Below, piece by piece: positions 1 to 64,000 of a stretch of 64,000 nucleotides of DNA. The notes beneath the pieces were generated by a model. That model ran no database searches and had not been told where the DNA came from. It saw nothing but the letters and a program-made list of their open reading frames with translations. This DNA is from Fusibacter paucivorans (GTDB lineage: Bacteria; Bacillota; Clostridia; Peptostreptococcales; Acidaminobacteraceae). The translations under genes and the position numbers were made by a program. The DNA lies in NCBI RefSeq assembly GCF_018390735.1, contig NZ_JAHBCL010000004.1, positions 1 to 64,000 on the forward strand, written 5' to 3'. The stretch's first letter is position 1; each line of letters starts with the position of its first letter.

Positions 1-216
<216 letters not shown>

Positions 217-617
217 AGTTGTTCCATTTAACTCGTTCAGAGCTAACTTTTCGCTTGAATTACTTCAAACGTTTCCGTTGGTTTCTCTCGAAACCTTATC
301 ACTTTTTTCTGTTAAGTCGCTTCCTCTTTCGATTTCACAAACTCAAAGAATTGCGTGTTTTAATTCATTTGCGCTATTCAATTTTCAAGGTCCTTCGGAA
401 GTTTTTCAATACAGTAACTTTTCACAGAAAAGTTATGAGTTTGAAAAACGGTTTTGACATTAGTCAAAATCCTTCCTTATTTCTCATTGTATTTCTTCAC
501 CGTCTCAAAGTCTTTTCACGAACGTTTTTCGGTATTCGCCGATCATCATTCCGATTGTCCTTTACACATCCTTAACACCCTTCAAACTCAGTGTTTACAA
601 TGTGCGACAGCTTCTAA
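217..617 (-). other. 16S rRNA transcribed leader
   Basis: About 400 bases between promoter P2 and the 16S 5' end. On the minus strand it holds CCTTGAAAATTGAATA near 380-395, a sequence type commonly seen flanking rRNA genes in Bacillota, and a small perfect hairpin TTTTGAC-TAAT-GTCAAAA near 450-470. I take these as antitermination/processing signals by analogy. Reading frames on the plus strand here have no ribosome binding site and look spurious. Confidence 0.65.
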
Positions 618-646
618 ATTATATCAAACCTCTCAACCCTTGTCAA
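618..646 (-). promoter_or_regulatory. rRNA operon promoter P2
   Basis: On the minus strand TTGACA (646-641), a 17-base spacer and TATAAT (623-618): perfect consensus for the housekeeping sigma factor. The predicted transcript starts near 610 and runs through the leader into 16S rRNA. Confidence 0.88.
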
Positions 647-725
647 TAACTTTTAACTAGAATTTTATGTTTGATTATCGCTCGCTCACTTCGCATTCAG
701 TGCCCCGCTCACAAGCGACTTGATT

Positions 726-754
726 ATAATAACATTATCGTTATGCTACGTCAA
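726..754 (-). promoter_or_regulatory. rRNA operon promoter P1
   Basis: On the minus strand TTGACG (754-749), 17-base spacer, TATTAT (731-726). It lies 108 bases upstream of P2, giving the tandem promoter arrangement usual for rRNA operons. Confidence 0.75.
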
Positions 755-906
755 CACGTTTTTCAAAAGAAATATTATTCAGATAATTCATGCATTAACT
801 TAACCTCTCTTTAACATTGGATGTGAACGCTTCAACCATTCTATTCACCGTTGTGATCCAGCACATTTGTATATCTAATCGCCTGCTTTTATGTTTATTG
901 CAACTT
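755..906. other. intergenic region, nothing further recognised
   Basis: AT-rich DNA between the rRNA promoter P1 and the terminator of the iorAB operon. No reading frame with a ribosome binding site, RNA gene or repeat is evident. Confidence 0.5.
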
Positions 907-938
907 AAAAGGTGCCATTTTAACCCGGCACCTTTTCA
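907..938 (-). terminator. terminator of iorAB
   Basis: Perfect 10-base-pair stem AAAAGGTGCC / GGCACCTTTT with a 10-base loop, about 105 bases beyond the iorB stop. On the minus strand the 3' arm itself provides the T run. Confidence 0.75.
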
Positions 939-1043
939 TTTCTATTATTAAAAACCACTGTCTTGATCGTTTTTACAGCAACGGTCTATTTCCAACTTTA
1001 ATCATTAAATAGCATTCATTGCATTATTATTATGCGCCAATCG

Positions 1044-1625
1044 TTATACCGTTACCGCATCCATCCCTATTTTGAGTGCTTTTAAATTAATAGCGACCAA
1101 GTTGGGTTTCACACATGCTTCGATTGCTTCTTCCCAGTTTGTAATCATTTCTAATCCCAAAGTCTTAATCAATGCACCCACAATGATGACATTCATCGTT
1201 TTGATATTACCGACAGATGTTGCAAGTGTCTCAGCATTTATCGCAATCGTATTGACTTTTGCCTTAATATCTTCTACAACGCCAGTTGGATATGGCACTT
1301 TACCAGTCAAAATAGGTGCCGATGGTATAGCATACGTATTGATAATCGCTTTACCATTTGATGACAGATACGGAAGCCATCGTTCGGTTTCCATTGTCTC
1401 ATACGAAACAAGCACATCAGCTTTCCCCAAACCAATAATTGGTGAAAAGACTTTCTCGCCAAATCGAACTTGTGTTGTTACACTGCCACCTCTTTGCGCC
1501 ATACCGTGAACTTCACTCATTTTTACGTCATAGCCACCCTTAATTAATCCGTAGGAAAGTATTTTAGATGCCAGAATAATCCCTTGCCCCCCAACACCGC
1601 ACATTAGTACATTATAGTTTTTCAT
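1044..1625 (-). CDS. iorB: indolepyruvate:ferredoxin oxidoreductase, beta subunit
   Basis: Beta (gamma-domain) subunit of the TPP-dependent enzyme that oxidatively decarboxylates aryl pyruvates (indolepyruvate, phenylpyruvate) to aryl-acetyl-CoA with reduction of ferredoxin, a step in aromatic amino acid fermentation. The 193-residue protein opens with the nucleotide-like GVGGQG motif (residues 10-15) and carries SEVHGMAQRGG (37-47), both hallmarks of the POR gamma/IorB family; length is normal. An in-frame extension upstream to 1694 would overlap iorA heavily; the ATG at 1625 is preferred because it follows a GGAGGC site and overlaps the iorA stop by four bases (ATGA), implying translational coupling. 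Cytoplasmic; forms the enzyme with IorA. Confidence 0.93.
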   Translation of the reverse strand: MKNYNVLMCGVGGQGIILASKILSYGLIKGGYDVKMSEVHGMAQRGGSVTTQVRFGEKVFSPIIGLGKADVLVSYETMETERWLPYLSSNGKAIINTYAIPSAPILTGKVPYPTGVVEDIKAKVNTIAINAETLATSVGNIKTMNVIIVGALIKTLGLEMITNWEEAIEACVKPNLVAINLKALKIGMDAVTV

Positions 1626-3406
1626 GCTTTGCCTCCTACTTTTTCGATTGCTTCGAATGGGCACGACTGCATGCAAACGGTACAGCCGATGCACATATAT
1701 TTATTAATAGATGCCTTTTTAGCCGTCTGGTCAAAACTAATGGCAGGACACCCCGTCTTGACACAAATTTGACATCCGCGGCATTTGTCTTCATTCACTT
1801 TGCACATTCGTTTTGATAAATCAAATTCTTTTAAATCTTCTTTTGAATATTGTTTTAGCGCACATGGCCATCTCGTAATAATAACGGATGGACCTTCGTA
1901 AGTAAATGCCTCTTCAAGTGCACTATCCACTTCATTTAAATGCAGTGGATTAATGGTTTGAACATGTTCAATACCAATGGCCTTCACCAGATTCGGTATA
2001 TCGATCATCGGTGTATCGTCACCTTCTAGTGTATAGCCTGAACCAGGATTTTGTTGGTGCCCCGTCATGCCTGTAATGCGATTGTCTAAAATGACACTTA
2101 CTGTATTACCCTTGTTGTATGCAACATTTATCAGCGAATTAATGCCCGTGTGAAAAAATGTCGAATCACCGATAACCGACACGACACGCTTCGATACCTG
2201 ATTGCGTTCAAATGCTTTTGAAGCGCCATGCGCCATTGAAATAGAAGCGCCCATGCAGATACATGTATCAAGTGCATTTAACGGTTCTGCTGCACCAAGT
2301 GTATAACAGCCAATATCACCTGTAACCATAACATTCTTTTTCTTTGACAAAGCAAAATAGAAACCGCGATGAGGGCAGCCGGCACACAAAGTTGGCGGAC
2401 GATCTGCTAAAAGTTCATCATTGCTTTCAAGTAATTTTTCGGTTGTTCCCAGCAGCTTATTCGCGATGATATCTGGATTAAGTTCTCCAATATTCGGGAT
2501 TTTATCCTTGCCAATACAAGCAATGCCACGCGCTTTAATCTGCTCTTCAATAAACGGTTCTAACTCTTCAATAACATACAAGGTTTCAACCGAATCTGCA
2601 AACATCTTAATCTTTTCAAAAGGTAACGGATACGAAAAACCAATTTTCAAGTAAGATGCATCATTGCCAAAAACTTCTTTTGCATACTGATAAGCAATGC
2701 CGGACGTAATAATACCAATCTTTTTATTACCCCATTCAATTTTATTTAGCGGCGTTTCGTTCGCGTAGACTTCCAGAGCTTTCAAACGATCTTCAACAAC
2801 AGGATGACGTTTACGTGCATTGGAAGGTGCTGCAATAAACTGTGCCGGCTTTTTCTCATACGGAACGATCGCAACTTCTTTTCGATCTTCTACAGATACC
2901 AGACTCTTCGAATGACAGACGCGTGTCGTCATGCGGAATAACACCGGTGTCTGAAAAGTTTCAGAAATATTATAGGCAACTTTGATAAAATCTTTTGCCT
3001 CCTGAGAATCACTTGGCTCAACACAGGCAATTTTTGCAAATTTTGCATAATAGCGATTGTCTTGTTCATTTTGAGAACTATGGCAGCCCGGATCATCTGC
3101 TGATACAATGACGAATCCGCCTGTAACACCTGTATAACCCAATGTGAACAATGGATCTGCTGCAACATTGACACCAACGTGTTTCATTGCAGCAAGTGTT
3201 CTTGCCCCAGCAATTGATGCACCAATCGCCACCTCCATTGCAACTTTTTCATTTGGCGCCCATTCTGCATGCAGCGCCGCCTTATATTGAACCATCGACT
3301 CTAGAATTTCTGTACTTGGTGTTCCCGGATATGCACTAGCCACTGTTACGCCAGCTTCATATGCTCCTCTGGCAACCGCCTCGTTACCCGTCATCAATGC
3401 TTTCAT
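1622..3406 (-). CDS. iorA: indolepyruvate:ferredoxin oxidoreductase, alpha subunit
   Basis: Catalytic subunit, 594 residues, typical of IorA. Domains in order: pyruvate:ferredoxin oxidoreductase-type domain I with YPGTPSTEI near the N terminus; a central region; the thiamine-diphosphate domain with GDIGCYTLG, then GDSTFFHTG and the downstream Asn (VILDNRITGMTG); and two C-terminal [4Fe-4S] motifs, CRGCQICVKTGCP and CIGCTVCMQSCP. Three in-frame starts are possible near 3415; I chose the ATG at 3406 (MKALMTG) because AGGAG lies nine bases before it, while the ATG at 3415 abuts the site. First gene of the iorAB operon, reading from the promoter at 3471-3499. In anaerobes it links aromatic amino acid breakdown to ferredoxin and ATP yield; it can also work in reverse for synthesis. 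Confidence 0.95.
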   Translation of the reverse strand: MKALMTGNEAVARGAYEAGVTVASAYPGTPSTEILESMVQYKAALHAEWAPNEKVAMEVAIGASIAGARTLAAMKHVGVNVAADPLFTLGYTGVTGGFVIVSADDPGCHSSQNEQDNRYYAKFAKIACVEPSDSQEAKDFIKVAYNISETFQTPVLFRMTTRVCHSKSLVSVEDRKEVAIVPYEKKPAQFIAAPSNARKRHPVVEDRLKALEVYANETPLNKIEWGNKKIGIITSGIAYQYAKEVFGNDASYLKIGFSYPLPFEKIKMFADSVETLYVIEELEPFIEEQIKARGIACIGKDKIPNIGELNPDIIANKLLGTTEKLLESNDELLADRPPTLCAGCPHRGFYFALSKKKNVMVTGDIGCYTLGAAEPLNALDTCICMGASISMAHGASKAFERNQVSKRVVSVIGDSTFFHTGINSLINVAYNKGNTVSVILDNRITGMTGHQQNPGSGYTLEGDDTPMIDIPNLVKAIGIEHVQTINPLHLNEVDSALEEAFTYEGPSVIITRWPCALKQYSKEDLKEFDLSKRMCKVNEDKCRGCQICVKTGCPAISFDQTAKKASINKYMCIGCTVCMQSCPFEAIEKVGGKA

Positions 3407-3436
3407 CGTTAACATCTCCTTACATTTACATTTTTT

Positions 3437-3531
3437 GTTGAACTCTTAAAATATTTTTGTAACCACCCATAGTTTACATCTTTTCGCACAATTTTTCAAC
3501 ATATTTTGTAAGTGTTCAACAAATTTTGTAA
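3437..3531 (-). repeat. operator-like repeats at the iorAB promoter
   Basis: On the minus strand TTACAAAATTTGTTGAA (3531-3515) and TTACAAAATATGTTGAA (3511-3495) form two tandem copies with exactly 20-base spacing, differing at one base. A third, partial copy lies downstream of the -10 box (GTTACAAAAAT, 3462-3452, with an inverted GTTCAAC at 3443-3437). Copies upstream, on and downstream of the promoter suggest a dedicated transcription factor; none is encoded next door. Confidence 0.6.
3471..3499 (-). promoter_or_regulatory. iorAB promoter
   Basis: On the minus strand TTGAAA (3499-3494), 17-base spacer, TAAACT (3476-3471). The -35 box is embedded in one copy of a repeated operator-like motif described separately. 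Confidence 0.65.
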
Positions 3532-3606
3532 CCGCAATTTTTATTGAATTAATGATTCCTTAAAGACGCTGTTTTCTACAAATTATTTAGATTGATCATC
3601 CCCCAT

Positions 3607-3664
3607 AAAAAAAATCGAACGCCGACACGGTCATCCCATTATGACCGTGTGCATTCGATTTTAA
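3607..3664 (-). terminator. terminator of the radical SAM-nadK-TPR operon
   Basis: Long stem-loop: AATCGAACGCCGACACGGTCAT pairs with its near-complement across a CCCATT loop (one bulge and one mismatch), followed on the minus strand by a run of seven T. It lies 24 bases past the TPR gene stop and separates it from iorAB. Confidence 0.88.
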
Positions 3665-3687
3665 CAAACTGATTAGCATTGTCGCTT

Positions 3688-4794
3688 TTAGTCAATGTAC
3701 TGTTGAATATGATGAAACCACATTTGAATTACCTCATCATCCGGTGCAAGCGCATGCGCTTCGTCTATGGCAATAAAAGCATCGTCATAGGCCTTCATAT
3801 GATAATAAACCACACCTTTATTGCAAAGATATTCTGGATTTTTCGGTGAAAGCCTTAATGCTTCACGATAATGCGCAAGCGCCTGCTCATAATCGCCAAT
3901 CGCAATTAGACAAATGCCCGCTTCATTCATAGCTTGAATAAAACCGCTGTTTAATACTAAAACCTTCAAAAAATATGAAAGTGCATCTTCATAGCGCTCC
4001 TGCATTTTCAGCGCTAATCCGATAAAGAAATTGAGCTGCCACCAGTCATCGTGAATAGCTTCGATACTTTTTAACAATTCAAGTCCTTCTTCAAATCTTC
4101 CGTTCAGGATGTATTCACGACCGCGTTCAAACGTTGTACGATCTTCGACTCGACCAAGCGCACTGACAATTTCTTCGCGCATATCATACGAAAGATCAGT
4201 CTTTAATGCTTCAAGCCACGCAGCTTCTGCCTGAGCATATTTTTCTTCATTATAATAGAAGAAACCCAACGCAAAATGAACCGGCCCAAAATCCGGCGCC
4301 AGTTCGACCGTGCGATCGTAACAATGTTTAATAAACGCTAAATATTGTCGATCTTGATTTTCTCGATACAAATCATCAAAGGCACGCCCCATATTGTAAA
4401 GTGCGTTGACATTATTTTCATCTGCTACCAGCACGGCGTTGAAATGTAAAATCGCTTCGAGATATGCGCCTTTAGATGCTAAAGAAAGCCCTGTTTCTAC
4501 AACTTTCTGCCAAATTGACGCATCTAACGTTTCAAGCTGTCGGATGTACGCTGAAGCGTGTTTAAAAGTTGGATCTGCACCAATTACCGTGACAACCCCT
4601 CTAATAATAGCTTCTGCCGAAATAGTATCAATTTGATCTTCCCTAATTTGAGCAGCCATTTTATGAAGGTAGACAGGCATTGGCAAAGACGTTGGCCATT
4701 TTCCAATTTCATTTTTTAATTCAATAAATATGACTTCTTCTAAAAAGCGCTTCAAAAGCGCTGCGTTTTTTAAATTAACATTTCCTTGTTTCAT
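3688..4794 (-). CDS. tetratricopeptide repeat protein
   Basis: Cytoplasmic TPR protein of 368 residues with no signal peptide or membrane segment. From about residue 100 onward it is built of helix-turn-helix repeats of the TPR type, with recognisable units such as GRAFDDLYRENQ, HFALGFFYYNEEKYAQAEAAW, FIGLALKMQERYEDALSYF and NEAGICLIAIGDYEQALAHY. The N-terminal ~90 residues are helical but not clearly TPR. The ATG at 4794 follows TAGGAG; a GTG at 4824 would add ten residues but has a poorer site. TPR proteins scaffold protein complexes; the partner is unknown. Third gene after the radical SAM protein and nadK, separated from nadK by 115 bases containing a small hairpin (CAAGCA/TGCTTG), so it is probably cotranscribed. 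Confidence 0.85.
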   Translation of the reverse strand: MKQGNVNLKNAALLKRFLEEVIFIELKNEIGKWPTSLPMPVYLHKMAAQIREDQIDTISAEAIIRGVVTVIGADPTFKHASAYIRQLETLDASIWQKVVETGLSLASKGAYLEAILHFNAVLVADENNVNALYNMGRAFDDLYRENQDRQYLAFIKHCYDRTVELAPDFGPVHFALGFFYYNEEKYAQAEAAWLEALKTDLSYDMREEIVSALGRVEDRTTFERGREYILNGRFEEGLELLKSIEAIHDDWWQLNFFIGLALKMQERYEDALSYFLKVLVLNSGFIQAMNEAGICLIAIGDYEQALAHYREALRLSPKNPEYLCNKGVVYYHMKAYDDAFIAIDEAHALAPDDEVIQMWFHHIQQYID

Positions 4795-4909
4795 ATAACT
4801 CCTATTTCCTAAATTTTCTGTCACTCATCCAAGCAGTTATAAATTGCTTGAATATCAATTTGAATATGTTGCCTCTCAATTTTAATGCATCAACTGGTAT
4901 GGTTTTGGT

Positions 4910-5731
4910 CTATTCAATGAAGCGCAATATATTTTTGTCAATAATCTTTCTTTTAAACAGATCAAAATAGTTAAACTCATCTGAGCGAATAACGCGTATT
5001 TCATCGCCTTTATCAATGCGTACTTCAATGGATTCGATATATTCATCTGAAAGCCGATTGCCGTCACAAGCAACAATCACTTTGCGCCTGTTCGCCTTTT
5101 CAATGGTTATTTGAAGTTTTGTATTTTCCGGTACAATCATTGTTGATTTAAGCGGTCGGTTAACACTATTGTCATTCGGCGTCATCGGTGTAATCTGATA
5201 AACGGGAATATCTGAATGCACAACAGCACCACCCGCCCATATTGCATAGCCGGTTGCCCCCATCGGCGTCGAGACAATTAAACCATCTCCGGTGAAATAA
5301 TTAAAAGGTGATGAATCCAAGTATATTTTAGCTTCCATCAGTTTTGGTTCTTCATGCTTAATCAAAATCTCATTAAATGCCAAATCATTAAAATAGTCAC
5401 CATGAATGGTCTTCACGCGCACTGATAATAATGGATAATGGTTCACACGATAATTTTTACTGTCAAGGACTTCGTAGATTTTTTCAAGATGATCCGGCAT
5501 AATCGTCGTTAAAAAGCCTAGTGTTCCAGTATCAATGCCGACAAAGGGCTTCTTTAAATGTCTATATTTACGTATGGCGCTAAGCATGGTACCATCGCCA
5601 CCAATCACGACAACAACGTCAGGATTATTATTTACAATTTCTTTATCATCATTTTTCAACAATTCGATCAGTCGATCGCGCACCTCTATTGAAAACGGTT
5701 TTACATTATGATGTATCAATATTCGCTTCAT
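4910..5731 (-). CDS. nadK: NAD kinase
   Basis: ATP- (or polyphosphate-) dependent NAD kinase producing NADP. The 273-residue length fits the family. The signature GGDGT loop sits at residues 44-48, followed by the conserved FNE motif (LAFNEILIKH) and the glycine-rich TGDGLIVSTPMGATGYA with the GG of WAGGAVVHSD. The ATG at 5731 lies two bases after the stop of the upstream radical SAM gene and is served by a GGAGTG site inside that gene's end, so the two are translationally coupled. Cytoplasmic. Only the family assignment is inferred; motifs are intact. Confidence 0.95.
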   Translation of the reverse strand: MKRILIHHNVKPFSIEVRDRLIELLKNDDKEIVNNNPDVVVVIGGDGTMLSAIRKYRHLKKPFVGIDTGTLGFLTTIMPDHLEKIYEVLDSKNYRVNHYPLLSVRVKTIHGDYFNDLAFNEILIKHEEPKLMEAKIYLDSSPFNYFTGDGLIVSTPMGATGYAIWAGGAVVHSDIPVYQITPMTPNDNSVNRPLKSTMIVPENTKLQITIEKANRRKVIVACDGNRLSDEYIESIEVRIDKGDEIRVIRSDEFNYFDLFKRKIIDKNILRFIE

Positions 5732-5733
5732 CG

Positions 5734-7539
5734 CTATTCACACTCCAGAATTTCGTTTACGGCATGGACTTTTGAATGCACCACGCTGCCCGTTGGAACA
5801 GCGTAGTCAAACAGTACAAGTGATAATTGCTCTAAAACTTTCGTGTAATTGGTATTGATTAGCGCTATTATATCATATTTGAAGGCGACAATATTCACCG
5901 TTTTTAGAATTTCTTTCCCTGAAAGTGCACGGTATTTCGGATTAATGCCGGCAATTGCTTCATTATGATGCAAATAAGCCAGTCGTTTCGCATTAAACCT
6001 CGGTAAATTCGGCTCATCAAAGAAAGGGCGCCGTCCCTTCATATTCGCACTGTTGTAGTCAAATTTCAAGAGATCCGCGATAAGCGCGCATGGCGCCTTA
6101 TTCTCAATTGCAAAAGCATATAGCGCATCATATGATGCGGTCATCCCCAACGGTTGATCAAATAAACCTTTACGACGAAAATCATCTGCCAGTTTCAAAT
6201 AGAACTGATGAGGTGAAATACCAAACCATTTCGTTAAATAGGTCATTGTTGTATTAAATCGGCCGGAATTGTGATAACGCTCTACGAGCATCTCTATCTC
6301 TTTTAACCGACACATCGTCTCAAATGACATCCACTGATTGGAAAGCACTTCGAAAGGGGCTTGTCGTCTTACTTTGTAGCCAAACATTTCCAGCTGTGTA
6401 GCAATATGTGTCCCCTTCAATACTTTTAAGAAGCCAAGTTGAAGCTGGTGGGCTCTTAGATTGTAAACGGTATCGAACGATTCATAAAAACTCGTTTCTG
6501 TTTCATAGGGCAAACCTGCGATCAAATCAACATGGATATGTGCCTTCTGAAGTGCAATGAGCGCCTTGACATTTTTAAGCAGTTTCTCTTGATTCATATT
6601 GCGTCTAATCGCCTTTAGTGTTTCTGGATTCGTCGTCTGAATCCCTACTTCAAATTGAACCAAGCCCTCTCGCATCTTTTCAATACATTCAAAATAATCT
6701 TCATCCAACAATTCTGCTGTTATTTCAAAATGGAAATTGGTAATCCCATTGTCATTCTCGCGTATATAATTTAAAATGCCAAGCGCATGTTTTTTATTGA
6801 CATTGAACGTCCGATCAATAAATTTAACTTGCGGCACATTGGCTTTTAAAAAAATAGCCAAATCTTTATAGACCGATGTCAGTGATCGGAAGCGTACAGC
6901 GCCGCAAGCCGAAGACAGACAATAACTGCACTGGTATGGGCAGCCACGCGTACTTTCATAGTAGAGTATGCGATTTTCAAACGCTTTGAAGTCATCATAG
7001 GGAAATGGTATTTCATCAAGCGGATTGATGGGCGCCATCATTGCATTAATCTGAATTGCACCATCAGGCCCTCTGTATGCTAAGCCGTCAATATTTTTCA
7101 AGCATGCAATGGTCTTTGCTTTCCCAGTCGTATCCACAGCATGCGGCAGCGCTTCGTAGATACGCTGAAAAACACGTTCGCCTTCTCCCATTAATATGCC
7201 ATCGACAAAAGCATATTCTCTTAAGTAGAATGATGGTGCATAACCGGGTTCTGGCCCACCTAAAAATATTGCCGTTTCAGGGTGCAATAAGTGATAATTT
7301 TCTAATAAGGTCAATGTCTGCTCAATATTCCAGATATAACAGGATACGAAAACAGCATCATAGCAACCTCTTTCAAGATGTACCAACACATCATCCAAAT
7401 TATGATTAATGGTAAATTCCTTGAGAATCAACACTGCATCACTTCTGGTACCATGGTCCTTTACATAATGGTACATGCTGTGGATCGCAAGATTTGAATG
7501 GATAAATTTTGCATTTAATGTCATTAACAGTATTTTCAT
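5734..7539 (-). CDS. B12-binding domain radical SAM protein (DUF4080 type)
   Basis: 601 residues. N-terminal cobalamin-binding Rossmann-like region (about 1-135, with ILLMTLNAKFIHSNLA and IFLGGPEPG), then a radical SAM domain with the [4Fe-4S]/SAM motif CPYQCSYC (Cys200, 204, 207), then a C-terminal ~220-residue region resembling DUF4080. This architecture is common in Clostridia; the reaction is unknown, with methylation or rearrangement dependent on cobalamin being possible. Start: the ATG at 7539 stands five bases after TTGGAG; a GTG two codons earlier overlaps the ribosome binding site and is rejected. First gene of a minus-strand operon with nadK and the TPR gene. Confidence 0.88.
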   Translation of the reverse strand: MKILLMTLNAKFIHSNLAIHSMYHYVKDHGTRSDAVLILKEFTINHNLDDVLVHLERGCYDAVFVSCYIWNIEQTLTLLENYHLLHPETAIFLGGPEPGYAPSFYLREYAFVDGILMGEGERVFQRIYEALPHAVDTTGKAKTIACLKNIDGLAYRGPDGAIQINAMMAPINPLDEIPFPYDDFKAFENRILYYESTRGCPYQCSYCLSSACGAVRFRSLTSVYKDLAIFLKANVPQVKFIDRTFNVNKKHALGILNYIRENDNGITNFHFEITAELLDEDYFECIEKMREGLVQFEVGIQTTNPETLKAIRRNMNQEKLLKNVKALIALQKAHIHVDLIAGLPYETETSFYESFDTVYNLRAHQLQLGFLKVLKGTHIATQLEMFGYKVRRQAPFEVLSNQWMSFETMCRLKEIEMLVERYHNSGRFNTTMTYLTKWFGISPHQFYLKLADDFRRKGLFDQPLGMTASYDALYAFAIENKAPCALIADLLKFDYNSANMKGRRPFFDEPNLPRFNAKRLAYLHHNEAIAGINPKYRALSGKEILKTVNIVAFKYDIIALINTNYTKVLEQLSLVLFDYAVPTGSVVHSKVHAVNEILECE

Positions 7540-7578
7540 TTGCACTCCAATTTTATGATTTATTCAATTAAACTATGG

Positions 7579-7584
7579 TATACT
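7579..7584 (+). promoter_or_regulatory. extended -10 promoter of the 7608 gene
   Basis: TGG-TATACT forms an extended -10 element (TGnTATAAT type) 24 bases before the start codon; no good -35 is visible. Confidence 0.55.
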
Positions 7585-7607
7585 CTAATTAGACAGGAGG
7601 GATGTTT

Positions 7608-8111
7608 ATGGCAATGATGTCTTCAAGGTTAATTCGCCACGATATTTGTAAAGAAGAATTTCAACAGATGGGTGCCCAAGTCATCGATATACAGGGCATC
7701 ATGTTTTTGGTCAAATTTAACGTCAACGGTTATAAAATATCATACGCATATCATTTAAACGAAGATAACACTTACATTTTAGAACGCATTAAACCCTATT
7801 TCCTGACTATCGGCTTTTACGAATACGAAGAAGATATTGTCGACGTAATCCGCACCGATATTGATCAGTTCAAAAACGCAATGAAATCTTCAAATTTCGA
7901 TCAATTTATTGATATTGACAATCACTTAAGTAAATTGGTCCGGCTCTTTGAAGATCTGTATCTCTATTATAATATCAATAAAGAGGATTTAGCAACCTTA
8001 GATGATTCCGTCGACTGCATCCTCACCAATATTAAAGATATTATGTCAAAATCAACACGTGTCTATACGAAAAAGGATCCGGACGTTCTCAACAGTCACA
8101 TTGAATTTTAA
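7608..8111 (+). CDS. conserved hypothetical protein, function not recognised
   Basis: 167 residues, soluble, acidic, with mixed alpha/beta character in the first ~75 residues (LVKFNVNGYKISYAYHLNED resembles a small beta-sheet domain) and a helical C-terminal half rich in Asp/Ile. No signal peptide, membrane segment, cysteine motif or catalytic motif is apparent. The second ATG (7608) is chosen because AGGAGG lies seven bases before it; an ATG at 7602 abuts the site. Stands alone on the plus strand, divergent from the radical SAM operon, and is followed by the promoter of the secreted glycine-rich gene. I do not recognise the family. Confidence 0.75.
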   Translation: MAMMSSRLIRHDICKEEFQQMGAQVIDIQGIMFLVKFNVNGYKISYAYHLNEDNTYILERIKPYFLTIGFYEYEEDIVDVIRTDIDQFKNAMKSSNFDQFIDIDNHLSKLVRLFEDLYLYYNINKEDLATLDDSVDCILTNIKDIMSKSTRVYTKKDPDVLNSHIEF

Positions 8112-8125
8112 ATTTATATGTTTTC

Positions 8126-8157
8126 TCCATATTTCCTCCATATTTCTTAGGTATGAT
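8126..8157 (+). promoter_or_regulatory. promoter with 11-base direct repeats
   Basis: TCCATATTT occurs at 8126-8134 and 8137-8145, an exact 11-base period, overlapping the position where a -35 box would lie for the -10 element TATGAT at 8152-8157. Direct repeats of 11 bases are the usual binding geometry of OmpR/PhoB-type regulators, and such a regulator is encoded immediately downstream (8778-9461). No consensus -35 is present, consistent with an activated promoter. Confidence 0.55.
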
Positions 8158-8185
8158 GATATCAAATTAAAGGAGGTATTCAAAC

Positions 8186-8647
8186 ATGAAACTTAAAATC
8201 TTTTTAACCTTTTCATTACTCGTGGTTTTAACAATGGGCATTCTCTACGCGGCAACACCATATGAAATCGTAACTGATCTCACAGACCTTACGGCTGATC
8301 AATGTTATGAGCTCCGTACATCAGGCCTTACCTACGGCGAGATCGCCGAACAATATGGCGTCTATGATGAATTTTACGATGCCATGCAAACAGAACGCGA
8401 AGAACGTCTGGATGCACTTGTAGAAGCAGGCCGCATCACAGAAGAGGAAGCAGACACGATGCTCGAAAACTGTGATCCAAGTAACCCGCAATACTTAATG
8501 CAAGGCTACGGCATGGGACTTGGGCGCTCTGCAGATGCAAACGGCAATGGTTTCGGCGGTAGAGGCAACGGATTTGGCGCTGCAAACGGCGGTGCAGGTT
8601 TAGGCGGAGGCGGCTACTGCGGCGGCTTAGGCAGCTTCAACAAGTAA
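8186..8647 (+). CDS. secreted protein with glycine/asparagine-rich C terminus
   Basis: 153 residues. Residues 1-22 are a signal peptide with a hydrophobic core (FLTFSLLVVLTMGILYA). The mature part has a helical region (about 30-105, including YGEIAEQYGVYDEF and LVEAGRITEEEADTML) like the DUF2680-type secreted proteins of Clostridia, then a low-complexity Gly/Asn/Ala tail (about 115-150) ending in GGGGYCGGLG. Strong AAAGGAGG site before the ATG. It lies just upstream of a two-component system on the same strand and is closed by a terminator, with repeats at its promoter that suggest control by that system. Exported to the cell envelope or medium; role unknown, possibly envelope-stress related. 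Confidence 0.82.
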   Translation: MKLKIFLTFSLLVVLTMGILYAATPYEIVTDLTDLTADQCYELRTSGLTYGEIAEQYGVYDEFYDAMQTEREERLDALVEAGRITEEEADTMLENCDPSNPQYLMQGYGMGLGRSADANGNGFGGRGNGFGAANGGAGLGGGGYCGGLGSFNK

Positions 8648-8659
8648 TCACATTAATCG

Positions 8660-8692
8660 CCCTGTAGCTATAAAGCTATAGGGCTTTTTTTG
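8660..8692 (+). terminator. terminator after the secreted glycine-rich gene
   Basis: Stem CCCTGTAGCT / AGCTATAGGG with an ATAA loop followed by eight T. Confidence 0.9.
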
Positions 8693-8777
8693 AAAGTATG
8701 ATGTTTCAAATGTAAAGTATTTTGCAGATAATTCTACTAAAAAATACGATGAGCTCAATTTATTGAAGGAGGACATT

Positions 8778-9461
8778 TTGAAAATTCTCGTCATTGAAGA
8801 TGAACAAAATCTACTTGAAGTTATTCGCGATTACCTGCTTCGTGAATCGTATGAAGTCATAACTGCGTTAAATGGTGTTGATGCACTCAAGGCATTTGAG
8901 CAGGAAGCACCAGACTTCATCATCACTGATTTGATGCTCCCCGATATTTCAGGTGAAGAAATTACTGCTATTGTACGAAAAACGAAAACAATCCCCATTA
9001 TTATGCTGACTGCCAAATCACAAACCGAAGATCGAATCAACGGTTTAACAGTCGGCGCAGATGATTACATAACCAAACCTTTTAGTCTTAGAGAGCTCAT
9101 TCTCCGCGTTAAAAATCTCGAACAGCGTGTCTATGGCGCCGCTGCTGCTGCTGTATTGTCGTTCCCCGCATATCAGTTAAAAATAGATAAAGAAGCCAGA
9201 ACCGTTTTCATTGGCGCAGAAGAAGTTTTACTTACAAAGTTCGAATTCGATTTACTCTTGCTGATGGCCAGCAGCCCCAATCGCACCTTTACACGTGAAC
9301 AGCTCATTGAAGCAACTGCCGGTTATGATTATTTCGGCTATGACCGAACCATTGACACACACATAAAGAATCTTCGAAAAAAATTAGATCAAAACGAAGC
9401 AGGACATAAACCAATCAAAACCGTCTATGGCGTCGGCTATAAATTTAATGATCTTAAATGA
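8778..9461 (+). CDS. OmpR-family response regulator
   Basis: 227 residues: receiver domain with phospho-acceptor Asp51 (IITDLMLPD), acidic pocket (IEDE, residues 6-9), and Lys of TKPFS; then an OmpR/PhoB winged-helix DNA-binding domain (about 130-225, ending in the typical KTVYGVGYKF). The start is a TTG at 8778 five bases after AAGGAGG; the open frame runs back to 8763 only because the ribosome binding site itself is in frame. The stop lies seven bases before the ATG of the histidine kinase gene, so the pair is an operon. A likely target is the promoter at 8126-8157 with 11-base repeats. Confidence 0.95.
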   Translation: MKILVIEDEQNLLEVIRDYLLRESYEVITALNGVDALKAFEQEAPDFIITDLMLPDISGEEITAIVRKTKTIPIIMLTAKSQTEDRINGLTVGADDYITKPFSLRELILRVKNLEQRVYGAAAAAVLSFPAYQLKIDKEARTVFIGAEEVLLTKFEFDLLLLMASSPNRTFTREQLIEATAGYDYFGYDRTIDTHIKNLRKKLDQNEAGHKPIKTVYGVGYKFNDLK

Positions 9462-9468
9462 GGTAACT

Positions 9469-10830
9469 ATGAGCTTTTCTCAGTATCTAAAAAAAAATAT
9501 GACACGGGTCATTATCGTTGTGCTGCTACTCGTTTTAGTGATTGTCAATATTGGCATTAAACTTTTTTTTAATCAATATCTGAATCAAAAAATTGAAGCA
9601 AACGATTCCATTGTTATTGAAACAATCCGAAGTCTTGCCGAAGCGAATGATTTGAATTATTCGAATTTTGAAGCACTGTCCATCACCAACAATGCATACA
9701 TCATCGCATACAATAACGGCAATATTATTTTAGAAACCAACAATCCCAATAGCAATGCCAACAGCAGCGCTAACGGCAGAGGCATGATGGGACGATTTAA
9801 AGTCCTGTCCTCTTTAGACAAATCACAACTGACTTTTCGAGAATATCCCATAAGCGGTTCCGATCGCCTAACAACAGTTTCTATTGGAAGGTCTATGGAA
9901 ATTCTTTCAGACAGTGATGAAGGCAATTTTTTATTTGCTATCAACGCTGTCGTCATTGTCGTTTTTCTATTAGCATTCCTGCTGCTCAGGATGCTGATGA
10001 CACGTCTTTCAAAAGCCTTTTCCGAACCTGTTGATGCACTCGTTGACCAAGTTGACCAAATTGCAAATCATCATGCACTATCGCCATTGCCGGAAGGTCA
10101 TTTTATAGAATTCAATAAATTATCGGAAACGCTGTTTGATCTCAATGAAAAATTAAGCTACCAGGAACAGCTCCGCAAACGCTTAACCTCTGATTTGGCG
10201 CATGAATTAAAAAACCCTCTCGCCATTCTCAGCTCTCATATTGAAGCATTTTTGGATGGTGTTTGGCAGCCTACGAATGAACGCCTTGAGAAATGTGGTG
10301 ATGAAATCAAGCGACTGACCAATCTCATCAATGAGCTTTCTGAACTCACGGCACTTGAGGGTACGATGAACATCGAAAGGGCACCAACCAACTTATCAGA
10401 ACTGCTTAAAAACGTTCTTGCCCAATATGATGCCGTCGTATTAGAAAAACAGTTAACGCTTTCTGATGAGATTCAATCATCTGTTACCGTCGCACTTGAT
10501 CCCCGACGTATGGTTCAAGTCCTGATTAATTTAATGACAAATGCCGTAAAATACGCGCGTGAATCCGGAGGCGTCACTGTTAGACTCTTCACTGAAAACA
10601 ACGTTGCAGTACTCGAAATCATTGATGACGGCATTGGCATCTCAGAAGCGGATTTACCGCACATCTTTGAACGCTTTTACCGAGCAGACACGCTTCGCGG
10701 CAAAACAACGGGCGGATTAGGCATCGGCCTCTCCATTGTTAAAGCAATCTGCGATGCACACGGCTTTACCATTCATGTCGACAGCGTACTAGACGTCGGT
10801 ACAAAATTTACGATTGTTATGCCATTGTAG
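9469..10830 (+). CDS. membrane sensor histidine kinase
   Basis: 453 residues. TM1 about 11-34, a ~120-residue extracytoplasmic sensor segment with an Asn/Ser/Gly-rich patch (about 88-108), TM2 about 154-175, HAMP linker, HisKA with phospho-acceptor His245 in SDLAHELKNPLA, and HATPase_c with N box (LINLMTNAVKYA), G1 (DDGIGIS) and G2 (GGLGIGLSIVKA). Partner of the OmpR-type regulator directly upstream. ATG at 9469 follows GAGGTAAC; the longer frame to 9427 overlaps the regulator gene and lacks a site. The stimulus is not evident; the neighbour gene encoding a secreted protein suggests a cell-envelope signal. Confidence 0.95.
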   Translation: MSFSQYLKKNMTRVIIVVLLLVLVIVNIGIKLFFNQYLNQKIEANDSIVIETIRSLAEANDLNYSNFEALSITNNAYIIAYNNGNIILETNNPNSNANSSANGRGMMGRFKVLSSLDKSQLTFREYPISGSDRLTTVSIGRSMEILSDSDEGNFLFAINAVVIVVFLLAFLLLRMLMTRLSKAFSEPVDALVDQVDQIANHHALSPLPEGHFIEFNKLSETLFDLNEKLSYQEQLRKRLTSDLAHELKNPLAILSSHIEAFLDGVWQPTNERLEKCGDEIKRLTNLINELSELTALEGTMNIERAPTNLSELLKNVLAQYDAVVLEKQLTLSDEIQSSVTVALDPRRMVQVLINLMTNAVKYARESGGVTVRLFTENNVAVLEIIDDGIGISEADLPHIFERFYRADTLRGKTTGGLGIGLSIVKAICDAHGFTIHVDSVLDVGTKFTIVMPL

Positions 10831-10845
10831 ATACAAATTACTCGC

Positions 10846-10874
10846 TTGACTTTGTGAAGAATAAATGATAATAT
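10846..10874 (+). promoter_or_regulatory. ilvA promoter
   Basis: TTGACT (10846-10851), 17-base spacer, TAATAT (10869-10874), directly upstream of the T-box leader. Confidence 0.85.
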
Positions 10875-10880
10875 TCTTTT

Positions 10881-11131
10881 TAAATAATCAAATGCATCGA
10901 TGGAGTTTTGTTAATATTTGCAACACATCCCAGAGAGTCGGGTTCGCTGAAAACCGATATGAGTCAATATTAACGCATCCCTCCTGAGCAGTGTACCTGA
11001 AATTTTATTAGGGTACAACGGTTAGTCTCGTTATTCGACTTAGGTTTGATGGAACCGAATAAGTGGTGTATACAATTAAGGTGGTACCGCGGGTTAATCT
11101 CGTCCTTACAATTAAGGACGGGATTTTTTTG
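10881..11131 (+). promoter_or_regulatory. T-box leader, isoleucine specific
   Basis: Stem I contains the AGAGAG motif (10932-10937) and an internal helix GTTAATATT / AATATTAAC. Immediately 3' of that helix, in the specifier-loop position, is ATC (10977-10979), an Ile codon. The conserved T-box sequence AAGGTGGTACCGCGG spans 11078-11092; the variable base is T, predicting pairing with an A discriminator as in tRNA-Ile. A terminator follows: CGTCCTT / AAGGACG (11101-11120) plus seven T. Uncharged tRNA-Ile should stabilise the antiterminator and switch on ilvA. Confidence 0.93.
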
Positions 11132-11167
11132 TTCCATCTCCAATATCAAATGTGGAGGAAAAGTATA

Positions 11168-12376
11168 ATGAATCAAGAAATCTTTGGCAAAATCGAAAAG
11201 GCACAGGATCGCCTAAAAGGCATCATTGCGCCCACACCACTTGTTTACAGCGACGTCTTTAGCCGCGAATGCAAAAACGAAGTCTTTATTAAGCCGGAAA
11301 ATTTTCAGAAAACAGGTGCTTTCAAAATAAGAGGCGCTTATAACAAGATTGCATCTTTAACAGAAGAACAGCGACAAAAAGGCGTGATCTGCTCCTCAGC
11401 CGGGAATCATGCACAGGGTGTTGCCTTTGCTGCAAAAGAGCTGGGATGTAAAGCAACCATCGTCATGCCAATTACAACGCCACTCATTAAGGTCAATGCG
11501 ACTCGCAATCTTGGTGCTGCGATTGTTCTCCATGGCGACTGCTATGACGACGCCTATGCAAAGGCCTGCGAACTGCAATCAGAATATGACTATACGTTTG
11601 TTCATCCTTTTAATGATGATGATGTCATTGCCGGTCAAGGCACCATCGGCATGGAGATTATGGCCGAACTGCCAGATGCAGAATACGTTCTCGTTCCCGT
11701 CGGTGGCGGCGGTCTCATCAGTGGTATTGCCGCTGCCATTAAACACATCAATCCAAATGTTAAAATAATCGGCGTTGAACCCGACGGCGCAATGGCCATG
11801 AAACAATCACTCGAATCTCGTGAACGCATCAAACTTTCGTCAGTACACACGATCGCAGATGGCGTCGCCGTAAAAGAAGTCGGCGATAAGTGTTTTGATT
11901 ACAGCAAAGCATATGTCGACGGCGTCATTTCAGTCTCCGATTATGATATTATGGAAGCATTTTTATTACTTATTGAAAAACATAAAATGGTATCTGAAAA
12001 TGCGGGTGCTCTAGCGCTTGCAGGCCTAAAAAAAATCCCGGCGGTCGGCAGAAAAGTTGTCTGCCTCGTATCTGGCGGCAATATTGACGTGGTCACTGTT
12101 TCATCAATGATCAACAAGGGCCTTAGCAGCCGTGGTAGAATATTCTGTTTTTCTGTCGAGCTACCAGACATACCGGGGCAACTCCTTGCTATTTCCAAAG
12201 TCCTTACTGAACTGAACGCCAATGTTATCAAACTCGATCACAATCAATTCATGAATCTCGATCGCTTTATGCACGTTCAGTTACAGGTTACTGTTGAAAC
12301 CAACGGACATGACCATATCAATCAGATTACCAGTAAATTGGAATCTATCGGTTATACTGTGACACGCGTTTATTAA
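11168..12376 (+). CDS. ilvA: threonine deaminase (threonine ammonia-lyase)
   Basis: PLP enzyme converting L-threonine to 2-oxobutanoate and ammonia, the first committed step to isoleucine. 402 residues: fold-type II PLP domain with Schiff-base Lys53 (GAFKIRGAY), SSAGNHAQG substrate loop (76-84) and the phosphate-binding VGGGGLISG loop; then a C-terminal ACT-like domain (about 325-402, starting ELPDIPGQLL). This is the short, single-ACT form, often called catabolic, but the Ile T-box in front argues for a biosynthetic role. The ATG at 11168 follows GTGGAGG; the open frame extends back through the T-box and is not coding there. No ilv neighbours follow. Confidence 0.94.
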   Translation: MNQEIFGKIEKAQDRLKGIIAPTPLVYSDVFSRECKNEVFIKPENFQKTGAFKIRGAYNKIASLTEEQRQKGVICSSAGNHAQGVAFAAKELGCKATIVMPITTPLIKVNATRNLGAAIVLHGDCYDDAYAKACELQSEYDYTFVHPFNDDDVIAGQGTIGMEIMAELPDAEYVLVPVGGGGLISGIAAAIKHINPNVKIIGVEPDGAMAMKQSLESRERIKLSSVHTIADGVAVKEVGDKCFDYSKAYVDGVISVSDYDIMEAFLLLIEKHKMVSENAGALALAGLKKIPAVGRKVVCLVSGGNIDVVTVSSMINKGLSSRGRIFCFSVELPDIPGQLLAISKVLTELNANVIKLDHNQFMNLDRFMHVQLQVTVETNGHDHINQITSKLESIGYTVTRVY

Positions 12377-12435
12377 ACCTTTTTCTATCGCTAGCGTTTA
12401 CCAAATCATTAACTTTGTTGCTTTTTCTCGCTTAA

Positions 12436-12494
12436 CCCCCCCTGAAATTATAACAAGCATTGTCTTATACTTGTTTTAGCTCAGAGGGGGTTAC
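12436..12494. terminator. probable bidirectional terminator between ilvA and the hybrid kinase gene
   Basis: AACCCCCCCTGA pairs with TCAGAGGGGGTT across ~35 bases that themselves contain ACAAG/CTTGT. The T tract is poor (GGGGGTTACTATTT). It separates convergent genes. Confidence 0.55.
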
Positions 12495-12566
12495 TATTTA
12501 AGCATGAATATGATAAAGAGTCATCATGGGCAATAAACATTTTTCGCATCAATCACTACAATAACA

Positions 12567-15500
12567 TCAGCCCTGTTGCACCTCTTCAATACTCTCTAAT
12601 AAATCTGTTAATGCATCAATATTAAAGTCATGGGCAAGTTTTATGATATGATCTTTTATTTCAGGATCGATGCCTTCACTTGGTTTCACCAATTGTACCA
12701 GCGCTTCCAAATCACCAAGTAAAATTTGCTCCTTCAATTGCGAAAGAAGTTCTGTTGACAAATTGACAGAAGATATGTTCAAAACTTGTTCTTTTACCAT
12801 CGGCACATCGCTTGCTTCATAGTCAATGTGCACGTACGGCAAAGTCTCTGCCATCACTTTAAAGAGCGCATCATTTTTAAACGGTTTTCGAATAATGTCA
12901 TCAAAACCATACAGCATGACATCTTGTGTATCTTGATCAAAAATACTTGCAGTCACCGCGCAGACCGGAATCTTCAAGTACATTTCATTCCGCAAAATCG
13001 TCATTAATTCAAAGCCATCCATTTCAGGCATCATTAAATCTAAAAATATAAAATCGACATCGTGCTGCTTTATTTGCGCTAACGCCTCAATACCATTACC
13101 TGCCGTAAGTATTTCAATATTTTCACGCGCTAAAATATCGCTAATCAATTTGATATTACTCGGTTTATCATCAACAATCAGTACATTAAACTGATGATCA
13201 ATGGTCACCGTATATTCCCCCTCTATTGCAATGGTCGAAACGTTACTCAAAACATCATACTGCACAGGCAGCTCAAAATAAAATTCTGACCCTTCGCCAA
13301 CAACGCTTTTAACCTGAATCGTCCCTCCCATTGCCTCAATAAACCGTTTAGTGATAGATAAGCCCAATCCCGTTCCTTCTTCTTTGTGTTTAATCTGTGT
13401 TGCTTGTTCAAACGGATCAAAAATCTTGCTAATATCTTCTTCTCGAATACCATGTGCCGTGTCCTTTACCGTAAATCTCAGCATACCGCTGTCGGCATCC
13501 GTTTTCGTTAATTCAGTGCTCACTAAGACACCGCCTTTCTTCGTGAATTTCACGGCGTTGCCAACGAGATTGAGAATAATTTGCCTTATTTTTTTCTTAT
13601 CCATAATAATGGCTTTATCAAAACTACCTAGCTTTTCAACTTCAAAAGAAATATGCTTTTGTGCCACACGCAATTCAAACATGCGTTCTATTTCATCAAC
13701 GATATAACCATAATCAATCGGCTCCATTTCAAATGACATCCGTCCTGATTCTATCTTAGATAATTCCAAAATGTCATTGATGAGCAGCAATAAATGTTCA
13801 CCGCTCTGATAAATTGTTTTTATCTGATCACGCTGCTTATCATCTAAGCTTTTATCCTGTCCGAGGATTTGAGAAAAACCGATAATGGCATTTAACGGCG
13901 TTCTAATTTCATGAGACATATGTGCTAAAAATGCACTTTTCGCACGATTGGCACTCTCTGCTTCGACCTTTGCATCTTTATAGCGCCTTGTGCGCTCTTC
14001 AATTTCAACTTCCATTGAAGCCATGTGTTCACGTAATTTTTGCTGGACTTCCATTTCAAGTGTAATATCCCGGCCCGTAAAGACATAGGAGATAATATCG
14101 CCCTGTTCTGATTTAATTGCGATAATGGATAGATCGAGGTAAAAATAAGTACCGTCCTTGCGCATATTGCGCGTCGTTTCACGAAGCTGTCCCTGTTCCT
14201 TCGCTTCCTCAATCATCTGACCAAAGCTCTTATTGTTATAATCACCTACGCGAATTTCCGTAATCGCACCTGACATAAGCTCAGGTTTGCTGTATCCAGA
14301 CAATTCAATAAAGGCACTGTTAACAAATATAATCATGCCTTTCTCGTCAATAATAATGATCGTATCCGCTGCATTTTCAACTGCCCACGAGAGTCTTTGC
14401 AATTCCATAAGGCGTTCTTTCTGCTTCGTAATATCTCGAATGACGCCAACCGCCCACCATTCATCGTTAACCATGACGGCATTAATGCGCAAATCTGCGA
14501 CGAAAGTGCCACCATCTCTCTTTCTCGCGATCACTTCACGGTTATTACCCACAAAAGGCCCTGAACCGGATGTTTTAAAATGCGCCATTCCGCGATGTGC
14601 AGATTGAATATAATCATTGCCTGCAATGAGATCGTGAATATTGCTGCCAATGACTTCATCTTCTGAATACCCAAACATCTTAATCGCTGCATTGTTCCAA
14701 AACTGTATCTTGCCTACATTGTTAATCATTATAATTGAATCCGATACGGATTCCGTAACCGTCCTAAACTTGCCTTCAATATCACGTTTGGCCGCTTCTT
14801 CATTTCCTCGCTCTCTATGACGTTTATCTCCTAAATAAACCATTATTGATGTCAGCGTCAAAAAAACCATACCAAAAAAGCCAATGGTTTTAATACCTGT
14901 ACTAAACATCGCACCAAATGACGATGCTACAATTAAATACCAAGATTCGTCCGATAAAACATCGATTTTTTCCGTCATAGTTTTATAAGATCCCTGAAAC
15001 CACTTAAAGGTGTATAGACCTTTTTCCCCGACAATAGTCCCTTTATCCATCTGATGTATTTCGTCATTCAGCTTTTTGTCATATGTCTCAAGCATCGTAT
15101 TTCGAGCGCTTTCAAACATAAATCCCCAGGCATTTGTTCCCTCCGGTCCAACAATCCAATAGTGTTCGTCATTAATTAAATAGATTTGATTGTCCGGACG
15201 GTTCAGTGTATTTTCATAGCGTGACAGAATACTAAACATATCGTAATTCAAAATAATATAACCCCTGAGTTCATCCTCTCGAAATATCGGTTTCACTATT
15301 CTGAGCACAGGCTGATAGGGCTTTTCAACAACACTGTTTTCAACATTTAAATCAACTTTCGAGAAATAGACTTGATCGTTATTCTCAAAATCAGCAGAAA
15401 GATAATAACGTTTGCTTTTGTTTGCGAGCTTGTCTTCTGACAGCACATGAAACAGCTCACCATCCTTTTGAATTTTAATGCGCTCCATGCCCGTTTCATC

Positions 15501-15830
15501 AAGAAATTTTACTTGATAATAAACATTCTTTGTCTTTGCGAACTTTAAAAAAACCGCTTCAAGCAACTGTTCATCTGCTGTCAGATCATCAATATAGAGT
15601 TCTGTATAGGCGGCGAGAAATAAGGCATCTGAAATTTGCCGTTCAAACACTTCTTGAATAAGCGACATTTCTTCATCAACCCACAAGGCTTGCTCTGAGG
15701 TTTGGCTTTGTATGGTTAAAATGATATAGAAACCCATGACAACGACGATCAAGGATAGATTAATCAGAATGGTTATGAGCATTTTCCTTTTTAAGTTTTG
15801 TTTTTCATCAGCAGTCAGTTTTTTTTCCAT
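12567..15830 (-). CDS. hybrid sensor histidine kinase with two PAS domains and a receiver
   Basis: 1087 residues. TM1 about 18-41; large extracytoplasmic dCache-like sensor region to ~305 (contains VDLNVENSVVEKPYQPVLRI typical of Cache); TM2 about 310-331; PAS1 ~350-470 and PAS2 ~478-600; a short coiled coil; HisKA with His640 (SHEIRTPLNAI); HATPase_c ~740-855 with GTGLGLSITKRF; receiver ~880-995 with phospho-acceptor near 931 (FLDLMMPEMDG); and a helical C-terminal tail (~1010-1087) that lacks the His of an HPt domain. Last gene of a three-gene cassette; its ATG shares one base with the stop of the upstream HD-GYP regulator. Likely phosphorelay input to the two regulators. Ligand unknown. 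Confidence 0.93.
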   Translation of the reverse strand: MEKKLTADEKQNLKRKMLITILINLSLIVVVMGFYIILTIQSQTSEQALWVDEEMSLIQEVFERQISDALFLAAYTELYIDDLTADEQLLEAVFLKFAKTKNVYYQVKFLDETGMERIKIQKDGELFHVLSEDKLANKSKRYYLSADFENNDQVYFSKVDLNVENSVVEKPYQPVLRIVKPIFREDELRGYIILNYDMFSILSRYENTLNRPDNQIYLINDEHYWIVGPEGTNAWGFMFESARNTMLETYDKKLNDEIHQMDKGTIVGEKGLYTFKWFQGSYKTMTEKIDVLSDESWYLIVASSFGAMFSTGIKTIGFFGMVFLTLTSIMVYLGDKRHRERGNEEAAKRDIEGKFRTVTESVSDSIIMINNVGKIQFWNNAAIKMFGYSEDEVIGSNIHDLIAGNDYIQSAHRGMAHFKTSGSGPFVGNNREVIARKRDGGTFVADLRINAVMVNDEWWAVGVIRDITKQKERLMELQRLSWAVENAADTIIIIDEKGMIIFVNSAFIELSGYSKPELMSGAITEIRVGDYNNKSFGQMIEEAKEQGQLRETTRNMRKDGTYFYLDLSIIAIKSEQGDIISYVFTGRDITLEMEVQQKLREHMASMEVEIEERTRRYKDAKVEAESANRAKSAFLAHMSHEIRTPLNAIIGFSQILGQDKSLDDKQRDQIKTIYQSGEHLLLLINDILELSKIESGRMSFEMEPIDYGYIVDEIERMFELRVAQKHISFEVEKLGSFDKAIIMDKKKIRQIILNLVGNAVKFTKKGGVLVSTELTKTDADSGMLRFTVKDTAHGIREEDISKIFDPFEQATQIKHKEEGTGLGLSITKRFIEAMGGTIQVKSVVGEGSEFYFELPVQYDVLSNVSTIAIEGEYTVTIDHQFNVLIVDDKPSNIKLISDILARENIEILTAGNGIEALAQIKQHDVDFIFLDLMMPEMDGFELMTILRNEMYLKIPVCAVTASIFDQDTQDVMLYGFDDIIRKPFKNDALFKVMAETLPYVHIDYEASDVPMVKEQVLNISSVNLSTELLSQLKEQILLGDLEALVQLVKPSEGIDPEIKDHIIKLAHDFNIDALTDLLESIEEVQQG

Positions 15831-16942
15831 TAGCTTTTCCCACTTAATCTATTGTATTGTAAATCAAACCAATCGGCATGCTTAAAAAACAAATCCAGAA
15901 GCGTCGGATCAAAGTGCTTTGAACGGCCTTCCCGCATTATTTGAAGCGCTTCATCATGGATGTAAGCATGTTTGTAAATCCTTTTTGACCTCAATGCATC
16001 GTATACGTCGGCAATCGCCATAATTCTCGCTTCAATGGGAATAGCTGTTTCACTCAAACCGGCCATATAGCCGCTGCCATCCCATTTTTCATGATGATAC
16101 CTTGCGATGCGGGCGCCCATTTGGAGAAATTTATTATCTGGCGAAACGGATGAAACGGCTTCTAGTTTTTCTGCACCGATCACCACATGTGTCTTAATGA
16201 TTTCGAATTCATCAGCGGTTAACTTTCCCGGCTTCAACAAGATCGCATCACTGATCCCAATCTTTCCAATATCGTGCAGCGGACTGGCTATGTAAATATT
16301 GTGGACAAACGAATCATCAACCGTTAAATCATAACCGCTTTCCCTAAGCAGTTCACTTAATTTACGGCAATACTCACCAATGCGCTTGACGTGTTTTCCC
16401 GTATCGTCATCTCGTGATTCTGCAAGCTCTACCATTGCAAAAACAGTCGTTAGATGTGCGCTGGTAATTTCAAGCACTTTTTCATTCACCATTTTTTCAA
16501 GATTCTGATTTTCCATCTTCAAAAGCCGCCTTGCTTCTTTAAGCTTTAAGTGTGTATCAACTCTTGCCAGTACTTCCTCAAGCATAAACGGTTTTGTAAT
16601 GTAATCGACGGCACCCGTTTTAAACCCCTTTAATTTATCCTCAATTGAAGATAATGCTGTTATCAATATAACGGGAATTTCATTTAATGCGTCATCTGCC
16701 TTCAGCCTTTCTGCAACTTCATAGCCGCTTAGCTCCGGCATATTAATATCAAGCAGTATAAGATCTACCGGTTTCATCGCCAATGACTTTAATGCGAGCT
16801 TGCCGCTGGTTGTCGTCCGTACGCGGTAAGATTCTCTTTTTAAGATCTCAGAGAGGACTTTTAAGTTTTGAGGATTGTCATCAACAATCAAAACTTCAAA
16901 ATTTTCATTTTTACGTGATTGAATTATTCTAGAATTATACAT
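15830..16942 (-). CDS. response regulator with HD-GYP phosphodiesterase domain
   Basis: 370 residues: receiver (about 15-130) with Asp65 (LLDINMPE) and the Lys of TKPF; a helical linker (135-160); HD-GYP domain (about 162-365) with the HD pair His223-Asp224 (PLHDIGKIGI), the second metal histidines His283/His284 (RYHHEKWDGSGY) and the helix AIADVYDAL. The name-giving GYP reads GYM (291-293). HD-GYP proteins hydrolyse cyclic-di-GMP. I use the ATG at 16942 (after AAAGGAG), which overlaps the stop of the preceding regulator gene by eight bases; the frame runs further upstream inside that gene. Its receiver closely resembles that of the preceding gene, suggesting duplication. Confidence 0.93.
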   Translation of the reverse strand: MYNSRIIQSRKNENFEVLIVDDNPQNLKVLSEILKRESYRVRTTTSGKLALKSLAMKPVDLILLDINMPELSGYEVAERLKADDALNEIPVILITALSSIEDKLKGFKTGAVDYITKPFMLEEVLARVDTHLKLKEARRLLKMENQNLEKMVNEKVLEITSAHLTTVFAMVELAESRDDDTGKHVKRIGEYCRKLSELLRESGYDLTVDDSFVHNIYIASPLHDIGKIGISDAILLKPGKLTADEFEIIKTHVVIGAEKLEAVSSVSPDNKFLQMGARIARYHHEKWDGSGYMAGLSETAIPIEARIMAIADVYDALRSKRIYKHAYIHDEALQIMREGRSKHFDPTLLDLFFKHADWFDLQYNRLSGKS

Positions 16943-18080
16943 GAGGCTCCTTTCGCCATACATATATCGGCTCATTGATTGCAATGTGTTTTTGATAACC
17001 ACGGATGAGCAATCTTAAATTTTCTGTAATTTCTGTATTCGTCTTCAGAAGTTTTATACCCTCATCGGTCAGAACATCACGACTTAATATCATACCTGGT
17101 TTTAAGTCATTTATAGCTACTGCAATTTCTTTTTCATCTATTTTGCGTATTTCCACTTTTATCAATACGCGAATGAGCTCTTTGTGGTATCGTTCTGTCA
17201 ATGTCATGATATGTTCAAAAACATTTGACTGCACTTTATTTTGAGAAGATAATACTAAATAATAAACGATAAGATCCAGCATATTCATCCCGATCATCTC
17301 TTGCGTCCAATTCTCTAACGGTTCTGCTAGCCGCTCACTGGCAATAGTGACATCATATTGATTGAAGATCGCAACGACGGGTTCCAATCGCGGTATTTTC
17401 GCGATTAAACTGACACTAAAAGCCAACGCATCCTTTTTCTCTTTTGGCGTGATGGCATGTTGATTGCCATTTAAATATTGCGACAGCCTTTCATCGGGGA
17501 AAATCACATAGCCGATCATTGATAAAAGTCCTGCAATTTCATAAACCCATCTGCTCGATAAGTTCAGTGCCTCTGTCATTTTTTTTATAATCCCTTGCAG
17601 TCTTGTGGCAAAATGAAAGACATCAGGTTTTGTCGTCGCTAAAATATCCGCCATAATTTGCACACTGCCAACAAAAGTCTTTGTCAACACCAGCTCTGTT
17701 TCACGTTTTGCTCTGAGTATCTCAATTTGTGTATTCACACGGGCTATGACTTCCTGCCACTGGAAAGGCTTTGTAATATAGTCAACGCCTCCGACATTAA
17801 AGCCTGTAACAATATTCTGCATTTGCGAAAAAGCTGAAATGAAAATGATCGGAATATCCCTCAATTTTTCATTTTCTTTAAAATGCTGACAAACTTCATA
17901 GCCGTTCATATCCGGCATATCTATATCCAGCAAAACCAGATCGGGCTTTTTGAGGACAGCTGACTTTAGCGCCATTTTGCCGCTTGTAAACGTGCGAATG
18001 CTATAGCCTTTGACATTCAGCATACTTACGAGCACCTTAAGATTCCCCATGTTATCATCAATAATCATTATATTATACAT
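16935..18080 (-). CDS. response regulator with degenerate HD-GYP-like output domain
   Basis: 381 residues. Receiver (1-120) with Asp52 (LLDIDMPDMNG), acidic IIDDN and the Lys of TKPF all present. The output region (about 140-290) aligns by eye with HD-GYP proteins: the expected HDIG is SMIG (Ser187-Met188), and the helix before the second metal histidines reads PRLEPVVAIFNQYD, so metal ligands are missing. The tail (about 318-375; AINDLKPGMILSRDVLTDEG) is the small C-terminal domain that accompanies many HD-type regulators. It should therefore bind or signal rather than hydrolyse cyclic-di-GMP. First gene of the cassette with the active-type HD-GYP regulator and hybrid kinase, both overlapping or abutting. 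Confidence 0.85.
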   Translation of the reverse strand: MYNIMIIDDNMGNLKVLVSMLNVKGYSIRTFTSGKMALKSAVLKKPDLVLLDIDMPDMNGYEVCQHFKENEKLRDIPIIFISAFSQMQNIVTGFNVGGVDYITKPFQWQEVIARVNTQIEILRAKRETELVLTKTFVGSVQIMADILATTKPDVFHFATRLQGIIKKMTEALNLSSRWVYEIAGLLSMIGYVIFPDERLSQYLNGNQHAITPKEKKDALAFSVSLIAKIPRLEPVVAIFNQYDVTIASERLAEPLENWTQEMIGMNMLDLIVYYLVLSSQNKVQSNVFEHIMTLTERYHKELIRVLIKVEIRKIDEKEIAVAINDLKPGMILSRDVLTDEGIKLLKTNTEITENLRLLIRGYQKHIAINEPIYVWRKEPHV

Positions 18081-18240
18081 CGCTTCACCTTGCGAACAGC
18101 CACTTTGCGATTAGCCGCTTCATCTCCATTATTTACTCATTATATGCCCACATCATAAGGCCATTAAACAGAATCGCTCTTTCATACGGTCGCATAGCAG
18201 CTGCTTCAGTGACCATTTGATTATTGAATCGAATTGGTTT
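18081..18240 (-). other. upstream region of the signalling cassette
   Basis: About 160 bases between the first regulator start and the leu-operon terminator. It should contain the cassette promoter, but I see no convincing -35/-10 pair and no gene. Confidence 0.35.
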
Positions 18241-18247
18241 TATGCAT

Positions 18248-18282
18248 CAAAAAAACCAAAACGCAAAAGCGTTTTGGCTTAA
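18248..18282 (-). terminator. terminator of the leu operon
   Basis: On the minus strand GCCAAAACGC-TTTT-GCGTTTTGG followed by seven T. A second small palindrome (AAATTGAAT/ATTCAATTT, 18305-18332) lies between it and the last gene. Confidence 0.9.
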
Positions 18283-18373
18283 TAATGATTTTATGATTTA
18301 AAGCTTCAAATTGAATACAATATATTCAATTTGAGCATAACATATATTTTGGAAGATGCCCTTACTGATCGTC

Positions 18374-18706
18374 TTATAATCCGTCGTTTTCCTCTAAAAA
18401 CGCTTCAACCCAAAAATGACGCTGCATATTGATTTTACCGCTTACAGATACCTCGACCCCCTCTGCTGTCAACAATACAATTTGTTCCAGTCCACCGGCT
18501 TCATTTGGCAGCGCAATACTACCATCTTTTCGAATGACGCGATGCCACGGCAAATCATATTTGGCCGTCATGCTGTGTAGGATTCTAGAAACTTGCCTTG
18601 ACGCTCTAGGATTACCGGCACATTCTGCAATGCTGCCGTATGTCATCACATACCCCGGTGGTATGCGTTTGATAATGTCGATTACCCGTTTGGTAAAATC
18701 ATTCAT
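18374..18706 (-). CDS. alkyltransferase-like protein (ATL)
   Basis: 110 residues, the C-terminal-domain-only form of the O6-alkylguanine alkyltransferase fold. The active-site motif PCHRV reads PWHRV (53-57) with Trp54 in place of the reactive Cys, the defining mark of ATL proteins, which bind O6-alkylguanine in DNA and recruit nucleotide excision repair instead of reversing the damage. The helix-turn-helix with GYVMTYGSIAECAG and the Arg-rich ASRQVSR is present. The ATG overlaps the leuB stop by four bases (ATGA), so it is translated from the leu operon messenger. Normal length for the family. Confidence 0.92.
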   Translation of the reverse strand: MNDFTKRVIDIIKRIPPGYVMTYGSIAECAGNPRASRQVSRILHSMTAKYDLPWHRVIRKDGSIALPNEAGGLEQIVLLTAEGVEVSVSGKINMQRHFWVEAFLEENDGL

Positions 18707-19770
18707 ATTGCATCACAAATGCGATTGCCCATTTCACTTGTCGTAATCAGGCGATCGCCCTCCTTACAAATGTCTTTAGTCCGATAACCTTCGCCCAGCA
18801 CAACGTCAACAGCATTTTCAACTGCATCTGCAACGTCACTGCGATTAAAAGTAAAGCGCATCATCATCGCAATCGAGAGAATGGACGCAATTGGATTTGC
18901 AATACCCATACCGGCTATATCAGGTGCAGAGCCGTGAATAGGTTCATAAAGCCCTTTTTGGTCTGCATCCAGTGACGCACTGGCAAGGACACCGATAGAC
19001 CCCGTAATCACGCTCATCTCATCTGATAATATATCGCCAAACATATTGGATGTCAAGATTACATCAAACTGCCTTGGATTAATCACGAGCTGCATTGCAG
19101 CATTGTCAACGTATAAATGGTCTAACTTAACTTCCGGATATTGTTTTGCAACCATTTCAACAGTTTTTCGCCATAATCTTGATGATGCCAAGACATTTGC
19201 TTTATCAACACTGGTCAGACGCTTATCGCGCTGCATTGCAATTTTAAATGCCGTATGGGCAATACGTTCAATTTCCGCTTCTGAGTACATCATTTTATCA
19301 TAGGCAGATTTCTCATCTTCAGCCATACGATGTTCCCCAAAATAGATACCGCCCGTAAGTTCTCTAACGATGCATACATCTAGTTTTTCACCTATAATTT
19401 CTGATTTAAGCGGTGAATACGACTTGAGTGGTGTTAAAATCATACCGGGGCGTATATTGGCAAAGACCCCCAGCGCTTTTCTAATCTGTAAAAGTCCCGT
19501 CTCAGGTCTGATGCTTAGCGGAAGATCATTGTATTTATGATGACCGACAGCACCTAAAAAAATGGCGTCGCTTTTTTGGCAGAGGGCGATGGTTTCCTCT
19601 TCAAGCGGGATACCAACCGCATCAATAGCCGCACCGCCAATTCTACCGTAATTGAGTTCAATGCCAAATGCAAACTTTTCTGATGTTCTCTTTAGGATTT
19701 TGACAACTTCATCTGTAATTTCTGGTCCGATCCCGTCTCCGGGCAATACTGCGATTTTATATGTGTTCAT
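18703..19770 (-). CDS. leuB: 3-isopropylmalate dehydrogenase
   Basis: NAD-dependent oxidation and decarboxylation of 3-isopropylmalate to 2-oxoisocaproate, third step of leucine synthesis. 355 residues, normal. Begins with the family N terminus IAVLPGDGIGPEI; has the substrate-binding RELTGGIYFGEH, the catalytic Tyr/Lys region (SVDKANVL) and the C-terminal cofactor motif EPIHGSAPDIAG. The ATG is one base after the leuD stop and uses AAGGAG at the leuD end. Fourth gene of leuA-C-D-B. Distinguished from isocitrate dehydrogenase by operon context and length. Confidence 0.96.
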   Translation of the reverse strand: MNTYKIAVLPGDGIGPEITDEVVKILKRTSEKFAFGIELNYGRIGGAAIDAVGIPLEEETIALCQKSDAIFLGAVGHHKYNDLPLSIRPETGLLQIRKALGVFANIRPGMILTPLKSYSPLKSEIIGEKLDVCIVRELTGGIYFGEHRMAEDEKSAYDKMMYSEAEIERIAHTAFKIAMQRDKRLTSVDKANVLASSRLWRKTVEMVAKQYPEVKLDHLYVDNAAMQLVINPRQFDVILTSNMFGDILSDEMSVITGSIGVLASASLDADQKGLYEPIHGSAPDIAGMGIANPIASILSIAMMMRFTFNRSDVADAVENAVDVVLGEGYRTKDICKEGDRLITTSEMGNRICDAI

Positions 19771-19771
19771 T

Positions 19772-20251
19772 TCAAACTCCTTTTTCTTTTAGCTTTTCAA
19801 TGAGACCATTATGATTGACGATCTCCAGCAGGAAATCTGGAAAAGGTTCAAACTGATAAGTTTTTTGCAGTGTTTTATTTTCGATGATCCCAGCTTTCAG
19901 GTCAACGCTGAGTTCATGTCCTGTTTGACATTCTTCAGCACATTCAGTCTGTTCAATAATCGGCAGACCAATATTAATCGCATTTCGAAAGAATATTCTC
20001 GCAAAGCTTTTGGCAATGACCGCTTCAATGCCAGCCGCCTTAATGGCAATTGGCGCATGTTCACGTGAAGAGCCACATCCAAAGTTTTCACCTGCCACCA
20101 TAAAGTCGCCGCTTTTCACAGTCTCGGCAAAGGCTTCATCAATATCTTCCATACAATGCGATGCCAAATACGCCGGTTCTGAATGATTAAGGTATCGTGC
20201 CGGAATAATAACATCCGTATCTACGTTGTCAAAATATTTATATGCTTTCAT
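19772..20251 (-). CDS. leuD: 3-isopropylmalate dehydratase, small subunit
   Basis: Swivel-domain subunit that with LeuC isomerises 2- to 3-isopropylmalate. 159 residues, the short bacterial/archaeal-type LeuD. Contains DVIIPARYL near the start and the conserved [17 protein letters not shown] loop (about 57-73), then [16 protein letters not shown]. Start ATG at 20251 follows TAGGAGGC; nine bases separate it from leuC. Cytoplasmic. Homoaconitase small subunits look similar; leu context decides. Confidence 0.96.
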
Positions 20252-20260
20252 GGTTGCCTC

Positions 20261-21520
20261 CTATTCTGCTTCCGGTGATGCGATATAACCTTTGATTGCC
20301 GTCATTGCGGCAACAGCTGGGCTTGCCAGGTATACTTCTGATGTCTTGTGGCCCATACGACCGACGAAATTTCTGTTTGTCGTCGCAACAGCGCGTTCGC
20401 CTTCTGCTAAAATACCCATGTAGCCGCCAAGGCATGGCCCGCACGTCGGCGTACTGACGACCGCCCCCGCCTCAATAAACGTTTCAATAAATCCAGCTTT
20501 CATCGCATCCATATATATTTTCTGTGTTGCCGGAATGATAATCATGCGAATATCCTGATGCACTTTATGTCCTTTTAGTATTTCCGCCGTTATTTTTAAA
20601 TCGTCGAAGCGGCCGTTGGTACAAGAGCCGACGACGACCTGATCCACTTTTATCTCACCAAATTCACCAAAAGTCTTCGTATTTTCTGGCAAGTGCGGGA
20701 ATGCCACTGTTGGCTTCAACGCAGAGAGATCAATGGTGATTTCTTCGTCATAAACCGCATCAGCGTCAGCTGCATAAACTTTCGGTGTACGTTTTGAATG
20801 CTGTGCAATGTATGCAATCGTTTTCGCATCAACTTCAAATATGCCATTTTTAGCACCTGCTTCTATGGCCATATTCGCCATGGTAAAACGATCGTCCATT
20901 GTTAAACTCTCAAGCCCCTCACCTGTAAACTCAAGCGATTTGTATCTTGCACCGTCAACACCAATCTGTCCAATTAAATGCAAGATAACATCTTTCCCTG
21001 AAACCCATTGATTTAATTGACCCGTCATATTAATTTTAATCGCTGACGGCACTCTGAACCAGCATTTGCCGGTGGCCATGCCAACACCCATATCTGTACT
21101 GCCAATACCTGTTGAAAAAGCACCAAGTGCGCCATAGGTACACGTGTGCGAATCGGCACCAATAACAACATCGCCTGCAACCACCAAGCCTTTTTCAGGC
21201 AAAAGTGCATGCTCAATGCCCATTTCGCCAATTTCAAAATAATTAGTGATCTCATTTTCTCTAGCGAAAAGACGCATGGTTTTACATTGCTGCGCCGCTT
21301 CAATATCTTTGTTTGGCGCAAAGTGATCCGGCACTAATGCAATTTTATTTTTGTCAAAGACCTTCTGTGCTTTAAGCGCTTCATAAGATTTAATCGCAAC
21401 GGGCGCCGTAATATCATTGCCGAGGACGAGATCTAAATCTGCTTCAATAAAGTTGCCTACTTTCAGTTCAGCCGCCCCACAGTGTGCTGCTAAAATTTTT
21501 TGAGTCATTGTCATACCCAT
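20261..21520 (-). CDS. leuC: 3-isopropylmalate dehydratase, large subunit
   Basis: Aconitase-family [4Fe-4S] subunit of isopropylmalate isomerase. 419 residues, matching the LeuC2 (HacA-like) form that pairs with a short LeuD. Conserved features: [10 protein letters not shown] near residue 60, [20 protein letters not shown], and the cluster cysteines in VVGSCTNGR and PTCGPCLGG. Of the clustered Met codons, ATG at 21520 is chosen because AGGAGG stands seven bases before it. Eleven bases downstream of leuA. Confidence 0.96.
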
Positions 21521-21531
21521 TAGGGCACCTC

Positions 21532-23040
21532 CTAACTTAATTCTGTCAACGCTTTGTTGACTGCTTCAACATAAGCGTGAATGCTGGATTCTATTACATC
21601 TGTACTAAGACCCTTACCGCGATATTTTTTGCCTTCTATTCCTAGGATCACAATGGTTTCACCTTGTGCATCCTTTCCTTCTGTCACTGCGTTGATGCGA
21701 TATTCAACGAGTTTAATACTTTTTTCAACAGCTTTCTCAATGACTTTGAAAGAAGCGTCAACAGGACCGTCGCCAACTGCCGCATCCATAATTTCCTTGT
21801 CGCCGACAACCAATGAAAGCGTCGAAGTCGCTGGAATATGATTGCCACTTTGGATCATAAATGATTTCACTTTGACAATTTCCTGAATTTGCACACTCTC
21901 TTTTGCAATGATCGCTTCGATATCGCGATCGAAAATTTCTTTCTTCTTATCACAGAGTTCAATAAAAGCATGGAATGCGTGCTCCATTTCTTCTTTTGTC
22001 AAAACAAAACCAAGCGCTTGAACACGTTCGATAAAAGCGTGTCTACCGGAATGCTTCCCGAGAACGATCTTGCTCATATTAAGGCCGATCGACTCCGGTG
22101 TCATAATTTCATAAGTGGTTCGATCTTGAAGCATGCCATGCTGATGAATACCCGCTTCATGTGCAAAGGCATTATCACCGACAATTGCCTTGTTAGGCTG
22201 CACGCGAACACCCGTAATCGTTTGAAGCATTTTACTGGACTTTAAGATTTGCTTCGTGTGTATGCCTGTTTCACAGTTAAAGAAGTCTTTTCTGGTATCA
22301 ATCGCCATCGCTATTTCTTCAAGCGCTGCATTCCCAGCACGTTCACCAATACCGTTAATGGTACATTCGATTTGTGTTGCACCACCGTTTATTGCAGCAA
22401 GTGAGTTGGCCACGGCAAATCCCAAATCATTATGACAGTGGACCGATATATCTACATCCTTAATATTTGGAACCTGTGACTTGATCGTTGAAATGAGCGC
22501 ATAGTATTCATCCGGTGTCGTATAGCCGACTGTATCGGGTATATTAATTGTTCTAGCACCCTCTGCTATAACGGCAGTGAATATTTGAATAAGGAAATTT
22601 ACATCACTGCGAACGGCATCTTCTGCTGAAAATTCAATATCATCAAAGAAGCGCTTTGCATAGCGAACCGCTTCAACGGCTTGTTTTAAAGCTTCTTCCC
22701 TCGTCAGTTTCAACTTATATTTTAAATGAATATCCGACGTCGCAATAAAGATATGAATTCTAGGTTTCTTGGCAAACTGCAACGCTTCCCAAGCCTTGTC
22801 AATATCCAATTTTGTCGTCCGTGCCAAAGACGCAACCGTTACATCGCCGACATTTCGAGATATTTCTTTTATGGCATTAAAATCACCTGGTGAAGCAATG
22901 GCAAACCCTGCCTCAATAATATCAACACCCAATTCTTCAAGCTGCTTTGCCAATCGCACCTTTTCTGTCAAATTCATCGTAAAACCAGGCGCCTGCTCGC
23001 CATCCCTCAATGTTGTATCAAAAATCTTAATTCTCTTCAT
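21532..23040 (-). CDS. leuA: 2-isopropylmalate synthase
   Basis: Condenses acetyl-CoA and 2-oxoisovalerate, the committed and usually leucine-inhibited step. 502 residues. TIM-barrel HMGL-like domain with [12 protein letters not shown] at the N terminus, metal-binding HCHNDLG, and the GxGERxG motif (NGIGERAGN); communication region; then the C-terminal LeuA allosteric (leucine-binding) domain from about 370 ([13 protein letters not shown]). The ATG at 23040 follows CGGAGGCAGAG; the frame starts 15 bases earlier with a TTG that lies ahead of the ribosome binding site. First gene of leuA-C-D-B-ATL and controlled by the Leu T-box. Confidence 0.96.
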
Positions 23041-23221
23041 CTCTGCCTCCGTCAAAATACCTTACTTCCCAATAAAATCATTTTTTTAACCAATCTAAAT
23101 CATCACTGTTCTGTATCCTCAATGAGATACTTTATAAAAATTTAACCCCTGACGAAGCAGCGGTTAGAAAATGGATGCGTATTTCTTTAAGGCAAACACC
23201 GCGAGTTTATTGCAATAAAAA

Positions 23222-23470
23222 AACCGCATCCCAAAACAATGGGACGCAGTTATCATTGACTACGCGGTACCACCCAAATTACATGTCACATAAAACATGT
23301 CTCTTTGAAACTCGTAACGTGAGCAAACGTCAAACCCTACATTTTCGAATTTGAAGCTCAGGAGTGAGAGTCTAAAAATTTCTGTACTGGCTTCCACCAC
23401 AATGCCAGCTCTCTAGGACATACGTCTTTAAACAGTCTCCGTCAAAGCGATTTAACAATATATTGATGTT
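23222..23470 (-). promoter_or_regulatory. T-box leader, leucine specific
   Basis: On the minus strand: AGAGAG and the stem I apical GCTGGC/GCCAG pair, then AGA-CTC-TCACTCCTGAGC with CTC (Leu) at 23370-23368 in the specifier position; the T-box core GGGTGGTACCGCG at 23275-23263 (variable base T, predicting discriminator A as in tRNA-Leu); and a terminator ACTGCGTCCCA/TGGGATGCGGT followed by seven T (23250-23219). About 180 untranslated bases separate it from leuA. Confidence 0.92.
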
Positions 23471-23477
23471 GGAAATT

Positions 23478-23506
23478 ACTATAACAACAAAATGACAAAC
23501 TGTCAA
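23478..23506 (-). promoter_or_regulatory. leu operon promoter
   Basis: On the minus strand TTGACA (23506-23501), 17-base spacer, TATAGT (23483-23478). Confidence 0.88.
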
Positions 23507-23669
23507 CAGCTTTTTTAAATTTTCTTCATTTCCTCATGAATATCTGCCTACAATTTGCCGTATTTAAATTTACCAACGCATAATTCGTGGTTTTTCGGGT
23601 AATTTATAATAAATTATGTTATATTTAAATAAGGAAATGTGAGACGCAAAGGGATATGGGGAGTTAATT

Positions 23670-24041
23670 ATGAATATCTTACACTTTGAATACAGCGATT
23701 TTTTTAAACGTTTTGTTAAAGATCTCGTTGAAAATGCAGGTCATTCGTATTTACATACCAACCGTGGCGATATGCTTTTCAATTTGCTGGCACATCACGA
23801 TATTGATCTGATCATTACCGGCATGGAGCTTTCTGATATGACGGGCGAACAATTGATTCAGTCATTGAGAACCTCCAAGTTTAAGCACATCCCCATTGTC
23901 ATCATTACGTCAGCAACTGTTGAAAATATCAACAAGCGCTTGCGCGGCGTTAAATTTGACGATGTTATTCTCAAGGAGAATTTAACGTTTGACAGTTTTA
24001 CAAAATGCATAGACCGCATTGAAGATGATTTAGCACGATAA
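23670..24041 (+). CDS. stand-alone receiver domain lacking the phospho-acceptor Asp
   Basis: 123 residues, one receiver-fold domain and nothing else. Beta-strand pattern and helices fit (DLIITGMELSDMTGEQLIQSL, IPIVIITSA, DDVILKEN), with the switch Thr80 and Lys102 retained, but the Asp expected in the DLIITD position is Gly51 and the N-terminal acidic pair is replaced (HFEYSD). It is therefore probably not phosphorylated by the usual chemistry and may act as a constitutive or binding module (pseudo-receiver). Good GGGGAG site before the ATG. Single-gene transcript with its own terminator, lying between the divergent leu promoter and convergent argS. Partner unknown. Confidence 0.85.
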   Translation: MNILHFEYSDFFKRFVKDLVENAGHSYLHTNRGDMLFNLLAHHDIDLIITGMELSDMTGEQLIQSLRTSKFKHIPIVIITSATVENINKRLRGVKFDDVILKENLTFDSFTKCIDRIEDDLAR

Positions 24042-24077
24042 TTGAATAGCCAGACAGATATGTACAAACCAAAATGA

Positions 24078-24144
24078 AAAGAACCCCGCTTCCTGACGTA
24101 TTTAAAATACAGTTTCAGACAGCTGGGTTCTATTTTTTAGAGCT
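24078..24144 (+). terminator. terminator after the receiver gene
   Basis: AGAACCCCGCTTCCTGA pairs with its near-complement ending TGGGTTCT, with an inner GTATTT/AAATAC helix; followed by ATTTTTTA. Confidence 0.75.
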
Positions 24145-24303
24145 TCTTGAAAGAGCGCTTACACTTACCATACGATGATTTATTGATCTTTACGAGATAT
24201 TTCGATGTATAATGCTCAATAATATTCATATACTGATTGTCTTTATGCATCATTCTAATTATTTTATGCATCCTAGTGAAGTTTAGTGTTCACTCACTGT
24301 GGA

Positions 24304-26004
24304 TTACATTTTTTCAGGTGCTTCAAGACAGACGAGCTCAAGTGCTGATTTTAAAACAGTCTGTGTACTTTTTACAAGTGCAAGTCTTGCCATTTTTAAA
24401 GCAGCATCTTCTACCAAAATAGCGTTGTCATGATAGAAGCGATTAAAGTTCTGTGCAATTTCAACAGCATATCGTGCGATGTGATGCGGCTCATAATTTT
24501 TATGCGCTAAAACAATGACTTCATTAAATTTTCCAAGTGATAGAATGAGCGTTTTCGAAGCATCATCCCCGAGCAAACTAAAATCAATGTCCTCAAACGC
24601 TTCGATATTGGCCTTTCTCAATACGCTGCAAGATCGTGCATGGGTATATTGGACATAAGGGCCGGTCTCGCCTTCAAACGATAATGTCTTATCCCATGAA
24701 AAGGAATAGTCTTTTTGTCTCGATGTAAACAGTTCCTGAAAGACGACAGCGCCAATGCCAACCTGTCTCGCTACTGTATCTTTGTCTGCAATATCCGGAT
24801 TTTTTTCGTTGATAATTTCTAAGGTTTTTTCTGTGGCTTTATCCAGCACATCTTCTAAGAAAATAACATTTCCCCTTCTCGTTGAAAGAGCGCCTTCTTC
24901 CAGAGAAACCATTCCAAAATCTACATGTACACAATCTTTTGCCCAATTGTAGCCCATCAGTTCTACAATTTTAATCCATTGTTGGAAATGAAGCTTCTGG
25001 GCACTGCCGACAACATAGATGTTTTTATCAAAGTGATACGTATCCTGTCGGTACTTTGCAGCCGCCAAGTCACGCGTCATATACAGCGTCGAACCGTCTT
25101 TTTTAGTAATCAGTGCAGGCGGCATACCATAAGCTTCTAAATTGACAATTTCTGCCCCTTCGGATTTTTCGACAATATTTTTTGACCTCAGTTCATCGAG
25201 AATGGCCGGCATCTTATCAGAATAGAAACTTTCACCGGCATACGAGTCAAACGTAACGCCTAACTTGCCATAAACTCTATTAAAGGAAACCAAAGACATC
25301 TCTCTAAAGAGATTCCAAAGTGCCAATGCCTCTTCATCACCGTTTTCAAGCTTTGTAAACCAGCTGCGCGCCTCATCATTCAGCGATAAATCTGCTTCTG
25401 CTTCCTCGTGAAAACGAACGTAAAGTTTTAAAAGCTCTGGAATAGGTGCCGCTTCAATCGCTTCACGCGATCCCCACTTTTTATAGGCAACGATGAGCTT
25501 GCCAAATTGTGTTCCGTAATCGCCTAAGTGATTCACCGCTACAGTATCATAGCCAAGTGCTTTGTATATACGATGCAGCGATTCACCAATCATCGTACTT
25601 CGAATATGCCCCATATGAAACGGTTTTGCAATATTGACGGATGAATACTCAACGACGACTTTCTTGCCGGCTCCCAATGTCGACTTGCCGTATTGCGCAC
25701 CTTCCTTTAAGATGTCAGTCATTACGGATTTTGCCAAATGCGCCGTTGACACTTTAAAATTGACAAATCCTGAAATTGCAGAAACGGATTCAATTTCATC
25801 TGCTTTTGGTAGGGCTGCTGCAATATCCTCTGCTATTTTCACAGGCGCTTTTCTCAGCGTCTTCGCCAGTTTAAAACACGGAAATGCATAGTCGCCCATT
25901 GCGGGATTTTTAGGGTATTCAACCAATCCCAATATTTCATCAAATGTCAATGTATCAACCTGTTTTGCAAGCAGATCGGCAATTAGTACCTTATAATCAA
26001 TCAT
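24304..26004 (-). CDS. argS: arginyl-tRNA synthetase
   Basis: Class I synthetase charging tRNA-Arg. 566 residues. Order: N-terminal Add-1 domain (about 1-90), catalytic Rossmann fold with the HIGH box as HMGH (130-133, in NIAKPFHMGHIRST), the DYGTQFGK region, a KMSKS-equivalent without lysines (LSTRRGNV), and a C-terminal DALR anticodon-binding domain (about 445-566, YTHARSCSVLRKA). Good GAGGAGG site before the ATG. Controlled by the Arg T-box upstream. Convergent with the receiver gene. Confidence 0.96.
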   Translation of the reverse strand: MIDYKVLIADLLAKQVDTLTFDEILGLVEYPKNPAMGDYAFPCFKLAKTLRKAPVKIAEDIAAALPKADEIESVSAISGFVNFKVSTAHLAKSVMTDILKEGAQYGKSTLGAGKKVVVEYSSVNIAKPFHMGHIRSTMIGESLHRIYKALGYDTVAVNHLGDYGTQFGKLIVAYKKWGSREAIEAAPIPELLKLYVRFHEEAEADLSLNDEARSWFTKLENGDEEALALWNLFREMSLVSFNRVYGKLGVTFDSYAGESFYSDKMPAILDELRSKNIVEKSEGAEIVNLEAYGMPPALITKKDGSTLYMTRDLAAAKYRQDTYHFDKNIYVVGSAQKLHFQQWIKIVELMGYNWAKDCVHVDFGMVSLEEGALSTRRGNVIFLEDVLDKATEKTLEIINEKNPDIADKDTVARQVGIGAVVFQELFTSRQKDYSFSWDKTLSFEGETGPYVQYTHARSCSVLRKANIEAFEDIDFSLLGDDASKTLILSLGKFNEVIVLAHKNYEPHHIARYAVEIAQNFNRFYHDNAILVEDAALKMARLALVKSTQTVLKSALELVCLEAPEKM

Positions 26005-26025
26005 AATACCTCCTCAAAAAAATAT

Positions 26026-26290
26026 AAAAGTCCCTTGGTATCCCAAGAGACGAATTGATCGCGGTGCCACTCTTATTAAGCAAAAAACATTTTGCTTCAC
26101 TCAACGCCTTTAACGGAGCTACCCGTTCAACCTACTCATTTCTGCCGAAACCTCATGGGTACGTTTCAATCATATGTCATGCCAAGCTTCCACCCTCCCC
26201 GGCTCTCTATCAATCCATTATTGATCTACTTTCCCATTCATCGGTCGCACTGCTTAACACCCCGTCAACCAGTACATGCAATTATTTGTT
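26026..26290 (-). promoter_or_regulatory. T-box leader, arginine specific
   Basis: On the minus strand: AGAGAG followed by CCGGGGAGGGTGG in stem I; GATTGAAA-CGT-ACCCATGAG with CGT (Arg) at 26163-26161 in the specifier position; T-box core GAGTGGCACCGCG near 26072-26060, where the variable base is C, predicting a tRNA with discriminator G; terminator GTCTCTTGG-GATA-CCAAGGGAC followed by TTTTATATTTTTT (26052-26021). Confidence 0.92.
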
Positions 26291-26296
26291 GAGCAT

Positions 26297-26326
26297 AGTT
26301 TAACACAAACGCTTCGCTCCTTGCAA
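26297..26326 (-). promoter_or_regulatory. argS promoter
   Basis: On the minus strand TTGCAA (26326-26321), 18-base spacer, TAAACT (26302-26297), just upstream of the T-box. Confidence 0.65.
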
Positions 26327-26434
26327 GCTAAAATCTTGAGAACTGTTTTTAACAAATTTGTTAATTATCTTGTGATAAGATTTTTTTTGGATCATTTTAC
26401 GCTATAATGAGCATAATACACGAAGGAGTTTACT

Positions 26435-27253
26435 ATGGCAAATCTTAATTATTATAAAAATCGGGCAAAACAGCTTACATTAACAGAATGGCTCATCGGC
26501 ATCAATGTCGTCATGTACGCCGTCACATTTTTAGTTGACGCAACCGTCGGCAATGCACTTTTGCACCTTGGCGCTAAAGTTAACTTTTTAGTTGCGGGCG
26601 GTCAATACTATCGTCTGATTACCTCAATGTTTTTGCATGCCGGCATCACACATCTCATTTTCAATATGATGGCACTCTATATTTTAGGCCGTGATATTGA
26701 ACGTTTTTTTGGCAAGGGCAAATTTTTAGCCATTTACTTCGGTGCCGGTCTACTCGGCTCTGCGCTCAGTTATTTAACAGTGGACGCGATTTCCGTAGGC
26801 GCTTCCGGTGCCATCTTTGGCCTAATGGGGGCCAATCTCTATTTATACAAACGCAATCCTATGGTCTATAAACGCATTTATGGCACAGATTTACTGATTC
26901 TCATTGGAATCAATTTGCTCATCGGCTTTGTAAGGCCCAATATTGACATCGCTGGGCACATCGGCGGTTTAATAGGCGGATTCCTAATGGCAGAATCCTT
27001 GGGGCTTAAAAACGAAATTTGGCGACATGCAAAGGGAATACTCTTTCTGACGCTCTATGCCGTGATCACCTTTGGCATTATTGGCTTTGCAACTTTCCTC
27101 AACTTTCAGAGCGAAGTCTTCTATATGAATATGACTTATTACACCTATTTGCAGTCACATATGGATCGTGCACTAAGCTGGGCTGATAAAGGCCTTTCGA
27201 AGTTTCCGAACAGCAGCGAGCTGTTGCAGTTCAAGTCGACATACGGCCAATAA
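26435..27253 (+). CDS. rhomboid-family intramembrane serine protease
   Basis: 272 residues with six or more membrane segments. Catalytic Ser124 lies in GASGAIFGL (122-130) and the catalytic His175 in IAGHIGGLIGG; the oxyanion-side HLIFNMMAL motif (Asn77) is present. Rhomboids cleave membrane proteins within the bilayer. After the core, residues ~195-272 hold another hydrophobic segment (IWRHAKGILFLTLYAVITFG) and a cytoplasmic-type tail (MDRALSWADKGLSKFPNSSE) resembling half a TPR. Start ATG follows GAAGGAG. Monocistronic, probably ended by the hairpin at 27253-27307. Substrate unknown. Confidence 0.92.
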   Translation: MANLNYYKNRAKQLTLTEWLIGINVVMYAVTFLVDATVGNALLHLGAKVNFLVAGGQYYRLITSMFLHAGITHLIFNMMALYILGRDIERFFGKGKFLAIYFGAGLLGSALSYLTVDAISVGASGAIFGLMGANLYLYKRNPMVYKRIYGTDLLILIGINLLIGFVRPNIDIAGHIGGLIGGFLMAESLGLKNEIWRHAKGILFLTLYAVITFGIIGFATFLNFQSEVFYMNMTYYTYLQSHMDRALSWADKGLSKFPNSSELLQFKSTYGQ

Positions 27254-27307
27254 AAACACCTATCACATACAACTGATGCATCCTTTACTGCATTTGACAG
27301 GCGTTTA
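27253..27307. terminator. hairpin between convergent genes
   Basis: AAAACACCTATCA pairs imperfectly with TGACAGGCGTTT, with inner GATGCA/TGCATT; it could end both the rhomboid gene and the GNAT-DUF523 gene. Confidence 0.5.
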
Positions 27308-27312
27308 TGCTT

Positions 27313-28296
27313 TCATGCCTTAAAAATCATATGACCATTTTCATCCATAATGATGTACTTTTCAAAGTGCATCATTATTTTTTTGACAGTACAGCCGGAA
27401 CCGCTAATTTTTCGTCCTGAAAATGTCCCATCGTATACATTGACACTGCCGCATGACGGACTGCTCTGTTTCAACATGAAAAAATGTGTCTCAAGCTGTT
27501 CTGCCATTTTGATGACCATTTGTGCACCGCGTTCAAAGGCATCACTAACATCTTCCCCCGCTTGATTGATATAGCGACTCACTGCCGGCAAAAACTCTAC
27601 CGGAGATCGCGGTGTAGATAATCCGCCTAGCTGTTCCGGACAGCATGGTACTTTCACCGCGTCAGCCATTAAGTCAGTCGTAGATGCCAGCACAGCGTTT
27701 GGAAGCGGTTCTGCACTGTATCGAACAGTATAGTCCAGCAGACAGGCGCTGGCAAGTACAATACCATTCGGCGACATCTGTCGATACCATCTTTCAAAAT
27801 CATGTTTATCAAACCTGTAAGTTTTAAGATGCCCCTCACATGCTGTTTCTTTATATCCGGCAGCTGTAATACAGTGATGGGAAGCTTCATTTACCTTTTC
27901 AACATTTGCCCGAATGCCATGCAGTGTCGGATGATTGATGTACTGATAAAAAGTTAGAGCACGAATTGCTTCACTGGCATAGTGCTTTCGTCGATATGGT
28001 TTGGATACGCCATAGCCGATTTCTAGAATTGCTTCTTCCGCAGTCGTCAGAAAACCAATATCCCCGATAACTTCATTGCTATTTTTTAAGACAATCATCC
28101 ACGGCAATACCTCATCTTTGCCTCCCAAAGCCATTAATGATAAGAAACCATTCGCTCTCGTTCGAATATCAGAAGCAAACCATTTTGTATTAGGCTTTAG
28201 TCCGGATTCTTCAAAAACCTTTTCATCACTCAGCACGGCTGCTTCCAGCAACGCCTGATTAAAAGGCATGAGTTTAAGACGTTCTGTTATAATCAT
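27313..28296 (-). CDS. GNAT acetyltransferase fused to a DUF523 (TudS-like) domain
   Basis: 327 residues, two domains in one frame. Residues 1-170: RimJ/RimL-type GNAT (ITERLKLMPF; LEIGYGVSKPYRRKHYASEA), whose acetyl-CoA loop reads RRKHYA instead of the usual RxxGxA. Residues 178-327: DUF523 family, related to 2-thiouracil desulfurase TudS, with all three family cysteine motifs: SACLL (Cys185), VPCCPEQLGGLSTPR (Cys218/219) and KQSSPSCG (Cys282), expected to hold a [4Fe-4S] cluster. The ATG at 28296 follows TTGGAG; the frame extends nine codons upstream without a better site. Fusion suggests one enzyme acting on a sulfur-containing or modified base/nucleoside, but the substrate is unknown. Convergent with the rhomboid gene. 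Confidence 0.88.
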   Translation of the reverse strand: MIITERLKLMPFNQALLEAAVLSDEKVFEESGLKPNTKWFASDIRTRANGFLSLMALGGKDEVLPWMIVLKNSNEVIGDIGFLTTAEEAILEIGYGVSKPYRRKHYASEAIRALTFYQYINHPTLHGIRANVEKVNEASHHCITAAGYKETACEGHLKTYRFDKHDFERWYRQMSPNGIVLASACLLDYTVRYSAEPLPNAVLASTTDLMADAVKVPCCPEQLGGLSTPRSPVEFLPAVSRYINQAGEDVSDAFERGAQMVIKMAEQLETHFFMLKQSSPSCGSVNVYDGTFSGRKISGSGCTVKKIMMHFEKYIIMDENGHMIFKA

Positions 28297-28396
28297 TGTT
28301 TTCTCCAATACATCGCAAATCATCTATATCAACTGGGAAACAGTTCGACCGCCTTTGGCCTAAGCAAATTTCCCATCCCTGAAAGTATCCTTGATC

Positions 28397-30757
28397 TTAT
28401 CGAAACTCTAAAACGGTTGCGCCATTACCGCCTTCATTGTAAGCAGCGTATTCAAAGTGTTTAATTTGGCGATGGCGTTTAAAGTGATCATGCAGCCCCT
28501 TGCGAAGCGCACCGGTTCCCTTTCCGTGAATAATACGCACTTGATGCAAATTAGCAAGAACCGCTTGATCAATGTATTGATCAATCAAGACGATTGCATC
28601 TTCAATGTTTTCGCCACGAACGTCAATTTCTGTTTTTATCGTTGCAGATGCCGCAGCAGCCTTTCGGACATTTTGATAGACTTTTTGATCCTGACGCTTT
28701 TTGCTCAGCGAAAGCAATCCCTTTAAATTGACATTCATCTTCATTAAGCCCACTTGAACAGACAACTCGCCTTTCTCATTCGGCAGCGTCAGTACGGTGC
28801 CATCTTGATTGATGGAAAGCACACGCACGGAATCACCGATCTGAACCGTCGTAGGCGCCATATCCGTTTCAATGTCTGGATCAATTGTCTGCTCGACCAT
28901 ATCGTCAAGTCTTTCGTTTAATTGTTTTCTCGCCGCTTCAAGTCCGCGTTTATCAACAGCCCGTTCAGCCTCTCGCAGCATCCGCATCGTCTTGTCCACT
29001 TCTTCTTTGGCATTCTTTAACAGTTGGCGTGCTTCATCCTTCGCACTGCTTAAAAGTTTGTCTCGCTGTGCGATCATCTTTGTCTCTTTATCTTCGAGAT
29101 GCTTTTTAATTTTTTCAACATCAAGCCTTAGACGAATGGCTTCATCCTGCTCTGTTTCTGCAATCTTCCGGCTTTCTTCAATTTTTGCAATAATATCTTC
29201 AAATTCAATATTGTCTTGGTGAACATAGGTTCTGGCATTGTCAATCAACATCTGACTCAATCCAAGTTTTTTTGAAATTTCAAAAGCATTTGATTTGCCC
29301 GGAATACCGATTAGAAGTCTATAAGTCGGGCTTAATGAAGCAACATCGAATTCGACACTGGCATTTTCAATGCCGGGTGTATTAATCGCATAGGCTTTAA
29401 GCTCTGCGTAGTGCGTTGTCGCCATCGTTCTTACCTGCCACTTTTTCAGCTGATCTAAAATCGCCATCGCCAATGCAGCCCCCTCTGTTGGATCGGTTCC
29501 TGCACCGAGCTCATCAAAGAGCACGAGACTTTTAGGACTGACGTCAGCAAGAATACTGACAATATTCGTCATGTGTGATGAAAAGGTACTAAGACTTTGT
29601 TCAATGCTCTGCTCATCGCCAATATCGGCAAAAACTTGATCAAACACGGCAACTTTAGACCCGTAATCTACAGGAATATGGAGACCAGCTTGCGCCATAA
29701 GCGTCAGTAAGCCAACTGTTTTAAGTGTGACCGTCTTCCCGCCTGTATTCGGACCGGTAATCAGAAGTGTCGTAAAGTGTTCTCCGAGCCAGATGGTATT
29801 CGCAACGACTGTATCACTGGCTATTAGCGGATGTCTCGCGCGTTTTAATTTAAAAATACCGTCATCTGCAATTTCAGGTGCAACGGCATGTAATCGCTCT
29901 GCCAGTTTTGCTTTTGCAAAGATAAAATCCAGTTGCACCAGTATTTCAACATTCTGCACAATTGAAACGCCGTTTTCTGCGACCATCCCCGTTAAAATGC
30001 GCAAAATGCGTTCTATTTCCTTTTGCTCATCTATTTTCAGTGTCCGAAGTTGATTATTCAGTTCAACAACGGCGAGCGGTTCGATGTAAAATGTACTGCC
30101 CTTAGCCGATTGATCATGTACAATCCCCTTGATTTGCTGCTTATATTCGCTTTTTACGGGAATGACGAAACGATCCTGACGTATGGTGATTAGAGCTTCT
30201 TGTAAATACTTTTGATTTTGCTGTGATGTAATCAACGATTCAAGCTTTTGTCTAATGGCCGCATTTTTTTGTTCAATTTGCCGTCTGATTTTATGAAGCT
30301 CCGGTGATGCATGGTCTGATATTTCATTTTCATTGATAATGCAGTCACCAATTGCCTTTTCAAGTGATTGGGCGCTTATCAGCTGATTGGCAAGTCCAAA
30401 CAGCTTCGGATAACGTTTCTCAGTCTCAGGTTGCTGCAACAGATACCTTTTCATCATTCTTGCTGTCCGCAGCCCATCCCCAATTTCAATAAGCTGCTTA
30501 GGTGTTAAGCAGCCGCCAATCTGCGATAGCTTAACGGCATCTCCGATTTCATAGATGGGACCAAACGGTGCATTGCCCTCATGCAGCAGCATCGCTGCCG
30601 CTTCTGAAGTTTCAAGCAATGCCAGTCGAACCGCTTCGACTTCTGCAACAGGTCGCAGCGCCATACAATGCGCTTTTCCCGGCTTGCTAGTAGCATGCTC
30701 TGTCAGCATTGCCAGCACTTTATCAAATTCCAACACGCGACGTGCTCTATCATTCAT
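28397..30757 (-). CDS. mutS2: endonuclease MutS2
   Basis: 786 residues, the usual size. MutS-type ABC ATPase with Walker A GPNTGGKT (about 330-340), the LFDELGAGTDPTEGAAL Walker B region and ATTHYAELK; a long coiled coil (about 505-625, rich in Lys/Glu); and a C-terminal Smr nuclease domain with DVRGENIEDA and HGKGTGALRKGL. It lacks the mismatch-recognition domains of MutS1. MutS2 acts on branched DNA to limit recombination and, in some Bacillota, rescues collided ribosomes. The ATG at 30757 follows TAGGAG. It lies downstream of zapA, an arrangement common in Bacillota. Confidence 0.96.
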   Translation of the reverse strand: MNDRARRVLEFDKVLAMLTEHATSKPGKAHCMALRPVAEVEAVRLALLETSEAAAMLLHEGNAPFGPIYEIGDAVKLSQIGGCLTPKQLIEIGDGLRTARMMKRYLLQQPETEKRYPKLFGLANQLISAQSLEKAIGDCIINENEISDHASPELHKIRRQIEQKNAAIRQKLESLITSQQNQKYLQEALITIRQDRFVIPVKSEYKQQIKGIVHDQSAKGSTFYIEPLAVVELNNQLRTLKIDEQKEIERILRILTGMVAENGVSIVQNVEILVQLDFIFAKAKLAERLHAVAPEIADDGIFKLKRARHPLIASDTVVANTIWLGEHFTTLLITGPNTGGKTVTLKTVGLLTLMAQAGLHIPVDYGSKVAVFDQVFADIGDEQSIEQSLSTFSSHMTNIVSILADVSPKSLVLFDELGAGTDPTEGAALAMAILDQLKKWQVRTMATTHYAELKAYAINTPGIENASVEFDVASLSPTYRLLIGIPGKSNAFEISKKLGLSQMLIDNARTYVHQDNIEFEDIIAKIEESRKIAETEQDEAIRLRLDVEKIKKHLEDKETKMIAQRDKLLSSAKDEARQLLKNAKEEVDKTMRMLREAERAVDKRGLEAARKQLNERLDDMVEQTIDPDIETDMAPTTVQIGDSVRVLSINQDGTVLTLPNEKGELSVQVGLMKMNVNLKGLLSLSKKRQDQKVYQNVRKAAAASATIKTEIDVRGENIEDAIVLIDQYIDQAVLANLHQVRIIHGKGTGALRKGLHDHFKRHRQIKHFEYAAYNEGGNGATVLEFR

Positions 30758-30983
30758 TGTTATTTCTCCTATTTTAATGCTAATCAATCCTTTAATTGTT
30801 ATAACTTTTGCCGCCAGTAACCTTCACGCTCTGTATCTAAACTTGCATATGCGCTTTCGACAGTGCTGTTCGTATGTCGCCCAGTCTATTCATTCATAAA
30901 TCATCGCCTTCATGTAATCCAATTGTTCAAGACAAAGCAAAAGATGCCATTGTCATATTACTCGACGAAGGCACCTCCTATTC

Positions 30984-31526
30984 TTACTTCGTTTCTTCTT
31001 CAAAATCAATCATGCGCATTGGTCCTTCTTTATGCGTAAACTCTCGCTCAAGCTGTTCTACTTCGTCGCGTGATTTTCTTAAATCATCTTCCTTTTTCTT
31101 TAGATCGTGATCCAGCTTCTCCATACGCTTTCTGAGCTGCGAAACACCGGTTTCATAAATATTGGAAGAATCGATCAATCTGGAAAATTCTTGTACCATT
31201 TTTTCATAAGCACTGCTTCGGCGCTCGAACTCTGTAACAACGGCGTCCAACTCATCTCGAGCACTTTTTAACTCATACTGAGGTGAATTAATGCGACGTT
31301 CCAGTTCTTCTTTTTCAATGAGTACCTTATGATATTCGTCTGCGATATTGAGTGCCGTCAAAACGCCAATCATCGACAGGCTCAGTTTGCGATTGCTATC
31401 AAACGTTTCGCGCATTTTGTCGTCGACGTAATTAGCGACGCGCTGCATATGCTCTCTAGAGTCTTCACTGACCAATGTGTATTCCCGATCCATGATCTTT
31501 ACAATGACTTTATTTTTATCAGGCAT
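30984..31526 (-). CDS. zapA: cell division protein ZapA
   Basis: FtsZ-associated protein that bundles protofilaments at the division site. 180 residues. The N-terminal ~95 residues are a ZapA domain (KVIVKIMDREYTLVSEDSREHM, then VADKM-like VDDKMRE and LTALNIADEYHK). The rest (about 85-170) is an extended charged coiled coil ending in KEGPMRMIDFEEE, longer than the ~85-100 residues of minimal ZapA but common in Clostridia. The ATG at 31526 follows GAGGAG; the TTG at 31541 is part of the ribosome-binding region. About 226 bases separate it from mutS2. Confidence 0.88.
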   Translation of the reverse strand: MPDKNKVIVKIMDREYTLVSEDSREHMQRVANYVDDKMRETFDSNRKLSLSMIGVLTALNIADEYHKVLIEKEELERRINSPQYELKSARDELDAVVTEFERRSSAYEKMVQEFSRLIDSSNIYETGVSQLRKRMEKLDHDLKKKEDDLRKSRDEVEQLEREFTHKEGPMRMIDFEEETK

Positions 31527-31645
31527 CCTCTCACTCCTCAATTATTGTTCATTTCAATTAATTCCATTATACTAAAAATCGAAATAATTTACACTTTTTT
31601 TATCGTGCAGTATAAAAGAAAGTCTTTTCTACAGACGCTGTTCCA

Positions 31646-32476
31646 TTATCGCAGCTTAATAGAAGCTTCATTCAATTCAATTTTTCCTTCTTTGTATAAT
31701 TTTCCAATCGCACGTTTAAAAGCGCGTTTACTCATGTTAAGTTGAACTTTGATCACTTCTGGATCGCTATGATCACTAAGGTTTAATAGACCATTATTTT
31801 TTTCAAGCTCAGACAAGATCACAGCCTCATCATCATGGATTTGTTCAGATGCCTTTTGGCGAATACTGAGGTTAACTTTTCCATCCTCACGAATTTTGGT
31901 AATTCGCGCCTGGATGACCGCACCTTCTACGATTTCACGATAGCGTTCATGTTTCGGAACAAAACCATGGTACTGGTTCGATACAGCGATAAATGCCCCC
32001 ATATCCGATTTGATATCATAGACGACCCCTTCGACGGTATCGCCCACTTTTGCATCCGGCATTGACGTCAATACGTCATAAATGCGCATCGTGGCCGACA
32101 GCGATTTTCGATCATCCAATAGGACTTTAACCAGTACGCGATCACCAATTTTCACCCCGCGTTTTGCCGCATCATTTGGCATGAAAGCATCTCTTTCAGA
32201 CTGATTGTCAAGAAAAAAGCCTGACTTTACTTTACCGACGACTTTTAACCAACCAATTTCATCAACACATAATATGGGGCGTTTTAGCGATGCAACCATT
32301 TGATCCGACTTATTTTGATAGACGAATACCTCGATCGCCGTATCGACCGTCAGCGTTGTCTTTTTATCGCCTTCCAGCAGAATTTCTTTTTCACCGTTTG
32401 GCTCCTCGCTGATATAGGCGCCATATGCCGTCAGACGGTTAACATATGCCGTCTGCATATATCCCAATTTAAACAT
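31646..32476 (-). CDS. S1-domain RNA-binding protein, CvfB/YitL family
   Basis: 276 residues: tandem S1-like OB folds (GAYISEEPNGEKEILL near 18-35; LKVVGKVKSGFFLD; VGDTVEGVVYDIKSDMGAFIAV and VIQARITKIREDGKVNLSIRQ) followed by a C-terminal winged-helix domain (about 215-276, NMSKRAFKRAIGKLYKEGKI). This is the layout of CvfB (conserved virulence factor B) and YitL, which bind RNA and affect gene expression in Bacillota. The ATG at 32476 is preceded by CGGAG; longer frame start at 32539 has no site. Monocistronic between cspA-type gene and zapA. Confidence 0.88.
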   Translation of the reverse strand: MFKLGYMQTAYVNRLTAYGAYISEEPNGEKEILLEGDKKTTLTVDTAIEVFVYQNKSDQMVASLKRPILCVDEIGWLKVVGKVKSGFFLDNQSERDAFMPNDAAKRGVKIGDRVLVKVLLDDRKSLSATMRIYDVLTSMPDAKVGDTVEGVVYDIKSDMGAFIAVSNQYHGFVPKHERYREIVEGAVIQARITKIREDGKVNLSIRQKASEQIHDDEAVILSELEKNNGLLNLSDHSDPEVIKVQLNMSKRAFKRAIGKLYKEGKIELNEASIKLR

Positions 32477-32618
32477 TTCTCTATACTCCGTTCGATTATG
32501 ATAAAAGCGTATGTGCACCCACTGATTCATCCGCAGCAATCACTGCGCAATTCCTCTATGATATACCCCACACGCTACATTTGTCTTCATTTTTTTGGAG
32601 GAACCCCTCAATAGGGAC

Positions 32619-32646
32619 AAAAAAAAGCCTCGGTTCAACCGAGGCC
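32619..32646 (-). terminator. terminator of the cold-shock gene
   Basis: On the minus strand GCCTCGG-TTGAA-CCGAGGC followed by eight T. Confidence 0.93.
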
Positions 32647-32653
32647 TCAGTGT

Positions 32654-32857
32654 TTATCTTACTGTTGTAACATTTTCCGCTTGAGGACCTTTCGGACCTT
32701 GAGCGATTTCAAAAGTAACAACTTCACCTTCTTCGAGTGATTTAAAACCCTCTTTGTTGATTTGTGAAAAGTGTACGAAAACATCTTTTCCGTCTTCACC
32801 AGTGATAAAACCAAAACCTTTTTCTGAGTTGAACCATTTTACTGTTCCGTTTAACAT
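32654..32857 (-). CDS. cold-shock domain protein (CspA family)
   Basis: 67-residue single-stranded nucleic acid binding OB fold, an RNA chaperone. RNP1 KGFGFI (13-18) and RNP2 VFVHF (27-31) are intact, and the start [10 protein letters not shown] is typical of Bacillota CspB/CspC. GGAGG site before the ATG. The promoter at 33008-33036 implies an unusually long ~140-base leader, as in classical cold-shock messengers. Terminated by a strong hairpin seven bases past the stop. Confidence 0.97.
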
Positions 32858-33000
32858 TTTTGTTCCTCCAAAACTTTAATTTCCTTAACCCCTAACGTAA
32901 AACTTATTAAACTTTTGGAAGTTTAAATTGCAAACTATTAGTCAAGCGATTCAAATTCCGAACGTTTTAACAAATTTTTCTCACAGGTACAATCAAGGTA
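32858..33000 (-). other. long 5' leader of the cold-shock messenger
   Basis: About 140 untranslated bases. Includes a small hairpin AAACTTCCAAAAGTTT (32930-32915 region) and AT-rich stretches. By analogy with csp messengers it may be a temperature-sensitive structure controlling translation; this is inference from length and position. Confidence 0.5.
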
Positions 33001-33007
33001 CGTTATC

Positions 33008-33036
33008 ATTATACACGTTTATACACTTAAGTGCAA
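33008..33036 (-). promoter_or_regulatory. cold-shock gene promoter
   Basis: On the minus strand TTGCAC (33036-33031), 17-base spacer, TATAAT (33013-33008). Predicted start near 33000. Confidence 0.8.
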
Positions 33037-33073
33037 GCGTTTGTAACCATTTCAGAATGTATACATGACGCGG

Positions 33074-34696
33074 CTATTCACCCTTATAAAGCTTTGAAAT
33101 GTTCGCTTGAATCGTTTCATTCTCAAGAAAATCATCAAAATCAATTTCTTTATCAAAGTTGCCGTTTGGCGTTAACTCAATGACGCGATTGGCAATTGTT
33201 TCAATAAACTTATGGTCATGCGATGAAAAGAGCAGCGTACCCTTAAAGGCAATCAAGCCATTATTAACCGCTTGGATCGACTCGAGATCCAAGTGATTTG
33301 TCGGATCGTCCAGTAAAATAACATTTGCCATCGAAAGCATGAGCTTTGAAAACATACAGCGCATTTTCTCTCCACCTGAAAGCACGTGGCACATTTTAAG
33401 CGGTTCATCACCAGAGAAAAGCATTTTCCCTAAGAACCCCCTGACAAAGGTATCATCTTTTTCAGTTGAATACTGGCGAAGCCAATCGACCAAATTCATC
33501 TCTACGCCTTCAAAATAATCAGTATTATCCTTTGGCATGTAGGATTGCGATGTGGTCACACCCCACTTGAATGTTCCAGAATCCGGTTCTATTTCACCCA
33601 TTAGAATTCTAAAGAGCGTCGTCATCGCCAAATCATTTCGGCTCATGAAAACAATTTTATCACCTTTGTTGACAATAAATGAGACGTCATTAAGAATTTT
33701 GACACCATCAATCGTCTTGGTAATTCCCTCCACAGTGAGAATCTCTTTGCCCGCTTCACGTTCAGGTGTAAAGCCGACAAATGGATAACGCCTAGAAGAC
33801 GGCTGAATATCGTCAACTGTGATCTTATCAAGCATTTTTTTTCTTGAAGTCGCCTGCTTCGCCTTTGAAGCATTTGAACTAAAACGCGCAATAAAGTCTT
33901 GCAGTTCTTTGATTTTTTCTTCTTTTTTCTTATTCTGCTCTTTCATCAGTCTGAGCATCAATTGACTGGATTCATACCAGAAATCATAGTTTCCGACGAA
34001 TAGCTTTGCTTTGCCAAAGTCGATGTCCACCATATGGGTACAGACCTTATTCAAAAAGTGTCGGTCATGGGATACGACAATAACAGTGTTGTCATACGTG
34101 ATTAAAAATTCCTCCAGCCAGCTAATCGCATGGAAATCCAAATGGTTCGTCGGTTCGTCCAAAAGCAGAATATCCGGTGTGCCGAAAAGTGATTGTGCCA
34201 AAAGCACTTTCACCTTATCACCTGATTGGACATCACCCATAAGCTTATGAAAGTTCTCCTGATCAACACCAAGGCCATTTAAAAGTTTTTCAACATTCGA
34301 TTCTGCATCCCAACCATCAAGTTCTGCAAATTCACCTTCCAGTTCGGCAGCTCTCATGCCGTCTTCTTCTGTAAAATCTTCCTTAAGGTAAATGGCATCT
34401 TTTTCTTTCATAATGTCATATAGGCGTTTATGTCCCATAATAACAGTATCCATAACGGTGAACTCATCAAACTCAAAGTGATTTTGTTTTAATACGGCAA
34501 CACGCTCTCCTGGCGTAATTGAAACTTCACCGTCTGTTGGTTCAATCTCCCCCGACAATATTTTTAAAAAAGTCGATTTACCGGCACCATTGGCACCAAT
34601 AACACCGTAGCAGTTCCCCGGTGTGAATTTCAAATTTACTTCATCAAATAGTTTCCGATCACTGAATCTCAGTCCTAAATTAACAACTTGTATCAA
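33074..34696 (-). CDS. ABC-F family ATP-binding protein (YkpA/YbiT type)
   Basis: 540 residues, two ABC domains without membrane segments, joined by a charged linker (KKKEEKIKELQDFIARF): an ABC-F protein acting on ribosomes as a translation factor. NBD1 has Walker A GANGAGKS (34-41), a non-consensus signature (DVQSGDKVKVLLAQ) and Walker B LLLDEPTNHLD. NBD2 has an abnormal Walker A (MSRNDLAMTTLF), normal signature LSGGEK and Walker B ILLDDPTNHLDL. The resemblance in the linker and HDRHFLNKVCTHMVDIDFGK points to the YkpA/YbiT subgroup. Start chosen is TTG at 34696, seven bases after AGGTGG; the frame runs to 34744 but the conserved N terminus IQVVNLGLRF begins here. Confidence 0.9.
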   Translation of the reverse strand: MIQVVNLGLRFSDRKLFDEVNLKFTPGNCYGVIGANGAGKSTFLKILSGEIEPTDGEVSITPGERVAVLKQNHFEFDEFTVMDTVIMGHKRLYDIMKEKDAIYLKEDFTEEDGMRAAELEGEFAELDGWDAESNVEKLLNGLGVDQENFHKLMGDVQSGDKVKVLLAQSLFGTPDILLLDEPTNHLDFHAISWLEEFLITYDNTVIVVSHDRHFLNKVCTHMVDIDFGKAKLFVGNYDFWYESSQLMLRLMKEQNKKKEEKIKELQDFIARFSSNASKAKQATSRKKMLDKITVDDIQPSSRRYPFVGFTPEREAGKEILTVEGITKTIDGVKILNDVSFIVNKGDKIVFMSRNDLAMTTLFRILMGEIEPDSGTFKWGVTTSQSYMPKDNTDYFEGVEMNLVDWLRQYSTEKDDTFVRGFLGKMLFSGDEPLKMCHVLSGGEKMRCMFSKLMLSMANVILLDDPTNHLDLESIQAVNNGLIAFKGTLLFSSHDHKFIETIANRVIELTPNGNFDKEIDFDDFLENETIQANISKLYKGE

Positions 34697-34865
34697 TCTG
34701 TTGCCACCTTTCGCTTTCTTTCCGATATTTGTACACTCAAACATAAATTATATCATGTTTTCATCTGTTTTCAACCTTCTTTTCCGGCAGCCTTCCACAG
34801 CTTTCGCAGTGATACACGCCAGATTATCAATTCTACTGATGTAATTGTCCTCAATCATTTGTTAT

Positions 34866-34916
34866 CAACAAAAATAAAGGGTGTTTTACAATCATTTTAC
34901 AGATTGCCTCACCCTT
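34866..34916 (-). terminator. terminator of the DHH phosphoesterase gene
   Basis: On the minus strand ATAAAGGGTG pairs with CACCCTTTAT, with inner CAATC/GATTG, followed by TTTTTG. Confidence 0.8.
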
Positions 34917-34926
34917 TATAATAACA

Positions 34927-35850
34927 TTAATCTTTCAATTTTTCGACGATCTCTGACAGCAATGCCGCCGCTCGGTCATTTGGCACTTGGCAAGTCCCCG
35001 CGTTCATATGACCACCGCCCCCGTATGCGAGCATTGTCTCGCCAATATTGACTTTACTGCTTCGATTAAAGATAGATTTTCCCACTGTGAATACCGTATT
35101 TTGTTTCTTCAATCCCCAGATCACCTGTACGGATATATTCGTATCTGGGTACATTGCATACTTGACAAAACGATTTCCAGGATGGATTGTATCCTGATCT
35201 CTTAGGTCGACGACGAGTACATTGTCATACACCTTAGCATTATCTTCAATTTGTTTTTTAAACGGATCGACATGAGCCATATAGAGCTCAACACGTTCTT
35301 TTACATCAGGCAGTTCCAGAATTTCATCAATTGTATGATCTTTGCAATAAGCAATGAGATCCATCATAAGCTGATAGTTTGACACCCTAAAATTACGAAA
35401 TCTACCGAGACCGGTTCTCGCATCCATGATGAAACTAAGGAGTTCCCATCCTTTTGGCGCGATGACATCTTCCATGTTAAACTGCGCAGAATCAGCTTTG
35501 TCGACAGCGAGGATCATTTCTTCTGAAATTGTTTTGAAACGATCCTTGCCGCCGTAGTAATCATATACAACACGCGCAGCGGAAGGCGCATTTGGATCAA
35601 TGATGTGATTTTGCTTGCGTTCAGCATTTCTGACAGTCTCACTAAGATGATGGTCAAATGCTAAATAAACGCCGTCGACATAGGGCAGGTTTGTCGTAAT
35701 ATCCGTATTGGTAACTTCGATCAGACCATCCTGCATGTCCTTAGGATGAACAAATTTGATGTCATCAATCATATTCATCTCTTTTAATAATACCGCACAG
35801 ACAAGCCCATCAAAGTCGCTTCTCGTAATTAATCTGTATTGACCTTCCAT
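34927..35850 (-). CDS. DHH-family phosphoesterase
   Basis: 307 residues. N-terminal DHH domain with the metal motifs TRSDFDG (9-15) and FDHH (Asp66-His67-His68), and C-terminal DHHA1-type substrate domain with YGGGGHMNAGTCQ near 280-292. Related to oligoribonuclease NrnA, exopolyphosphatase and cyclic-di-AMP phosphodiesterase cores; without GdpP-like membrane and PAS/GGDEF parts it is most like a stand-alone nano-RNase or a phosphoesterase of unknown substrate. GGGAGG site before the ATG. Cytoplasmic; apparently monocistronic, with a TATAAT in the divergent region 35870-35890. Confidence 0.85.
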   Translation of the reverse strand: MEGQYRLITRSDFDGLVCAVLLKEMNMIDDIKFVHPKDMQDGLIEVTNTDITTNLPYVDGVYLAFDHHLSETVRNAERKQNHIIDPNAPSAARVVYDYYGGKDRFKTISEEMILAVDKADSAQFNMEDVIAPKGWELLSFIMDARTGLGRFRNFRVSNYQLMMDLIAYCKDHTIDEILELPDVKERVELYMAHVDPFKKQIEDNAKVYDNVLVVDLRDQDTIHPGNRFVKYAMYPDTNISVQVIWGLKKQNTVFTVGKSIFNRSSKVNIGETMLAYGGGGHMNAGTCQVPNDRAAALLSEIVEKLKD

Positions 35851-36043
35851 ATTAACCTCCCAAAGTGTATAATCTAATTATATTATACGACTTTTTCATG
35901 AAAACCTAACACTTTTGCGCGAATTTATCATGAATTTATACATAGAAATGGCATTGATTACATTGTCGTTTTAATCTTATAAGATTTAGATCACCGTTTT
36001 GCGATGTTGTGAGGCGGTATTTCTCTGAATAACAAGAGGTATT

Positions 36044-37429
36044 ATGAATTCACTAACTTCCTTCGAATCGCGTTTCGTCATTGATGAAATTAATCTGTAT
36101 ATCACCGTTATTGCCGGTGACCATACAATATCTTTTGCCAATAAACAACTCCTTAATTTTTCTGGCGTCCATTTTGAAAATATCAATCATTTGCCATATT
36201 GGGAATTGCCTTGGTGGCAAAACGGCATGGCGAATCAAAACCAGTTAATGTTTGCCGTCGAGCGCGCTTTTTTTGGCGAAACCGTTCGATTTGATGCCAC
36301 CTACACGAAATATGATAACACACTGCATGAAATAGATTTTCTTTTAAAACCGCTTTATAAACGGGATGAAATCGTTAGCGTTATCGCAATGGGCTATAAT
36401 ATCTCCGATTTGGTAAAGACGCAAAAAGCACTGACAAGGCGCGAACGTCAACTTGATGCATTCTTTGAGTTTTCATCTGACGGCTACTTTTTCTTTCTTT
36501 TAGATCAGCCTATTGAAATAACTCGAACAGATGACGCCTTCATTCATGAGCTGATGTCGCACCAAAAACTGACATTTTTTAATCAACAGTTTGAAAAGAT
36601 ACTCAATCAGGAACTGTCCCATCAAACGGTCATTGAGACACTCTTTCCAAACGTTAAAGATCTTTCTGTATTTTGGCGCGATATGATTCTTAACGGCAAG
36701 GCACAGTTTGATACCACAATCCAGCTGGAAGAAACCTATTATGATGAAGAAGCATTAAATACCTTCATTTTAGATGAGCCTTATGACTGCCTTTATATTC
36801 GCGTGACGCTCGTCGCGATCTTTGATGATCAAGGTGCCTTTGAAGGCAACTATGCCGTCGTCAGAGAACGCACACAGGAAGTGCGCAATATTAAACGTTT
36901 AGAATTTCTTGCCAACAAAGATCCGCTTACCAAAATCAATAATCGCCGTAGTTTTTACGAGAAGGCCGTTGAAAAAATTGAAGTTTGTCAAAACGATCAA
37001 ATGGATACGAGTGTCGTAATGATTGACATAGATTTTTTTAAACGCATCAACGATACTTTTGGTCATGACGCCGGCGATACCGTTCTCTATCACTTTGCTA
37101 CCCTCATCGAATCCTTTGTTGGCGAACGCGGTATTGTCGCACGTTATGGCGGCGAAGAATTCGTGCTGTTGCTCATGTGTCCATTTGATGAAGCCAAAAC
37201 GTTTATGGAAGCACTCCGAATAAAAATTTCCGAAATGATCGTTAGGCACGATGATGATCAGATTACACTTACAGCCAGTATTGGAATCAGAGGCAATACA
37301 AGACAGACCGATAATATTGACACCCTCACCGCAGAGGCAGATAAGGCGCTTTATTATGCAAAGAACCACGGTCGAAACCGCGTTGCCGTTTATGCGGACT
37401 TGCCTGAAGAAGCTAAGCACGAAAGATAG
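36044..37429 (+). CDS. PAS-GGDEF protein, probable diguanylate cyclase
   Basis: 461 residues, no membrane segments. A PAS domain at about 12-125 (ITVIAGDHTISFANKQLLNFSG) and a second PAS-like region at about 140-280 (SSDGYFFFLLDQPIEI onward), then a GGDEF domain (about 295-458) opening LANKDPLTKINNRRSF, with the active-site GGEEF (about 369-373, RYGGEEFVLL) and IDIDFFKRINDTFGHDAGD. Active-site residues for making cyclic-di-GMP are intact; no RxxD inhibitory site stands five residues before GGEEF. Ribosome site AGAGG. Monocistronic. It could feed the same signal pool that the HD-GYP protein at 15830-16942 would drain. Confidence 0.92.
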   Translation: MNSLTSFESRFVIDEINLYITVIAGDHTISFANKQLLNFSGVHFENINHLPYWELPWWQNGMANQNQLMFAVERAFFGETVRFDATYTKYDNTLHEIDFLLKPLYKRDEIVSVIAMGYNISDLVKTQKALTRRERQLDAFFEFSSDGYFFFLLDQPIEITRTDDAFIHELMSHQKLTFFNQQFEKILNQELSHQTVIETLFPNVKDLSVFWRDMILNGKAQFDTTIQLEETYYDEEALNTFILDEPYDCLYIRVTLVAIFDDQGAFEGNYAVVRERTQEVRNIKRLEFLANKDPLTKINNRRSFYEKAVEKIEVCQNDQMDTSVVMIDIDFFKRINDTFGHDAGDTVLYHFATLIESFVGERGIVARYGGEEFVLLLMCPFDEAKTFMEALRIKISEMIVRHDDDQITLTASIGIRGNTRQTDNIDTLTAEADKALYYAKNHGRNRVAVYADLPEEAKHER

Positions 37430-37497
37430 TTGCCCCAACAGAGAAAGGCCTCTTTTCGTCGATATCGAGCACCATAGGCCATCATACCTTTAAACAA

Positions 37498-37547
37498 ATA
37501 AAACCCCCAGCCATTCAATCTCAATTGAAAGCCGGGGGTTTATTATT
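37498..37547. terminator. bidirectional terminator between the GGDEF gene and pheT
   Basis: AAACCCCCAGCCATTCAAT-CTCA-ATTGAAAGCCGGGGGTTT with one bulge on each side and T/A runs on both flanks. Confidence 0.88.
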
Positions 37548-37564
37548 TGTATTTGTATGAATCA

Positions 37565-39958
37565 TTAACGCAACTGTGCGTCCAGTTCAGAAGAAAGCAC
37601 TTTTAGAACATTTTCAAAAATAACATTGACTTCATCATCGACAAGCGTACGATCTTCAGCTCTGAAAATCAGCGCATAGGCAACAGATTTGTAGCCGTCA
37701 GGAATTTGTTTCCCCTTATAGACATCAAACATCTTGACCGATTCTAAGAGACCACCTGCTGTCTCTTTGACAATTTTTTCAACTTCATAAGAAGTGATTT
37801 CATCTTTGACGAGAATTGCAATATCGCGTTCGACGGCAGGATGTTTTGGAATCGCTTTAAATTTGCGTTCTTCATTTGTAATCTGCAGTAAAATGTTAAA
37901 ATCTAAATCTGCTAGATAAGCACGTGTATTGATATCGTAATTTTCACAGACAATTGGATGAACTTCACCGAGTGTTCCTAAAATATGATTGTCCCAAATA
38001 ATATTAGCACATCTGCCACTGTGAAACGATGGATGATTGGTCTCTTTTTCAAAGAGGTAACCCGATACGCCAAGTCCTTCAAGAACATTTTCGACGATGC
38101 CTTTTAGTGTAAAGAAATCTTCATGTTCGCCATAACACCCAATGGTCAGCATCTTTTTCTCAATCGGCAGCTGTTTAACCGGCAGCTCTTTTGGCAGGAA
38201 TATGGAACCCATTTCATAGATTCGCGCCTGTTCAATTTTACGATTACTGTTTCGTGCCAGCACTTCCAAGACATTTGGCATCAAAGTCGAACGCATACAG
38301 CTGTATTCTTCACCAAGTGGATTGATTAAGGTTACCTGGTTGCGTAGAATGCTGTCTTCAGACAAATTAATTTTATCCAAATCCTTCTTAGATACAAATG
38401 AATACGTTAAAATCTCATCGACACCACTGGCAATCAGTTCAAGCTTTGTAATGTCTTCAATGCGCTGGGCATTGGTTTTAGCTCCCCATGCATCAAAAGC
38501 CGGAAGCGTCTTCCCGATATTGTCATAACCGTAAATTCTGGCAACTTCCTCAACGAGATCAATTTCTTTTTCAAGGTCCAGTCGATAATACGGTATTGTT
38601 GCCGTCGGTAAGCCATCTTTCATGACCGTTTGGATTTCAAGCTTTTGAAGGATTTCAATCATTTCATCCAATGTTAAGTTGGTTCCATTGACGTTGTTAA
38701 CCACTTCAGGTCTAAAAGCGATTTCAGTCGCTTCTCGTTTTTCAGGATAAACATCAATGATGCCGCCGACTACTTCACCCGCACCAAGCTGCTCAATCAG
38801 TTCGCAGACGCGATTGACGACAATTGGCGGCAGTGAAACGCTAACGCCTTTTTCATAACGTGATGAAGCTTCTGTTCTAAGCCCCAGTTCTTTTGACGAC
38901 TTTCGAATATTTGACTTATCAAAAGTTGCGACTTCAATGAGAATATTTTTGGTCGCTGGAGATATCTCCGTATTCCCACCACCCATAATGCCGGCTATAC
39001 CGACCGATTTATTGGGATCTGCAATCACGAGTACATCTTCATCCAGTTCTCGCGCTTTGTCATCCAATGTCGTAAGCACTTCTTTCGGCTCTGCTCTGCG
39101 AACGATTATTGTATGATCACTCACCGTATCGAGGTCAAATGCGTGTATTGGCTGACCATATTCCAGCATGACATAGTTGGTAATGTCAACAATATTATTG
39201 ATCGGCCTCATGCCGGCATGCATCAATCGAAACTGCATCCAAATGGGCGATGGTTTAATTTCGATATTGCGTACAATCCTCGCCACATATCTAGGACAGA
39301 GATCAGGTGCCGTTACTTTAACGGTTGCATAATCATTGGCATCACCTGTTTCACCTTTGACGATACCTTTTGGATATTGTGTTTTTCGATCAAAACTCGC
39401 CGCCACTTCACGTGCCATCCCAATGACGCTTAAGCAATCCGGTCTGTTCGGTGTGATTTCAAATTCAATAACCGTTTCATCAATATTCAGCGCTTCCAGA
39501 ATATTCATGCCAAGTGGGTACGGTTTATCCAATATAAAGATACCGTCATCAAATGCTTTTGGAATACAGGATTTTTCGTAGCCCATTTCTTCGAGCGAGC
39601 ATAGCATCCCATTTGAAACCTCACCGCGAAGTTTTCCTTTTTTAATTTTAATACCATCTGCTATCACAGCACCGTGCTTTGCAACCGGCACATAGTCATT
39701 GACGCGAATATTCGTCGCACCAGTGACGATTTGCAGCACTTCATCGCCGGTATCCACCTGACAAATGGAAAGTTTGTCGGCATTGGCATGCTGCTTAATT
39801 TCTGTAATATGTCCAACGACAACATTTTCAAGTGCCGCAGCGCCCTTATGTGTGCCCTCATTATTCGACCCCGTCAAAATGAGCTTTTCTATTAGTGTCT
39901 TTTCATCAATATCATTTATATCAACATAGTCTTTCATCCAAAGAACAGGTACTTTCAT
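37565..39958 (-). CDS. pheT: phenylalanyl-tRNA synthetase, beta subunit
   Basis: 797 residues, normal. EMAP-type tRNA-binding domain (about 40-150; NVVVGHITEIKQHANADKL, IVTGATNI), B3/B4 editing domain (about 210-385), B5 domain (about 400-475), catalytic-like core and a C-terminal ferredoxin-fold anticodon-binding (FDX-ACB) domain (about 705-797; AIPKHPAVERDIAILV). With PheS it forms the alpha2-beta2 enzyme. Two adjacent ATG codons; the second (39958) is five bases from AGGAGG, the first only two. Sixteen bases downstream of pheS. Confidence 0.96.
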   Translation of the reverse strand: MKVPVLWMKDYVDINDIDEKTLIEKLILTGSNNEGTHKGAAALENVVVGHITEIKQHANADKLSICQVDTGDEVLQIVTGATNIRVNDYVPVAKHGAVIADGIKIKKGKLRGEVSNGMLCSLEEMGYEKSCIPKAFDDGIFILDKPYPLGMNILEALNIDETVIEFEITPNRPDCLSVIGMAREVAASFDRKTQYPKGIVKGETGDANDYATVKVTAPDLCPRYVARIVRNIEIKPSPIWMQFRLMHAGMRPINNIVDITNYVMLEYGQPIHAFDLDTVSDHTIIVRRAEPKEVLTTLDDKARELDEDVLVIADPNKSVGIAGIMGGGNTEISPATKNILIEVATFDKSNIRKSSKELGLRTEASSRYEKGVSVSLPPIVVNRVCELIEQLGAGEVVGGIIDVYPEKREATEIAFRPEVVNNVNGTNLTLDEMIEILQKLEIQTVMKDGLPTATIPYYRLDLEKEIDLVEEVARIYGYDNIGKTLPAFDAWGAKTNAQRIEDITKLELIASGVDEILTYSFVSKKDLDKINLSEDSILRNQVTLINPLGEEYSCMRSTLMPNVLEVLARNSNRKIEQARIYEMGSIFLPKELPVKQLPIEKKMLTIGCYGEHEDFFTLKGIVENVLEGLGVSGYLFEKETNHPSFHSGRCANIIWDNHILGTLGEVHPIVCENYDINTRAYLADLDFNILLQITNEERKFKAIPKHPAVERDIAILVKDEITSYEVEKIVKETAGGLLESVKMFDVYKGKQIPDGYKSVAYALIFRAEDRTLVDDEVNVIFENVLKVLSSELDAQLR

Positions 39959-39974
39959 CATTGCCTCCTACAGA

Positions 39975-40994
39975 TTAAAATTGTTTGATGAAGCGAATAT
40001 CGTTTTCAAAGAGTATTCGAATATCGTCAATTTCATATTTCATCATGACGATGCGATCAAGCCCCATACCAAAGGCAAATCCGCTGTAAACTTCAGGATC
40101 AATGCCGCATTCAGCCAGTACATTGGGATGTACCATGCCGCAGCCGAGTATTTCAATCCAACCGCTGCCGCTGCAGAAACGACACCCTTCGCCGCCGCAT
40201 TTAAAGCATGAAACATCAACTTCTGCACTTGGCTCTGTAAACGGAAAATAATGCGGTCTAAACTTCGTTCGCGTTTGGGAGCCGAACAATCGCTTTGCAA
40301 ACATATCCAGCGTTCCGTTCAAATCAGCCATCGTAATATTTTTATCGACGACAAGGCCTTCAATCTGGTGGAACATCGGCGAGTGCGTCGCATCGATTTC
40401 ATCATTTCTAAAACATCTACCGGGTGCAATAATTTTAATCGGCGGTTTTTGCTGTTTCATCGTTCTCACTTGGATCGGAGAGGTCTGTGTCCTGAGCAAA
40501 ATATCCTCTGTGATATAAAATGTATCTGACAAACTTCTGGAAGGGTGATCAATTGGTGCATTGAGTGCGTCAAAGTTATGATAGACTGTATCGACTTCCG
40601 GTCCCTCTGCTATTTTATAACCCATACCAATAAAAATGTCTTTAACTTCATCCAAAGCAACATTAAGCGGATGCTTATGTCCTCTCACGAGTTGTTTGGA
40701 AGGCATCGTCACATCAATCGATTCAGCTGCAAGCTTTTCTTTGATTTCTAATGCTTTTTTCTCTTCTTTATAATTCTCAAGCATGACTTCGATGGTTTCA
40801 CGGACATCATTCACCATTTTCCCCATTGCCGGCCTGTCTTCCGGCGCAACGTCTTTCATGCCTTTTAAAATATTGGTTACCTCACCTTTCTTGCCGAGGT
40901 ACTTGATGCGCATATCATCCAAAGCCTTCAAATTTCTAGCGACCTCGATATCCGATTTTGCGCGTTTTAATAATTGCTCTAATTCCGCTTTCAC
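39975..40994 (-). CDS. pheS: phenylalanyl-tRNA synthetase, alpha subunit
   Basis: Class II catalytic subunit, 339 residues. N-terminal coiled coil (about 1-85), then motif 2 and substrate pocket signatures GPEVDTVYHNFDALNAP, DHPSRSLSDTFYI, RCFRNDEIDATHSPMFHQIEG and the C-terminal GFAFGMGLDRIVM. A cysteine cluster (FKCGGEGCRFCSGSG) typical of many bacterial PheS is present. Start is GTG at 40994 following AAGGAGG. First gene of pheST under the Phe T-box. Confidence 0.96.
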   Translation of the reverse strand: MKAELEQLLKRAKSDIEVARNLKALDDMRIKYLGKKGEVTNILKGMKDVAPEDRPAMGKMVNDVRETIEVMLENYKEEKKALEIKEKLAAESIDVTMPSKQLVRGHKHPLNVALDEVKDIFIGMGYKIAEGPEVDTVYHNFDALNAPIDHPSRSLSDTFYITEDILLRTQTSPIQVRTMKQQKPPIKIIAPGRCFRNDEIDATHSPMFHQIEGLVVDKNITMADLNGTLDMFAKRLFGSQTRTKFRPHYFPFTEPSAEVDVSCFKCGGEGCRFCSGSGWIEILGCGMVHPNVLAECGIDPEVYSGFAFGMGLDRIVMMKYEIDDIRILFENDIRFIKQF

Positions 40995-41118
40995 ACGATC
41001 CCTCCTTAATTTATGTTTATTCGGATAAGCCTGCTGCGTATCTTTTCATCCGAATGTTTTTAATGATGTCATCATGCCAAATCCACAAAACAATTTCTGC
41101 AAAATATTTTTCATTAAA

Positions 41119-41358
41119 AAAACCTTCATCCCAAAAGGGACGAAGGTTATCCGCGGTACCACCCAAATTAATCACAACTGTGATTCACTCAAAACCTTAA
41201 CGCGGTAAACGTCACTTCCTACTTCATTCAGAAATGCATCTCAGGAGTGAACTTCAAACATCTGTCAATGGCAATCTTCCAGCAACAATCGCCTCTCTTG
41301 GATTGACAAAATATTTTACTCTTTCCATCAAAGAATTTTTCAACTTTATTTTACAGTA
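41119..41358 (-). promoter_or_regulatory. T-box leader, phenylalanine specific
   Basis: On the minus strand: stem I with AGAGAG and a AAATATTT/AGATGTTT helix; then GAAG-TTC-ACTCCTGAG with TTC (Phe) at 41251-41249; T-box core GGGTGGTACCGCGG at 41164-41151 (variable base T, predicting discriminator A as in tRNA-Phe); terminator AACCTTCGTCCC-TTTT-GGGATGAAGGTT followed by seven T (41148-41115). Confidence 0.94.
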
Positions 41359-41363
41359 GTAAT

Positions 41364-41392
41364 ATCATACCATAAAGCCATTATCAGGACAA
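41364..41392 (-). promoter_or_regulatory. pheST promoter
   Basis: On the minus strand TTGTCC (41392-41387), 17-base spacer, TATGAT (41369-41364). Confidence 0.7.
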
Positions 41393-41403
41393 GCCCCGGC
41401 AGA

Positions 41404-42192
41404 CTATAAAATTGATTTGATTTTATAGATTAAGATGCCGGCTGCAATTGAGGCATTCAGCGACTCCGCTTTACCATAGATTGGAATTGAAATTCTGACA
41501 TCTGCTTCTGCTTTGATCTTCTCTGAAACCCCACTGCCCTCATTGCCAATGACCAAGCAATTCTTTTCACGATAGGCGCGATTGTCATTGTAATCAAAAT
41601 CCGATTGTAAGTCCGTTACAATCATTTTAAACTGTTTTTGCCGTAATGCGCTTATTGCCGCATCATCTGAATCCGCGTGAATAAGGCGTACATTTAAAAT
41701 AGACCCTGCCGTACTTCGAAGCACTTTGCTGTTAAAGACATCCACACAGCCTCGATTTAAAACAATGGCATCAACGCCTGCCGCATCAGCAGTACGGATA
41801 ATGGTCCCAAGATTGCCAGGATCCTGAATGCGATCTAGATAAACAACAAAGCGATCCGTCTCTTTCAATACATCAAGCGAAGCGTGATGCATTTGGAAGA
41901 CGCCAACAATCCCTTGACTGTTTAATGTTTCCGCAATTACTTCAAAGAGTGATGCACCGAGTACTGTAATCTCTGCTGAAGCCAAAAGCTTCTCACGCAT
42001 TGAGCCTTCCATCGATTCCCATATGTGTTCATGTACAAAGACACCATCACATTGCCAGCCGTTGGTGATCGCGTCTAAAACATACCGAAAACCTTCCAAA
42101 AGAAAGCGCTGATACCTTATCCGATACTTTTTCTGCTGAAGCGATTTTAAATATTTAAATTGCGTATTTTGTGCTGATGTAATACTGTTCAC
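41404..42192 (-). CDS. TrmH/SpoU-family RNA 2'-O-methyltransferase
   Basis: 262 residues. N-terminal substrate-binding region (LLEGFRYVLDAI) and a SPOUT knot with motif 1 DPGNLGTIIRTADAAG, motif 2 CLVIGNEGSGVS and motif 3 SLNASIAAGILIY. Acts on rRNA or tRNA; target not deducible. Start is GTG at 42192 after GAGAGG. It lies 20 bases after the potassium-uptake regulatory gene, so is likely the third gene of that operon, a pairing often seen in Clostridia. Confidence 0.92.
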   Translation of the reverse strand: MNSITSAQNTQFKYLKSLQQKKYRIRYQRFLLEGFRYVLDAITNGWQCDGVFVHEHIWESMEGSMREKLLASAEITVLGASLFEVIAETLNSQGIVGVFQMHHASLDVLKETDRFVVYLDRIQDPGNLGTIIRTADAAGVDAIVLNRGCVDVFNSKVLRSTAGSILNVRLIHADSDDAAISALRQKQFKMIVTDLQSDFDYNDNRAYREKNCLVIGNEGSGVSEKIKAEADVRISIPIYGKAESLNASIAAGILIYKIKSIL

Positions 42193-42212
42193 AACGACCT
42201 CTCATGCGGCGA

Positions 42213-42869
42213 TTACGACATTTGCCGTTCAATTTTCTTTAAGTCTTCATTATTGCCAATGACAATCAGGATATCATCTTTTAACAGGATCTTATCGGGA
42301 CCTGCATTGATATCAATTTCATCGCCGCGTCTCACTGCGATAACGGAAATTTGATACCTTCGCCGCATATCGATCTGTACTAAACTCTTGCCGATCCATT
42401 CACTGTTCATACTAATCTCCAAGATACTGTAATCAGGCGCCAAGTCAATAAAATCCAAGACATTGCCAGACACGAGGTTCTTCGCTATTTTAATCCCCAT
42501 CTCTTTTTCTGGAAAGACAACACGATTCGCTCCGATTTTATAGAGGACTTTTGCATGTGATGAATTCTGTGCTTTTGCAACAATATGCTTAACACCAAGT
42601 TCTTTCACGAGCAAAGTCACTAAAATTGAAGACTGAATATCTGAGCCAATCGTAACGATGGCGACATCAAAATTACGTATGCCCAACGCTTTGATAGAAT
42701 TCTCATCTGTTGCATCTGCCTGCACGGCATAAGTCACCTTTTCCGAAATGTTTTGGATAATTTCTTCATTACGGTCTACAACCATTACCTCACAACCAAG
42801 TTCTGCGAGTTTAATCGCGACGCTTTGGCCAAAGCGGCCACATCCTACGACGACAAATTGTTTTTTCAT
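42213..42869 (-). CDS. potassium uptake regulatory subunit (TrkA/KtrA type, RCK)
   Basis: 218 residues: RCK_N Rossmann domain with GCGRFGQSVA (8-17) and the acidic end of strand 2 (VVDRNEE), then an RCK_C (TrkA_C) domain from about 135 (ILEISMNSEWIGKSL to VIGNNEDLKKIE). Cytoplasmic gating ring that binds nucleotides and opens the partner channel-like transporter. Single RCK pair and 218 residues fits KtrA/KtrC rather than the double-length Trk A of Gram-negatives. AGG site (TTGGAGG) before ATG; 29 bases after the transporter gene. RCK_C of this class may bind cyclic-di-AMP (family knowledge). Confidence 0.93.
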   Translation of the reverse strand: MKKQFVVVGCGRFGQSVAIKLAELGCEVMVVDRNEEIIQNISEKVTYAVQADATDENSIKALGIRNFDVAIVTIGSDIQSSILVTLLVKELGVKHIVAKAQNSSHAKVLYKIGANRVVFPEKEMGIKIAKNLVSGNVLDFIDLAPDYSILEISMNSEWIGKSLVQIDMRRRYQISVIAVRRGDEIDINAGPDKILLKDDILIVIGNNEDLKKIERQMS

Positions 42870-42898
42870 AAGGCCTCCAATGAACTTTATTGCACATT

Positions 42899-44245
42899 TT
42901 ATCCGACGATAATCTTGCCTTCCGGATAACGAATGAGTTTCTTATAGTTATTGCGACGATTACTGATTGCGAGGACAATCGTCAATGGGCCAAGCCGCCC
43001 AAAGAACATCGCGCATGAAATGATAATTTTTCCTGCCAGCGTCAATTTTGATGTAATGCCAAGTGATAATCCAACGGTACCAAAAGCGCTTACGGCCTCG
43101 AATATAATTTCTTGAAATGTCATATGCACTTCTGTAATTGAAAGCAGCAGCACCACCATACTCACGAGAAAAACCGCAATAAAGACAATAGCAAGTGCCC
43201 GATTGATAATTTCTCGCGCAATTCTTCGATGTGCAAATTCTACATCGTCATCGCCTCTGACAACTGATAATACCTTTAGAATAATCATTCCAAAGGTCGT
43301 TGTTTTGATACCGCCTGCTGTTGATCCCGGCGAACCGCCAATAAACATAAAAATAATCGTGACCAAAAGCGTTGGCAATCGCAGACTTGCCATATCGAGC
43401 GTATTAAAGCCTGCCGTCCTCGGTGTTACCGCATGAAAGAGCGCCGCTAAAATTTTACCTTTAAACGAAAGACCGCCCAGTGTTGCAGGGTTATTAAATT
43501 CCAGGAACAGCACCATGAAAAATCCCAAGCCGATAAGGCTGACTGTCATAAAAAAGACTAGTTTTGAATGCAGCGAAAATTTTCGAAGGCGCTGCATTCT
43601 AAGGATATCAGTAATAACGGCAAATCCCAGGCCGCCGATAATAACAAGGGATACAATGACGAGATTGACCAGCGGATCTTCAACATATTGTGTCAGGCTG
43701 ACACCATTTCCCATAATATCAAAACCGGCATTGCAAAATGCTGACACCGAATGAAAAATAGCATAAAAAAGCCCCTTTGCAGGTCCAAATTTCGGTATAA
43801 ATCGTATACTGAGCAGCAATGCGCCAACACCTTCTATAAACAGCGTCGTCAAAATGACATACTTGGTTAACCGAATAACACCCGCAATCGAAAATTGATT
43901 AAGCGCTTCCTGCATAATCAACCGGTTCTTTAAGCCAATCTTTTTCCCAAGCAAGATCGCAACCGAAGTCGCCATGGTCATAAATCCGAGCCCACCGACC
44001 TGTATGAGCAGCAAAATAAAAAGCTGCCCCCAAAACGTCCAGTAAGTCCCCGTATCCACGACAACGAGCCCCGTTACACAAACAGCAGATGTCGATGTAA
44101 ACAAAGCATCAATGAAACGAACGGAATGACTGCTATGAGAAGCAAACGGCAGCATCAGCAAAAAAGTACCAATGAGTATAATACCAGCAAAGCCCAAAAC
44201 TAGCACTTGTACCGGCTTTAATTTTTTGCTTAAGCGCTTTTCCAT
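42899..44245 (-). CDS. potassium transporter, KtrB/TrkH family
   Basis: 448 residues, about eight to ten membrane segments arranged as four MPM repeats. Selectivity-filter segments are recognisable in order: AVCVTGLVVV, FCNAGFDIMG, PRTAGFNTLD and AFGTVGLSLG, each with the conserved Gly. Size fits KtrB. First gene of an operon with the RCK subunit and an RNA methyltransferase. GGGGG site before the ATG. A promoter at 44368-44396 and a ~115-base leader with an inverted repeat lie upstream. Confidence 0.94.
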   Translation of the reverse strand: MEKRLSKKLKPVQVLVLGFAGIILIGTFLLMLPFASHSSHSVRFIDALFTSTSAVCVTGLVVVDTGTYWTFWGQLFILLLIQVGGLGFMTMATSVAILLGKKIGLKNRLIMQEALNQFSIAGVIRLTKYVILTTLFIEGVGALLLSIRFIPKFGPAKGLFYAIFHSVSAFCNAGFDIMGNGVSLTQYVEDPLVNLVIVSLVIIGGLGFAVITDILRMQRLRKFSLHSKLVFFMTVSLIGLGFFMVLFLEFNNPATLGGLSFKGKILAALFHAVTPRTAGFNTLDMASLRLPTLLVTIIFMFIGGSPGSTAGGIKTTTFGMIILKVLSVVRGDDDVEFAHRRIAREIINRALAIVFIAVFLVSMVVLLLSITEVHMTFQEIIFEAVSAFGTVGLSLGITSKLTLAGKIIISCAMFFGRLGPLTIVLAISNRRNNYKKLIRYPEGKIIVG

Positions 44246-44290
44246 ATGTCCCCCTATAAAATGAATGATTCTTGACCACTGCCAAAAACC

Positions 44291-44337
44291 GTTTCATACG
44301 CCTATAATTTCTTTATGAGAATACCTGCCTATGAAAC
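44291..44337 (-). other. inverted repeat in the potassium-transporter leader
   Basis: On the minus strand GTTTCATA (44337-44330) and TATGAAAC (44298-44291) are perfect complements separated by 31 bases, with a smaller TTCT/AGAA hairpin inside. It sits in the 5' untranslated region, between promoter and ribosome binding site. It does not match the cyclic-di-AMP (ydaO) consensus as far as I can read. Confidence 0.5.
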
Positions 44338-44367
44338 TTTTTGTGTCTTTATAAAACATACAAAACC

Positions 44368-44396
44368 ATTATATTCGATTTATGCGCTCATGTCAT
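44368..44396 (-). promoter_or_regulatory. potassium operon promoter
   Basis: On the minus strand ATGACA (44396-44391), 17-base spacer, TATAAT (44373-44368). Confidence 0.72.
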
Positions 44397-44405
44397 TAAT
44401 ATCAC

Positions 44406-44446
44406 ATAAAAAAACGCGTTTTCCCGCAATGAGAAAACACGTCTTT
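44406..44446 (-). terminator. terminator of the ferredoxin gene
   Basis: On the minus strand ACGTGTTTTCTC-ATTGCG-GGAAAACGCGT with one mismatch, then seven T. Confidence 0.88.
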
Positions 44447-44647
44447 TTATTGTAGTTCTACCATGGTTACAGCGCGCATTGGGCAATACCGCAAGCATTT
44501 GCCGCAACCGATGCATTCACTTTGATTTACTTCGGGTACACCATACATATTTGCTTTGACTGCATTCACCGGACAAACGCGTTTTACAGGACAAAACGGC
44601 GATCTGTCACAGCGATTGGCATCTATGACTGCAACTTTTTTAGCCAT
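44447..44647 (-). CDS. small 2[4Fe-4S] ferredoxin-like protein
   Basis: 66 residues. The second half carries a canonical cluster motif CIGCGKCLRYCP (45-56). The first half has CDRSPFCPVKRVCP (13-26), i.e. Cys-x5-Cys-x5-Cys-Pro, not the standard CxxCxxCxxxCP, with a Cys-Pro as in N-terminal clusters of related clostridial proteins. It may bind two clusters or one cluster plus a modified site. Electron carrier or a subunit-like protein; partner not evident. GAGGTG site before the ATG. Monocistronic or following the GNAT gene, from which it is 67 bases away. Confidence 0.85.
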   Translation of the reverse strand: MAKKVAVIDANRCDRSPFCPVKRVCPVNAVKANMYGVPEVNQSECIGCGKCLRYCPMRAVTMVELQ

Positions 44648-44714
44648 ATTATCACCTCACTGTATACATTATACCCCCTCCCAGATGGGGCGTCAAATTC
44701 TTTTTTATTGCCTT

Positions 44715-45299
44715 TTAAACTTTTTGATAATAGGCTTTGATAAATCCGCCAAAAACATCATGGCTGTACGCAAAACCATATTGCTTGTAAAAATCAATGA
44801 CTTCATCATTGCCATTCGAAATATAGACATACAGGTAAGCAACAGCTTCTAATTGTGTCAGCCAGCGCATTGCCTGATCACAGAGCGCAGCAGCAATATG
44901 CCGACCGCGATACGCCGGCATAACATATAGGTTATTCAGACAGCCTATTTTATTGGGCAGTATGAGCCAGTCAGGGTACATCCCTATTTTGTCAGCACCA
45001 GATAGCGCTGTTGCCCACGAGGGGATCATTGTTCTTGCTTCTTCCGTTTCGTTTTCAGCAGAAGAAAAGACATACCCAACGGGGATCTCACCATCATAGG
45101 CGACAATTAACTGTTTCTCATTCGAATGTTCAAAACTTGGTTTTAACCGATTTTCAAAATTCATGGCCTGTAAAACCTCAGCATGTATAATACCATTGTC
45201 TGCCTGATGTTTCATGAGGGCATTGCAAAGGTCACGACAACTTGATACATTCCCGTCTGTTATTTCCTTAAATACGATTTCACTGTTCATTTTAGCCAT
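44715..45299 (-). CDS. GNAT-family N-acetyltransferase
   Basis: 194 residues with an acetyl-CoA fold: VAYDGEIPVGYVFSSAENE (strand 4 region), LYVMPAYRGRHIAAALCDQAM with the RxxxxA loop RGRHIA, and YLYVYISNGNDEVIDFYKQYGFAY at the end, which is the classic closing motif of the family. Substrate unknown. The ATG at 45299 is eight bases from GGGAGG. The gene lies between an HxlR regulator and the ferredoxin on the same strand. Confidence 0.9.
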   Translation of the reverse strand: MAKMNSEIVFKEITDGNVSSCRDLCNALMKHQADNGIIHAEVLQAMNFENRLKPSFEHSNEKQLIVAYDGEIPVGYVFSSAENETEEARTMIPSWATALSGADKIGMYPDWLILPNKIGCLNNLYVMPAYRGRHIAAALCDQAMRWLTQLEAVAYLYVYISNGNDEVIDFYKQYGFAYSHDVFGGFIKAYYQKV

Positions 45300-45365
45300 T
45301 CTCAATTCCTCCCTTTGCAGGCAGTATATCGAAAGACACCCTCCAAAATCAATAGGTTTATCAAT

Positions 45366-45764
45366 TTATGAGTTACTAACAATTTTCATAGCGCCATTAA
45401 AATCACAGTTTTCACAGAGCGCCGGCAAGTTGTTTTCTGCTTTAACATAACCATTGGACCAATTGGCAATCGCTTGCAGCAGCGGCACGGCTGTCATACC
45501 GCGTTCTGTCAGTGCATATTCAACACGCGGCGGTATTTCATCATACTGCTGCCGTTTGACCATGCCGTTTCGCATCAAGTCCTTTAATGTGTTAGAAAGC
45601 ACTGCATCCGATATATTCGCCATCTCTGTCCTAAGTTCACTGTAACGTAAAACTTCTTTTGAGGCGAGGACGCAGATCACCCGACTCCGCCATTTGCCGC
45701 CAAGGATTTCAAGACCGTTCTCAATAGGGCATCGAATTTCTTTTTTAATTTTTCGTTGATACAT
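45366..45764 (-). CDS. HxlR-family transcriptional regulator
   Basis: 132 residues. MarR-like winged helix of the HxlR type: CPIENGLEILGGKWRS with the conserved Cys (Cys12) and GGKW, LRYSELRTEMANISDAVLSNTLKDL recognition helix, and PPRVEYALTERGM wing. Members sense thiol-reactive or aldehyde stress through that Cys. A second CENC motif (LCENCDF) near the C terminus is unusual and might add redox or metal sensing. Target is not clear; the GNAT gene just downstream on the same strand is a candidate. AGAGGAAG site before the ATG. Confidence 0.9.
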   Translation of the reverse strand: MYQRKIKKEIRCPIENGLEILGGKWRSRVICVLASKEVLRYSELRTEMANISDAVLSNTLKDLMRNGMVKRQQYDEIPPRVEYALTERGMTAVPLLQAIANWSNGYVKAENNLPALCENCDFNGAMKIVSNS

Positions 45765-45996
45765 AGCTTCCTCTCATTCCAAAAAAATTATGCCGCAGCA
45801 GCTGTATTCTACTCGGGACATTTTCATTAAGCGGTACACCTTAATCGTCATTATACCGACCGCTGCACACAACTGCTCTTTTCGTTTATTGATCGTTCTG
45901 TTTGTCACTAGTTTATCATAACTTTTGTTAAAAATCATGATCAGACTCATCGAATAGAAATGGCAATATTATTGTGATATTCGTTAATACAAATTA

Positions 45997-46029
45997 AAAA
46001 GCGGCATGACCTTGGCCATACCGCTTTAT
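45997..46029 (-). terminator. terminator of pta
   Basis: On the minus strand AAAGCGGTATGGCC-AA-GGTCATGCCGCTTT with small mismatches, followed by TTAAT. Confidence 0.75.
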
Positions 46030-46075
46030 TCCTTCATACGTTTTATGCAGCTGCTATTGCATTCAATAACACTTA

Positions 46076-47074
46076 CTATTTTTGCATCTGCGCTTGAAGT
46101 GCTGTTAAGGCAACAGTTCCAACGATATCGTCTGCAAAACATCCTCTAGACAAATCATTGACAGGCATTGCCAATCCTTGGCAAAGCGGTCCATAAGCAT
46201 TTGCTTTTGCGAGGCGCTGTACCAATTTGTAACCAATATTGCCTGCATCGAGATCAGGGAAGATAATGACGTTTGCTTTACCGGCAACTGCTGAATCCGG
46301 TGCTTTTTTCTGTGCAACAGAAGGAATGATAGAAGCATCAAATTGAAGTTCACCATCAAGACTCAGTTCAGGTGCCAATTCTTTCGCAATTTTAGTTGCT
46401 TCAACAACTTTATCAACATCAGCATGATTAGCCGAGCCTTTTGTTGAGAATGACAAGATCGATACTTTAGGCTCAGCTTTTACGATAGATTTAAAGGTTG
46501 CCGCCGAACTAATCGCGATATGTGCCAATTCTTCTGAGTTTGGATTCGGATTAAGCGCACAGTCGCCAAAAATAAAAATACCGTCTTCGCCGTATTCGCA
46601 ATTTGGCACTTCCATAAAGAAAGCTGCTGAAACGAGTTTGGTACCCGGCGCTGTTTTTAAAATTTGAAGTGCCGGTCTTAGGACATTCGCTGTTGAATTC
46701 GCTGCACCTGCAACCATGCCGTTAGCGTAACCCATCTTTACGAGCATGACGCCAAAGAAAAGCTCACTTTTAAGTAAAATGCCCTTTGCTTCTTCAGGCG
46801 TCATACCTTTGCTCTTTCTTAAATCAGCTAGGGCCGCTGCCATTTGATTCATGTCTTCAAATGTTTCAGGATCAATAAATGATGCCCCACTGATGTCAAA
46901 CGAACCGGCATTTGCCATAATTTCTTCTTTGTTTCCGACTAAAATGATTTTCGCAATCCCTTGTTTAAGGACTTTGTGTGTTGCTTCAATGGTTCTTGGA
47001 TCGTAAGATTCCGGTAAAACGATTGTTTGCAGATCTTTTTTCGCTACTTCGATAACCTTATCTAAAAATGCCAT
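46076..47074 (-). CDS. pta: phosphate acetyltransferase
   Basis: Interconverts acetyl-CoA and acetyl phosphate, feeding acetate kinase in fermentative energy conservation. 332 residues, the short single-domain Pta. Conserved stretches: TIVLPESYDPRTIEATHKV, GMVAGAANSTANVLRPALQ, FSTKGSANHADVDKV and NVIIFPDLDAGNIGYKLVQR; ends VALTALQAQ. GAAAGGAGC site before ATG. Monocistronic with a promoter at 47228-47256; ackA is not adjacent. Phosphotransbutyrylase is similar, but the motifs favour Pta. Confidence 0.94.
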   Translation of the reverse strand: MAFLDKVIEVAKKDLQTIVLPESYDPRTIEATHKVLKQGIAKIILVGNKEEIMANAGSFDISGASFIDPETFEDMNQMAAALADLRKSKGMTPEEAKGILLKSELFFGVMLVKMGYANGMVAGAANSTANVLRPALQILKTAPGTKLVSAAFFMEVPNCEYGEDGIFIFGDCALNPNPNSEELAHIAISSAATFKSIVKAEPKVSILSFSTKGSANHADVDKVVEATKIAKELAPELSLDGELQFDASIIPSVAQKKAPDSAVAGKANVIIFPDLDAGNIGYKLVQRLAKANAYGPLCQGLAMPVNDLSRGCFADDIVGTVALTALQAQMQK

Positions 47075-47227
47075 CGTAATGCTCCTTTCACTTCTTGCAG
47101 TATTTATACGTTGAATCCTTTTGATCGTATGCCTGTAAAAATTTCATCTTTTATAATGCGTAGAAAATCCGAATAAAATGCAATCGTCACTTTTTACAAT
47201 ATGGCCGTCAAATGCCCCAACGTCTAT

Positions 47228-47256
47228 ATTATATGTTAATATTTTTTTGTATACAA
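47228..47256 (-). promoter_or_regulatory. pta promoter
   Basis: On the minus strand TTGTAT (47256-47251), 17-base spacer, TATAAT (47233-47228), implying a leader of about 147 bases with no gene in it. Confidence 0.75.
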
Positions 47257-47312
47257 GGCGCCAAATCAAAAATATTATGTTTTTTTGTCATTTTCATTAA
47301 AAAAATACCCGT

Positions 47313-47340
47313 AAAAAAAGAACCCATTGGGTTCTTTTCA
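47313..47340 (-). terminator. terminator of infC-rpmI-rplT
   Basis: On the minus strand AAAAGAACCCAATGGGTTCTTTTTTT: a perfect GAACCC/GGGTTC stem with seven T, seven bases past the rplT stop. Confidence 0.93.
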
Positions 47341-47346
47341 AGATCC

Positions 47347-47700
47347 TTATAAATTCGATTTTGCAAGTGCAACGAGTTTTGCAAAGTCTTCTGGATTATG
47401 AATTGCCATTTCAGAAAGCACTTTTCTGTTGATATCAACATCTGCTTTTTTAAGGCCATTCATGAATTTAGAATAACTTAAACCGTTGATTCTCGATGCA
47501 GCGTTAATACGTGCAATCCAAAGTTTTCTAAAATCTCTTTTTCTTCTTTTTCTGCCAATGTATGATGATCGTAATGCTCTCATAACTGCCGGATTAGCAG
47601 CCTTGAAAACCAAGCTCTTTTGACCGTAGAAGCCTTTCGCTAACTTTAATACTTTTTTATGCTTTTTCTTAGCGTTCATCGCTCTTTTTACTCTAGCCAT
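47347..47700 (-). CDS. rplT: ribosomal protein L20
   Basis: 117 residues, highly basic with the long N-terminal extension of L20 ([25 protein letters not shown]) and the conserved [14 protein letters not shown]. Binds 23S rRNA early in 50S assembly and, in Bacillota, feeds back on its own leader. AGGAGG site before ATG. 27 bases downstream of rpmI; last gene of infC-rpmI-rplT. Confidence 0.98.
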
Positions 47701-47727
47701 GGGTTTAAACCTCCTCTTAACATTTTT

Positions 47728-47925
47728 CTATAAATAAGGCAATAACGTTTTGACACGTTTCATATCTGATTCACTGACCAACGTCGCCTGTCTCAAACCT
47801 CTTCTTCTCTTAGAAGATTTCTTTGTTAAGATATGGCTTGTAAATGCTTTGCTTCTTTTTAACTTTCCGCTGCCTGTCTTTTTTACTCTTTTGGCAGCGC
47901 CGCGATGTGTTTTCATTTTAGGCAT
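47728..47925 (-). CDS. rpmI: ribosomal protein L35
   Basis: 65 residues, very basic, with the family start [13 protein letters not shown] and the [20 protein letters not shown] core. Complete. Lies between infC and rplT as in most Bacteria; AAGGAGG site before the ATG, 31 bases after infC. Confidence 0.98.
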
Positions 47926-47956
47926 TGCGATGTCCTCCTTCCAAAATTATAAGCAT

Positions 47957-48463
47957 TTATTTTTTAGGTGCATAAGTTGCAACTAAGCTTCGGCCTTCCA
48001 TTTTTGCCGTACCTTCCATAACACCGTATTCCTCGATTTCTGCGGAGAAACGTTTTAAGACTTCGTATCCAAGCTGAGTGTATCCCATTTCACGACCTCG
48101 AAATCTAAGAGATACCTTCACTTTATCGCCTTTTTCAAGGAACTTGGCAGCACTTTTCGCTTTTGTCTCCAAATCGTGCTTTTCGATATTAAGGCCTAAA
48201 CGGACTTCTTTCACAGTAGCACTCTTTTGTTTTTTGCGCGCTTCCTTATCCCGCTTTTGCTGTTCATAACGATGTTTTCCAAAGTCCATGATCTTACAAA
48301 CAGGCGGTTTAGCATTAGGTGCTATCTTAACGAGGTCGAGCTTTCGCTCTAACGCCAGCATGTAGGCGTCTTTTGCAGTCATGATGCCCAACTGTTCACC
48401 ATCGTCGCCGATAACTCTTACTTCACGGTCACGAATTTCTTCATTCATTTCAGCTGTTTTGAT
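47957..48463 (-). CDS. infC: translation initiation factor IF-3, probably with an AUC start
   Basis: 168 residues. N domain starts with EMNEEIRDREVRVIGDDGEQLGIM and is joined by the basic linker helix (HRYEQQKRDKEARKKQK) to the C domain ending EGRSLVATYAPKK. IF-3 binds the 30S subunit and rejects non-AUG starts. No ATG lies where one is needed: an in-frame GTG at 48472 overlaps the AGGGGG ribosome binding site, and the first ATG (48448) would delete residues normally present and stands too far from the site. ATC at 48463 is eight bases after AGGGGG. infC is known in other bacteria to use AUU or AUC for autoregulation, so I place the start there. Confidence 0.88.
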   Translation of the reverse strand: MKTAEMNEEIRDREVRVIGDDGEQLGIMTAKDAYMLALERKLDLVKIAPNAKPPVCKIMDFGKHRYEQQKRDKEARKKQKSATVKEVRLGLNIEKHDLETKAKSAAKFLEKGDKVKVSLRFRGREMGYTQLGYEVLKRFSAEIEEYGVMEGTAKMEGRSLVATYAPKK

Positions 48464-48479
48464 AAGATACACCCCCTAG

Positions 48480-48616
48480 GTTAATATAAAAATAAAACGG
48501 CAGATAGAATATCTGCCGTTAGTACACAATGTTTTTCAAAAAAACGTCATGAGCACTATGAACCATATGAACAGAAGTTATATGGTGAGAAGCAGACTTC
48601 TACTTAATATTTATGA
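48480..48616 (-). promoter_or_regulatory. infC leader with attenuator (L20-leader type)
   Basis: About 135 transcribed bases before infC. On the minus strand: a stem AGAAG/CTTCT and ACCATAT/ATATGGT pair (48595-48555), then an intrinsic terminator ACGGCAGAT-ATTCT-ATCTGCCGT followed by TTTATTTTTAT (48519-48487), then the ribosome binding site. Position and structure fit the Bacillota infC-rpmI-rplT leader, where L20 binding promotes premature termination. Confidence 0.78.
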
Positions 48617-48624
48617 CCTTGAAC

Positions 48625-48654
48625 ATAATATCACGTATGTCATGTCCTTGTCAA
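48625..48654 (-). promoter_or_regulatory. infC operon promoter
   Basis: On the minus strand TTGACA (48654-48649), 18-base spacer, TATTAT (48630-48625), starting right after the thrS stop codon. Confidence 0.83.
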
Positions 48655-48657
48655 GCG

Positions 48658-50589
48658 CTATTCCGCTTTTTCAAATAAAGTTTTTAATGAACGTTCTTTG
48701 ACTTCTTTTAAAAGGACTTCCATGAAGGCATCAACTTCCAAGCTGCCGAGTTCGCCAATATCTCTTGATCTAACCGATACTGTTTTGCTCTCTGCTTCCT
48801 TGTCGCCAATGACGAGCATGTAAGGATTTTTTTCGAGCTGTGCTTCTCGAATTTTATAGCCGATTTTTTCGGCACGCGAATCAATTTCATAGCGCAGTCC
48901 AGCCGCTTGAAGCTTTGCTGCAACTTCTTCTGCAAACGGAAGATGGCGGTCGGCAATCGGCAAGAGTTTTACTTGTACCGGTGCAAGCCAAGCCGGGAAT
49001 TTACCGGCGAATTCTTCAATGAGAATACCAAGGAAGCGTTCGATACTGCCAAAGGCCACGCGGTGAATAACGATTGGCTGATGTTTTTCACCGTCTTTGC
49101 CGATATAGGAAAGCTCAAAACGCTGCGGCAGCTGCATATCGAGCTGAATCGTACCGCACTGCCACGTTCTGCCAATGCTGTCGCGTAAATGGAAGTCGAT
49201 TTTCGGTCCATAGAATGCACCATCGCCTTCATTGAGCTTGTAATCGAGTTCAAGCGCTTCAAGTGCACCTTGCAATGAACTTTCAGCCAGTGCCCACTCT
49301 TCATCCGTTCCCATTGAGTTTTCAGGTCTCGTCGAAAGCTCTACGTGGTAACTAAAACCAAATGTTTTATAAACGCCGTCAATGAGTTTAACAACATTCA
49401 TGATTTCATCTTTAATCTGTTCCGGCAGCATGAAAATATGCGCATCATCCTGTGTAAAGGCTCTTACACGCATCAGACCATGCAGCGCACCTGAGAGTTC
49501 ATGTCTGTGCACGCGGCCGATTTCGCCGACGCGCATTGGAAAATCTTTATAAGAGCGAAGATCCGTCTTGTAGACGAGCATCCCTCCTGGACAGTTCATT
49601 GGTTTGATGGCATAATCTTCATCATCAATTTTCAGTGTATACATATTCTCTTGATAGTGGAACCAGTGTCCTGATGTTTCCCATAGTTTTCGATTCAGGA
49701 TGATCGGCGTTTCCACTTCGACGTAATCCGCCTTTTCATGAACTTCACGCCAGTATTCTAAAAGTTTGTTTTTAACCACCATGCCCTTTGGCAGGAAAAA
49801 TGGAAAGCCAGGGCCTTCTTCCAACAGTGCAAAGAGTTTCAGTTCTTTGCCAAGTTTTCTGTGGTCACGTTTTTTCGCTTCTTCCAGCATATTGAGATAA
49901 GCTTCTAATTGCGACGCCTTCGGGAACGATGTTCCATATATACGCTGCAGCATCTTATTCTTTTCATCACCGCGCCAGTAGGCACCTGCGAGATTGAGCA
50001 ACTTAAACGCTTTTATTTCCTTCGTCGACATGACGTGGCATCCGGCGCAAAGATCGACAAATTCACCCTGCTGATAGAATGAAATAATCGAATCTTCCGG
50101 CAGGTCATTGATAAGCTCTACTTTATAGTCTTCATGCTTTTCAGCCATGAATTTTAGTGCTTCTGCTCTAGGCAGTTCAAAGCGTTCCAGTTTCAAATCC
50201 TCTTTAACGATTTTTTTCATTTCCGCTTCGATTTTTTCAAGATCCTCCGGTACCAATTTGTGATCCATGTCGATGTCGTAATAGAAACCGTTGTCAATCG
50301 CCGGACCAATGGCAAGTTTTGCATCCTTGTAAAGGCGTTTAATGGCCTGCGCCATGATATGCGAGCTCGTATGTCTAAAGGCGTGTGCACCTGCTTCATC
50401 TTCAAATTTCAATATATTTAAGGCACAATCTTCATTTAAAACGTAGCTCAAGTCCACGGTATTACCATTGACCTCACCGACAACTGCTTCTTTTGCCAAT
50501 CTTCCTGAAATTTGCTTCGCGACATCATAAACGGTTGTACCGCGCTCAACCTCCTTGATTGAACCATCTTTAAGCGTAATCTTAATCAT
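48658..50589 (-). CDS. thrS: threonyl-tRNA synthetase
   Basis: 643 residues. TGS domain (1-62), second additional/editing domain (about 63-225; FRHTSSHIMAQA and CAGCHVMSTKEI bear the zinc-like His/Cys motif), class II catalytic core (about 240-535) with MNCPGGMLVYK, RHELSGALHGLMRVRAFTQDDAHIF, the Zn-binding Cys of NCPGG and motif 3 HRVAFGSIERFLGILIEE, and anticodon-binding domain (about 540-640; VKLLPIADRHLPFAEEV). AAGGAGG site before the ATG. Controlled by a Thr T-box; infC follows with its own promoter. Confidence 0.97.
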   Translation of the reverse strand: MIKITLKDGSIKEVERGTTVYDVAKQISGRLAKEAVVGEVNGNTVDLSYVLNEDCALNILKFEDEAGAHAFRHTSSHIMAQAIKRLYKDAKLAIGPAIDNGFYYDIDMDHKLVPEDLEKIEAEMKKIVKEDLKLERFELPRAEALKFMAEKHEDYKVELINDLPEDSIISFYQQGEFVDLCAGCHVMSTKEIKAFKLLNLAGAYWRGDEKNKMLQRIYGTSFPKASQLEAYLNMLEEAKKRDHRKLGKELKLFALLEEGPGFPFFLPKGMVVKNKLLEYWREVHEKADYVEVETPIILNRKLWETSGHWFHYQENMYTLKIDDEDYAIKPMNCPGGMLVYKTDLRSYKDFPMRVGEIGRVHRHELSGALHGLMRVRAFTQDDAHIFMLPEQIKDEIMNVVKLIDGVYKTFGFSYHVELSTRPENSMGTDEEWALAESSLQGALEALELDYKLNEGDGAFYGPKIDFHLRDSIGRTWQCGTIQLDMQLPQRFELSYIGKDGEKHQPIVIHRVAFGSIERFLGILIEEFAGKFPAWLAPVQVKLLPIADRHLPFAEEVAAKLQAAGLRYEIDSRAEKIGYKIREAQLEKNPYMLVIGDKEAESKTVSVRSRDIGELGSLEVDAFMEVLLKEVKERSLKTLFEKAE

Positions 50590-50762
50590 GTTTTTACCTC
50601 CTTTTTCATTTTATCTGAATAATCAGCACACGTGTCCTTCATTATCTGTGCTCATCAACAGCGATCATTGTTTGTCATTGCACTCTTTCGATAGGATTTC
50701 TACCGTTTTGCACGAGACAGCCTGCAACACCATACGCGCGCTGTCAATCTCACGTCTAAAAA

Positions 50763-51045
50763 CAAAAAAACCCATCTCTAGCTTATGCTAGGGACGAGTT
50801 TAAACGCGGTTCCACCCTAATTATCAAACATCACTTTGATTAAGATCGAAGCGACATCATTTGATATCTTTAAAACCTTAACGCGGTTAACGCCTGCATT
50901 TCGAGAAACTACTGAGCAGGAGCTAGAAGTTAGTTTTCGTCAGTCAGTGTTTTAAAGTGTTTTTCAGCCAATGAACACTTCTCTCTAAAAAGCTTAACGG
51001 ACTACTCTTCTTCATTATCGCCAAATATGCATTTCGTTCTAAATT
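50763..51045 (-). promoter_or_regulatory. T-box leader, threonine specific
   Basis: On the minus strand: AGAGAG in stem I; candidate specifier ACT (Thr) at 50930-50928 in AAAACTA-ACT-TCTAGCTCCTG; T-box core AGGGTGGAACCGCG at 50818-50805. The variable base is A, which predicts discriminator U, the base found in tRNA-Thr of many Bacillota and different from the other four leaders here. Terminator CTCGTCCCTAGC-ATAA-GCTAGAGATGGG followed by seven T (50797-50764). The specifier position is less certain than in the other four. Confidence 0.88.
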
Positions 51046-51052
51046 TGAAATT

Positions 51053-51081
51053 AGCATACCGCGATTCAGCCTATTTGTCAA
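51053..51081 (-). promoter_or_regulatory. thrS promoter
   Basis: On the minus strand TTGACA (51081-51076), 17-base spacer, TATGCT (51058-51053). Confidence 0.82.
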
Positions 51082-51133
51082 GCAGGGATGGACAATCTTA
51101 AACTAATTTTCACAATTAAGAAAATTACTTCAA

Positions 51134-51739
51134 TCACTTAAAGAACAGGATGACAATCGTCCCCTGCAAGAGCCCAATGAGAAAGCCAATAAGTCCACCG
51201 AGTACTTCAATATGCTTTAATTCATTTTGTGCGATCTTAATGGTCATTTCCTCTATCTTTTCAAAGTCATAGGCATTGATGCGGTCTTCCACGATTTCCT
51301 TGATATCAATTGCCTCCAAGGCCTTATGCGCAAGTTTTTCAGTAAGTTCTATCATGATGGCTTCGCCATTTTCGTCTATCATCGTTTCAACATTTGAAAT
51401 AATCATGCCTTTAAACATTGACGGTATCATCGCAGGCATTTTTTCATTAGCCACCGTTACGATTTTTACTTTAATCATTTTAATCACTTCAGCACGATCA
51501 ATGCCCTCAATGAGTTTATCAATGATCTCCTCCATTGAAACGAGTTCGTCCGCAACAACCTCGCCGATTGATCGTGCAATTTCAGTCTTTCGCTTTGGAA
51601 TAAGCCCCTGAAATTTAAATGGCAAACCAGGAATGCTTATTGGATTAATAGGTCTAAACAATAATTTAATGGCGATGACATTCGTCATCCAACCAATGAC
51701 GGCACCAATAGCCGCTAAAAAAAGCAACATGCTCCACAT
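51134..51739 (-). CDS. DUF445 family membrane-anchored protein
   Basis: 201 residues with a hydrophobic helix at each end (about 3-22, AAIGAVIGWMTNVIAIKLLF; and about 178-199, GGLIGFLIGLLQGTIVILFF) and a polar helical middle. The opening WMTNVIAIKLLFRP and GLIPKRKTEIA are DUF445 (YheB-like) signatures; this is the short clostridial version. Function unknown, a membrane protein of possible envelope or sporulation role. Last gene of a minus-strand cluster, 37 bases after the DUF6873-like gene. A weak TAATTTTC/GAAAATTA hairpin follows. Confidence 0.85.
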   Translation of the reverse strand: MWSMLLFLAAIGAVIGWMTNVIAIKLLFRPINPISIPGLPFKFQGLIPKRKTEIARSIGEVVADELVSMEEIIDKLIEGIDRAEVIKMIKVKIVTVANEKMPAMIPSMFKGMIISNVETMIDENGEAIMIELTEKLAHKALEAIDIKEIVEDRINAYDFEKIEEMTIKIAQNELKHIEVLGGLIGFLIGLLQGTIVILFFK

Positions 51740-51776
51740 AGCCTTTACCTCTTATCAATCTTTCTTCTATACGCTG

Positions 51777-52496
51777 TCATTTGTACTGTCCCCGAATGGG
51801 ATCGGGCAAATAGACAATGCCGCCACAGTCCTCTAGCGGTGTTGGGTTCAGCGAATACCAAGTATAACCATATGTTTTTAAAAAACAATGTATGGCGCTA
51901 AAATCAGGATGTTTTTCAATGCAGCCGTTAAAGAGAAGCTGACGGTTAAAAGCCCCTGCACAACCGCCGATAAAGCCGTAGTCATAGCCGCTGAGTCCAA
52001 CATATCCCTTTCGGATCAGCAGCACATCGAGTCCCTGCGCAGTCATTACCCGTTTTAGATTTTCATCTTCTGTTATAACAGCAGACTGCCCAAGCACAAT
52101 GGTGCTGCACTGAACATAGCCTTGTTTAACCGCAACATGCTGCAAGTGCTGATCAACTATATGGGCTGCAACTGCTTCATCTGGATTTTTACAGTATACT
52201 TTGCCATCAACTTCAACGATATGATAGCCAATATCTGCCGGGTAAGGCGAACAGGGATTTTTAGCGCCAATCTTCATGTTTCCAGCATAAATACCTTCTG
52301 CAACATCCGCTATTTGTGTCCATAACATCGGTGAACAAAAAAGCGTTTCGCCAATCCGGCACAAGTGCATATCAGGATGTGATCCCAAATGCATATGCCC
52401 TTCAAAAGTCATCGGCATTTTTAAATAGACATGCGTATCACCAAAGAGCCTTTTTAATTGATCAACAACTTCCCCTTGCGCAATCCACAGTCCCAT
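51777..52496 (-). CDS. conserved protein, probably DUF6873 (GME/pentein-like fold)
   Basis: 239 residues, soluble. Conserved-looking segments include GSHPDMHLCRIG, NPCSPYPADIGYHIVEVDGKVYC, GYVQCSTIVLG and GYDYGFIGGCAGAFN, which recall the DUF6873 family assigned to the guanidine-modifying-enzyme (pentein) fold. Whether a catalytic Cys/His pair is present cannot be settled by eye. The ATG shares one base with the hslO stop (TAATG) and has no clear ribosome binding site, so translation is probably coupled to hslO. Substrate unknown. Confidence 0.72.
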   Translation of the reverse strand: MGLWIAQGEVVDQLKRLFGDTHVYLKMPMTFEGHMHLGSHPDMHLCRIGETLFCSPMLWTQIADVAEGIYAGNMKIGAKNPCSPYPADIGYHIVEVDGKVYCKNPDEAVAAHIVDQHLQHVAVKQGYVQCSTIVLGQSAVITEDENLKRVMTAQGLDVLLIRKGYVGLSGYDYGFIGGCAGAFNRQLLFNGCIEKHPDFSAIHCFLKTYGYTWYSLNPTPLEDCGGIVYLPDPIRGQYK

Positions 52497-53374
52497 TAGT
52501 TTAACGATGCAATCATTGATGTCAGTTCATCGCGCGAAAACATGTATTTTCGATTGCAAAAGTGACAGACGAGTTCGGCTTGACCGTCTTCATCCAAAAT
52601 GGTCTGCAATTCTGACTGTCCAATACTTAAAAGTGCACCATGCATTTTATCAACACTGCAGTCGCATTGGTACTGAATCGGATAGGTTTCCAGCGCTTCC
52701 ATGCCGAGCCCCGCTAAAATCTGACTGGCGATCGCTTGAATGGACATGCCCATTTCAAATAAATCTGTCACCGATTTCACGCCTGCCAAATTGGCTTCAA
52801 GCTGTGAAACAGTCTCTTCTGATGCACCTGGAAGCAACTGAACAATAAAACCGCCGGCCTGCTGCACAAAGCCTTTGGAATTTAGCAGCACGCCAAGTCC
52901 TACCGCAGAGGGCATCTGTTCAGATGCGTAGAAATAGTTGGCAATATCTTCAGCAATTTCACCGGAGATAAGTTCGGTACGGCCAATGAATGGTTCTTTC
53001 ATCCCGATGTCTCTAATGACGACAACTTCGCCGCTTCTACCAAGCGCCCCGCCGACGTCGAGTTTGCCAACGTCATTGATATGCGTTTCGGCAAGCGGAT
53101 TAGAAATATAACCCTTTACATTACCATGACTATCCGCAACGGCGACAATAAGTTTCACTTCACCAGTTCCCTTAATTTGCAGGGTTATTTTCTCGTCATC
53201 AATTTTACTCATCATGCCCATCATGACGGCACCTGTCAGCGTTCGCCCTAATGCCGCACACGAAATCGGCGAGAGGTCATGTGTCGCACGTGCCTCTTCA
53301 ACGAGTGTTGTGGTATTGGCAATATAAATCCTAACTTCTCTCGCACTTGATACCGCTGTCATTAATTGACTCAT
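52496..53374 (-). CDS. hslO: Hsp33 redox-regulated chaperone
   Basis: 292 residues. The N-terminal Hsp33 fold (residues 1-~230) with GRTLTGAVMM and GYISNPLAETHINDVGKLDVG, and the C-terminal zinc centre made by Cys237-x-Cys239 (YQCDCS) and Cys270-x2-Cys273 (LVCHFCNRKY). Oxidation of the four cysteines activates its holdase function. The ATG at 53374 follows AGAGGAG and overlaps the stop of the methyltransferase gene by four bases; an upstream in-frame start at 53398 lies before the site. Confidence 0.96.
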   Translation of the reverse strand: MSQLMTAVSSAREVRIYIANTTTLVEEARATHDLSPISCAALGRTLTGAVMMGMMSKIDDEKITLQIKGTGEVKLIVAVADSHGNVKGYISNPLAETHINDVGKLDVGGALGRSGEVVVIRDIGMKEPFIGRTELISGEIAEDIANYFYASEQMPSAVGLGVLLNSKGFVQQAGGFIVQLLPGASEETVSQLEANLAGVKSVTDLFEMGMSIQAIASQILAGLGMEALETYPIQYQCDCSVDKMHGALLSIGQSELQTILDEDGQAELVCHFCNRKYMFSRDELTSMIASLN

Positions 53375-54123
53375 ACAATCTCCTCTTTTCTCTTGCATAT
53401 AAAACAGATGCGTTCAGATGCCGCATGAATTGGCTGGAACGTATCGCCGTCGACGATCTCTTGAACATCAAAATAGGGCATTAACTGTGTTTGAACGACC
53501 TCGTTTTCATAAGCGTATTGTTCATGATATTCTTCAATTCTTCGATAATTTCCGGAATCTTCTACAAATAGGGTTAATATAAACACTAGCCGTCTCTGCT
53601 CTTCGTCATAACTGTTTTCCCAAATATAGGCGCTGTTTTCAAAAGTCTCTGCAAAGGTCGCATCGCCAATCACTTTCGAAAATTTATAATGTGTACTGAG
53701 ATCAAAAATAAAGACGCCGCCGCTTTTAAGATGCGCATGCACCTTCTGAAACACTTGCGTCAACTCCCCTTCATCCTTTAAATAATTTAAACCGTCACAG
53801 GGTGCAATGACGGCATCGTATCGTTTATTCAGCTGCATTTCGAGCATATTCTGCTGAAAGAATTTCATTCTCACATTGGCTTCATTTGTTTTTTCACGTG
53901 CCATTGTCAGCATTTCATCAGAGAGATCAAGGCCATCCATTACAAGCCCCTTTTTAGAGAGCAATATGCTGATTGCCGCAGTGCCGCACCCAATTTCAAG
54001 GCCCGTGCGAACTTGGGTGCCATAATGTTTCATAAAAGCGTAGAATTTTTCTGCCCAGAGCTCATATGCGACATCATACTGCATGATGTCATAGACCGCT
54101 GCAAAACCAGCGTATGCTTTCAT
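53371..54123 (-). CDS. class I SAM-dependent methyltransferase
   Basis: 250 residues. SAM-binding motif I LEIGCGTAAISILLSKKG (about 42-59), motif II DGLDLSDEMLTMA and the acidic DAVIAPCDGLNYLKDEGEL and GGVFIFDLSTHYKF motifs. Resembles the YodH/YqeM-type methyltransferases of Bacillota; the substrate is not deducible. Overlaps hslO by four bases at its end. AATGGAG site before the ATG. Gap of ~100 bases to the CPBP gene upstream on the same strand. Confidence 0.92.
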   Translation of the reverse strand: MKAYAGFAAVYDIMQYDVAYELWAEKFYAFMKHYGTQVRTGLEIGCGTAAISILLSKKGLVMDGLDLSDEMLTMAREKTNEANVRMKFFQQNMLEMQLNKRYDAVIAPCDGLNYLKDEGELTQVFQKVHAHLKSGGVFIFDLSTHYKFSKVIGDATFAETFENSAYIWENSYDEEQRRLVFILTLFVEDSGNYRRIEEYHEQYAYENEVVQTQLMPYFDVQEIVDGDTFQPIHAASERICFICKRKEEIV

Positions 54124-54222
54124 AGACTGTACTCCATTTCAAAGTATTTTAATATCAGATGCCAAAGGCTTTGCCAATCGCATTATAACACGATACATTG
54201 GGCTTACCATTTACAAACTGAA

Positions 54223-55320
54223 TTAGCCGTAAGCATAATAGATAATATATCCATAAAGGGTCAATGTCAATACCAGCGGTATCCATTCAAGGTGCGACAT
54301 ATGGAATCCCTTGCTGCGCCAGATCGGCGACGGCACAACCGCACCTAGTCGTTTTAATTGCGCCGCATCACTGACTCTCAGGTCATCAACTTCATGCCCC
54401 ACTTCTAATAAGTAAAGTTTTTCTGCTTCACTTTTTACAATACGATAGTGTCGACCATTTAAAACAACTTCGTTGTCAACTTCGAATTTTGGAAAATCCC
54501 GCTTTAAACTTTTTAGTAGGTAGTAAAGGCCAACACTTGTCAAAAGTGCCAGCACCGTATAAAAAAAGATAACGCCAACCAGCATCGCCGTCGAATCAAA
54601 AAGCACTTCCTGTGATGCCGCGACATCCGTTTCGGGCAAGAACGTATTAACCAGATATCCCATTGTCACGGCAATGCCGTTATTCATTGTATGTGCCAAC
54701 ACGCCTGCAAAAATACTGTCCGTAATCTGCACCATATATGCAAAGACAATCCCTAAAATAATGGGACCCAGCAAGTTTTGGGGATTAAAGTGAAAAATAC
54801 CGAACAAAAGACCACTAAAGATGGCGCCCCACTTGGTACCATAGGCCGTTTCGTATGCATTTAGCACCACACCGCGAAAAAGGCTTTCTTCGCAGATTCC
54901 TGCTGTAACGGCAATAATAAACATGAGCATGACGTATTCGTTGCTGCTGCTCGCTGTCGGCAGCCCCAATTCAAAAGCTTCGCTTAGATTTTCAATGATC
55001 CAAATAACGAGTAAATTCGCCACTGCAATTATCGGCAAAAGCATCACGGCAACGCCGACGATCTTTACGACAGCTTTAATCGGCAGCCGTTTGATACGAA
55101 AAACTTTTTTAACTGATTTGCCCGAAAAAACACTGTAGAGCAGCACTGGCGCAAGTATAATGCCGTATTCTGTTATGAGCAGCCCCGACAAGACACTTCT
55201 CGTCTGAACATATGCGCCAAGCGTCAAGAAGACGCCAGCCAAGATAATAAAGAGTGTATTGGCTTCAAGTACGGTATAATCTGAAGGTTTTCTGATCGGT
55301 TCTGTCGGTTCAATCATCAT
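54223..55320 (-). CDS. CPBP-family intramembrane glutamic endopeptidase
   Basis: 365 residues, about eight membrane segments. The Abi/CPBP motifs are intact: motif 1 EESLFRG (catalytic Glu pair and Arg), motif 2 FGIFHFNPQN (His), and motif 3 HTMNN. The C-terminal extracore (about 285-345) carries a short soluble segment (LNGRHYRIVKSEAEKLYLLE) before a final membrane helix, which is an unusual insertion. These proteases process membrane proteins or bacteriocins. The ATG shares one base with the stop of the M20 hydrolase gene; GGGAG lies nine bases earlier. Confidence 0.9.
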   Translation of the reverse strand: MMIEPTEPIRKPSDYTVLEANTLFIILAGVFLTLGAYVQTRSVLSGLLITEYGIILAPVLLYSVFSGKSVKKVFRIKRLPIKAVVKIVGVAVMLLPIIAVANLLVIWIIENLSEAFELGLPTASSSNEYVMLMFIIAVTAGICEESLFRGVVLNAYETAYGTKWGAIFSGLLFGIFHFNPQNLLGPIILGIVFAYMVQITDSIFAGVLAHTMNNGIAVTMGYLVNTFLPETDVAASQEVLFDSTAMLVGVIFFYTVLALLTSVGLYYLLKSLKRDFPKFEVDNEVVLNGRHYRIVKSEAEKLYLLEVGHEVDDLRVSDAAQLKRLGAVVPSPIWRSKGFHMSHLEWIPLVLTLTLYGYIIYYAYG

Positions 55321-56471
55321 TAGTCGAGACTCCCTCTATACTTTAACACTTCGATGTAGGTTCGGAGACCATGCTGCAATGCTTCATGATTAAAATTAAA
55401 TCGCGCATTGTGAAGCGGATAAATATGGCCGGACGCCTCATTATAGGTCCCGATAAAAAAGAAAAGTCCCGGTACCGCTTCCTGATAAAAAGAAAAATCT
55501 TCGCTGATCATCTGCGGTTCCAGAAAGACAAACGCCTCTGCACCAAAATGTGCGACAAAAGCATCATACAGATTCTGGTCATTGATCACCGGCGGGTACA
55601 TATCTCTAAACATCGTTTCAATTTTAATATCATAAGCCTTTTCAATGCCGTCGAGATAGGCCCTAATACGAGACTTAATGTGACCGTGTACCCCTTTGTC
55701 AAATGCCCTTATCGTTCCCTCCAGCCTTGCATGTCCCGCAATAACATTGCGCCTTTCACCAGCAGAAAGCTTACCAACAGTGAGTACAGCAGGCTGAATA
55801 GGGCTAATATTACGGGCAATGATTGCTTGAAACGCACTGATGCATTCCCCGGCGACGACAATCGCATCAATGCCATCCTGCGGCATAGCACCATGTGCGC
55901 TCTTTGCATGGATATCCACATCAAACTCACCCGTCATGGCCATCATCGGTCCACAGGCAATGCCGATTTTTCCTTCGGGCACTGCGGGATACAGGTGAAT
56001 GCCATAAATCTCATCTACATGGTATTGTTTTAAATAGCCTGCTTTAACAATTTCCTCGGCGCCTCCCGGCCCCTCTTCAGCAGGCTGAAAGATAAGGACG
56101 ATATCATCTTTCAAATGAGACCGATGATCGCTCAGATAGCTCGCCAGTCCCAACAGCATTGCCATATGACCATCGTGGCCACAGGCGTGCATATACCCCT
56201 CATGCTGTGAATGAACCGAGTGAGAGCTCTTTTCGGTTACAGAAAGGCCATCAATATCCGCACGAAAGGCAATTGTCTTTTTCGCGTTTGTGCCTTTGAC
56301 AAATCCAATGACACCTGTTCCGAGAACACTTTCATATGGAATATTTAGAGCTTCAAGTGTTTCCTTTATGTAGGCAGATGTTTTGTATTCCTCAAACCCC
56401 GCTTCCGGCATTTGATGCAGTGAATTGCGATAAGCTGTCAACCGGTCAGCATATTTTTCATTTAATGTCAT
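55320..56471 (-). CDS. M20 family amidohydrolase, candidate N-acetyldiaminopimelate deacetylase
   Basis: 383 residues. Zinc-dependent amidohydrolase with HACGHDGHMAMLLG (bridging Asp and His), QPAEEGPGGAEEI (catalytic Glu), GIHLYP, AKSAHGAMPQDGIDAI and the C-terminal EDFSFYQE. It belongs to the hippurate/N-acyl-amino-acid hydrolase branch, like YkuR (N-acetyldiaminopimelate deacetylase). The divergent asd-dapB-dapH genes make diaminopimelate by the acetyl route, which needs such a deacetylase, so this is a plausible candidate but not proven; other N-acyl substrates are possible. GAGGAG site before the ATG. First gene of a six-gene minus-strand cluster. Confidence 0.85.
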   Translation of the reverse strand: MTLNEKYADRLTAYRNSLHQMPEAGFEEYKTSAYIKETLEALNIPYESVLGTGVIGFVKGTNAKKTIAFRADIDGLSVTEKSSHSVHSQHEGYMHACGHDGHMAMLLGLASYLSDHRSHLKDDIVLIFQPAEEGPGGAEEIVKAGYLKQYHVDEIYGIHLYPAVPEGKIGIACGPMMAMTGEFDVDIHAKSAHGAMPQDGIDAIVVAGECISAFQAIIARNISPIQPAVLTVGKLSAGERRNVIAGHARLEGTIRAFDKGVHGHIKSRIRAYLDGIEKAYDIKIETMFRDMYPPVINDQNLYDAFVAHFGAEAFVFLEPQMISEDFSFYQEAVPGLFFFIGTYNEASGHIYPLHNARFNFNHEALQHGLRTYIEVLKYRGSLD

Positions 56472-56785
56472 ATAACGCTCCTCTGTAACACAGTCGTTGT
56501 TTTTAGGGACTTAACCGAATAATACCGTTAAAGCAAAAGCCTTAATGGTCATACAGTCTGTCAGCCCCATATAAAATTATTTATGAGCCAAGATTTATAT
56601 TTATACGATTTTAAATTCATCATAATTATTGACGGAAACTATTGGTAGTGTTAGTATATAAATAATTATTTGGCAGGTCGGAAAAAATATACGAATATGC
56701 TGAATTTTCAAGCATTTGATCGTCTTTTACCATTGTCATTATATTTTATAATATATACTGTCAGTATTCAAGTAGGGGGTAAACT
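56472..56785. other. divergent intergenic region with the asd promoter
   Basis: 314 bases between the M20 hydrolase and asd starts. For asd: TTGACG (56629-56634), 17-base spacer, TAGTAT (56652-56657), leaving a ~120-base leader with a small ATGCT/AGCAT hairpin. A second AT-rich promoter-like TATAAT lies near 56746-56752. For the leftward gene, TATTAT near 56525 is the best candidate. I find no lysine-riboswitch consensus. Confidence 0.55.
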
Positions 56786-57784
56786 ATGAAAAAAATTAAT
56801 TTAGCCGTCGTCGGCGCATCGGGGATGGTTGGCAGAACTTTTTTAAAAGTTCTAGAAGACCGCGATTTCCCGTTTGACAATCTCTATTGTTTTGCATCTA
56901 AACGTTCTGCTGGCCAAAAAGTAACTTGCAAGGGCAAAGAGTATACGATAGAAGAATTAACACCAGAATCGTTTGATCGCGATATTGATATCGCCCTATT
57001 TTCTGCCGGTGGCGACACCAGTAAAACTTTTGCACCGATTGCTGCTTCCAAAGGTGTTATCGTCGTTGACAACTCCAGTGCATGGCGTATGGACACAACG
57101 GTGCCGCTCGTCGTACCAGAAGTTAATCCGGAAGCACTTGCAGACCACAACAACATCATTGCCAATCCAAACTGTTCGACCATTCAGGCAGTGGTTGCAC
57201 TGAAGCCGCTATACGATGCTTATGGCATCAAGCGAATCGTCTATTCTACTTATCAAGCCGTTTCCGGTTCAGGTGTTAAAGGCTACAAAGATCTTGAGGA
57301 GGGTCTCAAGGGCAACGATCTCATGGCATGCTATCCGCATCCAATCGCAGGCAACTGCCTGCCGCATATAGACGTATTCCTAGAAAACGGCTATACCAAA
57401 GAAGAAATGAAAATGGTTAATGAAACACGCAAGATCTTAAACGATCAAAGTCTTAAAATAACGGCAACAACCGTTCGCGTTCCAGTCTTCTACAGCCACA
57501 GCGAATCCGTCAATGTCGAATTCGAAAAAGACTTTAAAGATATTGCAGAGATAAAAACATTGCTCGCCAATGCAAATGGTGTTATTTTGCAGGATGATCC
57601 GGAAAACAATGTCTACCCGCTTGCCAAAGAGGCAACTGGTACAGATCCGGTTTATGTCGGTCGCATTCGCAGAGATGAAAGTTTGGATTCTGGGATCAAT
57701 CTATGGGTCGTCGCCGATAACATTCGAAAAGGCGCTGCTACCAATGCCGTACAAATTGCGGAAACCCTTATTCAAAATATGTAA
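56786..57784 (+). CDS. asd: aspartate-semialdehyde dehydrogenase
   Basis: NADPH-dependent reduction of aspartyl phosphate to aspartate semialdehyde, a branch point to lysine/diaminopimelate, threonine and methionine. 332 residues. N-terminal VVGASGMVGRTFL, SAGGDTSK, and the catalytic Cys130 in NPNCSTIQ; then YSTYQAVSGSGVKG and the catalytic His region VRVPVFYSHSESV. GGGGG site before the ATG. Ends at its own terminator; dapB starts 220 bases further on. dapA is not next to it. Confidence 0.96.
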   Translation: MKKINLAVVGASGMVGRTFLKVLEDRDFPFDNLYCFASKRSAGQKVTCKGKEYTIEELTPESFDRDIDIALFSAGGDTSKTFAPIAASKGVIVVDNSSAWRMDTTVPLVVPEVNPEALADHNNIIANPNCSTIQAVVALKPLYDAYGIKRIVYSTYQAVSGSGVKGYKDLEEGLKGNDLMACYPHPIAGNCLPHIDVFLENGYTKEEMKMVNETRKILNDQSLKITATTVRVPVFYSHSESVNVEFEKDFKDIAEIKTLLANANGVILQDDPENNVYPLAKEATGTDPVYVGRIRRDESLDSGINLWVVADNIRKGAATNAVQIAETLIQNM

Positions 57785-57885
57785 CCAGCTGCATTCAAAA
57801 TATTGAATGACACATTCGCTGTCACCGAGATATGAATGAGACAATTTGAATCTTCGTTCACAGTTTAGCACATAGCAATAGCAAG

Positions 57886-57912
57886 GGCAGAGCACGCAAC
57901 TCTGCCTTTTTT
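57886..57912 (+). terminator. terminator of asd
   Basis: GGCAGAG-CACGCAA-CTCTGCC followed by six T. Confidence 0.92.
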
Positions 57913-57955
57913 CACATAATTAATCCGTCCATTATACACACCCGCTCTTTTCGTG

Positions 57956-57961
57956 TATAAT
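57956..57961 (+). promoter_or_regulatory. -10 element for dapB-dapH
   Basis: TATAAT 44 bases before dapB; the -35 region is not clear. It shows that dapB-dapH can be transcribed separately from asd. Confidence 0.55.
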
Positions 57962-58004
57962 AGGCGTAAATAATAACATAGAGAAAGAAAGAAGGAACGA
58001 AATT

Positions 58005-58760
58005 ATGAAGATTATACTCGCCGGTGCCAACGGTACAATGGGGAAACACGTTGCAACGCTCATCGATGCTTCAAATGAACATGAAATCGTCGCCGGTATT
58101 GATCAAAAGGAAAATCTCTACCATACTTTTCCCTACTATCAGCATATTGAAGAATTTAAAGGAGAAGCTGACTGCATCATCGACTTCTCGCATTATACGG
58201 TTGTCCCTTCTCTGGTTGCATACGCCTTGGCCCATACACTGCCGATTGTCGTCTGTACCACAGGGCTTTCTGATGAGACAGAAGCTTCCATTCTCGAAGC
58301 TTCAAAGCGTATTCCCGTTTTCAAATCAGGCAATATGTCACTTGGCATCAATCTGCTCTTAGCGCTCGTGAAAACATCTGCTAAAATGCTGGAAGACCAA
58401 TTTGATATTGAAATAATCGAAAAACATCATCATCGTAAAATTGATGCACCAAGTGGTACGGCAAAGATGATTGCCAATGGCATCAACAGTGCCCTAGAAA
58501 ATCCTAAACGTTTGGTATACGGGCGTGAAGGCAATCACTCCAAACGTCAAGATGATGAAATGACCATCCATGCCATTCGCGGCGGTACTATTGTCGGTGA
58601 ACACGAAGTCATTTTTGCCGGTCTCGATGAAGTCATCGAAATTAAACATACGGCATCATCGCGTACTGTCTTTGCCAAAGGTGCTATTACCGCTGCGGAT
58701 TATATATTTGGCAAGCCACACGGCCTCTATGATATGGATCATCTTATCTATAATCTGTAA
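58005..58760 (+). CDS. dapB: 4-hydroxy-tetrahydrodipicolinate reductase
   Basis: NAD(P)H-dependent reductase of the diaminopimelate pathway. 251 residues, normal. Nucleotide-binding GANGTMGKH (7-15) at the start; CTTGLSDE and the catalytic EKHHHRKIDAPSGTA motif with its His/Lys; RGGTIVGEHEVIFAG near the C-terminal part. AAGGAACG ribosome site. Forms an operon with dapH, 66 bases further on. Confidence 0.96.
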   Translation: MKIILAGANGTMGKHVATLIDASNEHEIVAGIDQKENLYHTFPYYQHIEEFKGEADCIIDFSHYTVVPSLVAYALAHTLPIVVCTTGLSDETEASILEASKRIPVFKSGNMSLGINLLLALVKTSAKMLEDQFDIEIIEKHHHRKIDAPSGTAKMIANGINSALENPKRLVYGREGNHSKRQDDEMTIHAIRGGTIVGEHEVIFAGLDEVIEIKHTASSRTVFAKGAITAADYIFGKPHGLYDMDHLIYNL

Positions 58761-58826
58761 TTTCTGCTGTATCAGCTAAACAGAGGCACTGACAATCAAA
58801 AGTATTTAAATTGAAAGGGAGATAAT

Positions 58827-59537
58827 ATGTCACAGAACTACGATTTAACAAATCCTTATGAAATTGCAAAATTCATTAAGGAATCCACCAAATCGACACC
58901 GGTAAAAGCATACGTTAAAGGGACACTGCCAAACAGCGATCAAATTAAAATTTTTGGGGAAGCGCCCTTTTATGTTTTATTCGGCGAAAACGATGCGGTC
59001 GAAGCTTTCTTAGACGCGAATAAAGCAACTGTTGAAATGTATGAAATTGAAAATGATCGCCGCAATTCAGCGATCCCGATGCTCGATATCAAAAAGATCA
59101 ACGCACGCATTGAACCGGGTGCGATTATTCGCGACCGCGTCAAAATTGGCGATTCTGCCGTCATTATGATGGGTGCTGTTATTAATATCGGTTCTGAGAT
59201 CGGCCCCGGCACGATGATTGATATGAATGCCGTCCTCGGTGCACGAGCAACCATTGGTGCAAACTGCCACATCGGTGCCGGCACAGTTGTTGCAGGCGTC
59301 CTCGAACCACCAAGTGCAACGCCGGTTATCGTTGAGGACGAAGTGCTCGTCGGCGCAAACTGCGTTCTGCTTGAAGGTGTTCGCATTGGCAAAGGCGCCG
59401 TTGTCGCCGCTGGTGCCGTTGTCACAAAAGATGTGCCCGAAGGCGCTGTCGTCGCCGGCAGCCCAGCGAAAATCATCAAGATGAAGGATGAGGGCACCGC
59501 TGAAAAAACACAGCTGTTGGATGATCTTCGGAAATAA
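58827..59537 (+). CDS. dapH: tetrahydrodipicolinate N-acetyltransferase
   Basis: 236 residues. N-terminal helical region (1-~80; [18 protein letters not shown] is typical of DapH) followed by a left-handed beta helix of hexapeptide repeats (about 90-220; [55 protein letters not shown]). It acetylates tetrahydrodipicolinate from acetyl-CoA, marking the acetylase variant of diaminopimelate synthesis used in many Bacillota. AAAGGGAG site before the ATG. Closes with the terminator at 59556-59596. The reverse-strand frames here are repeat shadows. Confidence 0.96.
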
Positions 59538-59553
59538 TCTACAATGATGCTTC

Positions 59554-59598
59554 AAAATCCCGAGTACTGCCATATGGCGCTACTCGGGATTTTTCTAT
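59554..59598. terminator. bidirectional terminator between dapH and the serine hydrolase gene
   Basis: AAATCCCGAGTACTGCC-ATAT-GGCGCTACTCGGGATTT with one bulge and T runs on both sides. Confidence 0.92.
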
Positions 59599-60581
59599 TC
59601 AATCACGTCAAGCATGGGCTCAATGACCTTTTTGATCAATGCGATTCGATCTTGCGCATTTGGCATGAAACTGGCCGTAATGGCTATAACCGATTTAGAC
59701 TTGACATTCACATAAATCACATTGCCGCCGTCGCCCATTGCTGCAAAACTGTTTTCATCAATGAGCCACCAAAGATATCCATAACCGATATCCCCCCACT
59801 GAGTACAACGGCTCTGTTCCCGCGTACTTTCGTCAATCCACGATGCTGAAACCAGTTGATCCCCTTGCCACAAGCCGCCGTCAAGGTAAAGCTGCCCAAT
59901 TTTCATCATATCCGACGGTGTTAGAAAGAGCCCCCAACTCGCCGTATTGATCCCTTGTGGATCTGCGACCCACCCCCTTGTCAGCTTGTCGTTCATTACG
60001 GCAATATGTTCTGCTTGGCTTCTCAGCGTAATATCCTTCGGGACATTGATGCCTAACGGCAAAAAGAGATGCTGATTGGCAAAATCCAAGATATGCTGCT
60101 TGGTCACATTTGTCAAAATACCCGATAATATCTGCGGACCACCAATCGCTGCATAATGAAATACGCCGATTGGCTTATGACCGCCCAGCAAATCAAGTGC
60201 TGCGTCGACGGGATTTTCGCAGGTAAAAAACTTTTCATAAGGCTCCGTTTCATATTTATAGGGCGCCGTCATCGTCAGCAAATGCCTTATCGTTATCTTT
60301 TGGATAGTTTCCTCGCCCGGCAAAACTTTGTAGTCTGGGAAGAAATCCAAAACGCGCTGGTCTATGCTTTGCAAATAACCTTTATCAATAGCAATGCCGA
60401 TTAATATTGAAAAGACACTTTTGGTTACCGATGCGACGTGGACTGCACTGTTAGCTTGATAACCGTCAGCATAGCCTTCGTATACCATTTGGCCGTCCTG
60501 TTGTATGATCATACCGGTTATATTTTCGTGGTCACGTTTTATCACTGATTCCAGTGCTTTTATGTGTTCTCGTTTTATCAT
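59595..60581 (-). CDS. serine hydrolase, class C beta-lactamase/esterase family
   Basis: 328 residues, no signal peptide visible so probably cytoplasmic. Catalytic SxxK tetrad Ser51-Val-Thr-Lys54 (HVASVTKSVFSIL); the second motif, usually YxN, appears as YAA (143-145, VFHYAAIGG), so the Asn/Ser position is changed; the third is in GDGGNVIYV. Family members include esterases, D-amino-acid amidases and lactamase-like enzymes; the activity here is unknown and lactam resistance is not implied. The ATG at 60581 follows AAAGGAGG; the frame extends ~30 codons further without support. Confidence 0.88.
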   Translation of the reverse strand: MIKREHIKALESVIKRDHENITGMIIQQDGQMVYEGYADGYQANSAVHVASVTKSVFSILIGIAIDKGYLQSIDQRVLDFFPDYKVLPGEETIQKITIRHLLTMTAPYKYETEPYEKFFTCENPVDAALDLLGGHKPIGVFHYAAIGGPQILSGILTNVTKQHILDFANQHLFLPLGINVPKDITLRSQAEHIAVMNDKLTRGWVADPQGINTASWGLFLTPSDMMKIGQLYLDGGLWQGDQLVSASWIDESTREQSRCTQWGDIGYGYLWWLIDENSFAAMGDGGNVIYVNVKSKSVIAITASFMPNAQDRIALIKKVIEPMLDVIE

Positions 60582-60787
60582 GCTTATTGCCTCCTTTAAA
60601 AAACATACTGGTAATTGCCGCCTCGAATCGATTCTCACGCACTTTTGCGCGATCTGTCTTTGCGATTTTACCACCGCAGAAACAGCAAGACTTTCGTCTG
60701 TATTTCATCTTAAAGGATATCCTGTAACAAAGCATATAATGATTAAAAATGATTTACAAGCACCATTTTAAAATAATTCTTTTCAAA

Positions 60788-60832
60788 CGCAAAAAGCCGA
60801 TCTTTAACAAATGTTAAACATCAGCTTTATAC
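60788..60832 (-). terminator. terminator of hpt
   Basis: On the minus strand AAAGCTGATGTTTAACA-TT-TGTTAAAGATCGGCTTT with small mismatches, then TTG; T tract is short. Confidence 0.6.
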
Positions 60833-60904
60833 GCTTAATTGATCCTATTAGATTTTTAACCAATACTTTGCATACGATTCATCAGTGATTGCAGTACAGA
60901 TGGA

Positions 60905-61435
60905 TCAGTCTACAAAGGCAAAAATATGATCGATATTTCTAAAGTAATCACCATAGTTCAAACCATAGCCTACAATAAATTTGTCTGGTATCTCAAAGCC
61001 CACATAATCTGGAATATAAGGTACTTTACGTCTTGAAGGCTTATCGAGCAATACACATGAACGAATGCTTTTAGGATTGCGCTTGCCTAAAATTTCAATG
61101 ACACCAGCCATCGTAATTGCAGAATCTGTAATATCATCGACGACCAGAACATCATACGCCGACAAGTCAACGTTAATATCTTGAACGATTTCGAGCCTGC
61201 CCGTTGACTCTTCACTGTGTCCATAGCTCGACGTCGTCATAAATTCAATCCTAAGCGGCAATTTGATTTGCCTGATTAAGTCAGCCGTGAATATAAAACT
61301 CCCCTTTAACAGGGAAATCACCAGTAGATTCTTGCCTTCATAGACACGTGTCAATTGCTGACCGAGCCCTCTCACCCGATGATCGATTTCCTCTTTTGAA
61401 AGCAAGACTTCTCTGCGCTTGTTTTCTATACTCAT
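60905..61435 (-). CDS. hpt: hypoxanthine phosphoribosyltransferase
   Basis: 176 residues. Purine salvage of hypoxanthine/guanine with PRPP. Flexible loop and PRPP-binding motif VLVVDDITDSAITM (about 103-116), where the usual Gly after DS is Ala; C-terminal nucleotide region FIVGYGLNYGDYFRN with the invariant Asp. Start ATG after TAGGAGG. A good promoter (61473-61501) lies directly upstream, inside the end of the short membrane ORF. tilS, the usual neighbour, is absent. Confidence 0.95.
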   Translation of the reverse strand: MSIENKRREVLLSKEEIDHRVRGLGQQLTRVYEGKNLLVISLLKGSFIFTADLIRQIKLPLRIEFMTTSSYGHSEESTGRLEIVQDINVDLSAYDVLVVDDITDSAITMAGVIEILGKRNPKSIRSCVLLDKPSRRKVPYIPDYVGFEIPDKFIVGYGLNYGDYFRNIDHIFAFVD

Positions 61436-61472
61436 GTTAACCTCCTACACATTTGCAATGTTGAATACTCCT

Positions 61473-61501
61473 ATTTTATCCCAAGTGGCCTCATTTTTCA
61501 A
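61473..61501 (-). promoter_or_regulatory. hpt promoter
   Basis: On the minus strand TTGAAA (61501-61496), 17-base spacer, TAAAAT (61478-61473). Confidence 0.75.
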
Positions 61502-61518
61502 CGATGAACACAGCCAGG

Positions 61519-61650
61519 TTACGATTTAAACTTAATTTGTTTTAAAGTTGCCATAATTTCTTTTAAAATAACGAGTATTTTGTTTAATGTGTATTGTATC
61601 GATACTAAGATGATAAAGAAAAATATAATCCCGATGATATAAAAATTCAA
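61519..61650 (-). CDS. predicted 43-residue single-pass membrane peptide
   Basis: Too short for ordinary gene finders. The frame begins at TTG 61650, six bases after GGGAGG that lies in the last codons of the deacetylase gene (whose stop is 61653), and ends in TAA. The peptide starts MNFYIIGIIFFFIILVSIQY, a clear transmembrane helix (about 3-19), followed by an amphipathic, positively charged tail with Lys at regular spacing (ILVILKEIMATLKQIKFKS). The two base gap to the upstream stop indicates coupled translation. It may be a small partner or modulator of a membrane enzyme; I do not recognise a family. Confidence 0.7.
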   Translation of the reverse strand: MNFYIIGIIFFFIILVSIQYTLNKILVILKEIMATLKQIKFKS

Positions 61651-61652
61651 AC

Positions 61653-62741
61653 TCAACCTCCCATATGAAACGGTTTTATGATCTCTAATACGTCCATGTC
61701 GCCATAATAAGAATCAGCGGATGCCGCCGGAACGGAAATGATATCGGGATCTCCGTCGCTGATAAACCGCTCATCCGGATGATCGACAAAGTAATCAAGC
61801 CAGTAGCCTAACTGATATTGATTATCACCGCTTTGAACGCGATTGACGAATTGCAGTGTTGTTTCAAAAGCATACAGCGGTTTTTCAGGTCGCCAGCCCA
61901 CGAGCAGCGCAATGCGGTTATCATAGGGCTTGTCTTCATAAGTGCCGCTAAAAACATAACTGTAAAGCTGATCATTCTGTGGCCGATCGCCAAACGGCAG
62001 TGCTATCGTCCTGAAATGAACCGCTGGCAAAAGCGACTCAAAATAATTTGCATTGCCGCCGATAGCTGTTTTGATTTCATTGGAGGTCAATGCTTTTAGC
62101 GATGTATGGTGCATCGTATGGTTTCCAAATTCGTAACCGTTTTCCAGTATATAGCCAGCCTTTTTTGAAAATTCACTTGGCTGTCCAAACGGGTTGTCCT
62201 TATTTAAATAAAATACGGCATGTCGCCCAAACGCTGGATGTGCCTCACTAAAGGCATTGATAATTCCAACCGCACAGTTGGGGTCAATGCTGCCGTCATC
62301 CAAATATCTGAAATTACTGATGTCGCCATCATCAAAAGTTAAGATCACCGGCGTTCTGCCAAACGGCACTTCAATGCGCCCTGATAAATAGGACTGCATC
62401 GACGCAAGTGAATAGCCTTCATCGTAAAGTCTTTGCAAATCAGCTTTAAACGCTTCAACGCTGCGCGTGTAATAAGAATTGTCATCGCCTATGCGATGAT
62501 ACATGATGATCATCGTCTTTCCAAGCTCATTAACGCCTGCGCGCTCTGTGCGCCATGCTTTTAAATTTTTCCGATGTTTCTCAGCTTCCACAGAAGTCTT
62601 CATCTGACTTTCAACACGAAATAATCTTTTAGCTGCTGTCAGTTCAAACTGCGGCAAGATTGTTTCAGATGATGCAAAGGTGCTCAAACTGCCTGCGGCT
62701 ACAATCAGCCCCAGTGTCATTGACAATATTAATTTTCTCAT
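61653..62741 (-). CDS. secreted polysaccharide deacetylase-like protein
   Basis: 362 residues with a signal peptide (MRKLILSMTLGLIVAAGSL; residues 1-~24). NodB-homology domain from about 75: MIIMYHRIG, TFDDGD (136-140 region, two metal/base Asp), and FGNHTMHHTSL, the HxxxH metal pair. Members remove acetyl groups from extracellular polysaccharide or peptidoglycan; this one may be the spore-cortex or envelope type. The ATG at 62741 is preceded by GGGAGG; the frame continues upstream without support. Single-gene promoter TTTTCA-17-TATAAT at 62766-62794; a 43-residue membrane ORF follows. Confidence 0.9.
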   Translation of the reverse strand: MRKLILSMTLGLIVAAGSLSTFASSETILPQFELTAAKRLFRVESQMKTSVEAEKHRKNLKAWRTERAGVNELGKTMIIMYHRIGDDNSYYTRSVEAFKADLQRLYDEGYSLASMQSYLSGRIEVPFGRTPVILTFDDGDISNFRYLDDGSIDPNCAVGIINAFSEAHPAFGRHAVFYLNKDNPFGQPSEFSKKAGYILENGYEFGNHTMHHTSLKALTSNEIKTAIGGNANYFESLLPAVHFRTIALPFGDRPQNDQLYSYVFSGTYEDKPYDNRIALLVGWRPEKPLYAFETTLQFVNRVQSGDNQYQLGYWLDYFVDHPDERFISDGDPDIISVPAASADSYYGDMDVLEIIKPFHMGG

Positions 62742-62765
62742 GCCTACCTCCCTGTTGTCTTTTTC

Positions 62766-62794
62766 ATTATAAGCCCTAAGCACTGTTTTGAAAA
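62766..62794 (-). promoter_or_regulatory. promoter of the deacetylase gene
   Basis: On the minus strand TTTTCA (62794-62789), 17-base spacer, TATAAT (62771-62766). Confidence 0.6.
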
Positions 62795-62835
62795 TGTATA
62801 CGCGCATTTTTATTTCCGATAATTTCAATTTATGC

Positions 62836-62841
62836 TATACT
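62836..62841 (+). promoter_or_regulatory. extended -10 promoter of the DUF4364 gene
   Basis: TGC-TATACT, an extended -10 element 31 bases before the start; divergent from the deacetylase promoter. Confidence 0.5.
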
Positions 62842-62871
62842 ATTTTTTGTACACAGTAAGGGGGTTTCTAT

Positions 62872-63411
62872 TTGTTACAACAAAATTCTGATCGACAGTT
62901 AAAGGCAAAAATTATATTGCTTTATTTAATCAATCAATTTTCTGTGCCGTTAACCAATCAGCAGCTGACAGATTTCGTCATGGAACATGAACTCATGAAC
63001 TATTTTGATCTTCAGCAATATTTAACTGATTTAGTCGAAACCTCAATGCTTGAGTACAGTGCCAGCGAAGGGGAAGATTATTATATCATTACCGAAACAG
63101 GCCGCGTCAGCTTGGATCTTTTCTCTGACCGCGTATCTCAGTCACTCAGGCGAACCATTAACGACAGCATTGATTCGAAAAAAAAATCGTTTGTCATTAA
63201 GACAAATGTCACCGCTGATTATACAAAAGAAGATGATAATGACTACGAAGTACATCTCACCGTCAAAGAAGGTATTTATACGTTGATGGATATTAAAGTC
63301 AATGTCGTCTCCAATAAACACGCAAAGGCCATCTGCGATAACTGGGAGAAAAAAGCACAGTATTTATATGCCGATATTCTCAACAAACTCGTCGATGATA
63401 CAGAACATTAA
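62872..63411 (+). CDS. DUF4364 family winged-helix-like protein
   Basis: 179 residues, soluble and acidic. The N-terminal ~75 residues look like a winged-helix (LKAKIILLYLINQF, TNQQLTDFVMEHELMNYFDLQQYL, YYIITETGRVSLDLF) and the remainder is mixed alpha/beta (VHLTVKEGIYTLMDIKVNVV). The pattern fits DUF4364, a family of putative regulators found almost only in Clostridia. Start is TTG at 62872, seven bases after AAGGGGG. Terminated at 63430-63457. No further role can be seen. Confidence 0.85.
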   Translation: MLQQNSDRQLKAKIILLYLINQFSVPLTNQQLTDFVMEHELMNYFDLQQYLTDLVETSMLEYSASEGEDYYIITETGRVSLDLFSDRVSQSLRRTINDSIDSKKKSFVIKTNVTADYTKEDDNDYEVHLTVKEGIYTLMDIKVNVVSNKHAKAICDNWEKKAQYLYADILNKLVDDTEH

Positions 63412-63429
63412 TGACATACTTCACTTGTT

Positions 63430-63457
63430 AAGATACAGCGTCAACTGTATCTTTTTT
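63430..63457 (+). terminator. terminator of the DUF4364 gene
   Basis: AAGATACAG-CGTCAA-CTGTATCTT followed by TTTTT. Confidence 0.93.
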
Positions 63458-63517
63458 ACTTCAAAGCCACTGCTTCACATATTGTAGAATTCAAACGATT
63501 TAATATAGGAGGTTAAC

Positions 63518-64000
63518 ATGCAAAAAAAAGCAGTTATACTATTGCTAACCTGTGTGCTCTCTTTTTTAGCGCTTCCGAGCTTCGCCATAAGCAGTCAGGA
63601 TGTGCAGATTGCAAAAGGTGACGTTACACTCAATGGTGTAGCCGTCGATAATCAGCTGATGCCCTATCCGCTTGTAATCTACAAGGATATTACGTACCTC
63701 CCAATGACATGGGATTTTTCAAGACTCTTAGGGCTAACACTCGATTTCAGTCCTGATGACGGCCTCCGCATTAACCCCAGTCCTGCAAGCAATCGTCAGA
63801 AACTGACCACTGTGGACACGCCTGAAACTGATTTCAATGTTTCACTCGTCAGTTATCCCCTGATCGTCAATGGCGTTCCCATTGATAATACCGTTTCAAC
63901 ATATCCATTGCTCAATATTAACGGCATCACATACTTTCCATTGACATGGGCTTATGCGGTTGATCTCTTTGGGTGGCATTACCATTATTCTGAAGCATCC
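63518..64000 (+). CDS. secreted protein with copper-amine-oxidase-like stalk repeats (partial, runs off window)
   Basis: 161 codons are present, with no stop before the window ends. Signal peptide MQKKAVILLLTCVLSFLAL (cleavage about residue 23). The mature part has two repeats about 100 residues apart: LNGVAVDNQ...YPLVIYKDITYLPMTW (about 38-64) and VNGVPIDN...YPLLNINGITYFPLTW (about 117-143). Such repeats are the stalk (copper amine oxidase N-terminal-like) domains of surface proteins in Bacillota and carry no known catalysis. TAGGAGG site before the ATG. Probably a cell-wall-associated protein; the C-terminal function is outside the window. Confidence 0.85.
   Translation, partial: MQKKAVILLLTCVLSFLALPSFAISSQDVQIAKGDVTLNGVAVDNQLMPYPLVIYKDITYLPMTWDFSRLLGLTLDFSPDDGLRINPSPASNRQKLTTVDTPETDFNVSLVSYPLIVNGVPIDNTVSTYPLLNINGITYFPLTWAYAVDLFGWHYHYSEAS

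Follow-up and report, generated by a model that had tools for sequence, protein, structure and literature searches.

The infC gene of Fusibacter paucivorans has an apparent AUC start codon, and an AUH codon is conserved at this place in the infC loci examined across the phylum

The infC gene of Fusibacter paucivorans, which encodes IF3, is almost certainly translated from an AUC codon at position 48463, judging by the Shine-Dalgarno (SD) sequence in front of this codon and by what relatives carry at the same place. The gene lies on the minus strand of a stretch of 64,000 nucleotides (positions 1 to 64,000 of contig NZ_JAHBCL010000004.1), called the window below. An AUC start had been proposed in the initial annotation. 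The case for it is stronger now, because relatives share an ATT, ATC or ATA codon (ATH) at SD-compatible spacing. Such a codon is kept in 179/179 loci examined from the same phylum, which together with the SD strongly supports AUC as the start. The features of the start region are as follows.

47957..48463, minus strand: infC (IF3) coding sequence, TIGR00168, an open frame of 168 aa if begun at ATC
48470..48477, minus strand: SD sequence AGGGGGTG, the strongest anti-SD pairing upstream of infC by stacking sum
48461..48463, minus strand: proposed ATC (AUC) start codon at an aligned SD spacing of 8, where 179/179 loci have ATH
48470..48472, minus strand: GTG within the SD, rejected as start; an in-frame TAA comes after it in loci L096, L106 and L108
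48446..48448, minus strand: first in-frame ATG, rejected as start; it has no SD and is rare at that place in relatives

The product of the gene scored 212.1 bits against the TIGR00168 equivalog, whose cut-off is 60, and thus belongs to bacterial IF3. Its closest match with a named source was the IF3 of Firmicutes bacterium UBA6806, an unclassified Bacillota, at 82% identity. On the minus strand the start region reads CCTAGGGGGTGTATCTTATCAAAACAGCTGAAATGAATGAAGAAATTCGT. An in-frame TAG at 48478-48476 closes the frame just 5' of the candidate starts; therefore, infC must start at or downstream of 48475. The candidates left in frame are GTG at 48472, ATC at 48463 and ATG at 48448. The initial annotation gave the SD as AGGGGG. 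This core is present at 48477-48472 and is followed by an 8 nt spacer, TGTATCTT, and then by ATC at 48463-48461, but the site is longer: AGGGGGTG pairs with the anti-SD over 8 nt, with a stacking sum of about -16.6 in approximate energies. The usual anti-SD sequence was assumed, because a search for the 16S rRNA gene in the assembly detected none. Counted from the last core G, the aligned spacing is 8 nt for ATC and 5 nt for CTT at 48466. Thus, ATC is not the only correctly spaced codon, as had been claimed, but it is the only near-cognate one; CTT has a permissible spacing, but is not near-cognate, and was rejected. At SD-compatible spacing the frame holds an ATH codon and no canonical start. 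The aligned SD spacings of other genes on the same strand are 8 for rpmI, 9 for rplT, 7 for thrS and 6 for pta. Over 41 gene starts of the window, which were themselves picked by SD strength, the spacing ranges from 3 to 10 and is mostly 4-8.

We compared the start region among 179 infC loci, 39 from the family (the window's own locus included) and 140 from the phylum besides it. The family sample comprised 41 genomes, 40 of them with a match and one without; 39 loci were examined, since in one genome (G003) the locus was split over two contigs. The phylum sample comprised 149 genomes including that of the window; 141 had a match and 8 had no infC match, leaving 140 other loci to examine. Loci of the same genus are not independent, and the genomes with a match represent 123 genera in the phylum sample and 20 in the family sample. 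Each locus was anchored on its strongest SD (stacking sum of -9 or lower), and starts were sought at a spacing of 4-11. The start column was the ATH nearest to spacing 8.5, but the presence of ATH at spacing 4-11 was not presupposed. L213 was placed by hand on its second-best SD, since the strongest pairing fell inside the gene. The fragmentary L250 was counted among the 179 and was too short for the tree described below.

It turned out that an in-frame ATH lies at spacing 4-11 from the strongest SD in 39/39 family and 139/140 phylum loci. In the one remaining locus, L213, the second-best SD is followed by ATC at spacing 9, with no in-frame ATG, GTG or TTG in between. In the other 178 loci, in-frame ATG, GTG or TTG at spacing 4-11 from the strongest SD was found in none. 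In a few loci such a codon is permissibly spaced from some weaker pairing, as is the TTG of L124 and L125 (-11.6). Over all 179 loci the start codon is ATT in 110, ATC in 54 and ATA in 15. The check for conservation of ATC in relatives suggested in the initial annotation thus came out in its favour, with ATH at the start place throughout and ATC itself in those 54; its call for verification in Clostridia was answered, at the level of sequence, by an ATH start in every locus examined from the phylum.

Two controls were made. ATH is placed in the start column more often than chance would give: among 178 loci, it occupies the start column in 178, the preceding codon in 30 and the following codon in 3. 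For rpmI, which was anchored on the protein and not on the SD, 213 of 260 loci gave a match, and the first aligned codon is ATG, GTG or TTG in 210/213 and ATH in 0. In 98/179 loci the frame from the upstream stop to ATH has no ATG, GTG or TTG at all; the first such codon downstream is at least 10 codons into the gene in 69 of these and 4-9 codons in for the other 29. An in-frame stop stands three or fewer codons before ATH in 63/179 loci and is often the TGA of GGAGGTGA itself. Within the family, one genus (L255, L256 and L257) has an ATA start at an SD spacing of only 5, the shortest seen, against 6-10 in the other family loci.

Translation from the GTG at 48472, three codons 5' of ATC, would make the ATC merely codon Ile4. 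This GTG is the sole ATG, GTG or TTG of the open frame ahead of ATC, and an open in-frame GTG occupies that place in 21/39 family loci, including that of the window and the 13 loci nearest to it (L082-L094). Since the GTG is in frame both here and in these relatives, the window's own genome is not sufficient to dismiss it. However, the GTG begins inside the SD, as the initial annotation correctly saw, so the SD and the start codon could not act together. The SD of near relatives reads GGAGGTG or GGGGGTG, and retention of the GTG is explicable as part of the consensus GGAGGTG. Moreover, three family loci (L096, L106 and L108) keep the GTG and then have an in-frame TAA; therefore, this GTG is more readily accounted for as part of the SD than as a start codon. 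The place of the GTG reads as an in-frame TGA in 56/178 loci. Initiation at this GTG is thus very improbable. Slightly less probable still is translation from the ATG at 48448, which would give an IF3 of 163 residues. This is the first ATG in frame, and the objection that its use would remove conserved residues is weak: it costs the start residue and K-T-A-E, and the protein still begins at the conserved NEEIR motif. What tells against this ATG is that it has no SD (the best pairing is about -4.5 over three bases) and that ATG stands at this place in 2/39 family loci (the window's own genome and a genus mate) and in 0/140 phylum loci; the residue that most relatives carry there is Ile, Val or Leu. 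Not every solved IF3 chain has its N-terminus at the ATC position. In PDB 5lmn (Thermus IF3), residue 6 aligns with window residue 9, which puts residue 1 on the ATC codon by ungapped extrapolation; residue 1 of 1tif would fall one residue earlier (also ungapped), and the N-terminus of 8jsg is longer.

The third base of the start codon was traced on a quickly built tree of 178 IF3 proteins. It changes among T, C and A at least 30 times, 5 of them inside the family, and gains and losses of C number at least 21. G was found at the third base of the start column in 0/179 loci. The mean G+C is somewhat higher in ATC loci (0.48) than in ATT loci (0.43). As an informal count over a rough tree, the third-base pattern fits selection for any AUH with AUG excluded. 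Together with the absence of AUG, GUG and UUG from the SD-spaced place in 179/179 main loci, it suggests that throughout the phylum the infC start is selected as any AUH, with U, C and A interchangeable, and never AUG. We consider it likely that a start allowing IF3 autoregulation is near-obligatory in Bacillota and was seemingly lost in divergent second copies of infC.

In one family (f26), three members with large genomes have, besides the main infC, a second and divergent infC-like gene: L251 in G106, L261 in G062 and L262 in G145. These second copies were excluded from the 179 loci. An ATG at SD spacing seems to be the start of L251 and, as read by eye, of L262, and that of L261 may be GTG or ATA. 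In the same genomes the main copies of infC (L164, L165 and L152) retain ATH.

A further 80 loci, separate from the 179, were collected: 38 were taken by title as Rhodobacteraceae and kin, the only loci outside the phylum (among L037-L081), and 42 were taken as Bacillota, one of which (L009) is titled only "uncultured bacterium". In the Rhodobacteraceae-type loci infC apparently starts at ATA, with the motif ATAGCCCGC or one near it. The script called ATA in 28 of them, ATT in 1 and ATC in 1 and left 8 uncalled; by eye, all eight have ATA in frame. Among the 42 loci taken as Bacillota it called ATT in 31, ATC in 5 and ATA in 4. The two left uncalled (L031 and L035) have no ATH near the strongest pairing and, by eye, have ATC after a G-rich SD.

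The infC gene stands at the head of an operon with rpmI and rplT, and a putative regulatory leader precedes it.

47728..47925, minus strand: rpmI (L35), TIGR00001, ATG start, SD spacing 8; control gene of the infC operon
47347..47700, minus strand: rplT (L20), TIGR01032, SD spacing 9; likely ligand of the leader RNA
48483..48611, minus strand: L20-leader-like attenuator RNA (RF00558), 49.6 bits (gathering score 58.7), E 3.7e-9
48496..48520, minus strand: intrinsic terminator, an 11-pair hairpin stem followed by a T-rich tail, TTATTTTTAT; 1 found against 0.1 expected in shuffles
48625..48654, minus strand: sigma-70-like promoter TTGACA-18-TATTAT, 11/12 consensus matches, with TG ahead of the second hexamer

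The promoter-like site and the terminator hairpin are placed between thrS and infC; the region has 4 promoter-like sites against 1.2 in shuffles. The leader lies 5' of infC and ends in the intrinsic terminator, as expected for RF00558. It is called L20-leader-like here because its score is below 58.7: at the gathering threshold Rfam gave no match in the region, and the leader appeared only under the E-value threshold. Other weak Rfam matches (DapZ, sraA, STnc490 and so on) are below their own gathering thresholds and were taken as chance. The leader folds at -35.6 kcal/mol against a shuffle mean of -18.2 (z -5.8). The 44 nt around the SD and AUC fold weakly alone (-2.3 kcal/mol), although within a longer sequence some of the SD region is paired in a short stem of the minimum-energy structure. 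When 20 family loci were scanned for RF00558, 19 had a match upstream of infC at E of 9e-5 or lower, 2 of them over the gathering score; L109 had none there. The match is below gathering in the window and in 17/19 of the matching family loci scanned. The RF00558 model may miss this lineage.

By analogy with known infC genes, we think it very likely that IF3 exerts feedback through the start codon of its own gene. The strong SD AGGGGGTG would direct initiation to AUC 48463, which fMet-tRNA would read as a mismatched start, and free IF3 would destabilise such complexes. IF3 in excess would then repress its own translation, and when IF3 is scarce, more infC would be translated. A second loop, the L20-leader-like attenuator upstream, probably sets the amount of infC-rpmI-rplT transcript. 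The operon would thus probably be under two loops, transcription attenuation by L20 and control by IF3 of its own translation. An explanation that shares the AUC start is that this codon only keeps IF3 low, with no IF3 feedback in this lineage. We consider it unlikely. If low output were all that counted, weakening the SD would suffice, but this SD is a strong one, and a third base that is T, C or A, and G in 0/179 loci, is what would be expected if IF3 discrimination is what is selected.

For the window, infC should be annotated from ATC, giving 168 aa. In many genomes of the phylum, gene callers limited to ATG, GTG and TTG would put the infC start in the wrong place. Judging by the 179 loci counted, a rare infC start seems to be the rule, with a free choice among AUU, AUC and AUA. 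The mechanism is textbook, and the gain is modest.

Reportedly, the AUU start of E. coli infC and IF3 autoregulation were described by Butler et al. in 1986/1987 and by Sacerdot et al. in 1996 (both cited in PMC5472188), and an arXiv paper cited in PMC9845219 is said to deal with genes preferring non-AUG starts. The infC gene of Myxococcus is reported to start at AUC, as the initial annotation also states; we looked for this Myxococcus start in the literature and did not find it. A phylum-wide count of infC starts was not found among the literature matches listed, which were open-licence papers, and we claim no priority. Published work describes infC as starting at ATT in E. coli and at ATC in Streptomyces, with IF3 thereby autoregulating (PMC5472188), and gives an AUU start in both E. 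coli and B. subtilis (PMC1805508). B. subtilis infC has an ATT start and a leader that interacts with L20 (PMC6097659). Other papers report AUA as the start in S. aureus by Ribo-Ret, that is, retapamulin profiling (PMC13009471), and ATT in Xanthomonas by peptides (PMC5559785).

The infC gene of the window shares with E. coli infC a non-AUG, AUH start and the same proposed feedback; it differs in having AUC instead of AUU, in belonging to another phylum and in a leader of the Bacillota L20 type. The B. subtilis infC-rpmI-rplT operon has the same gene order, a similar leader and an AUH start, whereas its start is ATT and not ATC, and the leader here is below the Rfam gathering score. Streptomyces has the same ATC start in another phylum. 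S. aureus has the same kind of start in the same gene with a strong SD; there the start was mapped experimentally and is AUA, in contrast to AUC here. Autorepression by IF3 with rare infC start codons is established elsewhere, and the present case is a solid but ordinary example of them.
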